Below are positions 1 through 43,228 of a stretch of DNA of 43,228 nt, piece after piece. Under the pieces are notes generated by a model. The model saw only the letters and a list, made by a program, of their open reading frames with translations. It was not told the origin of the DNA and did no database searches. This stretch comes from Neptuniibacter sp. UBA6509 (GTDB lineage Bacteria; Pseudomonadota; Gammaproteobacteria; Pseudomonadales; Balneatricaceae), in NCBI GenBank assembly GCA_002435145.1, contig DJLT01000031.1, positions 1 to 43,228 on the forward strand, written 5' to 3'. Position numbers and translations under genes: made by a program. The number at the start of each line of letters is the position of its first letter. The stretch's first letter is position 1.

Positions 1-414
1 ACGCTCGGCTAGATAATCATTCACCGTTACAACATGCACACCTAAACCGCTGAGTGCATTTAAGTAAACAGCTAAAGTCGCTACTAGCGTTTTACCTTCA
101 CCTGTACGCATCTCGGCCACTTTACCATCATGCAGGCTCATACCACCGATCATCTGAACATCGAAGTGGCGCATTCCCATCACGCGCTTAGATGCTTCAC
201 GTACCGCAGCAAATGCTTCCGGCAGGATTTGATCTAAACTGGCACCTTCATCAAGGCGCTGACGAAATTCAACCGTTTTAGCAGCTAACTCTTCATCTGT
301 TAGCTTTTCCAAATCGACTTCTAACGCATTAATCGCTTTAACGATTTTACCCATACGTTTTAGTTCGCGATCATTTTTACTACCGAAAACTTTCTTTAAC
401 AGTCCTGTTAGCAT
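1..414 (-). CDS. secA: SecA, preprotein translocase ATPase (N-terminal 138 residues only)
   Basis: SecA is the cytosolic ATPase motor that drives unfolded preproteins through the SecYEG channel. Only the first 138 codons are present; the gene runs off the left edge and has no stop here. The start is ATG at 414 (product begins [15 protein letters not shown]). The visible part contains the Walker A region MRTGEGKTL and the following VNDYLAER, both characteristic of SecA nucleotide-binding domain 1. It lies downstream of lpxC on the same strand, as in many gammaproteobacteria, but a strong terminator separates the two, so it probably has its own promoter in 415-555. Identification is secure despite the truncation. 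Confidence 0.97.
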
Positions 415-486
415 GTCTCAACGTATACCTATGAAGTCTAAAACAACTCCTCGACCCATCTGGGGAGGACAAAATATTAACTCAGC

Positions 487-492
487 ATTCTA
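487..492 (-). promoter_or_regulatory. Possible secA -10 element
   Basis: Read on the minus strand, TAGAAT lies about 75 bases upstream of the secA start, with a weak TTCAAT candidate -35 eighteen bases further upstream. It is the best sigma70-like match between the lpxC terminator and secA, but the -35 is poor, so this is tentative. Confidence 0.3.
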
Positions 493-544
493 CCTTTATT
501 GGGGGCAGAAATTGAATCTAAAAGGGTAAATAAAAAAAACCTTA

Positions 545-585
545 TAAAAAAAGCAAAAAAAAGCCGAACATTTGAGTTCGGCTTT
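545..585 (-). terminator. Rho-independent terminator after lpxC (end of dcw cluster)
   Basis: A perfect 10-bp stem (560-569 with 576-585, core AAGCCGAAC/GTTCGGCTT) has a six-base loop. On the minus strand it is followed by a long T-rich tract (about 545-560). It starts 18 bases beyond the lpxC stop and is a textbook intrinsic terminator isolating the division/cell-wall cluster from secA. Confidence 0.92.
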
Positions 586-602
586 CTATAACTGTTTAAA
601 AA

Positions 603-1517
603 TCAAACAGCAAGCACAGGCTTCTGGTATGAAATCGGCGCACTTTCTTCATTATCTTCAAAAGTGACAACTTCCCATGCTTCTTCATTAGCAAGTAATT
701 CACGAAGAAGACGGTTATTCAGATAGTGACCAGATTTATCTCCGTAAAACTCACCTATCAGGCTTTTGCCTAACAGATAAAGATCACCCACAGCATCCAG
801 TACCTTATGTTTTACGAATTCATCATCGTAACGCAAACCGTCTTCATTAAGAATACGATAATCATCAACGACAATGGCATTATCAAAACTACCACCTAAC
901 GCTAAGTTTTGAGAACGTAAGTACTCATAATCACTCATAAAACCAAAAGTACGCGCTCGGCTAACTTCTTTTACAAAAGAGGTACTTGAGAAATCCAACG
1001 AAGATTCCATCTTACGCCCTTCAAAAGCGGGATGATCAAAATCGATTTTAAAACCGACTTTAAAACCATCGAACGGCTTAAACGTAGCAGATTTACCATC
1101 AGCTTCAACCGTTACTTCTTTTGTAATGCGAATAAACTCTTTAGCTGCACTCTGTTCTTCAAGGCCAGCGGACTGGATCAGAAAAACAAATGGCGCAGCA
1201 CTGCCATCCATAATCGGCACTTCTTCTGCACTCAGCTCTACATAGGCGTTATCAATACCTAATCCAGCCATTGCCGAAAGCAAATGCTCAACAGTAGCTA
1301 TACGTGCACCATCTTTCGCCAAGTTCGTAGACATTGTAGTGTCAGAAACGTTGTGCGCATGCGCCAAAATTTCTACAACAGGATCTAAATCTACACGACG
1401 AAAAACGATCCCCGTGTTAACAGGTGCCGGCTTTAGTGTCAGGTATACTTTTTGGCCTGTATGCAGACCAATACCTGTTGCTTTAATGCTGTTCTTTAAT
1501 GTTCTCTGCTTAATCAT
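603..1517 (-). CDS. lpxC: LpxC, UDP-3-O-acyl-N-acetylglucosamine deacetylase
   Basis: LpxC carries out the committed zinc-dependent deacetylation in lipid A synthesis, in the cytosol. The protein is 304 residues, close to the 305 of Escherichia coli. Zinc ligands are visible as H78 (in VEHLLSA), H237 and D241 (in [10 protein letters not shown]). E77 is the catalytic acid/base position and H264 (KSGHYLNN) is the second active-site histidine. I place the start at ATG 1517 (MIKQRTLKN), matching family N-termini; an in-frame TTG four codons upstream is less likely. It is the last gene of the dcw cluster, 105 bases after ftsZ, with a strong terminator following. The coding end is rich in acidic residues, which may matter for FtsH-type turnover, but that is inference. 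Confidence 0.97.
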
Positions 1518-1559
1518 GCCATCTGCCAAAAATAAAATGGGCCATACTACCGCGAGATA

Positions 1560-1590
1560 TTATCAAAGAAATTGCCTTTTAGAAAGGCAA
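1560..1590 (-). terminator. Small hairpin between ftsZ and lpxC, possible attenuator
   Basis: TTGCCTTT (1572-1579) pairs perfectly with AAAGGCAA (1583-1590) around a three-base loop. On the minus strand it is followed by TTTCTTT. It lies downstream of the ftsZ stop, so it may terminate part of the ftsZ transcription or set the ftsZ/lpxC ratio. The T-tract is short, so strength is uncertain. Confidence 0.45.
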
Positions 1591-1622
1591 ATAACCGTAG
1601 AGCGCCAACAAAAGGATAAAGC

Positions 1623-2795
1623 TTAATCCGCCTGTTTCCTCAGAAAAGTAGGAATATCTAAATAACCGGCCTCCCCTTCAGTACCTGTCTGCTGCATCAC
1701 TTCATCAGCAATTTCAGCGGGTCCATCAAGCGCTTCGTTCTTTTTTCGACGTAAAACCGTTGGAAGATCAATCTCTTCAAGATTCAAACTTCCATCAACC
1801 TTTTTCATACCGTCCTGTACCGGGCGCACTAATTCTTCTGGTTTATCTAAGCCAGTAGCCACGACAGTAACTTTAAGTTCATCAGACATTTCAGGCTCGA
1901 TAACGGTACCAATTACGATCGTCGCGTTTTCAGAGGCATACTCTTCAATCTGATTACCCACTTCTGTGAATTCGCCCAAGCTTAAATCCATACCTGCGGT
2001 GATATTAACAAGGATACCGCTCGCGCCACGTAGATCGACATTATCCAGGAGAGGACTTTTAATCGCTTTTTCAGCCGCTTCAGCAGCACGGTTTTCACCT
2101 TGCGCGCCACCCGTCCCCATCATAGCCATACCCATTTCAGACATAACGGTGCGAACATCGGCAAAATCCACGTTGATCATACCTGGACGGGTAATCAGAT
2201 CGGAAATACCTTGAACAGCCCCTCTAAGTACATCATTTGCTGATTCAAAAGCATTAAGTAAGCTACAATTACGCCCTAAAACCTGCATTAATTTTTCATT
2301 AGGAATGATAATTAAGGAGTCAACGCTTTCACGTAGCTCTTTAATGCCATCAGCAGCAATCGTCATACGCTTGCGGCCTTCAAAAGGAAATGGTTTTGTC
2401 ACAACAGCAACCGTTAATATCCCCATTTCTTTAGCCACTTCGGCAACGATAGGTGCAGCACCGGTACCCGTTCCGCCTCCCATGCCCGCTGTAATAAAGA
2501 CCATATCAGCACCTTTCAGCATTTCACCGATACGATCCCGATCTTCCATTGCCGCTTGACGACCTACCTCCGGATTCGCGCCGGCCCCTAGGCCTTTTGT
2601 TAACGCATTACCGAGTTGAATGACTGTTTGAGAAGACATTGAAGAAAGCGCCTGAGCATCTGTATTTGCACAAACAAACTCAACCCCTTCAAGATCACCA
2701 CTTTCCATGTGTTTAACAGCGTTTCCGCCTCCGCCGCCTACACCAATCACTTTGATTACTGCATTCTGTGGAACGCTATCTAACAGTTCAAACAT
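1623..2795 (-). CDS. ftsZ: FtsZ, tubulin-like cell division GTPase
   Basis: FtsZ polymerises with GTP into the cytokinetic Z ring under the inner membrane. The 390-residue product has the glycine-rich N-terminal nucleotide loop ([11 protein letters not shown] type, residues 18-27) and the tubulin signature GGGTGTG at 106-112. The T7 loop region NVDFADVR follows, and the C-terminal conserved peptide DIPTFLRKQ, which binds FtsA and ZipA, is at the very end. I choose ATG 2795 because AAAGGAG sits seven bases upstream and the product begins MFELLDSV as in other gammaproteobacteria; upstream in-frame codons lack family similarity. It follows ftsA after a 95-base gap that contains a hairpin, and precedes lpxC. 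Confidence 0.98.
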
Positions 2796-2837
2796 TGTTA
2801 GCTCCTTTAGTGCGTAACTCAGCACTATCCCCTAATG

Positions 2838-2860
2838 AGCTGCTAATAATGTCAGCAGCT
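2838..2860 (-). repeat. Inverted repeat in the ftsA-ftsZ gap
   Basis: AGCTGCT (2838-2844) and AGCAGCT (2854-2860) form a perfect 7-bp stem with a nine-base loop in the otherwise gene-free ftsA-ftsZ interval, about 45 bases upstream of the ftsZ start. No T-tract follows. It could be an mRNA processing or stability element that lets FtsZ be made in excess over FtsA; function is inference. Confidence 0.5.
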
Positions 2861-2890
2861 TAAAACATTAAAATTCAATACAGAAAAAGC

Positions 2891-4141
2891 TTAATAATTA
2901 CTTTTAAACCAAGCCTTCATCTTTTCTAATACGCTCATCTGCGCTACAACAGGCACCAACTCTTGGCCTGATGATTCAGCGCTACCACCTACATGGTCAT
3001 GTTGCGCGTATTGCAGCAACCCCATCCCTGTCGCGTAAACAGGGCTACCTAAAATATCTTCCATCCCTCTAGCACCATGCGGCGTCGCCAAACGAACAGG
3101 CATATGAAATATCTCTTCTGCAAGTTCAATAGCACCTTCCATTTTGGATGTACCACCCGTCAGCACGACTCCCGCAGCCACAAGATCTTCAAAGCCACTT
3201 CGTCTAAGTTCAGCTTGGATCAAGCTAAATAACTCCTCGTAACGAGGTTCAACAACTTCAGCCAACGCTTGTCGTGATAGATCTCTGGCAGGACGATCAC
3301 CAACACCCGGCACTTTAACGGTTTCATTTCCCGCCGCTAACTGAGCAAGTGCACAGGCGTACTTGATCTTAATCTCTTCAGCATGCTGTGTCGGAGTACG
3401 CAACGCCATCGCTATATCATTAGTTACCTGATCACCCGCAATCGGAATCACAGCAGTATGTCTGATAGAGCCTCCAGTAAATATTGAGATATCAGAGGTT
3501 CCACCACCAATATCCACCATACATACCCCTAGCTCTTTCTCATCTTCGGTTAACACCGAATAACTAGAGGCCAACTGTTCAAGCACTAAACCATCAACTT
3601 CTAAGCCACAACGCCTAACACATTTTTCAATATTCTGTGCGGCATTAACGGAGCCTGTCACTAGATGAACTTTGGCTTCTAAACGAACCCCGGACATTCC
3701 CAAAGGCTCTTTAATGCCTTCCGAACTATCGATCTCATACTCTTGAGGCAATATATGTAGAATTTTCTGATCTGCAGGTATGGCTACCGCCCTAGCTGCA
3801 TCAATAACACGATCCAAATCATAATCAGTCACTTCCCGATCACGAACTGCGACAATCCCGTGTGAATTCAGGCTGTTAATATGGCTACCAGCAATACCGA
3901 CAGTAACTGAATGAATTTTACAGCCCGCCATCAATTCCGCTTCTTCGACTGCACGCTGTATAGAACTCACGGTAGATTCAATATTAACAACAACGCCTTT
4001 TTTAAGGCCTCTTGAAGGGTGTGAACCTATACCAATTATTTCGATGGTTCCATCAATACCAATCTCACCAACAAGGCATAACACCTTCGATGTACCGATA
4101 TCCAAAGCAACAATCATATTGTTATCCATCGAACCACTCAT
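2891..4141 (-). CDS. ftsA: FtsA, actin-like membrane tether of the Z ring
   Basis: FtsA is an actin-family ATPase that anchors FtsZ polymers to the inner membrane and signals to the septal synthase. The 416-residue product shows the phosphate-1 loop VALDIGTSKV near residue 12, the second nucleotide loop VDIGGGTSD, and the adenosine-binding VLTGGTSKMEG. It ends in the short amphipathic helix MSVLEKMKAWFKSNY typical of the membrane-targeting sequence. Length matches the family (about 420). The start is ATG 4141 (MSGSMDNN), six bases after the ftsQ stop; ATG at 4129 is a possible alternative. It lies between ftsQ and ftsZ as in nearly all dcw clusters. Confidence 0.97.
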   Translation of the reverse strand: MSGSMDNNMIVALDIGTSKVLCLVGEIGIDGTIEIIGIGSHPSRGLKKGVVVNIESTVSSIQRAVEEAELMAGCKIHSVTVGIAGSHINSLNSHGIVAVRDREVTDYDLDRVIDAARAVAIPADQKILHILPQEYEIDSSEGIKEPLGMSGVRLEAKVHLVTGSVNAAQNIEKCVRRCGLEVDGLVLEQLASSYSVLTEDEKELGVCMVDIGGGTSDISIFTGGSIRHTAVIPIAGDQVTNDIAMALRTPTQHAEEIKIKYACALAQLAAGNETVKVPGVGDRPARDLSRQALAEVVEPRYEELFSLIQAELRRSGFEDLVAAGVVLTGGTSKMEGAIELAEEIFHMPVRLATPHGARGMEDILGSPVYATGMGLLQYAQHDHVGGSAESSGQELVPVVAQMSVLEKMKAWFKSNY

Positions 4142-4147
4142 TCTGTT

Positions 4148-5019
4148 TTACCCTGCTGCTGCATCTTTTTCATCGCTTGGCTTTTCTCGCCACTTAACCG
4201 CTACACCATGGGTATAACGAATATCTATTTCTTCTATCTCATCAGCTTGTTCAGATAACCTCAGCCGATAAAGATCCAAAAACCGCCCTAGACGCTCATT
4301 TACTGCTTCACGCCCTACAACCACCTTAATATGATTATCAAGCTCTAGGGTCCAAGCCCCTCTTGCTTCTAAATTAAGACTGACAACATTCAAGTCGATA
4401 CTTCTTAAAATCTGGTTCAAATCATGAAACTGCGACATCACTCTTTCAGTTTCAGGAGCAGGCCCACTTAATCGAGGAAGCGAACGATACACCTCTTTTA
4501 ATTCGGGCCAAAAAATATCGCCCTCATGATTGAGCAAACCTCGCTCCCCCCAACGTGCAACCGGCACTTCTTCTTCAACCATAACAATTAGAGTGTTTGG
4601 CCAGTCACGTTCTATCGCGGCAACCCTAACCCAAGGGTGCTCACTCACCAGCTCTCTAATCGTCTTTAGATCTGTACCTAATGTACCTGCAGTTAAACCC
4701 GCACCGATATCCTCAGCTAAACTTAGTCGGTCTAAATGCTGGACAGTTCCATGCACAACCACATTCTCTACAGGGCGGTCTAGCCACTGCCATAAACTGC
4801 TTCCGGCCATACTCATAATGCCGACAAACATCATCAGTGAGGAGAGCGTCCAAAAAGGCTTCCACCACCAATCAGGCTCACCTTTTTCTCTCACTTCACT
4901 CTGTTGAGGCGCGTCAACAATAGGGTCACGACTTGCTCCGCGCGGCGTAACCTCAGCCTCTAACTCTTCGCTTTCGACAGTTTCATTTCTTGACCGAAAA
5001 AAGCGAAACACACTCATCA

Positions 5020-5020
<1 letters not shown>
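4148..5020 (-). CDS. ftsQ: FtsQ, divisome scaffold protein with POTRA domain
   Basis: FtsQ is a bitopic inner-membrane protein that links early and late divisome parts by binding FtsB/FtsL. The 290-residue product has an acidic cytoplasmic tail (residues 1-50), one transmembrane helix (about 56-77) and a POTRA domain beginning near VVVHGTVQHL (about 86). The FtsQ beta-domain then extends to the C-terminus. Sequence is divergent, as is usual for FtsQ, but position and architecture are decisive. ATG 5020 shares one base with the ddl stop (TGATG); the next codon is also ATG, so 5017 is an equal choice. FtsB is not in the cluster, as is typical for gammaproteobacteria. Confidence 0.94.
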
Positions 5021-7411
<2,391 letters not shown>

Positions 7412-7412
<1 letters not shown>

Positions 7413-8500
7413 TATTTCATTGCCTCAATGCAAATAGTAGCCACTCTTTCACTTGCTTCAGGTTGCCCAAGTAAACAGGCTTTATTTGCCATATCCATCA
7501 ACTTTTCGCGTTGATTTAATTGATCAGTAAGTAACTGCTTAAGTACGGTCTTAGTTAGATCCCGCTGCTGTACAACAATCGCAGCACCATGATCAGCTAA
7601 AAACGCTGCATTTTTAGTTTGATGATCATCGACTGCGTAAGGGTACGGAATAAGGACGGATGCAACGCCAGCAATGCTCAATTCACTTACCGTCAACGCT
7701 CCCGCGCGACATAACACTACATCAGCCCACGCATACGCACTGTCCATTCCATCAATAAAAGGAACAACTTTGCACCCTTCGACACCCAGCTCTTTATAAC
7801 GAGCTAAGGTCTCATCTATATTCCGTTTACCAGCCTGATGCCATACTTCAGGGCGTTCATCTACCGGCATTTCTGACAACACTTCAGGTAACAAATCATT
7901 GATCGCTTTAGCGCCTAAGCTACCACCAACAACTAGCAAACGTATTTTCCCACTACGTCCCTGCAACCTATCGTTAGGCTTATCCATTGTAAGAATGGAA
8001 CCTCGCACGGGATTACCAACCGACTCGGTTTTCAACCCTACGGGGAAAGCGTTATTAAAAGCTTCCAGCACGCTATTTGCTAACTTAGATAACGCCTTAT
8101 TGGTCATCCCAGCTACGGCATTTTGCTCATGTATAATCAACGGTTTACGTAATAACCAAGCAGCCAATCCTCCAGGGCCCGAAGCAAAGCCTCCCATCCC
8201 TAAAACAACATCCGGATTTACCGCTCTAAGCACTTTCAAAGCCTGCCACAATGCCAATAAAAGTTTAAACGGAGCTAATAAAAGACTAAGTTTCCCCTTG
8301 CCTCGTAACCCTCTAACGTCTATCGCATGTAACTTAATACCCGCCGCAGGTACTAAATCAGCTTCAATACCATGTCGAGAGCCCAGCCATTCGATATGAA
8401 CACCTTGCTCTTGCATCTTTTCAGCGGTCGCCAGTGCAGGGAAAACATGCCCGCCTGTTCCACCAGCCATCACTAAAGCAACCTTTTTGGGGGTACTCAT
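7412..8500 (-). CDS. murG: MurG, lipid II-forming GlcNAc transferase
   Basis: MurG transfers GlcNAc from UDP-GlcNAc to lipid I on the inner face of the membrane, making lipid II. The 362-residue GT-B protein begins with the glycine loop [14 protein letters not shown] (11-24). It carries the second loop [12 protein letters not shown] and the UDP-binding segment [31 protein letters not shown] in the C-terminal half, all family signatures. It overlaps ftsW by four bases (ATGA) and murC by one base. There is nothing unusual in length or motifs. Confidence 0.98.
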
Positions 8501-9747
8501 ATCTGTACCTCCTGATGCGAATTGGACGATTGCTTGGAAGTCACTTTATTTTTTGAGCTTTTTGAACCTTTTGCTTTATCCACACTAAATGCACTTCGTT
8601 TCAATTCGTAATCTACTCTTAGAATGACAGCCAACATCGCACAACTAACCAACAAACTACTACCGCCATAACTCACAAGCGGAAGGGTTAACCCTTTTGT
8701 GGGAAGTGCACCGACATTCACACCAATATTTATTAAAGCCTGAGCGGCAAAAATGATTCCGAAACCATAGCAAATATATGCGCTAAAAAAGGACTTAACC
8801 TTTTCAGCACGACGACCTATTCGGAAAATATTCACAATCAATATTGCGTACAAAACGATTAACACCGCAGCACCTACGAAGCCTAGCTCTTCAGCTAAAA
8901 CCGAAAATACAAAATCGGTATGCGCTTCAGGAAGATAAAAAAGTTTTTGCACACTATTTCCTAGCCCTGTACCAAACCAATCACCACGTCCAAACGCTAT
9001 TTGAGCCTGCGATAACTGATAGCCTGTACCAAAAGGGTCAGACCACGGATCTAGAAAACTCTGTAAACGAGCAACTCGGTATGGCTGTAAACCAACAACC
9101 GCCACCAACAGTCCAATTACGCTAGTAATGACCATCAAAAACTGAGAAAAGCGCATGCCGCCTAAAAAAATCATGCCCATGACAGTTCCCATAAGAACAA
9201 CAAGAGCTCCAAAATCTGGCTCAAAATAAAGCAATATACAAAAAATGCCTAATGGCAGCGCCGGCTTAGCAATTCCTTTCCAGCTGCTTCTGACCTCATG
9301 TAAACGTCGAACAAGATAGCCGCCCATGTACATGACCATACAAAACTTAGCGACTTCAGATGCTTGTAAATTTAATGGCCCTAATGGCAACCAACGATGA
9401 CTACCATTCACGCCTTTACCTACACCTGGTATTAAGACCAAGATCAATAAAAAACCAGCAGCCATCATCCACCAATGGCCCGTTTTTTCCCAAAACCTAA
9501 TCGGTATATTCCAAACAACCACTGCAGCAATTACAGCAATCACAATAAAAACAGCCTGACGAATCACATAAAAATAAGGGGTTCCATTATTTTCCATTGC
9601 AACATCAAGCGAGGCCGAGCTAATCATCACAAATCCGATAAGGATTAAAGTAAATGCACAACACAATACCCATGGATCAAAAGGCAATACACTACCGGAG
9701 CTTCGCGGTTGCATATTGATAAATGAAAGGGATTGAGTCATGGCCAT
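8497..9747 (-). CDS. ftsW: FtsW, SEDS-family septal peptidoglycan polymerase
   Basis: FtsW is a polytopic SEDS glycosyltransferase that polymerises lipid II at the septum with its partner FtsI. The 416-residue product has about ten hydrophobic segments and the SEDS signature TDFVFSVLAEELGFVGA. The C-terminal GLTLPLVSYGGSSL motif is typical of FtsW/RodA. A lysine/serine-rich cytoplasmic tail (about 390-416) ends the protein. The start may be ATG 9747 (sharing a base with the murD stop) or ATG 9741. It sits between murD and murG, which assigns it to division rather than elongation (RodA). Confidence 0.96.
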   Translation of the reverse strand: MAMTQSLSFINMQPRSSGSVLPFDPWVLCCAFTLILIGFVMISSASLDVAMENNGTPYFYVIRQAVFIVIAVIAAVVVWNIPIRFWEKTGHWWMMAAGFLLILVLIPGVGKGVNGSHRWLPLGPLNLQASEVAKFCMVMYMGGYLVRRLHEVRSSWKGIAKPALPLGIFCILLYFEPDFGALVVLMGTVMGMIFLGGMRFSQFLMVITSVIGLLVAVVGLQPYRVARLQSFLDPWSDPFGTGYQLSQAQIAFGRGDWFGTGLGNSVQKLFYLPEAHTDFVFSVLAEELGFVGAAVLIVLYAILIVNIFRIGRRAEKVKSFFSAYICYGFGIIFAAQALINIGVNVGALPTKGLTLPLVSYGGSSLLVSCAMLAVILRVDYELKRSAFSVDKAKGSKSSKNKVTSKQSSNSHQEVQI

Positions 9748-11099
9748 TACAGGGCCTCCACCACATCAATAAACGCATCACCCCGAGCAGGAAAGCCACT
9801 AAACATATCGAAACTAGCACAAGCAGGCGATAACAAAACGATATCTCCCTCGTGAGCGGATTGAGCTGCCTTTTCTACAGCTTCCTGCATCGTTTCGGCA
9901 GACGCTTTATCTATATCACCACATGAGCTGGCTAGTTTCTCACCATCTTCGCCTATATAAACAACACAACGACCATAGCGCTGTAACGGCTGAGCCAGTT
10001 CTGCAAACTCTGCACCTTTGCCTACACCGCCGGCAATTAAAACAATACGCTGATTTTCAGACAGCGTTTCCCCTAACCCATTTAGCGCAGCTACAGTCGC
10101 GCCTACATTGGTTCCTTTAGAGTCATTGAAATAACTAACTTTGTCCTTTTCACAAACCCATTGGCAGCGATGCTTAAGCCCCCCAAAAGCTTGCAGGGCA
10201 TCAAGCATCGCGTGCATAGGTAAACCTGCCGATTTCCCTAATGCTAAAGCTGACAACGCATTCGCCACATTATGACTACCACGGATTTTTAAAGCAGAAA
10301 CAGGAATTAACTTGTCAAATTCAAACCCTAACCAAGGCTCGCCTTTCTCTTCAATCAAGCCAAAGAGTTTAAAATCCGGTTTACCTAAATGATAAGACAA
10401 TGTCTCGACACTTTTCGGCATTAAAGGTGCAGTTAGAGCATCATCACGATTAATTACAACATGTTTCGCACCTCGGAAAATTCGGTGCTTAGCCTGATAA
10501 TACCTCTTCATCTCGTTATCATAACGATCCAAATGATCGGGGCTCACATTAAGTACCGTTGCAACTTCGGCACGTAGATCATTGGTCGTTTCCAGCTGAA
10601 AACTAGAAAGCTCCATTACATAAAGATCTTTCTCAGGCTGAGTTAACATCTCCAGTACGGGCGTACCTATATTTCCACAAACCCCTACATCTAAACCAGC
10701 AGCCTTAGCCATTGCGCCCACAAGCGTCGTGACAGTGCTTTTAGCATTAGATCCTGTAATCGCAATAATAGGAGCGCTGATCTCACGGCAAAAAAGATCA
10801 ATATCTCCACTCAACTTCACACCCGCAGCAACAGCGGCTTGTATTGCGGGATCACTTTGCGCCACGCCTGGGCTAAGATAGATCTCTGTCGCTCGACAAA
10901 GAAATTCGCTATCAAAGGGACCACAATGCAGATCAACCTCAGGAAACTCTCCCAATAACTGCTCATAACCCGGTGGGTTTTGCCGACTATCCACAACCGC
11001 AAACGAAAAACCATGGCTTGCCAAATACCGCGCACACGCCAGTCCGGTTTGCCCTAAACCGATTACGACTTTAAAACTATCACTGGCGATCAAACCCAT
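9747..11099 (-). CDS. murD: MurD, UDP-MurNAc-L-Ala--D-glutamate ligase
   Basis: MurD adds D-glutamate to UDP-MurNAc-L-Ala. The 450-residue protein has an N-terminal dinucleotide-like fold (VVIGLGQTGLACARYL), the P-loop TGSNAKST at 115-122 and the central ELSSFQLE motif. Domain-3 residues YFNDSKGTN and SPACASFDMF are also seen. The P-loop has Ala where Escherichia coli has Gly (NAK rather than NGK); as I recall this is normal in Pseudomonas-type MurD, so it is not a defect. It lies 30 bases downstream of mraY and overlaps ftsW by one base. Confidence 0.97.
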   Translation of the reverse strand: MGLIASDSFKVVIGLGQTGLACARYLASHGFSFAVVDSRQNPPGYEQLLGEFPEVDLHCGPFDSEFLCRATEIYLSPGVAQSDPAIQAAVAAGVKLSGDIDLFCREISAPIIAITGSNAKSTVTTLVGAMAKAAGLDVGVCGNIGTPVLEMLTQPEKDLYVMELSSFQLETTNDLRAEVATVLNVSPDHLDRYDNEMKRYYQAKHRIFRGAKHVVINRDDALTAPLMPKSVETLSYHLGKPDFKLFGLIEEKGEPWLGFEFDKLIPVSALKIRGSHNVANALSALALGKSAGLPMHAMLDALQAFGGLKHRCQWVCEKDKVSYFNDSKGTNVGATVAALNGLGETLSENQRIVLIAGGVGKGAEFAELAQPLQRYGRCVVYIGEDGEKLASSCGDIDKASAETMQEAVEKAAQSAHEGDIVLLSPACASFDMFSGFPARGDAFIDVVEAL

Positions 11100-11129
11100 T
11101 TTTTAACCTGACTACTATTTATCTTACAA

Positions 11130-12212
11130 TTATCGAATTTTCAGAGAAGCTAAGCCGATTAACACCAACACAACGGTAATAATCCAAAAACGTACAATTA
11201 CTCGCGGTTCTGGCCAGCCTTTAAGCTCAAAATGATGATGCAACGGTGCCATTCTGAAAATCCGCCGTCCGGTCAACTTAAATGAAGCAACCTGCAATAT
11301 TACAGATACTGTTTCCGCAACAAACACACCGCCCATAATAAACAGCACAAATTCTTGCCTTACGATAACCGCAATAACACCAAGAGCAGCCCCTAAAGAC
11401 AATGCACCAACATCCCCCATGAATACCTGCGCTGGGTATGTGTTAAACCATAAGAAACCTAATCCTGCTCCCACGATCGCACCGCAGAAGATGATCAATT
11501 CACCTGAACCCGGGATATATGGAATTAACAAATAGTCTGCAAATTTCACGTTACCTGATAGATAAGCAAAAACACCGAGAGCCCCTGCAACTAAAACAGT
11601 CGGCAATATTGCCAAACCATCTAGACCATCCGTTAAGTTCACCGCATTGGAACTACCTACAATCACAAAATAGGTAAAAACAACAAAAAAGATGCCCAGC
11701 TCAATAGAGACATCCTTCAAGAAAGGAATGAGCAGTGATGTTTCAGCAGGGGTTGTCGCTACCGCATACAAAACAATAGCTGCACCAATACCACCAACCG
11801 ATTGCCATAAATACTTCCATTTAGCAGGCAGACCACGTGGGTTTTTCTCGACCACTTTCCGATAATCATCAACCCAGCCAACCGCACCAAAAATCAACGT
11901 AACGATTAACGTAATCCATACGTAGATGTTTGTTAGATCGCTCCACAACAAGGTACTGATAGCAATCGCCACAAGAATAAGCGCACCGCCCATTGTTGGC
12001 GTCCCCGCTTTACTCAGATGGCTTTGTGGGCCATCATCACGTACCGCCTGACCAATTTGATTACTGCGCAACTTATTAATGAAATAAGGCCCAACAAATA
12101 AAGAAATCAACAAGGCAGTTAACACCCCGAAAATCCCTCTTAAAGTCAGATACTGAAACACAGCGAAACCGCTGTAATACTCAGATAAAAATTCAGCTAT
12201 CAGTGGTAGCAT
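11130..12212 (-). CDS. mraY: MraY, phospho-MurNAc-pentapeptide translocase
   Basis: MraY transfers phospho-MurNAc-pentapeptide onto undecaprenyl phosphate, making lipid I at the inner membrane. At 360 residues it equals the Escherichia coli length. Signatures seen are the cytoplasmic [10 protein letters not shown] (Mg-binding aspartates), [10 protein letters not shown], and the C-terminal [15 protein letters not shown] histidine motif. About ten transmembrane segments are evident from the hydrophobic runs. It lies six bases after murF in the same operon. Confidence 0.98.
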
Positions 12213-12218
12213 TGCTCT

Positions 12219-13586
12219 TTAATCCCCTTCAGACAGGCTTTTAACAACCTGTTCCATAGCTGCACTGCGAGAGCCTTTAATCAGGATGTTAACACCCTGA
12301 ACAGCGGCCTCATTCAATGCGGCAGTTAAGTCTTCTTGTGTATTGAAATATCTACCACGACCTTGTGCATCGGCATTAAATGCCGAAACAGAGTGCCGGG
12401 ACAGCGCGCCAGTTGCCCAAAGGCTTCCAACCCCCTTCTGCGCCGCCCGACAACCTACCCTTTTATGCTGTTCGGCAGCATCTGCTCCCAACTCAGCCAT
12501 ATCGCCTAAAACCAAAATTGATTCACCTGACAAACTCACTAACAGATCTATCGCAGCATTAACTGATCCGGGGTTTGCGTTATAGCTATCATCGATAACC
12601 AGAGCGCCGTTCTTACTCTTAGACGGAAACATACGCCCTGGTACAGCGGCAAAGCCCTTAAGTCCAGATGCTATCTCCTCTAAAGATAATCCTTGAGAAC
12701 TAACTGCAGCAGCAGCGGCAAGCGCATTTGCTACATTGTGCTGCCCCATCACTCCTAGCTGTACACAAATAGATTCATTTCCATAATTCATTGAAAACGA
12801 ATAGCAGCCATTTTCTGCCGCTTTAATATCTGAAGCATATAGATCAGCCGATGATGACTGAGTTGAAAAAGTGATACGTTTATTATCTTTTGTTTTTTCC
12901 AGCCAAAAGTCGGCAAACTGATCATCAGCATTAATAATCGCATAGCCATTACTACGATGAAGCTGTGAGAATATTTCAGCTTTAGCTTCCGCTACGCCCT
13001 GCAAAGAACCAAAGCCCTCTAAGTGCGCACCCATCGCGTTATTCAAAATAGCAACATCAGGATTTGAGATAGCGGTGGTGTAAGCAATTTCACCACCCGC
13101 GCTCGCCCCTTGCTCAATTACAGCCACTTGATGCTCATCATTCAAAGAAAAGAGAGTTAAAGGTACGCCTATATCATTATTGAAGTTGCCTTTAGTCGCT
13201 AATACCTTAGCCCCTTGAGACAAAATACTATTCAGCATCTCTTTAACAGTGGTTTTACCACTACTCCCTGTCACCGCATAAACGGGACCGGTAAATCTCT
13301 GACGGTTAGCCTGCGCTATCTGTCCAAGTGCTCTGTGGGTATCTTCGACAACCCATTGAGCAACATCCATATCCAAAGTTCGCGAAACAACGACAGCCAC
13401 CGCACCTTTTTCTACCGCTTGCTCAATAAACTTGTGCCCATCAAAATTAGGACCGATTAACGCTACAAATAGATCGCCCTCTCGAATAGTTCGTGTATCT
13501 GTGCTGACATTAATAAAAGAGGTATTGCACGTTACTTCTCCGCCAAATAGCTCCTGAAGCTGCTGCAAAGTCCAGTGCCCAATCAT
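12219..13586 (-). CDS. murF: MurF, D-Ala-D-Ala-adding ligase
   Basis: MurF attaches D-Ala-D-Ala (made by Ddl) to the UDP-MurNAc-tripeptide, completing the pentapeptide. The 455-residue protein has the Mur P-loop TGSSGKTT at 106-113, the central-domain NNAMGAHLEGFGS segment, and the C-terminal IDDSYNANPGSVNAAI motif diagnostic for MurF. The start ATG 13586 overlaps the murE stop by four bases. Length and order (murE-murF-mraY) are standard. Confidence 0.97.
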   Translation of the reverse strand: MIGHWTLQQLQELFGGEVTCNTSFINVSTDTRTIREGDLFVALIGPNFDGHKFIEQAVEKGAVAVVVSRTLDMDVAQWVVEDTHRALGQIAQANRQRFTGPVYAVTGSSGKTTVKEMLNSILSQGAKVLATKGNFNNDIGVPLTLFSLNDEHQVAVIEQGASAGGEIAYTTAISNPDVAILNNAMGAHLEGFGSLQGVAEAKAEIFSQLHRSNGYAIINADDQFADFWLEKTKDNKRITFSTQSSSADLYASDIKAAENGCYSFSMNYGNESICVQLGVMGQHNVANALAAAAAVSSQGLSLEEIASGLKGFAAVPGRMFPSKSKNGALVIDDSYNANPGSVNAAIDLLVSLSGESILVLGDMAELGADAAEQHKRVGCRAAQKGVGSLWATGALSRHSVSAFNADAQGRGRYFNTQEDLTAALNEAAVQGVNILIKGSRSAAMEQVVKSLSEGD

Positions 13587-15049
13587 GCCGCCACCCCCAA
13601 AATTTTGCGGGTAACAACTAAATCACTGAATGGATGACGTACCCCATTAATTTCCTGATAATCCTCATGCCCTTTACCAGCAATTAACACAACATCCTCA
13701 GGAGACGCCTGAAGAATTGCCAAACGGATAGCTTCAGCACGATCAGACTCTATTTCCGGTGTATGCTGACTGATGCCACCTTTAATCATATGAATAATTT
13801 GCTCAGGCTGTTCACTACGAGGGTTATCACTGGTCACCACAAGGTGATCTGCAAATTTGTCTGCTATCCCACCCATTAGCTCTCTTTTACCAACATCTCG
13901 ATCACCGCCACAGCCAAATACACACCAAAGAGTACCCGCTGTATGAGCACGTACCGCCTGTAGTGCTTTTTCTAAGGCATCAGGTGTATGTGCGTAATCT
14001 ATAATCACAAGAGGTTTATCCGCTACTACAACCGTTTGCATACGACCAGGAACTGATTCTAATTTTGACAATGCATTAACCACATCACTACGACTGAAGC
14101 CTTGCTCTATAAGAACAGCAATCACAAGAAGCAAATTATCCAGATTGAATTCCCCGATCAGCTTACTGCAAAACGAAAAACCACCCTCTGCCATCTTCAG
14201 TTCAGCCTCAATACCATGCAACGCTAATCGATAAGCAGCTAAACGATAATCACCTTGCGTACGACCTACAGAGACCTTTTGACCTTGAACCGCATTATCA
14301 GCCATCAACTGACGACCAAAGGCATCATCTGTATTTAAAATTGCTTTTTTCAATGAAAAGCCACAAAACAGTTTTGCCTTGGCTGCACCGTAAGCATCCA
14401 TAGAATCATGATAATCAAGATGATCTCGGCTAAGGTTCGTTAACAAGGCATAATCAAAATCAACCGCTGAAACACGCCCCTGCTCCAAAGCGTGACTAGA
14501 GACTTCCATCACAACTGCAGCGGCACCCTCAGCCTTTAATTCAGCAAACAATTTCTGCAAACCGATTGCATCGGGTGTAGTGTGTGAAGATTCTTTGAGT
14601 TCTCCTGGAAACCCGTTACCTACCGTTCCAATAATGGCGGTTTTCAGATCTAACATATTCATTGCTTGCGCAGTAAAATGTGCGCATGATGTTTTGCCGT
14701 TTGTTCCGGTAATACCAATGACTGTTAAATCCTGACTTGGATTATCATAAAAACGAGAAGCGATTACCCCTATGTGCTCAACCAAACCTGGCACAGCAAT
14801 CACCAGCACATCCACATCAGGACAATCAACCATTTCATGACTATCTAAGAGAATAGCAACAGCACCAGCAGTCGCTGCAGCTGCAACAAAATCGATACCT
14901 TTATACTGCAACCCAGAACGTGCAATGAACAACATACCGGGTTTAACTTCGCGGCTATCCTGAGAAATACCAGACACAGTAAGATCGGCGTAGGTAGTAT
15001 CTACCCACTCCGGAACGATCTCTGCTAGTGTCTTTTTAAATTTCAGCAT
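13583..15049 (-). CDS. murE: MurE, meso-diaminopimelate-adding ligase
   Basis: MurE adds the third peptide residue to UDP-MurNAc-L-Ala-D-Glu. The 488-residue product has the P-loop GITGTNGKT at 112-120, the carbamylated-lysine region HDSMDAYGAAKAKLF, and the specificity motif DNPR at 408-411. That motif marks the meso-diaminopimelate type rather than the lysine type, so the cell wall is Gram-negative-like. The start ATG 15049 is two bases after the ftsI stop and the 3' end overlaps murF by four bases. Confidence 0.98.
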   Translation of the reverse strand: MLKFKKTLAEIVPEWVDTTYADLTVSGISQDSREVKPGMLFIARSGLQYKGIDFVAAAATAGAVAILLDSHEMVDCPDVDVLVIAVPGLVEHIGVIASRFYDNPSQDLTVIGITGTNGKTSCAHFTAQAMNMLDLKTAIIGTVGNGFPGELKESSHTTPDAIGLQKLFAELKAEGAAAVVMEVSSHALEQGRVSAVDFDYALLTNLSRDHLDYHDSMDAYGAAKAKLFCGFSLKKAILNTDDAFGRQLMADNAVQGQKVSVGRTQGDYRLAAYRLALHGIEAELKMAEGGFSFCSKLIGEFNLDNLLLVIAVLIEQGFSRSDVVNALSKLESVPGRMQTVVVADKPLVIIDYAHTPDALEKALQAVRAHTAGTLWCVFGCGGDRDVGKRELMGGIADKFADHLVVTSDNPRSEQPEQIIHMIKGGISQHTPEIESDRAEAIRLAILQASPEDVVLIAGKGHEDYQEINGVRHPFSDLVVTRKILGVAA

Positions 15050-15051
15050 CT

Positions 15052-16755
15052 TTATCTCTTAGCCACTTGTTTTTCTACTTCAGGCAAATTATCTGGCGGT
15101 ACATTTAATAATCGCAACGCACCACCAACAGCACGAGAGAAGACCGGCGCTGCGACCTCCCCTCCATAGTATTCTTGACCTTTAGGGTTATCGATCATGA
15201 CCACGGTTACTAACCTTGGATTACTCACCGGAGCGATACCCGCAAAGGTTGATACATATTGGTCATCGATATATCCACCACGACCCACTTTATGCACAGT
15301 CCCGGTTTTACCTGCTACACGATAGCCGGGCACTGCTGCTCTTCTACCCGTACCTTTACTACTGATGACCGTTTCCATCATGACACGCACATCTTTTGCA
15401 ACTTGCGCTGGCATAACACGTACAGGCTTACTTGGCTCCTCCTGACGAATCAAATTAACAGGACTCATCACGCCATCATTTGCTAACGCCAAATAGGATT
15501 GAGCTAGCTGCAGCGGCGTCACAGAAAGGCCGTACCCATAAGACAATGTCGCTCTTTCGACCTTCTGTCTTTCATTTAAATAGGGAAGATAACCCGTACT
15601 TTCTCCCGGGAAACCAATCCCAGTTGCTTGCCCTAACCCTACATTGTGATACAGATTACGTACCGAGCCTTCAGGTAAGCTGAACGAAAGCTTTGTAACA
15701 CCTACGTTACTTGATTTAGTAATAATGGTTGAGACATCAATCTCTCCATAGTTACGATGATCTCGTATGGTTTTTCTTTTTACCCTCATATAACCAGGTG
15801 ACGTATTCACCATGGTTTCCGGCGTATATTTCCCACTCATCAAGGCCGCTGCAACAGTCATCGGCTTTACCGTCGACCCGGGCTCAAACGTATCTGTTAA
15901 TGCCCTATTTCGAAGCGCTGTTGAAACTCTTTGGCGTGGATCGTTAGGGTTATAAGAGGGCTGATTAGCCATTGCTAAAACCTCTCCAGTTTTTACATCT
16001 AACATCACCAATGAACCGCCATCTGCTTTATGCGCTTTTACGGCCGCCTTCAATTCACGATAAGCCAAATATTGCAGGCGCAGATCAATACTTAATTCAA
16101 TATCATTACCGTGCTGAGCAGACTTTACTTCCCTTATATGTTTAATCGTTCGCCCAAGGCGATCTTTCATAACCAGCTGTTTACCGGAATCAGCCTTCAG
16201 CCAATCCTCATACGCCAGCTCTAACCCTTCCTGCCCTTTACCATCTAAGTTTGTAAAACCCACTAAGTGAGTAGTCACTTCCGCCGCAGGATAGTAGCGT
16301 TTATATTCTCTATCGACATGAATACCTGGAATTCGCAAAGATCTAATCTTTTCCGCCAGCTCTGGGGTACCCTGTCGTTGTAAATAGATAAAACGTTTTG
16401 TTCTGCTAGCCGATAGCTTTGCTTTCAGTTTTTTCTTATTCGTCTTCAGCAGAACCGCTAATTTAGCTAAACCGTCGTGCTGCAAATCCGTCATTTTAGG
16501 ATCAGCCCAGATTGTCGCCACCGGAGCACTAACCGCTAAAGGCTCGCCATTTCGATCAGTGATAATCCCACGATGCGCTGGCACCTGAACTGTTCGCAAG
16601 GTTCGCTTGTCACCCTGTGTCTGTAGAAACTCCTGATCATCAACATAAAGAGTCAACATTCGCGCGGTAATACCCACTGCAATCAGAAGCAAAAGAACAA
16701 GCACCAACCATAGGCGCCATCCTCTTCCAACTGTTGCTTCGGTATTATCGCTCAT
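15052..16755 (-). CDS. ftsI: FtsI (PBP3), septal peptidoglycan transpeptidase
   Basis: FtsI is the class B penicillin-binding protein that crosslinks septal glycan made by FtsW. The 567-residue protein has an N-terminal membrane anchor (about 13-33) and a pedestal/dimerisation domain (about 50-220). The transpeptidase domain follows, with SxxK at S293-K296 (STVK), SSN at 347-349 and KTGT at 482-485. All three active-site motifs are intact. The start ATG 16755 lies inside the ftsL coding end (11-base overlap). The position after ftsL and before murE is canonical. Confidence 0.98.
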   Translation of the reverse strand: MSDNTEATVGRGWRLWLVLVLLLLIAVGITARMLTLYVDDQEFLQTQGDKRTLRTVQVPAHRGIITDRNGEPLAVSAPVATIWADPKMTDLQHDGLAKLAVLLKTNKKKLKAKLSASRTKRFIYLQRQGTPELAEKIRSLRIPGIHVDREYKRYYPAAEVTTHLVGFTNLDGKGQEGLELAYEDWLKADSGKQLVMKDRLGRTIKHIREVKSAQHGNDIELSIDLRLQYLAYRELKAAVKAHKADGGSLVMLDVKTGEVLAMANQPSYNPNDPRQRVSTALRNRALTDTFEPGSTVKPMTVAAALMSGKYTPETMVNTSPGYMRVKRKTIRDHRNYGEIDVSTIITKSSNVGVTKLSFSLPEGSVRNLYHNVGLGQATGIGFPGESTGYLPYLNERQKVERATLSYGYGLSVTPLQLAQSYLALANDGVMSPVNLIRQEEPSKPVRVMPAQVAKDVRVMMETVISSKGTGRRAAVPGYRVAGKTGTVHKVGRGGYIDDQYVSTFAGIAPVSNPRLVTVVMIDNPKGQEYYGGEVAAPVFSRAVGGALRLLNVPPDNLPEVEKQVAKR

Positions 16756-17119
16756 TGCGTATAACCTCTATTTGATTTACTTCGGGAACAATCATCTTTA
16801 ATCTTTTCTCCGCTTGCTGCTCCACTCGATTATTTGCAGCCCAAGCACTTTGCTCCAACAGCAATTGCCCCCACTCAACCTGCAACTCGTCCCTTTGCTG
16901 TACCAACTGCTGATGCTGATGAAAAAGCGTACGGTATTCAAAAGCACTCATCACAACAGCCAAACAAGAGACCAACAGCAAAACAACCAAAACAAACACG
17001 ATCAAAAACGGACCAAGCAACTCTTCTGGGCTATAGAACTTAGTACTTTGCTCCTTGTTCTCCGCATCGTTTTCTTGCTCTTCCTTTTTCAGGAAACGCT
17101 GTAAGAAAGCAAACTGCAT
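16745..17119 (-). CDS. ftsL: FtsL, bitopic divisome protein
   Basis: FtsL forms the FtsQLB complex and activates FtsWI. The 124-residue product has a charged cytoplasmic segment (1-33), one transmembrane helix (about 35-57, a run of V/L) and a periplasmic Q/E/L-rich heptad region (about 60-115). The last of these is expected to be a coiled coil pairing with FtsB. Sequence conservation in this family is low, so size, topology and position between rsmH and ftsI carry the call. It begins one base before the rsmH stop region (adjacent, no gap) and overlaps ftsI by 11 bases. Confidence 0.93.
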   Translation of the reverse strand: MQFAFLQRFLKKEEQENDAENKEQSTKFYSPEELLGPFLIVFVLVVLLLVSCLAVVMSAFEYRTLFHQHQQLVQQRDELQVEWGQLLLEQSAWAANNRVEQQAEKRLKMIVPEVNQIEVIRNER

Positions 17120-18058
17120 TTATGCCACTTTCTCAGCCACTCGCATCACAGCACTACGAGCTCTTACATTATCTTCAGTTTCAGAACTGCTCGCTTTAAC
17201 GGCTTTACCTACATTCTTAAAACGAATTTCCAACATATCGTTGGTAAAAGGGATACCGCGAGGCAGATGTTCGTCACCCTTAACATGCTTACGAATAAAA
17301 CGTTTAACGATACGATCTTCTAGTGAGTGAAAACTAATAACCACAAGACGACCGCCCACCTTTAACATTTCAAGCGCTTGATCTAGGCAACTTTCTAAAT
17401 CTTCTAATTCACGATTGATGTGAATACGTATACCTTGAAATGCACGGGTAGCAGGGTTCTTCCCTTTTTCCCAAGCCGGGTTAGCTTCCGCAACGATTTT
17501 AGAGAGCTGGGAAGTTGTAGTAATCGCCTCCTCTTCACGCTTAGCAACAATCGCTTTAGCCATACGGCGTGAAAACTTCTCTTCGCCATAGGTATAAATC
17601 ACATCAGCAATTTCAGATTCTTCAGCACGCGCAATCCATTCCGCCGCGCTTTCCCCTGATGACGTATCCATACGCATATCCAAAGGACCATCATTCATAA
17701 AACTAAAACCACGGGACGCGTCATCCAACTGAGGGGATGAAACGCCTAAATCCAGTAAAACCCCATCAACCTGACCACTCATTCCACGCTCAGTCACAAA
17801 TGACTGCAACTCAGCAAAACTGCCGTGAGCGATTGAAAATCGAGATTCTCCATCAAAACGCTCTTTTGCATGAGCAATCGCCTGAGGATCTTTATCGATA
17901 CCCAACAAAACACCATCACCCGCCAACTGCTCCAAAACTAGGGACGAATGCCCCCCACGCCCAAACGTTCCATCGACGTAAAAGCCAGATTTATCCTGCA
18001 CTAACGCCTCGACAGCTTCTTGCAGCAAAACCGTAATATGTTTAAATTCCTGGCTCAT
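17120..18058 (-). CDS. rsmH: RsmH (MraW), 16S rRNA C1402 N4-methyltransferase
   Basis: RsmH methylates N4 of C1402 in the decoding centre of 16S rRNA using S-adenosylmethionine. The 312-residue protein shows the SAM loop [17 protein letters not shown], the acidic ribose contact GIDKDPQAI, the [18 protein letters not shown] motif and the C-terminal [15 protein letters not shown] signature. Length matches the family (313 in Escherichia coli). Its cluster partner RsmI, which 2'-O-methylates the same nucleotide, is encoded nearby at 19482-20315. The gene follows mraZ with a 39-base gap. Confidence 0.97.
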
Positions 18059-18097
18059 TTACTTATCTCTATTACTTAAATGAAGACGCTTATATAG

Positions 18098-18553
18098 CTA
18101 TAGCGAAAGGTTTTGTAACTCTTCGGGCATTGCCATGCCACCTTCCACATCTTGAAGATATTCTTCACGAGTGGCTAACCACCTAGATTCACTCCAGACC
18201 TCAAACTTTTGCCCTTGACCGAGTAGCACAATCTTTTTATCTAACTCCGCATATTCACGAAGAGGGGCTGGCAATAACAATCGACCACTACCATCCACAT
18301 CAATATCAGTCGCATGGCCAATCAAAAGACGCTGAATTCGGCGAGCAGCAGGGTTAAAACTAGGCAAAGCCTCTATTTTTTCCTGAATCTCTTCCCATTC
18401 GTGCAGGGGGTAAAGCAATAAACAACGCTCTTCAGTATCAATCGTTGCTACGAGCTGCCCATCACAACTCGTCGTGATTTTCTCACGATAACGAGCTGGG
18501 ATCGCCATGCGCCCCTTAGCATCTAGATTGATTTGATTAACGCCTCTATACAT
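18098..18553 (-). CDS. mraZ: MraZ, transcriptional regulator of the dcw cluster
   Basis: MraZ is a ring-forming AbrB/SpoVT-like DNA-binding protein that represses its own promoter and affects the whole cluster. The 151-residue product has two copies of the fold: GVNQINLDAKGRMAIPAR (about 4-21) and DVDGSGRLLLPAPLREYA (about 85-102). I choose ATG 18553 (MYRGVNQ) because it matches the family start; in-frame upstream codons to 18604 run through the MraZ boxes and have no family similarity. It is the first gene of the cluster, with promoter and operator just upstream. Confidence 0.96.
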   Translation of the reverse strand: MYRGVNQINLDAKGRMAIPARYREKITTSCDGQLVATIDTEERCLLLYPLHEWEEIQEKIEALPSFNPAARRIQRLLIGHATDIDVDGSGRLLLPAPLREYAELDKKIVLLGQGQKFEVWSESRWLATREEYLQDVEGGMAMPEELQNLSL

Positions 18554-18588
18554 TTTTTGCTCTTTCAATCCACCAAAATGACAGAAAT

Positions 18589-18613
18589 ACCCACTTTTAC
18601 CCACTTTATCCCA
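18589..18613 (-). promoter_or_regulatory. MraZ operator: three TGGGN boxes at 10-bp spacing
   Basis: On the minus strand three TGGGN pentamers (18613-18609, 18603-18599, 18593-18589) recur exactly every 10 bp, i.e. TGGGN separated by five bases. That is the known MraZ recognition arrangement in Escherichia coli and Mycoplasma. They lie at and just after the predicted transcription start and before the mraZ ribosome-binding region, fitting autorepression. Confidence 0.9.
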
Positions 18614-18622
18614 CTAGAGCAC

Positions 18623-18651
18623 ACTATAGAAAGGAACCCTAACTAAAGCAA
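18623..18651 (-). promoter_or_regulatory. mraZ (dcw cluster) sigma70-type promoter
   Basis: On the minus strand TTGCTT (18651-18646) and TATAGT (18628-18623) are separated by exactly 17 bases. The predicted start is near 18616, immediately beside the first MraZ box. It is the best promoter upstream of mraZ and probably drives the whole division/cell-wall operon. Confidence 0.75.
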
Positions 18652-18702
18652 GGTTGAATCACGATGAAACAGATGTTTGATAGGCGAGTTTATTAGAGAA
18701 AT

Positions 18703-19077
18703 TGATATAAAAAATTCGGCCTAGAAAGCCAAAAGAAAAAGACACTTAAAAAACAAGTAATTAGAGATTTTGAAACAGAACTAAAGGCAAAAGGGTCGCA
18801 AATAAGCGACACTCAAGATGAAAAGAATAACTTTGCAGGCTTTTTAGCTAATCCTGAACCATCGCTCATCTAAGATGCGTATCGCGGCAAAAACCTAGAG
18901 CACAATACAAATTCAAGTAACACTCAGACCGGAGCGCAATCAGCACAGCCATCTATTATTACTAACGAAAATAGTAGGAACCCTGCGAAGGACAACAAAA
19001 GGATGGCGACTCTGTACCAGTCTATGTACCATGTTCTCAATGCTCGCAAAGAAGCGCGTAACTATTTGAAAAAATAG
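18703..19077 (+). pseudogene. Decayed reading frame of unknown origin between mraZ and rnpB
   Basis: Plus-strand frame from the TGA at 18703 runs open for about 55 codons to TAA 18871-18873, then open again for 67 codons to TAG 19075-19077. Conceptual segments include FETELKAKGSQISD, EKNNFAGFLANPEPSLI, then NPAKDNKRMATLYQSMYHV and NARKEARNYLKK. There is no ATG in frame before the internal stop, and a neighbouring frame upstream (FIREIDIK) suggests an older frameshift near 18712. The composition is protein-like (hydrophilic, helical). I do not recognise a family. It is read against its neighbours and separates the mraZ promoter from rnpB, so it may be the relic of an inserted gene. Chance openness in AT-rich DNA is the main alternative. 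Confidence 0.5.
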
Positions 19078-19088
19078 AGAAAAAACTT
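19060..19088 (-). terminator. T-rich end after RNase P RNA
   Basis: Just beyond the P1 helix the minus strand reads AAGTTTTTTCTC and then CTATTTTTTC. The P1 helix plus these T-runs could serve as an intrinsic termination signal for rnpB. No separate strong hairpin is seen. Confidence 0.45.
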
Positions 19089-19442
19089 GAGGAGTTTGCC
19101 GATAAGCCGGGTTCTGTCGTGGACAATCATTCATCTGGGATACGCATTGCTACGCACCTCAAGCAACCTACCCGGTTCCAGCGCGGGTCACGCCTGTAGG
19201 AACCCTATTTGGTCTTGCTCCGAGTGGGGTTTACCATGCCGTGGAATGTTGCCACCCACGCGGTGCGCTCTTACCGCACCATTTCAACCTTACCGTTATG
19301 CCGAAGCATACTTAGGCGGTGTATTTTCTGCTGCACTTTCCGTCGACTCGCGCCGCCCAGACGTTATCTGGCACTCTACCCTTTGGAGCCCGGACTTTCC
19401 TCCATCCTTTTACAAGGACAGCGACTGCCTGGCAAACTCCTC
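19089..19442 (-). ncRNA. rnpB: RNase P RNA (type A)
   Basis: This is the catalytic RNA of RNase P, which matures tRNA 5' ends. On the minus strand it shows the conserved core GAGGAAAGTCCGGGCTCC near the 5' end and AGAGCGCACCGC in the middle. The 3' part AGATGAATGATTGTCCACGA is followed by ACAGAACCCGGCTTATCGGC. The ends are set by a perfect 12-bp P1 helix between 19431-19442 and 19089-19100. Total about 354 nt, normal for a type A RNA. It lies directly after rsmI, as in Pseudomonas. Small open frames over it are shadows. Confidence 0.97.
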
Positions 19443-19445
19443 GCG

Positions 19446-19470
19446 GCGGATTCTAACAGAGAGAATCCGC
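19446..19470 (-). promoter_or_regulatory. Likely rnpB promoter -10 inside an inverted repeat
   Basis: On the minus strand TAGAAT (19455-19450) precedes the RNA 5' end by about seven bases, and the intervening bases are all G/C (CCGCCGC). That is a GC-rich discriminator typical of stringently controlled stable-RNA promoters. The -35 is weak. The -10 overlaps a perfect 9-bp inverted repeat (19446-19454 with 19462-19470, seven-base loop) that falls between the rsmI stop and rnpB. Confidence 0.55.
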
Positions 19471-19481
19471 ATGAGCGAGCA

Positions 19482-20315
19482 TTACCGCTCTAAAGCTGCC
19501 TGATAAAGTACCTTTTTCTTTAAGCCTGTAATTTTCGCCGCTAAAGAAGCCGCTTGGCTAGCCGGCAATTCAGCCAATAGTATATCTAGTACCTCCAGGG
19601 CCTTAGCATCTAAAGCAACGTCACCTTTACTTTCAACCCCATGAACCAGAACAACAAACTCGCCGCGCTGCTGGTTATTGTCGGCCGCCATCCATTCAAG
19701 AAGCGCATCCAACTTGTCCACATGGATTGTTTCATAAGTCTTTGTTAATTCACGTGCAACCGCAACAACTCGATCCCCACCAAAAATAGACTGCATATCC
19801 TTTAGGGATGCCAAAATACGATGCGGAGACTCATAAAAAATCAATGTCCGCGACTCATCCACCAAGCCTTTTAGCTGCTGTTTACGTCCGCTAGACTTAT
19901 GCGGAAGAAACCCTTCAAATGCAAAACGATCCGTAGGCAAACCCGCCGCAGATAATGCTGCCACAAACGCCACACACCCGGGCACAGGAACGACTTTATA
20001 GCCGGCTTCTCTAACGCCCTTCACAACAACATAACCAGGATCCGAAATCAGTGGCGTTCCTGCATCAGAAATCAGCGCAACACTGGCACCAGATTGCAAC
20101 TGGTGTACAATTGTCTCAATTCGCTGGCGTTCGTTATGCTCATGTACGGAAACAAGGCGGGTATCAATACCACAATGCGCCATCAAACGGGCACTATGAC
20201 GAGTGTCCTCTGCAGCAATCAGTTCAACACGCTGCAATACATCAACTGCGCGTGGTGTCATATCCTGCAAATTTCCAATCGGTGTAGCAACAACATAAAG
20301 TGCCGGTTCTAACAT
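19482..20315 (-). CDS. rsmI: RsmI, 16S rRNA C1402 2'-O-methyltransferase
   Basis: RsmI is a tetrapyrrole-methylase-fold SAM enzyme that 2'-O-methylates C1402 of 16S rRNA, the same base RsmH modifies. The 277-residue protein begins LYVVATPIGNLQDMTPRA and shows AAEDTRHSARL, VALISDAGTPLISDPGY, VPVPGCVAFVAALSAAGLP and the FYESPHRI motif, all diagnostic. I prefer ATG 20315 (MLEPALYVV), with AGGATGG a suitable distance upstream. ATG 20327 and TTG 20333 are in-frame alternatives. It diverges from lpoA with only about 36 bases between starts, so the two promoters must overlap coding or each other. Confidence 0.96.
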   Translation of the reverse strand: MLEPALYVVATPIGNLQDMTPRAVDVLQRVELIAAEDTRHSARLMAHCGIDTRLVSVHEHNERQRIETIVHQLQSGASVALISDAGTPLISDPGYVVVKGVREAGYKVVPVPGCVAFVAALSAAGLPTDRFAFEGFLPHKSSGRKQQLKGLVDESRTLIFYESPHRILASLKDMQSIFGGDRVVAVARELTKTYETIHVDKLDALLEWMAADNNQQRGEFVVLVHGVESKGDVALDAKALEVLDILLAELPASQAASLAAKITGLKKKVLYQAALER

Positions 20316-20351
20316 TACAGATACCATCCTCAAACTTGGGTTGTGAAGTAT

Positions 20352-22169
20352 ATGAAATTTCAGTGGCGCCTGTCTCTTTCTGCCATCCTACTAAGCACTA
20401 TTATTTCCGGTTGCGGCGTTCAATCACCGTCAAAACCTGTTATTAGCTCCGCTGAGCAGAACCAAATCAAGGTAACAACCCTTTTAACTAAAGCGGAAAA
20501 ATCAAAACCGATAAAATCTGCAACACTTCGAGCAGAAGCAGCACAGATCCTCCTATCTTTAGGTGAGAAGGATAGAGCATACAAAGTACTGAATGATATA
20601 GATATCAGCCTGCTTTCTCCCTCCATTCGATTTGATATAGCAAAACTAAAAGCTGAAGCTGCAATTGAACAGCAAAACCCTGATCAAGCGCTGCAACACC
20701 TATCCACCTTTGAGACGGTAAATAAAACAGATTTACTGGCGTCCCAAGAGATAGAAATTTTACAACTTCAAGCTCAGGCATTTAATCAGCAGAATGAGAT
20801 ACACAGTGAAATCAAAGCACTGATCAAACTAAGCCTCTTGCTAGATACCAACGAAGCCAAACAACAGGTTCACGACGGAATATGGGATCGACTGATACAA
20901 CTCGATTCCACGACACTCTCAACCTTATTAAGAAATGGAAACAATAGTTACTACGAACAAGGCTGGCTCGAACTTATTAGCGAACTCTCGAGCAGCACAC
21001 AATTAGATACTCAATACCAAGCGATCAACAACTGGTCAGCACTCTGGGAAGCACACCCCGCACGAACACTTCCCCCAACCGCTCTTAGCAATTTGAGTAC
21101 CGTTACGTTTAATGCAGATAAAATTGCTATTTTACTACCTCTTGAAGGAAAGCTAGCTAAAGCAGCCGCCGCAATCAAAGAGGGCATTTTAATGGCGCAT
21201 TTTCGCGAACAACAGCTTAGCAAACCCTCCCCAGAATTACTTTTCCTTAACTCCGAAAAAATCAACACACCTATTCAGCTTGCCTCCATATTAGAAGAGC
21301 AGCAAGTTGGATTAGTGATAGGCCCTTTATCAAAAGAATATGTCACGACACTCACGTCAGACACACATATTAAGACACCTATCCTAACCCTAAATTACTC
21401 AGAAGAATCAGCTAAGGAAGGCTTATACCAATTCGGGTTATCCACCAACGATGAAGCACGACAGATAGCCATTAGAGCGTGGAATGATGGAGTGAGGAAG
21501 GCAGCCGTACTGACACCTAACAGCAAATGGGGCAACAAAGTAGAAAGCGCCTTCAGCGAATATTTCACGCAACTAGGAGGCCAAGTAGTCAGCAGACACG
21601 CCTTTGGTGAAGTAAGCGAATACTCAGACGATATCGCTTCATTTCTTGGCACCAAAGAAAGCACCGATAGATACAAAGCCCTTCGCCAAGTAGTAAATAC
21701 GCGTAGAATTGAATTTGAAGAACATCGCCGCCAAGATATTGATGCCATCATTCTTACTGCACTACCTAATGATGCAAGACAGCTAACACCTATACTTGCG
21801 TTTAACTTTGCAGGCGACCTTCCGATCTATGCAACATCACACATCTACAGCGGTACCAGCGACGCCATTCAAGATCAAGATTTGAACAAAATCAAATTCA
21901 TTGGCACCCCTTGGAGCCTTAAACCAGCGTCACAAAGCAAGGTTCTAATCTCTCAACAACGCACAGATACAAATACCCGCTTTGGCCGACTCTATGCACT
22001 CGGCTTAGATGCTTACCGTATTTACCCTTATTTGCAGCAATTAAGCTCCCTACCGGGTGCGGAGATTGCAGGAGAAACAGGAAAAATAAGCATTGATAAC
22101 AATGGTATTATCAAACGAGAATTAATTTGGGCAGAATTTAAAGAAGGCTCCCCCTCAATCGTCGAGTAG
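20352..22169 (+). CDS. lpoA: LpoA, outer-membrane lipoprotein activator of PBP1A
   Basis: LpoA reaches from the outer membrane through the peptidoglycan and stimulates the class A synthase PBP1A. The 605-residue product has a lipoprotein signal (MKFQWRLSLSAILLSTIISGC, cleavage before C21) and an N-terminal helical TPR-like region (about 30-250). The C-terminal periplasmic-binding-protein-like domain (about 260-600) contains IAILLPLEGKLAKAAAAIKEG and VLTPNSKWGNKVESAF. I take ATG 20352; an in-frame GTG three codons upstream is possible. It is the first gene of lpoA-yraN-diaA-dolP, the same order as Escherichia coli yraM-yraN-diaA-yraP. Confidence 0.93.
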   Translation: MKFQWRLSLSAILLSTIISGCGVQSPSKPVISSAEQNQIKVTTLLTKAEKSKPIKSATLRAEAAQILLSLGEKDRAYKVLNDIDISLLSPSIRFDIAKLKAEAAIEQQNPDQALQHLSTFETVNKTDLLASQEIEILQLQAQAFNQQNEIHSEIKALIKLSLLLDTNEAKQQVHDGIWDRLIQLDSTTLSTLLRNGNNSYYEQGWLELISELSSSTQLDTQYQAINNWSALWEAHPARTLPPTALSNLSTVTFNADKIAILLPLEGKLAKAAAAIKEGILMAHFREQQLSKPSPELLFLNSEKINTPIQLASILEEQQVGLVIGPLSKEYVTTLTSDTHIKTPILTLNYSEESAKEGLYQFGLSTNDEARQIAIRAWNDGVRKAAVLTPNSKWGNKVESAFSEYFTQLGGQVVSRHAFGEVSEYSDDIASFLGTKESTDRYKALRQVVNTRRIEFEEHRRQDIDAIILTALPNDARQLTPILAFNFAGDLPIYATSHIYSGTSDAIQDQDLNKIKFIGTPWSLKPASQSKVLISQQRTDTNTRFGRLYALGLDAYRIYPYLQQLSSLPGAEIAGETGKISIDNNGIIKRELIWAEFKEGSPSIVE

Positions 22170-22176
22170 CGCACAC

Positions 22177-22536
22177 ATGGACAGTAACAAAATCGGCAAG
22201 GACGCCGAAAAATTGGCTGAAAAATACCTAATCAAACACCGACTAAAGCTTCTAGAACGAAATTTTAGCAGTCGCTTCGGCGAAATTGATCTAATCATGC
22301 AAGATCGGGATACCTTAACCTTTATTGAGGTACGCTATCGCAACAGCAAGATGTTCGGTGGAGCAGCAGCCTCAGTCACAGCAAGCAAACAATCCAAGAT
22401 AATCAAGACCGCTCAATTTTATTTAAGCCAAAATCCTCGCCATGCAAATAAAAATTGCCGTTTTGATGTCATCGCATTCGAATATGATGCAGCACCTTCA
22501 AGCCCTCTGTGGTATAAAGATGCATTTAGAATTTAA
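22177..22536 (+). CDS. yraN: YraN-family (UPF0102) nuclease-fold protein
   Basis: This is a 119-residue member of the UPF0102/YraN family, which has a restriction-endonuclease-like fold; its cellular role is not settled. The N-terminal GKDAEKLAEKYL, then RNFSSRFGEIDLIMQD and TLTFIEVRYR follow the family pattern. The G-E-[IL]-D-L and E-V-[RK]-x-R residues correspond to the PD-(D/E)xK-like site. The protein is full length, seven bases after lpoA and before diaA, as in other gammaproteobacteria. Confidence 0.93.
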   Translation: MDSNKIGKDAEKLAEKYLIKHRLKLLERNFSSRFGEIDLIMQDRDTLTFIEVRYRNSKMFGGAAASVTASKQSKIIKTAQFYLSQNPRHANKNCRFDVIAFEYDAAPSSPLWYKDAFRI

Positions 22537-22555
22537 GGCATAGTTTAAGGACAGC

Positions 22556-23149
22556 ATGGAACTCGAAGACCGCATTGTCAGCCTGTTTCACAACTCAATG
22601 GAAATCAACGCGATTACCATTGAACAATACACCCCATTAATCGCCCATGCTGGTGAACTTCTACTCCATTGCCTTGTCAATGAAAGCAAGATTCTCTGCT
22701 GCGCTAATGGAGCTTCATCACCCCTAGGACAACACTTTACATCACTGCTGATGAATCGTTTTAGGCATGAACGACCTGGCCTACCCGCCATAAACCTTAA
22801 CTCTGACGGATCAACACTTAGTGCGATCTGTGAAGATACCAGCTTTATGGATGCACACGCCAAACAGATCCATGCGTTAGGACAGCCCGGTGACATCCTG
22901 TTACTACTGACACCTCATGGCCGCTCGAGCAATTTAGTCCAAGCGATTCAAGCAGCACATGATAGAGAGATGACCGTTATTGTATTAAACGGCGGAGACG
23001 GTGGAGATATCACCGCCCTGCTAAGCCCTGAAGAGGTTGAGATTTGCGTGCCTAGCGAAGATAGCGCACTTGTTCACCACGCACAGTTATTAGTATTACA
23101 CGCACTATGTGATTTAATCGATTATCAACTATTTGGAAGCGACGAGTAA
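22556..23149 (+). CDS. diaA: DiaA, SIS-domain DnaA initiator-associating protein
   Basis: DiaA is a tetrameric SIS-domain protein that binds DnaA and promotes ordered assembly at oriC. The 197-residue product matches Escherichia coli DiaA in length (196) and shows the SIS core ILCCANGASSPLGQHF, ALGQPGDILLLLTPHGRS and MTVIVLNGGDGGDITALL. The related paralogue GmhA is the alternative, but DiaA is favoured by the lpoA-yraN-diaA-dolP order. AAGGAC lies five bases upstream of ATG 22556. Its stop overlaps the dolP start by one base (TAATG). Confidence 0.9.
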   Translation: MELEDRIVSLFHNSMEINAITIEQYTPLIAHAGELLLHCLVNESKILCCANGASSPLGQHFTSLLMNRFRHERPGLPAINLNSDGSTLSAICEDTSFMDAHAKQIHALGQPGDILLLLTPHGRSSNLVQAIQAAHDREMTVIVLNGGDGGDITALLSPEEVEICVPSEDSALVHHAQLLVLHALCDLIDYQLFGSDE

Positions 23150-23733
23150 TGATTAACAGCAAAACACTACTACTCATAACAAGCTTAGGTTTATCACTTG
23201 CTATTTCAGGTTGCTCAGACTTAATAAGCGCAGGACATGAACAACCGATTCAAGAAGACCCAGGCAATCGCACTTACGGCTCTTACATTGATGACGAAGT
23301 GGTAGAAACGCTCTCCATGGTAAACCTGAATAAAGGTTCCGAAAACATGGAAGCCTCAAACATAAGCGTAACCAGTTTCAATGGCATCGTATTACTCACA
23401 GGACAAGCTCCAAACGAGATGGCACGCCAAGAAGCGGAACAGATCGTTTCACAAGTAAGAAAGGTAAAGAAAATCCACAACGAAATTAAAATTTCTGGAA
23501 TTTCATCTACTCTTGCGAGAACAAATGACACCTGGCTAACAACAAAAGTTAAGGCTGAATTGCTAACCAATGAAGCGGTAGAAGGCTCACGCATCAAAGT
23601 TGTTACCGACAGTAGTACAGTATACCTAATGGGACTCGTCAGCCCTCAAGAATCAGATATTGCGATAAACATCGTACGCGGGATACCCGGCGTAGAGAAA
23701 ATTGTTAAAGTATTTGAATACGTTAACCGCTGA
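23149..23733 (+). CDS. dolP: DolP (YraP), BON-domain outer-membrane lipoprotein
   Basis: DolP supports outer-membrane integrity and division-site amidase control. The 194-residue product has a lipobox (LGLSLAISGC, cleavage before C22). Two BON domains follow, roughly 50-115 and 125-192, each with the pattern of a small alpha/beta lipid-binding module (GIVLLTGQAPNEMARQEAE and STVYLMGLVSPQESDIA). It is the last gene of the plus-strand lpoA operon and ends at the convergent terminator before sspB. Confidence 0.93.
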   Translation: MINSKTLLLITSLGLSLAISGCSDLISAGHEQPIQEDPGNRTYGSYIDDEVVETLSMVNLNKGSENMEASNISVTSFNGIVLLTGQAPNEMARQEAEQIVSQVRKVKKIHNEIKISGISSTLARTNDTWLTTKVKAELLTNEAVEGSRIKVVTDSSTVYLMGLVSPQESDIAINIVRGIPGVEKIVKVFEYVNR

Positions 23734-23746
23734 TAGATTTCAACTA

Positions 23747-23789
23747 CGTACTTATTTGACAGGAACAGCAAGCCAATCAAATAAGTACG
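23747..23789. terminator. Bidirectional terminator between dolP and sspB
   Basis: CGTACTTATTTGA (23747-23759) pairs perfectly with TCAAATAAGTACG (23777-23789), a 13-bp stem with a 17-base loop, between two convergent genes. On the plus strand ATTTTC follows; on the minus strand AGTTG. The long stem fits shared termination although the T-tracts are modest. Confidence 0.65.
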
Positions 23790-23818
23790 ATTTTCACTGA
23801 CTCTCTTATTCAGCGTAC

Positions 23819-24241
23819 CTACTTAACAACCTTTAAACTTGGTCTTTTCGGCTTATCATCCTTAACGTCCGCCTCAGTATCAACTGAAACCTCAACCTCA
23901 CTCATCTGCTCTTCTAAATAAGCCTCTATACCGGGCTCGCCACCGAACCCCATTCCCTGACCGTTCTCACGTGCGTAAATAGCCAACAATGCTTTCATCG
24001 GAATATACACATCCATAGGCTGGCCCGAAAATCGCGCATTAAACGAGATGGCCTGATCATCCATAAAAAAATTTCGTACCGCAGATGGGTTTATATTCAT
24101 AACAATCTGACCCTCCTCTACAAACTGTAGCGGGACAGTCACATCTGCCGCGTTAGCATCAACTAGCAGATGCGGCGTCAAATCACTGTCCAACAACCAG
24201 TCATACAAAGCTTTAACAATATAAGGACGACTAGGCTTCAT
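23819..24241 (-). CDS. sspB: SspB, ClpXP specificity adaptor
   Basis: SspB tethers ssrA-tagged proteins and other substrates to ClpXP. The 140-residue product has the substrate-binding fold (about 1-110; motifs RPYIVKALYDWL, PLQFVEEGQIVMNI, FNARFSGQPMDVYIPMKALLAIYARENGQGM). An acidic flexible linker follows, then the C-terminal ClpX-docking peptide RPSLKVVK (133-140), nearly identical to that of Escherichia coli. It follows sspA on the same strand, but a strong terminator-like hairpin lies in the 81-base gap. Confidence 0.97.
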   Translation of the reverse strand: MKPSRPYIVKALYDWLLDSDLTPHLLVDANAADVTVPLQFVEEGQIVMNINPSAVRNFFMDDQAISFNARFSGQPMDVYIPMKALLAIYARENGQGMGFGGEPGIEAYLEEQMSEVEVSVDTEADVKDDKPKRPSLKVVK

Positions 24242-24274
24242 TTTAAGTACTCACTTCTCTTTCAATTAGACATA

Positions 24275-24304
24275 AAAAAAGGGATGAAACATCATCCCTT
24301 TTTT
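24275..24304 (-). terminator. Strong hairpin with A/T tails between sspA and sspB
   Basis: GGGATGA (24281-24287) pairs with TCATCCC (24292-24298) around AACA, and six A/T pairs extend the stem to 24275-24304. On the minus strand this reads as an intrinsic terminator with a T-tract directly after sspA. Only 33 bases remain before the sspB start, so sspB is probably expressed by read-through. Confidence 0.85.
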
Positions 24305-24322
24305 ACAACAGTTCCGCAAAGC

Positions 24323-24961
24323 TTAATCGCGCATTTCGCGCTCAGCTTCTGACAAGCTTACTTGGAAGGATTCGCGTTCGAACAAACGCTCCATATACTT
24401 CACTAGCGGCTTACATTGATCTTCAGGCAGCTCAATACCCAATAGCTGCAGACGCCATAGTAGCGGTGCCAAACAGCAATCAACCAAAGTAAATTCTTCG
24501 CTCATAAAGAACGGCTTATCATCAAAAATAGGCGAAATAGTGACTAAGCTATCGCGCAAATTTTTACGAATTTCTTCAGCCTTATCTTCATCATCAGCCA
24601 TTGAAGCTTCAAAGATCTGATCCGCAAGATCACACCAGTCACGCTGAATACGATACATATAAAGACGACTTTCAGCGCGCGCTACCGGATAAACAGGCAA
24701 CAGCGGTGGATGAGGGAAACGCTCATCAAGATATTCCATCATCACGTTTGGCTCATACAAAACCAAATCGCGGTCCAACAAAGTTGGCAAGCTGTTATAT
24801 GGATTCACAGAGGTTAGATCTTCAGGTAGATCATTCTCATCGCAATCATGAATCTCTACAGCGACACCTTTCTCAGCCAATACGATACGTACGCGATGGC
24901 TATACTGATCTTCACCATTTGAGTAGAACGACATGGAAGAACGTTTTGCCACGACACCCAT
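24323..24961 (-). CDS. sspA: SspA, stringent starvation protein A
   Basis: SspA is a glutathione-transferase-fold protein that binds RNA polymerase/sigma70 and alters promoter choice in stress. The 212-residue product has the N-terminal thioredoxin-like part ([30 protein letters not shown]) and a C-terminal helical domain with [15 protein letters not shown]. The surface patch equivalent to the PHP motif appears as FPHPPLLPV. Start ATG 24961 gives MGVVAKRS, like Escherichia coli MAVAANKRS. It lies between petC and sspB, as in Pseudomonas. Confidence 0.96.
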
Positions 24962-24989
24962 TAACTATTCCCCTTTTCAGAAACAGACA

Positions 24990-25012
24990 CGCGGCCCCAT
25001 AGTGAGGCCGCG
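24990..25012 (-). terminator. GC-rich hairpin between petC and sspA
   Basis: CGCGGCC (24990-24996) and GGCCGCG (25006-25012) form a perfect 7-bp stem with a nine-base loop, 31 bases after the petC stop. The minus-strand continuation is only moderately T-rich, so it may be a weak terminator of the bc1 operon or an attenuator before sspA. Confidence 0.45.
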
Positions 25013-25043
25013 CATGAAACAGTGTAATTATATCACACTGCTA

Positions 25044-25817
25044 TTAGTGTATATCTCTCCAGAACTCTTTCTTCAAAGCGTAAGCCAGGAAGAAGAACAA
25101 GAAAAGGAAGATCAATACATATGTACCAATACGTTGAGAATCCAACTTAGATGGTTCACCCATGTAAACCATAAAGTTTACAAGATCATAAACAACCTTA
25201 TCGAATTCAGCAGGTGATAACTCACCTGAACCTTTAGCAACGTTAGCACAGTTGTTTAAAGGTGTATTTGTAAGTGGGTCGATACCTTTGCCACGCATAC
25301 CGTTAGCGTGCATCTCATCCCAAGAACAGCTTGCAGTTACTACACCTTGCAGTGAACCAAGAACGTTAGGCATACCAACATCTTTAAATACTGCGTTGTT
25401 CACACCCCAAGGGCGGGACTCATCAGCATAAAAGCTACGAAGGTAAGTATATAACCAATCACCACCACGCAGACGCGCTTCTAGCGTCAAATCTGGTGGA
25501 GGGTTACCAAACCATTTACCCGCATCTGCTTTAGACATAGCGATCGTCATCTGTTCGCCGACTTTCTGATCACTAAAGATCAGATTTTCAGCAACTAGCT
25601 CCGGATTCATACCTAAATCAATAGCTGCACGCTCATAACGCTGATATTCAGCTGAGTGACAACCTAAGCAGTAGTTCACAAATGTTTGCATACCACGTTG
25701 TAGGGAAGGTTGATTCTTCAAATCAACGTCCATGTGGTCCAGGTGACCAGAACCACCAGCAGCATTGGCCGTAAGAGGCAGCACTGCCATAACTAAAGTG
25801 ATTAATAACTTTTTCAT
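25044..25817 (-). CDS. petC: Cytochrome c1 of the ubiquinol:cytochrome c reductase
   Basis: Cytochrome c1 accepts electrons from the Rieske protein and passes them to a soluble cytochrome c on the periplasmic side. The 257-residue product has a Sec signal (MKKLLITLVMAVLPLTANA) and the heme-attachment motif CLGCH at 50-54. It ends in a C-terminal transmembrane anchor (about 232-252, YVLIFLFLFFFLAYAL) followed by a basic tail. It is the last gene of petA-petB-petC and overlaps petB by one base (TGATG). Confidence 0.95.
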   Translation of the reverse strand: MKKLLITLVMAVLPLTANAAGGSGHLDHMDVDLKNQPSLQRGMQTFVNYCLGCHSAEYQRYERAAIDLGMNPELVAENLIFSDQKVGEQMTIAMSKADAGKWFGNPPPDLTLEARLRGGDWLYTYLRSFYADESRPWGVNNAVFKDVGMPNVLGSLQGVVTASCSWDEMHANGMRGKGIDPLTNTPLNNCANVAKGSGELSPAEFDKVVYDLVNFMVYMGEPSKLDSQRIGTYVLIFLFLFFFLAYALKKEFWRDIH

Positions 25818-27064
25818 CAGCCTGTAACCCTTTCTGGAACTGGTTTAGTGCTTTCCATTTTGGTATAGAACGGCATAGCAAAGAAGTACAAGAAATATAG
25901 CGCAGTACAAATCTGAGCTGCAACTGTACGTTCAGGGCTAGAAGCTACAACACCAAGGTAACCCAAGATTACAAAGCTTACACAGAAGATCACTAACATA
26001 ACCTTACTGATCATACCTTTGTAACGAATAGATTTAACCGGGCTACGGTCAAGCCATGGTAGAACGAATAGAATTGCAATCGCACCACCCATTACAACAA
26101 CACCAGGGAACTGAGACCCAAACATTGGCGGAATCGCACGCAACATTGCGTAGAATGGCGTAAAATACCAAACAGGAGCAATATGATTAGGCGTCTTCAG
26201 CGGGTTAGCTGGCTCAAAGTTTGGCGCTTCAATTAGGTAGCCACCACCTTCTGGGAAGAAGAAGATAACTGCACAGAAAACAAACAAGAACACAACCACA
26301 CCTACAATATCTTTAACAGAGTAGTATGGGTGGAATGGAATACCGTCTACAGGTACGCCGTTCTCATCTTTGTTTTCTTTAATTTCAATACCATCTGGGT
26401 TGTTAGAACCCACTTCATGCAGAGCAATGATATGCAGTACAACCAATGCTAGAAGCACGATTGGCAATGCAACAACATGCAAAGAGAAGAAACGGTTAAG
26501 CGTAATACCAGAGATTAGGTAATCACCACGGATCCACTCTGCAAGCTCAGGACCAATAAATGGCACAGCCTGGAACAGAGATACAATTACCTGAGCACCC
26601 CAGTATGACATCTGCCCCCATGGTAATAGGTAACCCATGAAAGCCTCAGCCATAAGCGCTAAGTAAATTGTCATACCGAACAACCAAACCAACTCACGTG
26701 GCTTGCGGTAAGATCCATACATCATGCCACGAAGCATGTGCAGATAAACAACTACGAAGAATGCAGACGCGCCCGTTGAATGCATATAACGCAGCAACCA
26801 ACCATATTCGACGTCACGCATGATGTACTCAATTGATGCAAACGCGCCTTCAGCAGAAGGATTGTAAGACATAGTCAACCAAATACCTGTTAGCAGCTGG
26901 TTTACAAGAACCAACAATGCTAATGAACCAAAGAAGTACCAGAAGTTAAAGTTCTTTGGTGCGTAATATTTAGATAGGTGATCTTCCCACATTGCCGTAG
27001 CCGGGAAACGATCATCAATCCAACCCATGATACCTGGGTTTCCTTTATTTCGAGAACCAGCCAT
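25817..27064 (-). CDS. petB: Cytochrome b of the bc1 complex
   Basis: This is the membrane core of complex III, carrying hemes bL and bH and both quinone sites. The 415-residue protein has eight expected helices. The paired heme histidines sit in RYMHSTGASAFFVVVYLHMLRG and in RFFSLHVVALPIVLLALVVLHIIALH, and the Qo-site region is GQMSYWGAQVIVSLFQAVPFIG. The Qo PEWY-type tetrapeptide appears as APVWYFTPFYAMLRAIP, i.e. with PVWY rather than PEWY; I recall PVWY-type variants in related proteobacteria, so this is not treated as a defect. It starts with a one-base overlap on the petA stop. Confidence 0.97.
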   Translation of the reverse strand: MAGSRNKGNPGIMGWIDDRFPATAMWEDHLSKYYAPKNFNFWYFFGSLALLVLVNQLLTGIWLTMSYNPSAEGAFASIEYIMRDVEYGWLLRYMHSTGASAFFVVVYLHMLRGMMYGSYRKPRELVWLFGMTIYLALMAEAFMGYLLPWGQMSYWGAQVIVSLFQAVPFIGPELAEWIRGDYLISGITLNRFFSLHVVALPIVLLALVVLHIIALHEVGSNNPDGIEIKENKDENGVPVDGIPFHPYYSVKDIVGVVVFLFVFCAVIFFFPEGGGYLIEAPNFEPANPLKTPNHIAPVWYFTPFYAMLRAIPPMFGSQFPGVVVMGGAIAILFVLPWLDRSPVKSIRYKGMISKVMLVIFCVSFVILGYLGVVASSPERTVAAQICTALYFLYFFAMPFYTKMESTKPVPERVTG

Positions 27065-27660
27065 TATGCAGTCTCCTGATCTACACCAACGATGATCACG
27101 TTATCACTAGCATAGTGATGCGGTGGGATCACCAAGTTACTTGGCGCCGGGGAGCCGTTCATTACACGACCAGACAGGTCAAAACGAGAACCATGGCATG
27201 GGCAGTAATATCCACCAACCCAATCAGGACCAAGATCGGCAGGAGCCAATTCTGGACGATGAGTAGGTGAACAACCTAGATGCGTACAAATTCCAACCAA
27301 GACAGTAAATTCATCACGGATAGAACGCGCTGGCGTCTGTGGAATATATTCAGGCTGCTGAGCCAAGTTTTCAGAATTAGGATCTTGTAAATTATCTAAT
27401 TTAGCTAGATCAGCCAAAGTTTCTTTGCTACGGCGAAGAACCCATACAGGCTTACCACGCCAGCTAACAACTGTCTGCTGACCTGGTTCTAATTTACTAA
27501 TATCCACCTTGACAGGTGCGCCGGCAGTTCTTGCCTTAGCACTCGGTGTCCAGGAAGCTACGAATGGGACAGCTGCTCCTACAGCACCAACCGCACCAAC
27601 TGCGGATGTAGCACCGATTAGGAGACGGCGCCGACCCTTATTCACGCCATCATTGCTCAT
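27064..27660 (-). CDS. petA: Rieske iron-sulfur subunit of the bc1 complex
   Basis: The Rieske subunit takes the first electron from ubiquinol at the Qo site. The 198-residue product has a twin-arginine-type N-terminus (KGRRRLLIGATSAV) with an uncleaved transmembrane helix (about 14-36) and a 2Fe-2S domain. Ligands are C125 and H127 in CTHLGC and C153 and H156 in CPCHGS, with the disulfide pair C130/C155. GGGGAG lies a suitable distance before ATG 27660. It is the first gene of the petABC operon, and a TATAAT near 27734 on the minus strand is a candidate -10. Confidence 0.97.
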   Translation of the reverse strand: MSNDGVNKGRRRLLIGATSAVGAVGAVGAAVPFVASWTPSAKARTAGAPVKVDISKLEPGQQTVVSWRGKPVWVLRRSKETLADLAKLDNLQDPNSENLAQQPEYIPQTPARSIRDEFTVLVGICTHLGCSPTHRPELAPADLGPDWVGGYYCPCHGSRFDLSGRVMNGSPAPSNLVIPPHHYASDNVIIVGVDQETA

Positions 27661-27854
27661 TAAGACTATCTCCCCTCAATCGACCTTATTTTGTATTTTT
27701 GCAGGTGCAGAAATACCCTGGCCGCTAAGAATTATAAAACATTGGAAACATGTATCTTTAAAATGGCCAAATAGTAATGAAAACACCCCTTTTTTACAAG
27801 GTGAATTACTGTTTTTCGAGGTATCTTAGGCCAAAGTATTGATTTAGTGCAGTG

Positions 27855-27891
27855 CAAAAAAAACGCCCATCCCAAAAAATGAGATAAGCGT
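27855..27891 (-). terminator. Rho-independent terminator after rpsI
   Basis: An 11-bp stem (27863-27873 with 27881-27891, three G-U pairs) closes a seven-base loop. On the minus strand it is followed by a run of eight T (27862-27855). It lies 35 bases after the rpsI stop and ends the rplM-rpsI operon before petA. Confidence 0.85.
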
Positions 27892-27925
27892 TTTTCTGAA
27901 TCCGTATTCTCGAAGAGAAAACGAA

Positions 27926-28318
27926 TTAACGTTTGGAGAACTGTGGCTTCTTACGTGCTTTACGTAGACCAACTTTCTTACGTTCAACCATACGAGCGTC
28001 ACGAGTAACGTAACCGGCTTCGCGTAGTGCTGGACGTAGAGTCTCATCAAAAACCATCAGCGCACGTGTAATACCGTGACGGATAGCGCCTGCCTGACCG
28101 AAGCCACCGCCGCCTTTAACTGTAACAACAACGTCAAAAGACTCAGTGTTGCCAGTTAGTTCAAGTGGCTGACGCACGATCATGCGAGCAGTTTCACGAC
28201 CGAAGTAATCTTCGATTGTGCGGTTATTAATAGTGATAACACCTGTACCTGGACGTAGGAAAACACGTGCAGCAGACGTTTTACGACGACCTGTACCGTA
28301 ATACTGTGTAGTAGACAT
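27926..28318 (-). CDS. rpsI: 30S ribosomal protein S9
   Basis: S9 is a 30S head protein whose C-terminal tail reaches the P-site tRNA. The 130-residue product equals the Escherichia coli length and ends in the basic tail [17 protein letters not shown]. It carries [18 protein letters not shown] at the N-terminus and [19 protein letters not shown] in the middle, both diagnostic. It follows rplM with a 14-base gap and is the second gene of the operon, ended by the strong terminator at 27855-27891. Confidence 0.99.
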
Positions 28319-28332
28319 AATCTTCCTTCCCC

Positions 28333-28761
28333 TTAGACGTTCAATTCTTTAGGCTGCTGAGCCTGATGCGGATGTTCTGCACCAGCATATACTTTCAGCT
28401 TCGTGTACATAGCGCGACCCAATGGGCCTTTTGGAAGCATGCCTTTAACAGCAAGCTCAATAGTGCGCGTAGGGAAAGTTTCTACCATCTTTTCGAAAGA
28501 AGCTTCTTTCAAGCCACCTGGGAAACCAGTGTGGTGGTAGTAAGTTTTATCTTGACGCTTGTTACCTGTAACGCCTACTTTTTCAGCGTTGATAACTACA
28601 ATGTAGTCACCAGTATCAACATGCGGAGTGTAAACTGGCTTATGCTTGCCACGTAGACGACGTGCAATTTCAGTAGCCAGACGACCCAGAGTTTTACCTT
28701 CTGCGTCAACAACGTACCAGTCGCGTTTTACTTCGGCTGGCTTAGCGACGAATGTTTTCAT
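28333..28761 (-). CDS. rplM: 50S ribosomal protein L13
   Basis: L13 is an early-assembling 50S protein. The 142-residue product equals the Escherichia coli length, with [19 protein letters not shown] near the N-terminus, [12 protein letters not shown] in the middle, and the signature [20 protein letters not shown]. It leads the rplM-rpsI operon behind a strong stable-RNA-like promoter and a leader of about 140 nt that may carry autoregulation by L13, as known in Escherichia coli. Confidence 0.99.
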
Positions 28762-28834
28762 CTGTATAGCCTTTCAACTTGACTCAGATCTCGTTACCCA
28801 AAATACAAATAACCGACCTGACTTATAATTATTT

Positions 28835-28858
28835 GTTGTCAAAAACAATCCTGACAAC
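28835..28858 (-). promoter_or_regulatory. Hairpin in the rplM leader
   Basis: GTTGTC and GACAAC form a perfect 6-bp stem (28835-28840 with 28853-28858) around a 12-base loop, within the transcribed leader, 75-100 bases before the rplM start. L13 of Escherichia coli represses its operon through leader RNA; whether this hairpin is that site is inference. Read on the minus strand, the loop begins AGGAT. Confidence 0.4.
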
Positions 28859-28904
28859 TCGATTTTCGCCCAAATTCTAGCAACCCTAAAACTTGGGAGC
28901 GCGC

Positions 28905-28933
28905 ATTATATATACCTACCAACACACTCGCAA
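28905..28933 (-). promoter_or_regulatory. rplM-rpsI promoter with GC-rich discriminator
   Basis: On the minus strand TTGCGA (28933-28928) and the perfect -10 TATAAT (28910-28905) are 17 bases apart, followed by GCGCGC. That strong -10 plus GC discriminator is typical of growth-rate and stringently controlled ribosomal promoters. Confidence 0.85.
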
Positions 28934-28994
28934 GCACACAGTAACAATTAATCACTAATAGGAGGTTCTAAAGACCATTATTTACCAGCTACAC

Positions 28995-29027
28995 ACTCAA
29001 AAACAAAAAAGACGCTTAACGCGCCTT
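28995..29027 (-). terminator. Rho-independent terminator after zapE
   Basis: AAGACGC (29009-29015) and GCGCCTT (29021-29027) pair over seven positions (one G-U in RNA) with a five-base loop. On the minus strand it is followed by TTTTTTGTTTTT. It lies 28 bases after the zapE stop. Confidence 0.8.
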
Positions 29028-29054
29028 TCTTTAGCAAAATAACTATCTATTGAA

Positions 29055-30176
29055 TCACGCTCTATGCTCTCTCGCTAAATATTCGTGAGACTGCATTTCT
29101 AAAAGCCGACTTTGCGTTCTTTCTATCTCAAACTCCAAACGTCCTTCAGAGTAGATCTCATGGATAGGCTTATCTGCGCTTATAATCAACTTAACCCCAC
29201 TATCATAGAACTCATCAACCATATTGATAAAGCGGCGTGCAGAGTCATCATTCGCTCGACCTAACTGCGGCACATTACCCACCATCACCGCATGAAAAAT
29301 TTTAGCGAGTTCAATATAATCATTTTGAGAACGCGGGCCTTCACAAATATCAGTAAAATCAAACCATACAACATCTTCACAGCAACGACGGGTTTTCATA
29401 TCTCGACCGTTAACTTCCAGAACCTCACCTTCTACAACCTCTTCAAGATCAGGAGCAAGATTTTCAAAACTGCGATTCAAGCTTTGATCAGCCTTATCAT
29501 CTAGTGGATAGTGATAGAGCTCAGCCTGCTCCAAAACACGTAAACGGTAATCAACTCCACCATCGACATTAACTACATTCGTGTAACGATTAAGCATATC
29601 AATGGCAGGCAGGAAACGCGCTCGTTGCAAACCATCTTTATACAAACCGTCTGGAACTATATTTGATGTTGCCACTAGCGCTACGCCATTATTAAACAGC
29701 TCCTGAAGGAGACTACTCAATATCATCGCATCAGTAATATCGGTAACAAAAAACTCGTCAAAACAGATAATTCGAGTTTCACTTGCATACTTCTTACCAA
29801 TTTCGACTAGAGGGTTTGCCGTACCATCCAATTCCTTAAGTTCTTTATGAACACGCTGCATAAACCTGTGGAAATGAGTACGCATCTTCTGTTCAAAAGG
29901 CAGGCTGTCATAAAAGGTATCCATCAAATACGTCTTACCACGCCCCACGCCGCCCCAAAAGTACAAGCCTTTTACTGGTTCTTGAACCTCAGGCTTCTTC
30001 AGCTTACTTTTTAAACGCCCCATCAAACCAACTTTAGGCGTTTCTTTCACAGCAACTAAATCATCATAAAGACGCTGAAGGTTTTCGACTGCCATCTCCT
30101 GTGCTGGATCATAGGAGAAATCATCACGCTGAAGGTCAAGCTTATATCTTTCTAACGGGGTCATGTCACATGCCAT
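29055..30176 (-). CDS. zapE: ZapE, AAA+ family cell division ATPase
   Basis: ZapE (AFG1/LACE1 family) associates with the Z ring and affects its stability with ATP. The 373-residue product has Walker A GGVGRGKT at 75-82 preceded by GLYFWG, Walker B with IICFDEFFVTDITDAM, the sensor region LVATSNIVPDGLYKDGLQRARF, and the C-terminal FINMVDEFYDSGVKLIISAD. All are strongly diagnostic. ATG 30176 or ATG 30164 (MTPLERYK) may be the start; neither has a clear ribosome-binding site. It is a single gene with its own terminator. Confidence 0.96.
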   Translation of the reverse strand: MACDMTPLERYKLDLQRDDFSYDPAQEMAVENLQRLYDDLVAVKETPKVGLMGRLKSKLKKPEVQEPVKGLYFWGGVGRGKTYLMDTFYDSLPFEQKMRTHFHRFMQRVHKELKELDGTANPLVEIGKKYASETRIICFDEFFVTDITDAMILSSLLQELFNNGVALVATSNIVPDGLYKDGLQRARFLPAIDMLNRYTNVVNVDGGVDYRLRVLEQAELYHYPLDDKADQSLNRSFENLAPDLEEVVEGEVLEVNGRDMKTRRCCEDVVWFDFTDICEGPRSQNDYIELAKIFHAVMVGNVPQLGRANDDSARRFINMVDEFYDSGVKLIISADKPIHEIYSEGRLEFEIERTQSRLLEMQSHEYLAREHRA

Positions 30177-30301
30177 TTTGTCTAGGTTTCAACCAGCGCG
30201 AACTTTACCGCCGAATGCCTCATTTAGCAAATGCAGCATTCAATTATGGAAGACTGAAATATCTTGCTAGCTAAGTGAACAAGACTCGTTTAAAGGCGCT
30301 A

Positions 30302-31009
30302 CTAGAGACCAATTATTGGAATCAACAGAGGTAACATAAATGCAGTAAAAGCTCCGGTCATCCCCATTGCCAAACCACCAAAAGCTCCTGCAACCATGCC
30401 GTATTCAAAGGCATAAGCGGTTCCCATCGCATGAGCACCTACGCCCAAAACAAACCCTTTTACAGATTCGTCTTTAATCCTCAGCACTTTATAAATCAAT
30501 GGAGCTATTAGACAACCCATCGCCCCGGTAATAAGGACTAAACCTGCGGCTAAAGATGGATACCCTCCTACCTTTTCCGCAATCGCAATAGCGATTGGAG
30601 AAGTCACCGATTTAGGAGCAAGCGTTAAAAGTATCTGATCACTCAGTCCAAACCAAGCCCCAATAGCTATCGCCGATGCTGATGCAATAACAGCCCCAGA
30701 GACACATCCAACCAAAAGCGGCAATAACAATCTTTTTACGGTCGCTAAATTATCATAAAGTGGAACAGCCAATGCTACGACCGCTGGCCCAAGCAGCAGA
30801 TGGATATATTTCCCTCCTTCCATATAAGTAACATATTCGGTCTCTGTAACCTTTAGCACCACAATAATAAGCGACAAAGAAACTAAAACAGGATGCAAAA
30901 AAGGCGTTTTGCCTGCTTTTGCGTTAATCCAGGAAGCCAAAAGAAAGACTACAAGGGTAACCACCAACCAAAGAACAGGAAATGTCTGAAAGTGCTGCCA
31001 CATTCTCAC
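30302..31009 (-). CDS. lrgB: LrgB/CidB-family membrane protein (YohK-like)
   Basis: LrgB/CidB proteins work with LrgA/CidA partners. They are described as antiholin/holin-like or as small organic-acid transporters; the physiological role here is unknown. The 235-residue, highly hydrophobic protein (about seven segments) shows the family core LTLAPKSVTSPIAIAIAEKVGG and GVGAHAMGTAYAFEYG. It overlaps lrgA by four bases, so the pair is coupled. It precedes zapE, with 125 bases between, in which only a weak inverted repeat (GAATGC/GCATTC) is seen. Confidence 0.92.
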   Translation of the reverse strand: MRMWQHFQTFPVLWLVVTLVVFLLASWINAKAGKTPFLHPVLVSLSLIIVVLKVTETEYVTYMEGGKYIHLLLGPAVVALAVPLYDNLATVKRLLLPLLVGCVSGAVIASASAIAIGAWFGLSDQILLTLAPKSVTSPIAIAIAEKVGGYPSLAAGLVLITGAMGCLIAPLIYKVLRIKDESVKGFVLGVGAHAMGTAYAFEYGMVAGAFGGLAMGMTGAFTAFMLPLLIPIIGL

Positions 31010-31362
31010 CTCTCTCCCTCTTCAAGCTTTTCTTTTGAAAGGAGTTTTAATAAGCCAGCAACGACAAACATAGTGATCAGCGTACTCACAAACAACGCAA
31101 TCAAAAGCTGCCCCCAATATTCGGACAACACACCAAAATGAGTCATCAAACCAACACCGGCTGGAACCAAAAGCAGTGGCAAAACAGAAAGAAGGCCTTC
31201 GCTGGAAAGCCGCAACCCCTCGGGCACTTTCCCAACAACAATCAGCCCGATTAATAAAAGCAACATACCTACGACAGAACCAGGAATCGGCACCTCAAAA
31301 AAAGTGACCACTACCTCACCGACTAACTGACAGCTCAGCAGTATCAAAAAACCAATAATCAT
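31006..31362 (-). CDS. lrgA: LrgA/CidA-family membrane protein (YohJ-like)
   Basis: LrgA/CidA is a small four-helix holin-like membrane protein paired with LrgB. The 118-residue product has the family motif VPGSVVGMLLLLIGL (about 27-41) and the LPLLLVPAGVGLM segment (about 61-73), with charged C-terminal KEKLEEGER. Length fits the family. It is the first gene of a two-gene unit; no LytSR-type regulator is in the window. Confidence 0.92.
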   Translation of the reverse strand: MIIGFLILLSCQLVGEVVVTFFEVPIPGSVVGMLLLLIGLIVVGKVPEGLRLSSEGLLSVLPLLLVPAGVGLMTHFGVLSEYWGQLLIALFVSTLITMFVVAGLLKLLSKEKLEEGER

Positions 31363-31386
31363 AAATTCCCAATGAAGTAATAATCC

Positions 31387-31962
31387 CTAAACCAACACAA
31401 CATACAACTGCTGGAAAGAGAGAAATGAAAAAACAATAAAAAGAGTACCGGCCCCACGGTGAATCAACTTAAGCGATATTTTTTGCATCAGCAGCCGCCC
31501 AAACCAGATACCCAGCAACGAAGTCATAAGCAGCGCTGACGTTCCCGCCATCCAAACTACCCAAACACTCTCAACTGCCGCCATAGCTGCGACCGCAAGT
31601 TGAGTTTTATCACCTAGCTCCGCAAAGAAAATCAGTAAAAATACTGATACTACCACTCCCCTCCCTAGATTAGGCGCAGTAGCATCCTCTTCATCCTGCG
31701 CTCTTAGAGACTGGACACCAAAAAACAAAAAGAGGATTCCCACAATCAAAAAAACAATATGCGCAGGAAGGTATTCGGCAATAGAAGCCCCAAACAATAC
31801 AGCAACTAAGTTCAATAACGAGAATGCCAAAGCACTTCCTATCAATACTGGCATCAAAGCATATCGTGCGGAAAGAGTCATGCAGACCAACTGACTTTTA
31901 TCGCCAAATTCGGCCAGAAAAACAAGTAGAAAAACTTTTAAGAAAGGCTCAAGGATATCCAC
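31387..31962 (-). CDS. Gdt1/TMEM165 (UPF0016) family cation exporter, MneA-like
   Basis: This family exports Mn2+ or Ca2+ in exchange for protons; in Vibrio cholerae the member MneA exports manganese. The 191-residue protein has two inverted-repeat halves, each with the signature ExGDK(S/T): EFGDKS at 18-23 and ELGDKT at 115-120, within hydrophobic helices (about six in total). The central acidic loop (RAQDEEDATAP, about 87-97) is typical. No yybP-ykoY-type manganese riboswitch is evident in the 84 bases upstream. Substrate is inferred from family only. Confidence 0.88.
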   Translation of the reverse strand: MDILEPFLKVFLLVFLAEFGDKSQLVCMTLSARYALMPVLIGSALAFSLLNLVAVLFGASIAEYLPAHIVFLIVGILFLFFGVQSLRAQDEEDATAPNLGRGVVVSVFLLIFFAELGDKTQLAVAAMAAVESVWVVWMAGTSALLMTSLLGIWFGRLLMQKISLKLIHRGAGTLFIVFSFLSFQQLYVVLV

Positions 31963-32046
31963 AAAGCACCTACAGCAAACACAAAGCGTTAATAAAGAAA
32001 TAATAGTAAACTATACACTTTCACTACCACCATTAAACAGTAAGAG

Positions 32047-32721
32047 TTACGCAGCTGAACACAGCGTCGCCTGTAAAGCATCCCGTTTCAAGTAAGCACA
32101 AATAGCGGCACGTTTTTTATAAGCATCGAGTGTTGCTCGGATATTATTAGAATTACGAACAAGAGCACGCTCAACATTCTTCGCAAAAACATGCTTTTGC
32201 TCTAATGACAGCGACACCCAAGATAGAGCTGCCGCATGTGATAATGTCAGATGAACAGACTGCTCCCATGGCCCATAACGAACAGCACGAGATAAAGCCT
32301 TATCGTAATCATCATCAAACTCTTTCAAGTATGATTTCATTAACACCAAGTTAGCCCAGCTATACGGCCAATTGGGTCTTAGCTCGATAGCCCTTAGATG
32401 CAATTTTTTCGCCTCTCTAAGGTCTGACAAGCTATCTTTATCTAAACCATTCACTAACGCTCTGTAGTATAAAAGCCGCCCCTTGAGCTCAATATATTCA
32501 GGATTACTGCCCTCCCAAGACAACGCCTCATCAACATTAGCAAGCGCACTATTAACCTGACCTAATAACGGTAACTCCTCTTGAGTTTGCCAGTCATCTA
32601 GCGCATAACGAACCTTATACCCATACATATCCCCAACTCCCCATGAAATGACGACATAGGAAGCGATGACACATAGGGCAATTAATAAAGAGGCCAATAA
32701 CTTAAAAATATAAAGCTGCAT
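32047..32721 (-). CDS. Membrane-anchored TPR-like protein, probably VpsP family
   Basis: The 224-residue product has an N-terminal transmembrane segment (about 7-28, LLASLLIALCVIASYVVISWG). A periplasmic helical part follows that reads like tetratricopeptide repeats: ALANVDEALSWEGSNPEYIELKGRLLYYRA and LRAIELRPNWPYSWANLVLMKS. Position at the end of an exopolysaccharide export operon resembles VpsP of Vibrio, and I assign it to that type with caution; no enzymatic motif is visible. It may be a scaffold of the synthesis/export complex. It follows the PHP phosphatase gene after 36 bases. Confidence 0.65.
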   Translation of the reverse strand: MQLYIFKLLASLLIALCVIASYVVISWGVGDMYGYKVRYALDDWQTQEELPLLGQVNSALANVDEALSWEGSNPEYIELKGRLLYYRALVNGLDKDSLSDLREAKKLHLRAIELRPNWPYSWANLVLMKSYLKEFDDDYDKALSRAVRYGPWEQSVHLTLSHAAALSWVSLSLEQKHVFAKNVERALVRNSNNIRATLDAYKKRAAICAYLKRDALQATLCSAA

Positions 32722-32757
32722 TTCAAACTACCCTCTTAGACCTGGCCCTTAGGAAAT

Positions 32758-33477
32758 CTAGAGCAAACCAATAATTTTGGCTGGATTATCCCAGACTAAG
32801 CGACGCGCTTCTGCCTGGCCTATTAGCTGAGAAGCCGCCTCAACAGCTTCGGACAAAACCGGAGGCCTACGGTCAGAATTATGAGCATCAGATGCAATTA
32901 CTGTTACCCAGCCTTTATCTAACATCTCATCAGATAAACGCTTCGCCTCTACGCCAAAATTACCGGCAACAGACATAGCCGTTAACTGAAATAAACAACC
33001 TAATTCAACAAAAGGCGCTAATTTTGACACATCAGACATAATTCCCTTATTGCGTTCAGGATGAGCAATCATTGGCACTACACCCCGAGCCATCAACCAC
33101 TGAACCAACTTATCACTACCTGGAGGGACATGACTATGTGGCAACTCTAGCAACATAACTCGCTGCCCATCCCACTCACCCAAAAAAGGGAGCTGATCTA
33201 CCGCAAACATCCCTAACATTTCAGCTGAAAGCCTGACTTCACCTGCCGCATGAATACAGAGGTTAATTTCATGTTCGTCTAAAGCCGCTTGAAATTCGTT
33301 AAAGACAGGTAAGATTGTTTGCTGAGTATTATCAAAACGTCCGGGATGAACATGAGGAGTCATTGCCATATGTGTAATGCCATCAGCAACAGCGATACGC
33401 GCAAGAGAAAGAGCCTCTTCTACAGAAGAGGCTCCATCATCAATACCGGGCAATAAATGAGAATGCAGATCAATCAT
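32758..33477 (-). CDS. PHP-family tyrosine-protein phosphatase (CpsB/YwqE-like)
   Basis: CpsB/YwqE-type phosphatases are metal-dependent PHP enzymes that remove phosphate from the tyrosine tail of Wzc/CpsD-type kinases. The 239-residue product begins MIDLHSHLLPGIDDGA, with the first metal ligands H5 and H7. It continues with MTPHVHPGRFD, GEVRLS, LLELPHSHVPPG, PMIAHPERN and VIASDAHNSDRRPP, the full PHP ligand set. ATG 33477 overlaps the stop of the kinase gene by four bases (ATGA), supporting a functional pair. In proteobacteria this role is more often filled by a low-molecular-weight phosphatase (Wzb). Confidence 0.9.
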   Translation of the reverse strand: MIDLHSHLLPGIDDGASSVEEALSLARIAVADGITHMAMTPHVHPGRFDNTQQTILPVFNEFQAALDEHEINLCIHAAGEVRLSAEMLGMFAVDQLPFLGEWDGQRVMLLELPHSHVPPGSDKLVQWLMARGVVPMIAHPERNKGIMSDVSKLAPFVELGCLFQLTAMSVAGNFGVEAKRLSDEMLDKGWVTVIASDAHNSDRRPPVLSEAVEAASQLIGQAEARRLVWDNPAKIIGLL

Positions 33478-35675
33478 GCAACGTTTTTACTCTCTTCGGT
33501 ATAGCCATAAGAATCATAATAGCCACCATAGTCGCCACCATAATACTTAGACGCTTTTTTCGTGTTCACCTGATTTAACACCACACCTATCAAAGGCGCA
33601 TTAACATCTTTAAGACGCTTAATACCCGCTTTAGCCTGCTGATAGCTAGTAGAATCAGCTTTAACCACATAGATCATTGCACCAACCGTAGAAGAAAGAA
33701 CCAACGCATCACTCACAGCCTGCGCAGGCGCTGTATCTATAACAATTCGGTCATACTTTTCTTCAAGTACCGCCAAGGCCTTGGCAAAACGCTTAGAAGA
33801 CAATAATTCCAGAGGATTAGGCGGAATCAGTCCCGCTGTAATCACATCGATGCTAGATCCTTCATGGTGATGAATACACTCTTCAAGCTTCGCAGTTCCT
33901 GCAACCAAGTTTGACAGCCCAGGCGAACGCAAGCCGAAACCTAGTGCTTTAGCTAATGAAGGACGTCTCATATCAGCGTCAATCAGCAGCACTTTTTCCA
34001 TTTGACCTAAAGAAAAAGCCATATTAATTGCTGTAGAAGTTTTACCTTCTCCAGGCACAGTAGAGGTCACCGCCAACACTTTATGAGGATTATCGAGTGC
34101 AGAAAGAACAACACCTGTACGAATTGTCCTAACAGCCTCAGCAAACTGCGACTGATTTTCTTCAATATAAGCATTATAACTAGGGTGTGCTACACCCTTC
34201 TTGGCTTTTAGCAATGGCAATAAACCCAGCATCGTTTCGCCAAGCTTAGTTTCAATTTCAGAAGCAGTTTTGATCGTGTTATCTAGCGCCTTTAGCAAAA
34301 AGGCAAAAACAACACCGAACATTAAACTAACGACAAAGGCTAAAACAACGATAAGTTTTTTCTTCGGCTTAGCAGGTAATAAAGGCTTAACCGCTGGATC
34401 CACAATACGCGCATTCGCAGCTTTCAAATCCCCTGTAGCACTTGTCTCACTTAAGCGAGTAAAAAATGTATCGTACAACGCCTGTTTAGTATCAACATCC
34501 TGCTGTAGCTCTTTTAACTTAAACTCTTTGCGGCTGATATCTTGCATACCAACTTTTGTTGAACTCAAAGAACCCTCTAAAGACTTCTCACTTGCTACAG
34601 CGGCCCTATATTGGTTTTCTATCCCATTTACGACTGAGACTATTTGCTGATTTAAAGAACGGTAAGCGATATTTAATTCTGAGTTAACCGACTCCATTTT
34701 AGGGTGTTTAGACCCATAGCGTTTAGCAAGCTCAGATTTTTTCAATTGAATCTGCGCAACCGATTCTTTCATGGTTTGTACAAGCGGATGCTGTAACACG
34801 GCAGGAATCAACTCTAAACGCCTAGGATTACGCTTACCGATTTTCTGGATCTGCTTATAAACGCCTTCTAGTTCCAAGCGATCACGTCGAGATTCAACCA
34901 ATTTAGTAGCGACTAGGTCTAGCTCTTTAGAGGCAATATCCAAACCTCCTTTCTCGCCAACAATACCTTCACTATCTCGGTAATCCTGTAGCTTTTTCTG
35001 GGTAAGGCGTAGATCATCTTTAAGATGTCCTAAGCGCTCACTCAACCATGAAGAAGCCTGCATCGTCACTTCTAGCTTTGCTTCCAGATTCCCTTCGATA
35101 TATGCAACACCGATCTCATTAGCCACTTTTGCAGCCAACTTAGCGTCATATGATTCATAGGTAACTTTGACCAATTGGGTTTTACGTACTGGAGAAATGG
35201 ATACTTTCTCTAAAAATTGATCAACCTTCCCCTGAAAAATATCAGCTTCAGAAGGAGCTTCGTTGGAACCCGGAAGATCAACAGGTAGTAGCGCTCGCCA
35301 ATCAAATGAAAAACCTGGTTCCTCATTAAATTCAGGATGGTTAACCAAATCCAGCTTGGTCATCACTGCTTCTGCAAGCTTTCTGGATTTTAGAATTTCA
35401 AATTGTGTTAAATAGTATTCTTGGTTACCTGAATCGATCCCATAAACCTCCTCAATCGAGACGACTTGGGCCGAATTCGCTTCAATAAGTAACGTCGCAG
35501 TCGCTTTATAAACAGGACGCAAAGAGAAAACCACCAAAATAGTTAGCAGTGTAACGAGGAAGGCAAACCCAACAATACCCCATTTATGGCGATTAATTGT
35601 TTGCCAGTATTCTCGTAGATCGATCACATCATCTGACATCATTCGATTAAGGGAGGCGTTGTCTTGATTTTCCAT
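33474..35675 (-). CDS. Wzc-like polysaccharide co-polymerase and tyrosine autokinase
   Basis: This inner-membrane protein controls polymer length and export and cycles through tyrosine phosphorylation. The 733-residue product (ATG 35675) has a Wzz domain with helices about 33-53 and 441-461 flanking a long periplasmic coiled-coil region (about 200-400). A cytosolic BY-kinase domain follows with Walker A PGEGKTS (about 541-547), Walker A' VLLIDADMRRP and Walker B RIVIDTAP. A C-terminal cluster of seven tyrosines sits within about 711-725. An in-frame TTG at 35681 is a less likely start. It lies between the OPX gene and the phosphatase. Confidence 0.93.
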   Translation of the reverse strand: MENQDNASLNRMMSDDVIDLREYWQTINRHKWGIVGFAFLVTLLTILVVFSLRPVYKATATLLIEANSAQVVSIEEVYGIDSGNQEYYLTQFEILKSRKLAEAVMTKLDLVNHPEFNEEPGFSFDWRALLPVDLPGSNEAPSEADIFQGKVDQFLEKVSISPVRKTQLVKVTYESYDAKLAAKVANEIGVAYIEGNLEAKLEVTMQASSWLSERLGHLKDDLRLTQKKLQDYRDSEGIVGEKGGLDIASKELDLVATKLVESRRDRLELEGVYKQIQKIGKRNPRRLELIPAVLQHPLVQTMKESVAQIQLKKSELAKRYGSKHPKMESVNSELNIAYRSLNQQIVSVVNGIENQYRAAVASEKSLEGSLSSTKVGMQDISRKEFKLKELQQDVDTKQALYDTFFTRLSETSATGDLKAANARIVDPAVKPLLPAKPKKKLIVVLAFVVSLMFGVVFAFLLKALDNTIKTASEIETKLGETMLGLLPLLKAKKGVAHPSYNAYIEENQSQFAEAVRTIRTGVVLSALDNPHKVLAVTSTVPGEGKTSTAINMAFSLGQMEKVLLIDADMRRPSLAKALGFGLRSPGLSNLVAGTAKLEECIHHHEGSSIDVITAGLIPPNPLELLSSKRFAKALAVLEEKYDRIVIDTAPAQAVSDALVLSSTVGAMIYVVKADSTSYQQAKAGIKRLKDVNAPLIGVVLNQVNTKKASKYYGGDYGGYYDSYGYTEESKNVA

Positions 35676-35702
35676 GAACAAATCCGTTTGGTGAAAAGGA
35701 GA

Positions 35703-36248
35703 TTAAAAGAAGCTTTCTTCGATAGTGACAGTATCACCAGGCTTAATAGTCGCGTTAATGCCAACCTTTACAGGCGACTGCTCTTCCTGACCTTCAGAGG
35801 CCACAAAAAACTCATCACTTGATGCTCGTTCACTAAAGCCACCCGCCAAAGCCACCGCACGCTGTAACGTTAAGCCAGGCTGATAAGGATACCCGCCCGG
35901 CTCTTCGACTTGACCATAAATAAAAAACTGACGGTATTCCACCACTTCAACACTAACACTTGGGTTAACAAGGTACCCATCAGCCAACTGGCTTCGGATG
36001 GATTCACTCAGCACGCCTGTTGTTAGCCCCCGAGTTCTCAACTCCCCTAAAAAAGGGTATGAAATAGTTCCAGCATCACTCAAGCGGACTTCAACGCTTA
36101 AATCGTCTTCACCAAAAACAGTGATTCTCAACAAATCGCCGGCACCTAGAGGGTAATCAGACAAGCCAACTTGTTTTTCTGCAGAAACAGAAAAGCTGAG
36201 CAATACAAAAACTGCAATAAATAACGACCTAATGAAAGAACCAATCAT
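35703..36248 (-). CDS. Short Wza-like outer-membrane polysaccharide export (OPX) protein
   Basis: OPX proteins form the periplasmic/outer-membrane exit of capsular and exopolysaccharide systems. This 181-residue member has a Sec signal (MIGSFIRSLFIAVFVLLSFSVSA), a poly-export domain starting YPLGAGDLLRITVFGEDDL (PES motif), and an SLBB domain (FIYGQVEEPGGYPYQPGLTLQRAVALAGGFSE). There is no lipobox cysteine and no C-terminal amphipathic helix, so it cannot span the outer membrane as Wza does. It lies directly after a beta-barrel gene, suggesting a composite channel. ATG 36248 has AAGAGA upstream; a TTG at 36257 is possible. Confidence 0.9.
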   Translation of the reverse strand: MIGSFIRSLFIAVFVLLSFSVSAEKQVGLSDYPLGAGDLLRITVFGEDDLSVEVRLSDAGTISYPFLGELRTRGLTTGVLSESIRSQLADGYLVNPSVSVEVVEYRQFFIYGQVEEPGGYPYQPGLTLQRAVALAGGFSERASSDEFFVASEGQEEQSPVKVGINATIKPGDTVTIEESFF

Positions 36249-36272
36249 ATTAATCAATCTCTTAACAACTAT

Positions 36273-37472
36273 TTACAATGAGCCTTGAAGCGTTAAATAA
36301 ACAGAATTCTTATCATAGTCAGTACCAGCCACATTCGACTCACGGTCTGAGTAGTTATAATCCAGACCTAGATCCAACCATCGACGCATCTTATATGTCA
36401 CGCCTACACCGTAATTAGTGCTTTCATCTTTACGCGTGCTGCTCACATAATCAGAATCAGATTGTCCATAAGATGCTCGGGAAATAACCTTATCAGTCCA
36501 ATCGTGCTGCCAATTCAAACTCCAGCTAGTCGTATCAATATAGTTACCCGTACCGTCTGTCTCTTCTTCTTCCTTGCTAGTCACAAAGCTCACAACTGAG
36601 TAGGTTTTCGGTGCCCACTCCATTGCCAATTCCCAACTAAGGCCATCGTCATCATCCCTTGCTGCGGATGAGAAATCTTTTTCAGCGTAACCGACTTTAA
36701 CAATACCCGTGGTCTTAGCAGTTGCCTCCCAAGTTGCACCTAATAGATATTCAGTTTCAACACTATCCAACGTAATAGCTGCAAGATCGTAATCAATATC
36801 TTCATAGTTAACTTCGAACAACAACGAAGTTTTTGGCATTACTCTATAATAGAAAGTTGCACTGGCACTTGCCGTTTGGCGATCTTTACCTTCAGTTTGA
36901 GCACGGAAATTATCATACTCCCTATCAACCAACTGACCGGATACATCAATACGACCTTTTGCCTCCAAACCCCCGAAGCTATATTTCGCTGAAAGAGTAT
37001 TTTCATGGTATTCCACAGGCTCAGGATTGGCAGTTGCCGCTGAGCCCTGATTTAAACCAGTACCTCTATCTTCATGTGTTTTAAGATAACGAGCTAATAA
37101 TTCAAGACGGTTGCGAACATTAAAATCAAGTCGGGCCTGAGCTGTTAAGTCATGGTCTGTATAATTATCAGCGGAATCAGCTTCATACACACCTTGTTTA
37201 ATAGCGTAATTCAAACTATATACGTCCAACCCTTTCTCAAGAACCAGCTGCACAGAAGGGTTAATAACTGTAATTACAGAATCAACTTCATTTGTCTCGG
37301 TGGAATAAATATTGTCATCATGACCGACTTGAACATTAATCTGAGGGATAACTTGCAGAGGGCCAGCATCCACCCCCGCTGGCTCAATAGCCATAAGGTT
37401 TGGCGACACAACAGTTACTGCAGGTAGAAGCATCAAAGTAGCGATTGCTGATTTACGATGTAATAAGGTCAT
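36273..37472 (-). CDS. Outer-membrane beta-barrel protein of the exopolysaccharide export module
   Basis: The 399-residue product has a signal peptide (MTLLHRKSAIATLMLLPAVTVVSPNLMA). Alternating hydrophobic/polar strands follow with many aromatic girdle residues, the last strand ending in LTLQGSL, i.e. a porin-like barrel. The segment INVQVGHDDNIYSTE and the overall pattern fit the barrel proteins found in polysaccharide clusters (BBP2-type, VpsM-like). It heads the operon barrel-OPX-Wzc-phosphatase-TPR, with AAGGA before ATG 37472, and probably provides the outer-membrane pore for the short OPX protein. The function is inferred from context. Confidence 0.82.
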   Translation of the reverse strand: MTLLHRKSAIATLMLLPAVTVVSPNLMAIEPAGVDAGPLQVIPQINVQVGHDDNIYSTETNEVDSVITVINPSVQLVLEKGLDVYSLNYAIKQGVYEADSADNYTDHDLTAQARLDFNVRNRLELLARYLKTHEDRGTGLNQGSAATANPEPVEYHENTLSAKYSFGGLEAKGRIDVSGQLVDREYDNFRAQTEGKDRQTASASATFYYRVMPKTSLLFEVNYEDIDYDLAAITLDSVETEYLLGATWEATAKTTGIVKVGYAEKDFSSAARDDDDGLSWELAMEWAPKTYSVVSFVTSKEEEETDGTGNYIDTTSWSLNWQHDWTDKVISRASYGQSDSDYVSSTRKDESTNYGVGVTYKMRRWLDLGLDYNYSDRESNVAGTDYDKNSVYLTLQGSL

Positions 37473-37519
37473 GGGCGATCATCCTTGGTTAAGCCATCAA
37501 AGCGAAGATTGTTCAAAAA

Positions 37520-37535
37520 ATATACTGATATACTG
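37520..37535. repeat. Tandem 8-bp duplication in the galU/export-operon divergent region
   Basis: ATATACTG occurs twice in direct tandem in the 212-base interval between the divergent barrel gene and galU. It lies about 48 bases upstream of the barrel start. It might be an operator or a slipped-strand site; nothing else decisive (no clear promoter pair) was found in this interval. Confidence 0.4.
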
Positions 37536-37684
37536 AACGGATTTTAGCACATCCACCTCAAATTAATAGCATTTTGCGACTGCAATAAACTGGACTACCC
37601 ATCCCCCTCAACATAACTAAAATTAACTAACCAAGCATGTTACTATTGAAATTTCATGGATCAATAATTTGAGGTTTAAGAAGG

Positions 37685-38575
37685 ATGTCTTCTACAGTAA
37701 CTAAAGCAGTAATCCCTGTCGCAGGTTTGGGTACTCGCGTATTACCTGCGAGTAAAGCAATACCTAAAGAGATGATGCCTGTCGTAGACAAGCCAGTTAT
37801 TCAGCACGTTATAGAAGAAGCCGTTGCTGCAGGAATAACTGATATCGTCCTTGTTACACGCGCAGGAAAATCCGCCATCGAAGATCATTTCGATTCTCAT
37901 TATGAACTCGAAGCAGAATTAGAGCGAAAAGGAAAAACAGCAATTCTTGAATCAGTTCGTACTATAGTCCCATCCAATGTAACCATTACTGCAGTGCGGC
38001 AAAACAAAGCTTTAGGCCTAGGTCATGCAGTCTTATGCGCAGCCCCTATTATAGGTAATTGTGATTTTGCAGTTTTACTGCCTGACATGCTCGTCAATTC
38101 ATACGGGCAAGAAGAAGCAGACCTATCTGCTATGGTTTCAGCCTATAAGACTAGCCAGCAAGGGCAAATAATGGTTGAACCAGTTCCAATGGAACATGTA
38201 GATCGTTATGGTGTAGTTAACTGTAACGGGGTAGATGTACGTCCCGGCCAGTCTGCCGATATTGCACAAATGGTAGAAAAGCCACCTATCGACAAAGCGC
38301 CATCTAATTTAACAATTAATGGCCGCTACATTTTACCCGCGCGTATTATGGAGCTCTTAAAAGATACTCAACCAGGAGCAGGTGGCGAGATCCAACTGAC
38401 CGATGCAATGGCGGAGTATTTAACAGAAGGCTCCCTCCAAGCGTTCCACATGCAAGGAAAAACCTACGACTGCGGCAATAAAGTCGGCTACCTTCAAGCT
38501 AATGTTATTTATGGTTTACAAAACCAAGAAACAGCAGAGAGCTTTAAGACTTTCATCAAAAATCTAGATTTATAA
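37685..38575 (+). CDS. galU: GalU, UTP--glucose-1-phosphate uridylyltransferase
   Basis: GalU makes UDP-glucose from glucose-1-phosphate and UTP, the precursor for UDP-galactose, UDP-glucuronate, lipopolysaccharide core and many exopolysaccharides. The 296-residue product begins with the nucleotide-binding AVIPVAGLGTRVLPASKAIPKEM (8-30). It has LVTRAGKSAIEDHFD, the metal-site DFAVLLPDMLV, YGVV, MVEKPPIDKAPSNLTINGRYILP and GGEIQLTDAM, all diagnostic. GAGG lies ten bases upstream of ATG 37685. It is divergent from the polysaccharide export operon, which fits a supply role. Confidence 0.97.
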   Translation: MSSTVTKAVIPVAGLGTRVLPASKAIPKEMMPVVDKPVIQHVIEEAVAAGITDIVLVTRAGKSAIEDHFDSHYELEAELERKGKTAILESVRTIVPSNVTITAVRQNKALGLGHAVLCAAPIIGNCDFAVLLPDMLVNSYGQEEADLSAMVSAYKTSQQGQIMVEPVPMEHVDRYGVVNCNGVDVRPGQSADIAQMVEKPPIDKAPSNLTINGRYILPARIMELLKDTQPGAGGEIQLTDAMAEYLTEGSLQAFHMQGKTYDCGNKVGYLQANVIYGLQNQETAESFKTFIKNLDL

Positions 38576-38591
38576 GTTCATACCATAAAAA

Positions 38592-38624
38592 AAGGGGGAT
38601 AAAGCTGTAATAATGCTCCCCCTT
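38592..38624 (+). terminator. Probable terminator after galU
   Basis: AAGGGGG (38592-38598) pairs with CCCCCTT (38618-38624), with an inner AGC/GCT pair and an ATAA bulge, 17 bases after the galU stop. The plus-strand T-tract is short; an A-tract before it makes it a better terminator on the minus strand. Moderate confidence. Confidence 0.5.
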
Positions 38625-38720
38625 AGTTACACGCTATAACATTGATAATCAATTGCTCATCTAAGATCATAGTCATTGCAGTAACGACAGATAATACAAA
38701 GACAGCAAAAAGGAATAAGC

Positions 38721-40355
38721 ATGTCATTAAAAGCAAGCCAAGCGTGGGCGCATCTCCAATCCCATGCTTACTATATGTCACAATCCCATATCAGCGATCT
38801 TTTCGAAGGCTCTCAAGATCGCTTCAGTACATTTGGCTTTGCCCAAGACGCTCTTTTCCTTGATCTATCCAAACAACGCATTACGGACGAAACACTCGCA
38901 TTACTTATTCAATTAGCTAACGAACGAAATCTTACTGATTGGATTAACGATCTCTACAGCGGCAAACATGTTAATGACTCTGAAGACAGACCCGCTCTCC
39001 ATACAGCTTTAAGAACCCCTAGAGATCACAAGCTTGAAGTCAACGGTACGGAGATCATCAAAGAGGTACATGATAACCTTGACTGCATGGAAGCCATTGT
39101 ATCAAAAATACATTCTGGGCAATGGCGCGGATTCACTGGACACTCCATCAATACCGTCGTAAATATCGGTGTCGGCGGTTCTGACCTTGGGCCATTTATG
39201 GCTTGCAAAGCCCTATCAGACTTTCAACCCCAAGAAGCTGCAAACCTGAAAGTGCATTTCGTTTCTTCTATGGACGGTAGCCAGCTGGCTGACCTCTTAA
39301 GTCACTTAAATCCAGCCCGGACACTCTTTGTTATTTCGTCGAAATCATTTACTACAATTGACACTTTAGCTAACGCCAACACAGCAAAAGAATGGCTAAA
39401 GCAATCAAGTAATGTTGCTAGCGAAGAGGTTTTAATCTCTAGACATTTTATCGGCGTATCAGCAAGCCCCGAAAAAGCCCAAGAATGGGGCATTCCCAAA
39501 TCAAATCAGCTCGCTTTCTGGGATTGGACAGGTGGACGTTACTCCATGTGGTCGACTATAGGCCTACCAATTGCACTTAAGCTAGGAATGCAAGGCTTTA
39601 AAGAAGTTCTAGACGGCGCACATGCAATGGATACCCACTTCAAAGAAACCCCCTTTGAAAAGAATCTACCTGTATTACTTGCAATGACCGGAATTTGGAA
39701 TATTAACTTCCTAAATATTAACGCCCACGCAATCCTTCCTTACGATGGCCGTTTAAGCCACATACCTGCTTACCTAGAACAATTAGAAATGGAAAGTAAT
39801 GGCAAGTCAGTCACTCGCGAAGGCTCTAACACTGATTACAGCACCTGCCCAATATTGTGGGGCGAAGTAGGAACTAACGCCCAACACGCTTTTTATCAGT
39901 TACTCCATCAAGGTACTGAGTCTGTAATGTGTGATTTTATCGTGGCCGCAAAACGCTACCACAACACTGACAATGCAGAATTACAACACCAACACCAGCT
40001 CAACCTTGCCAACTGCTTAGCTCAATCACGAATTTTAGCATTAGGGGACTCTGTCATTGAAGGAGCCGACGATGCGCCAGTCTACAAACGATATAAAGGC
40101 AATCAACCCTGCACCACTATATTGCTTGATGAATTAACCCCTACAACGTTTGGGCAACTCATTGCCATGTATGAACACAAGGTGTTTGTACAATCTGTTA
40201 TATGGGGCATCAACCCGTTCGATCAGTGGGGAGTAGAGCTTGGAAAAAAAGTAGCCACTTCACTACTTCAAGCGTTAGGACCTGAAGCTAAAGAAAAACA
40301 ATTCGATAATTCTACACAAGGGTTGTTGCAGCATATTACAAAGAGGAACGCTTAA
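38721..40355 (+). CDS. pgi: Pgi, glucose-6-phosphate isomerase
   Basis: Pgi interconverts glucose-6-phosphate and fructose-6-phosphate, linking glycolysis to the sugar-nucleotide route that GalU uses. The 544-residue product shows the two SIS subdomains: VVNIGVGGSDLGPFMACKAL, FVISSKSFTTIDTLANA, and the signature FWDWTGGRYSMWSTIGLPIAL. The C-terminal signature region SVIWGINPFDQWGVELGKKVA is also present. AAAAGGAA lies before ATG 38721. The gene is one base ahead of the following dehydrogenase-like gene, so the two are co-translated. Confidence 0.98.
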   Translation: MSLKASQAWAHLQSHAYYMSQSHISDLFEGSQDRFSTFGFAQDALFLDLSKQRITDETLALLIQLANERNLTDWINDLYSGKHVNDSEDRPALHTALRTPRDHKLEVNGTEIIKEVHDNLDCMEAIVSKIHSGQWRGFTGHSINTVVNIGVGGSDLGPFMACKALSDFQPQEAANLKVHFVSSMDGSQLADLLSHLNPARTLFVISSKSFTTIDTLANANTAKEWLKQSSNVASEEVLISRHFIGVSASPEKAQEWGIPKSNQLAFWDWTGGRYSMWSTIGLPIALKLGMQGFKEVLDGAHAMDTHFKETPFEKNLPVLLAMTGIWNINFLNINAHAILPYDGRLSHIPAYLEQLEMESNGKSVTREGSNTDYSTCPILWGEVGTNAQHAFYQLLHQGTESVMCDFIVAAKRYHNTDNAELQHQHQLNLANCLAQSRILALGDSVIEGADDAPVYKRYKGNQPCTTILLDELTPTTFGQLIAMYEHKVFVQSVIWGINPFDQWGVELGKKVATSLLQALGPEAKEKQFDNSTQGLLQHITKRNA

Positions 40356-40356
40356 G

Positions 40357-41625
40357 ATGAAAATAACCGTATGGGGCAATGAACTTCCCGCATGGACTTC
40401 TGCAGCGGCCTTAGCAGAAAGCGGTAATCATATTAAGATTGTAACGGGTCTTGATCATTCAGGTAATAAGAATGAGATTAGCTTCAAAACAAGCAACGAA
40501 CCTGGGTTACAACAATGTATTGATCAAGCAATTTTAGATGGTCGATTATCATCGGTCACTGAAGAGGATGGTCTATCTAACTCTTCGCATATCATCAGCC
40601 TCAATCCTGATGAATATCCTCTAGCTGAAAAAATAGTCTGCTCACTTAGTAAATCTCTGCCTAATAACCTTCTGATAATTAACCAATCTAACTTTGGGGT
40701 TGGCAGCACAGACAAGCTACAAACCTACTTAAAAGAAGCAAACAATCAAGTCATTGCTTACTTACCAGATATGGCAGCCGAAGGCTCTGCATTAAAAGAC
40801 TTTAAGCAACCACAGACGCTAATTATTGGCTGTAGAAATGAATGGGCGATGTTGAATATAAAAGCATTAATGCGCCCATTCAGCCAATCCTTGAAACAGT
40901 GGATGGTAATGACATCAAAAGAGGCTGAATTCACCAAATTCGCAAATACCGGCATGCTCGCATTACGCCTAGGCTATATAAACGAACTTGCAAACCTTGC
41001 AGATCAGCTAGATGTAGATATTGAAGTCATACGAGAAGGCATGATTACAGATCCCCGCATAGGTCATCACTACCTGCATCCAGGCTGTGGTTTCGGTGGA
41101 CTGCACTTTCAGCAATACATCGAAGGCCTTTCGGAGCTCATGGAAGAAAATCGAAATTCAAAACTGCTTGATACGGTTTTGGTTGAGAATGAAAAACAGA
41201 AAGAACAACCATTTAGAAAGCTTTGGCGATACTACCAGTGCGACCTTAAAAGCCGAACGATCAGTATTTGGGGACTGTCATTCAAGCCTGGTACAGCCAG
41301 CATAGATAACGCACCAAGTTTAAAAATTATAGAAACTCTTCTAGCCCAAGGCTGTTCGGTTAAAGTACACGATCCAGAAGCTGGCCAAAATATCGAACAA
41401 TATTTTGGTGAACATCCTAAACTAGAAGTTTACGACTGCTGCTATGACGCAATAGAAAATAGCCATGGATTACTATTACTGACTGAATGGCCTGAATACT
41501 GGTCACCAGAATACGAGGAAATGCTGAATCGTATGCACACCCCTCTCATCATAGATGGAAGAAATATTTTTGATAAAGAGATGCTACAAAGTTTAGGCTT
41601 CACATATTATGGCGTGGGCCGATAG
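40357..41625 (+). CDS. UDP-glucose dehydrogenase-like protein with substituted active site
   Basis: The 422-residue product aligns end to end with UDP-glucose/GDP-mannose dehydrogenases: SKEAEFTKFANTGMLALRL, TDPRIGHHYLHPGCGFGGLHF, and SIWGLSFKPGTASIDNAPSL. However, the nucleophilic cysteine of the GGxCxPKD motif is H250 and its lysine is Q253. The first-domain Pro-Glu is P137-D138, the conserved Asn after catalytic K194 is T198, and the C-terminal TDDxR arginine is D317. The N-terminal GxGxxG is degraded to GNELPA (7-12). Canonical oxidation of UDP-glucose to UDP-glucuronate is therefore unlikely. It lies one base after pgi with no frameshift or stop, so it seems to be a maintained gene, not a pseudogene. 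Confidence 0.8.
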   Translation: MKITVWGNELPAWTSAAALAESGNHIKIVTGLDHSGNKNEISFKTSNEPGLQQCIDQAILDGRLSSVTEEDGLSNSSHIISLNPDEYPLAEKIVCSLSKSLPNNLLIINQSNFGVGSTDKLQTYLKEANNQVIAYLPDMAAEGSALKDFKQPQTLIIGCRNEWAMLNIKALMRPFSQSLKQWMVMTSKEAEFTKFANTGMLALRLGYINELANLADQLDVDIEVIREGMITDPRIGHHYLHPGCGFGGLHFQQYIEGLSELMEENRNSKLLDTVLVENEKQKEQPFRKLWRYYQCDLKSRTISIWGLSFKPGTASIDNAPSLKIIETLLAQGCSVKVHDPEAGQNIEQYFGEHPKLEVYDCCYDAIENSHGLLLLTEWPEYWSPEYEEMLNRMHTPLIIDGRNIFDKEMLQSLGFTYYGVGR

Positions 41626-41656
41626 AACAGAAAGGCATGTATATAAGAGAGTATAA

Positions 41657-42055
41657 ATGGTGCTAAGCATCTACGGAAAAAAAATACAGTATGTTATCTG
41701 GCTAATATTCATATGCAGTTTGGTAGCACTTGCCTACGGACTCTTCAGGCAACTACCACCTGAAAGGATATTTGAAAATTCAGATAAGGTAGGGCACTTT
41801 TTGGCCTTTCTCGTTGTCCCTTTTACGGGAAGACTGGCACTACATCAGCTAAAAAGCATGATTTATTGGTCAATATGGCTCATCCTAGCTATAGCGCTGG
41901 AGTACCTTCAAGGCGAGTTCCGCCCCCAAAGACACTTTTCCATAGCTGATGCCTACGCCAACGCATTAGGAGTCATAACAGCCATAGGATGTTCCGCCCT
42001 ATTAAATCAACACATAGAAAAAAACAGGGCTAAACAGCAGGGCCCTACCGGGTAG
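41657..42055 (+). CDS. VanZ-like family membrane protein
   Basis: The 132-residue product has about four hydrophobic segments (about 11-30, 44-60, 68-84, 100-118) and the family pattern NSDKVGHFLAFLVVPFTG (about 41-58), then ALEYLQGEFRPQRHFSIADAYANALGV (about 79-105). The latter matches the E-x-x-Q ... R-x-F-s-x-x-D-x-x-a-N signature of VanZ-like proteins in Gram-negative polysaccharide clusters. Biochemical function is unknown. It follows the dehydrogenase-like gene by 31 bases and its 3' end overlaps the convergent SH3 gene by 11 bases. Confidence 0.82.
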   Translation: MVLSIYGKKIQYVIWLIFICSLVALAYGLFRQLPPERIFENSDKVGHFLAFLVVPFTGRLALHQLKSMIYWSIWLILAIALEYLQGEFRPQRHFSIADAYANALGVITAIGCSALLNQHIEKNRAKQQGPTG

Positions 42056-42665
42056 TAATCAACCCACAACGGTGTCCTTCAACAGTCACCTCAGTCAATT
42101 GATAGGTGAGATCCGCCTTCATTAAAATATGCATAGACAACACCTCATTAGGAGTTAAAGCAACGTGCTCTAAGGTCTGATTAACAGGAACAGGAATTAA
42201 CTTACCCTCCTGAGTTTTAGCGACCAGTTCTGCACTACAGTTCACTTTGACCTTCTGCAAATTCTGGCTCATTGCAACAGCATACTGCAAATGCAGGTCA
42301 CAACCTTGAATATACTCATCACCAATCACTCTTTCGCAACTTAAGGATACCCCCTTATCAAGCAAGCGAAGCTCTTTGCTGACTAAGCTATCCTGCACAA
42401 CCTTCTCAGGAGAGAGAAACTGACTACTCATCCACCCCTCAGTACGACCACTGGCATCCTCATGCCCAAGAAAGTAGATTTTAGTCCAATCACCTTTTTC
42501 CCCATCCTTTATAACAAGATGCCCCTTGTTTAGCATAAGTATACTCCGCCCCTCAGTACTTGGCTCAGCACGGACCCGCACACTGTCGGCAGTCACCAGC
42601 AAATATTCTACAGCTTGTGCATTGACTGAAAGCAACATTAATAAAAACAAAAAAAATCTAGCCAC
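42045..42665 (-). CDS. Secreted bacterial SH3-domain protein of unknown function
   Basis: The 206-residue product has a Sec signal (MARFFLFLLMLLSVNAQA) and an SH3b domain (about 20-88: YLLVTADSVRVRAEPSTEGRSILMLNKGHL then DWTKIYFLGHEDASGRTEGWMSSQFL). The C-terminal part (about 95-206) has four cysteines (SCER, GCDL, NCSA, HRCG) that could form two disulfides in the periplasm. I recognise no family for this C-terminal part. It is a single gene, convergent with and overlapping the VanZ-like gene, and its promoter side faces the GGA-hairpin region. Confidence 0.75.
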   Translation of the reverse strand: MARFFLFLLMLLSVNAQAVEYLLVTADSVRVRAEPSTEGRSILMLNKGHLVIKDGEKGDWTKIYFLGHEDASGRTEGWMSSQFLSPEKVVQDSLVSKELRLLDKGVSLSCERVIGDEYIQGCDLHLQYAVAMSQNLQKVKVNCSAELVAKTQEGKLIPVPVNQTLEHVALTPNEVLSMHILMKADLTYQLTEVTVEGHRCGLITTR

Positions 42666-42791
42666 AACTATCCCTATAAACTTATTTGATTAGTGATATG
42701 TAATAATTTTTATTATCAAAATACAAGATGATAATGAATATATCTAGAAAATATAAAATTAGGAATTTTTCTTATATACCCAACTACTTAA

Positions 42792-42797
42792 TAGAAT
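42792..42797 (+). promoter_or_regulatory. Possible -10 element upstream of the GGA-hairpin RNA
   Basis: TAGAAT lies 20 bases before the first GGA stem-loop. A -35 at 17-base spacing (TTCTTA) is weak, and I see no convincing TGTAAG-N6-CTTACA GacA-type box upstream. Tentative. Confidence 0.3.
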
Positions 42798-42805
42798 TAA
42801 TATGC

Positions 42806-42905
42806 CTGCACAGAGTGAGTCATGGACGACTCTTTAGCCCTCAGGATGAGGGCCTCTGTACCTAACATCAGGATGATGCCGTGTCAGCAAGGATGCTGAT
42901 AGAAC
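42806..42905 (+). ncRNA. Candidate CsrA/RsmA-sequestering small RNA (CsrB/RsmZ-like)
   Basis: Four successive stem-loops each present GGA in the loop on the plus strand. 42817-42832 is GAGTC-ATGGAC-GACTC. 42837-42853 is GCCCTC-AGGAT-GAGGGC. 42866-42878 is CATC-AGGAT-GATG. 42882-42901 is TGTCAGC-AAGGAT-GCTGATA with one G-U pair. The loops fit the ANGGA recognition sequence of CsrA/RsmA dimers, and such tandem GGA hairpins define CsrB, CsrC, RsmY and RsmZ. On the other strand the loops read TCC and would not fit. RNA ends are unknown: no clear terminator follows directly. The alternative is a family of intergenic AGGAT palindromes unrelated to CsrA. Confidence 0.6.
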
Positions 42906-42911
42906 AGTCTA

Positions 42912-42949
42912 AGTATAGTAAATATTGCTTTCAAATTAGGCACTATACT
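42912..42949. repeat. 8-bp inverted repeat downstream of the GGA hairpins
   Basis: AGTATAGT (42912-42919) and ACTATACT (42942-42949) are perfect inverted copies with 22 bases between. It could close the 3' part of the candidate small RNA or be an independent operator. No T-tract follows on either strand. Confidence 0.4.
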
Positions 42950-43228
42950 CTACGCCTCTCACGCTAGATCCCTATAAGCTTAAACATCACAGCCTCTTAA
43001 CATCGCAGCTTAATGCTTGCCCTCAGCCCCCTTCTTCGTCCGCATTATTGACCTTTGAGGCCATAAAAGCTTACCGAGTTTATTCCGGCCAGCTAAGACA
43101 AATAATGCGATTAAAAATTATAATACTTAGGAAAATTTAGTACTTAGCCCTTCTAAGCAGCCCTTTTCAGATAGATCTTTCCCCCGAAGCCAAAACGAAA
43201 CCCAAAACGAAAAAACCCCGGTCACGAA
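42950..43228. other. Gene-free right end of the window
   Basis: I find no supportable protein frame or tRNA here. It holds a perfect 9-bp inverted repeat, CGCATTATT (43041-43049) with AATAATGCG (43101-43109), 51 bases apart. There is also a direct repeat of TACTTAG near 43124 and 43141. At the extreme right, on the minus strand, CCGGGG is followed by TTTTTTCG (43221-43208), which looks like the second half of an intrinsic terminator whose first half lies beyond the window. If so, a minus-strand gene ends just outside. Confidence 0.4.

Follow-up and report, generated by a model that had tools for sequence, protein, structure and literature searches.

A probable CsrA-sequestering RNA of the CsrB/RsmZ type in Neptuniibacter, with an unusual upstream box and many copies in some relatives

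Introduction

RsmZ of Pseudomonas fluorescens, as described in PMC4005645, is an RNA of 127 nt with four stem-loops and a terminator. In the same account, an ANGGAX hexaloop on a stem is the high-affinity form of the CsrA site and a loop without the N is a weaker one. The CsrA dimer is described there as having two RNA-binding sites, and CsrA also binds GGA motifs in mRNA leaders (PMC4005645). The site of the regulator UvrY is given as TGTAAG-N6-CTTACA (PMC4682653). Multiple Csr RNAs are known elsewhere, for example through the csrB duplication described for Vibrio (PMC6262261). Pf1 of Pseudoalteromonas and CsrR1/CsrR2 of Alcanivorax were predicted with InvenireSRNA and other evidence, as described in PMC9927453 and PMC9788540.

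Plain sequence search cannot keep pace with the evolution of Csr/Rsm RNAs, which can therefore stay hidden in whole bacterial families. Here we analyse contig 42 of the 3.88-Mb draft genome of Neptuniibacter sp. UBA6509, a stretch of 43,228 nt that we call the window. The NCBI family of Neptuniibacter is Oceanospirillaceae; its GTDB family is one that we take to be named Nitrincolaceae. Our search of the open-licence literature found no paper linking Neptuniibacter or Marinobacterium to CsrA and, among the matches listed, no report of RNAs of the window type. The preliminary description of this DNA had proposed a CsrB/RsmZ-type RNA near the end of the contig. That reading is supported by covarying stems, kept GGA loops, the lack of a dispersed repeat in the own genome and the presence of csrA in the host.

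Results

Four GGA hairpins on one strand

Four consecutive hairpins with GGA in the loop are found on the plus strand. H1 (42817-42832, GAGUC-AUGGAC-GACUC) has 5 bp and the hexaloop AUGGAC, and H2 (42837-42853, GCCCUC-AGGAU-GAGGGC) has 6 bp and the pentaloop AGGAU. The weakest stem is that of H3 (42866-42878, CAUC-AGGAU-GAUG), with 4 bp and again the pentaloop AGGAU. H4 (42884-42899, UCAGC-AAGGAU-GCUGA) has 5 bp and the hexaloop AAGGAU, or 6 bp when an A-U pair is counted, and its stem reaches 8 bp with the flanking pairs of the RNAfold drawing. All four had been listed in the preliminary description, with coordinates and stem lengths that hold within about one pair; the list omitted a fifth, outer helix. 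In this helix, drawn by RNAfold on the same strand, ACAGAG (42810-42815) pairs with CUCUGU (42854-42859) and encloses H1 and H2. The best RNAfold structure is without H3, and the folding energy is unremarkable (z -1.8 and -1.7). The core of the candidate CsrA-sponge RNA, which is the conserved unit of our covariance model R1, spans 42808-42902 on the plus strand. Open reading frames of at least 20 codons that overlap 42806-42905 comprise 45, 25 and 28 codons on the plus strand and 23 codons on the minus strand.

For the chance test a hairpin was counted when a perfect stem of 4 bp or more carried a loop of the form ANGGAN or AGGAN. By this rule the whole window holds five hairpins on the plus strand, four of them in the cluster at 42817-42899, and one on the minus strand. 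When the window was dinucleotide-shuffled 200 times and both strands were scanned (400 strands), the mean was 1.1 GGA hairpins per strand and the largest number 7; at most two fell within 100 nt, compared with four within 83 nt in the real cluster. The clustering of GGA hairpins is real and beyond chance.

The Rfam models for CsrB, CsrC, RsmX, RsmY and RsmZ had been proposed as a check, and here the expectation failed: in the window, at gathering level and at E values up to 5, neither these nor any other family matched over the hairpins. Other Rfam matches in the window were set aside, namely RNase P elsewhere and a eukaryotic snoRNA that is a chance match. The RNase P RNA, of bacterial class A, lies at 19087-19440 on the minus strand. 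In 20 related loci no family of the CsrB/CsrC/Rsm kind was found at gathering level. A search with RF00166 in 12 relatives gave one hit below the cut-off (G001), which overlaps the 3' end of a frame read as proQ and was dropped.

Compensatory changes around kept loops

Alignment A6 drew on 42 loci and holds 58 copies, fitted to a covariance model and so leaning towards structure. Repeats and near-repeats were left out of it (L012, L032, L033, L037, L039, L059, L065, L071 and others), as were L025 with a large insert, the unconvincing L044-L046 and the weak L057 and L058. Standard pairs fill 90.0% of the 1438 cells of A6, and two-sided changes occur in 25 of the 27 base pairs. The covariation score of 0.569 falls to at most 0.098 once the partners are slid by 1-3 columns. 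For the outer helix, two-sided changes are found in 6/6 pairs and 95.1% of the cells are paired; H3, with 66.4% of its cells paired, is a weak helix.

Because A6 leans towards structure, unfitted MAFFT alignments were also counted. Alignment A5 has 32 copies and was restricted to H4, since in it the outer helix and H2 slip out of register from one subgroup to another. H4 gave a covariation of 0.299 there, against at most 0.124 after sliding, and one of five measures was reached by 16 of 500 shuffles. In a genus-only MAFFT alignment (six sequences, five distinct) three helices together gave 0.228 against at most 0.078; H2 is invariant in it, and further pair types number 6, compared with 6.6 in shuffles.

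In copies chosen by a model that favours GGA, this motif is kept in H1 and H4 in 58/58 and in each of H2 and H3 in 50/58; 45 of the 58 keep it in all four loops. The compensatory look of the stems around unchanged loops, first seen in the window alone, thus extends across genera as covariation around conserved GGA and is weakest at H3.

Relatives and copy number

A blastn search with 221 bases found matches in five of 57 genomes, the own genome included, all within the genus. Neptuniibacter marinus (G004), a marine species, has a closely related RNA at L075. Six sequences from five genus genomes went into covariance model R1; it scores 103.1 bits in the own genome, whose window sequence is part of its training set. 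With R1, homologues were found in 5 of 16 genera and 14 of 116 family genomes, a number that includes the five source genomes. Model R2 was rebuilt from 54 matches, in which overlapping loci are counted twice (for example L015/L016, L022/L030 and L023/L031). At E ≤ 0.001 it matches in 9 of the 11 genus genomes. Across the order, with strict filters, 16 of 390 searched genomes match R2, ten of them in genus g42 of a second family (f27), and most genomes have no match. Three R2 hits, in G006 (E 0.08), in G007 (E 0.29) and a second one in G002 (E 0.475), were unconvincing by eye and are uncounted. An exact pattern designed on the hits found nine stretches among 84,980 species genomes, all in Neptuniibacter, Nitrincola and Marinobacterium. 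No match was found in the phage records searched.

The own genome has one match to the window-type RNA. Per genome we find from one to at least ten copies, all lower bounds, with at most 36 candidates per genome scored with R1 and at most 10 in the R2 search of the order. The complete genome G396 of family f27 carries at least ten dispersed copies, some identical in score, and an eleventh at L047:1121-1209. Nitrincola tibetensis (G115) has at least seven with R1 and an eighth at L018:2440-2530. In genus g12, four to six window-type RNAs stand in tandem at a single locus.

The surroundings of these copies vary. In arrays of the g12 type, L023 (G134), L022 (G135), L024 (G133) and L026 (G132), the copies are mostly 140-330 bp apart, and several copies in L022-L024 and L026 show by eye GGGCTC...GAGCCC-T terminators with GGA in the loop. 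At the G396 loci L047, L059, L065, L068 and L071 the TAGGA box described below is absent in all five; one of the five includes 5S and 23S rRNA, and a match to the cspA thermosensor lies in one. Two Nitrincola copies also adjoin an rRNA operon.

A palindromic box upstream of the RNA

A palindromic box, TAGGAATTTTTCTTA, lies at 42760-42774 on the plus strand, its centre 41 nt upstream of the RNA core, and is a candidate activator site. It is the sole match to TARGA-N5-TCYTA in the 43-kb window, where 0.27 would be expected; at least one match arose in 24 of 100 shuffles. Among 70 copies, some of them near-identical, 33 have the box with its centre 41-48 nt upstream of the core, one of these 33 with a shortened right half. 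Such boxes are present for 11/11 copies of Neptuniibacter, 14/14 of genus g11 (Nitrincola), 7/18 of the g12 arrays and the one copy of G014. They are absent from all four copies of Marinobacterium litorale and M. stanieri (G029 and G077), from 21/21 copies of f27 and from the one copy of G151. The box is therefore confined to a part of the lineage.

About 33 nt downstream of the box centre, the hexamer TAATAT (42798-42803, plus strand) is -10-like, as judged from its position and by eye; relatives have CATAAT or TATTCT there. Our promoter scan did not list TAATAT at 42798-42803. With up to three mismatches, TGTAAG-N6-CTTACA has no match in 42187-43151, and 13 matches in the window compared with 20 expected. 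A Legionella LetA site was also considered but found no confirmation in passages of PMC5928044. At one further locus, L117 (G010:C5:1320995), the box stands upstream of an apparent start codon with a GGA-rich ribosome-binding site, and it may thus control a protein gene as well.

Longer sister RNAs under the same kind of box

A stricter box pattern gave 20 matches in 8 of the 11 genus genomes and none for the reversed control. Six of the 20 belong to window-type RNAs already found. For the remaining 14 it was predicted beforehand that GGA-rich RNAs would follow them, and 11 of them, in eight genus genomes, precede GGA-rich longer RNA genes; the other three are without a GGA-rich RNA. These longer RNAs have 9-12 GGA in 195 nt, and each of the 11 ends in a hairpin that has a GGA loop and 8 or more pairs. 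By eye, at least four T follow this hairpin in 6/11; a scripted T-tract rule passed 3/11, its stem search having swallowed the T's. Each of the eight loci with longer RNAs has a TPP riboswitch match. The best Rfam result for them was RsmY at one locus, far below threshold (25.9 and 23.0 bits against 57).

In the own genome, contig 71 (G000:C71, L109:510-970) carries a tandem pair of longer RNAs, with 11 and 9 GGA, beside a TPP riboswitch. The first RNA of this pair has a folding z of -4.1, and L109 has no Rfam match of the CsrB/Rsm kind. R2 gave no match in the longer-RNA loci L109, L110 and L113-L115, which were included in the A6 search, so that this model does not recognise the two RNA types as one. 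In Nitrincola (L018:2440-2688 and L029:1156-1401) a window-type copy is found beside the TPP riboswitch, the place of the longer RNA type in Neptuniibacter, and both types may go back to one ancestral locus.

CsrA and a candidate regulator

Two csrA genes of the own genome score above the cut-off. A csrA match is found in all 12 genomes searched, and in 11 of them it is above the cut-off. By their loops, H1 and H4 would be sites of the high-affinity form and H2 and H3 of the weaker form; H1 and H4 are also the two hairpins with GGA in every aligned copy.

None of 114 family genomes has a match above the cut-off to the UvrY/GacA model NF007018. All three genomes from other families of the order pass it, and at the other-family loci L082 and L084 the UvrY/GacA gene adjoins a frame read as uvrC. 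The best own hit to NF007018, at about 190 bits well short of the cut-off at 280, is a response regulator on contig 28, about 6 kb from uvrC. It is 50% identical to a regulator of the family genus g14 and 43% identical to a genus g2 regulator sited beside frames read as pgsA and uvrC. Its similarity to true UvrY, 152 bits, is hardly above the 149 bits of another own regulator, and orthology to GacA is therefore unproven. The contig-28 regulator is the natural candidate for a diverged GacA, with a hypothetical link to the box. In the flanks of the genus loci L095, L097 and L100 and of the own uvrC, a partly masked stretch, no GacA-like gene was seen next to uvrC.

For the partner kinase the BarA model NF008318 was tried and rejected, since 0/57 genomes, other families included, passed its cut-off and the model is thus not discriminating. 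All 11 genus genomes have a hit to it at E ≤ 1e-120, the own match covering about positions 4-811 of 920. The own BarA-like kinase was not relied on, for it has no Pfam Hpt hit and its gene neighbours appear unusual for barA.

Neighbourhood and alternative explanations

Upstream and divergent from the RNA lies a gene for an SH3-domain protein (Pfam SH3_3, 42045-42665, minus strand). A homologous frame stands beside the RNA by eye in G002 and, as two short frames, in G008. The preliminary description had pointed to genes for polysaccharide supply beside the RNA. Sugar-nucleotide genes (galU, pgi and a nucleotide-sugar dehydrogenase) are indeed present, but they carry little weight as evidence, because such RNAs act in trans. 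No intrinsic terminator was found downstream of the window copy, and the contig ends 323 nt after 42905, which bounds the view of any longer transcript. Some other copies have hairpin-T ends by eye, for example L040-L043 and the g12 arrays.

That the hairpins are a 5' leader through which bound CsrA regulates a downstream mRNA in cis, and not a free sponge, would agree with the binding of CsrA to leader GGA motifs described in PMC4005645, with the missing terminator directly after the hairpins and with the nearby contig end. However, between the hairpins and that end the plus strand has one frame of 30 codons and otherwise just shorter or overlapping frames. Moreover, the gene downstream of the RNA in G002 is convergent to it, which argues against an mRNA leader there, and in the tandem arrays it is the next copy that follows, several times with a hairpin-T terminator between. 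We consider a leader highly unlikely. Could the palindromes instead be a mobile repeat family of the REP or MITE kind, with GGA loops by accident? The at least ten dispersed copies in G396, some with identical scores, and the rRNA operons beside one of five G396 loci and two Nitrincola copies speak for it. Many dispersed copies had also been named in advance as the mark of a repeat. In the own genome there is a single copy, which is no dispersed repeat; other members of the lineage do have multiple dispersed copies, yet their stems differ with compensation while the loops are kept, and in the window's lineage the promoter box stays at a near-fixed distance. A repeat family is very improbable indeed. 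Finally, the GGA loops might serve another RNA-binding protein, or pair with mRNAs, and CsrA binding of the window RNA is itself a prediction; but the loops fit the CsrA/RsmE rules as given in PMC4005645, and both csrA genes score above the cut-off, so we give this role almost no weight.

Discussion

We regard it as very likely that the interval encodes a CsrB/RsmZ-type, CsrA-sequestering RNA made from a box-driven promoter. The hairpins, their covariation, the box, the sister RNA genes and the csrA genes are found in these genomes, and from their sequences we infer transcription, CsrA binding, an activator and a physiological effect. On this sponge-RNA reading, the interval would give rise to a small RNA, at least about 100 nt long, that sequesters CsrA. 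The TAGGA-N5-TCYTA box, centred 41 nt upstream of the core, would overlap the -35 region, and a LuxR-type response regulator probably must therefore switch the promoter on. In the transcript the four GGA hairpins would form, two of them enclosed by the outer helix, with H1 and H4 as strong and H2 and H3 as weaker sites. With two RNA-binding sites on each CsrA dimer, a single RNA could accommodate as many as two dimers. Sequestration of CsrA would free CsrA-repressed mRNAs, and the window RNA would act beside the two longer GGA-rich RNAs that stand in tandem in this genome under a box of the same type.

Because none of the 114 family genomes passes the UvrY/GacA cut-off, the altered box may be read by a GacA-like regulator that has diverged. 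We tentatively suggest a wider reading, slightly less likely than not, in which the Csr switch was rewired in the family of Neptuniibacter, Nitrincola and Marinobacterium. A diverged GacA-like regulator would read TAGGA-N5-TCYTA, overlapping -35, and not TGTAAG-N6-CTTACA. It would drive an expanded repertoire of CsrA sponges that come in two structural types and stand in tandem arrays, with several copies to a genome.

A covariance model combined with a promoter box thus recovers a Csr-type RNA lineage that is missing from Rfam and has from one to at least ten copies per genome. Two matters become testable: how, within a global switch, a regulator evolves together with its binding site, and what leads some lineages to multiply their CsrA sponges.

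Very probably, the window RNA is a member of a functional class already known, yet of an RNA lineage absent from Rfam, with an unusual control sequence and many copies in some relatives. Like RsmZ, RsmY and RsmX of Pseudomonas, it is short, has several ANGGA or AGGA hairpin loops and is presumed to sequester CsrA/RsmA; unlike them, it has no Rfam match, a different upstream box and no visible terminator. The design of CsrB and CsrC of enterobacteria and Vibrio is resembled by the longer sister RNAs, with 9-12 GGA and a 3' hairpin with a GGA loop. The window RNA itself differs from CsrB/CsrC in having only four GGA, no Rfam CsrB/CsrC match and no UvrY site nearby. Pseudoalteromonas Pf1 and Alcanivorax CsrR1/CsrR2 are likewise Csr RNAs of marine gammaproteobacteria, and Pf1 is set apart, as far as its description goes, by a GacA-type site and 21 GGA, in contrast to the TAGGA-N5-TCYTA box found here.
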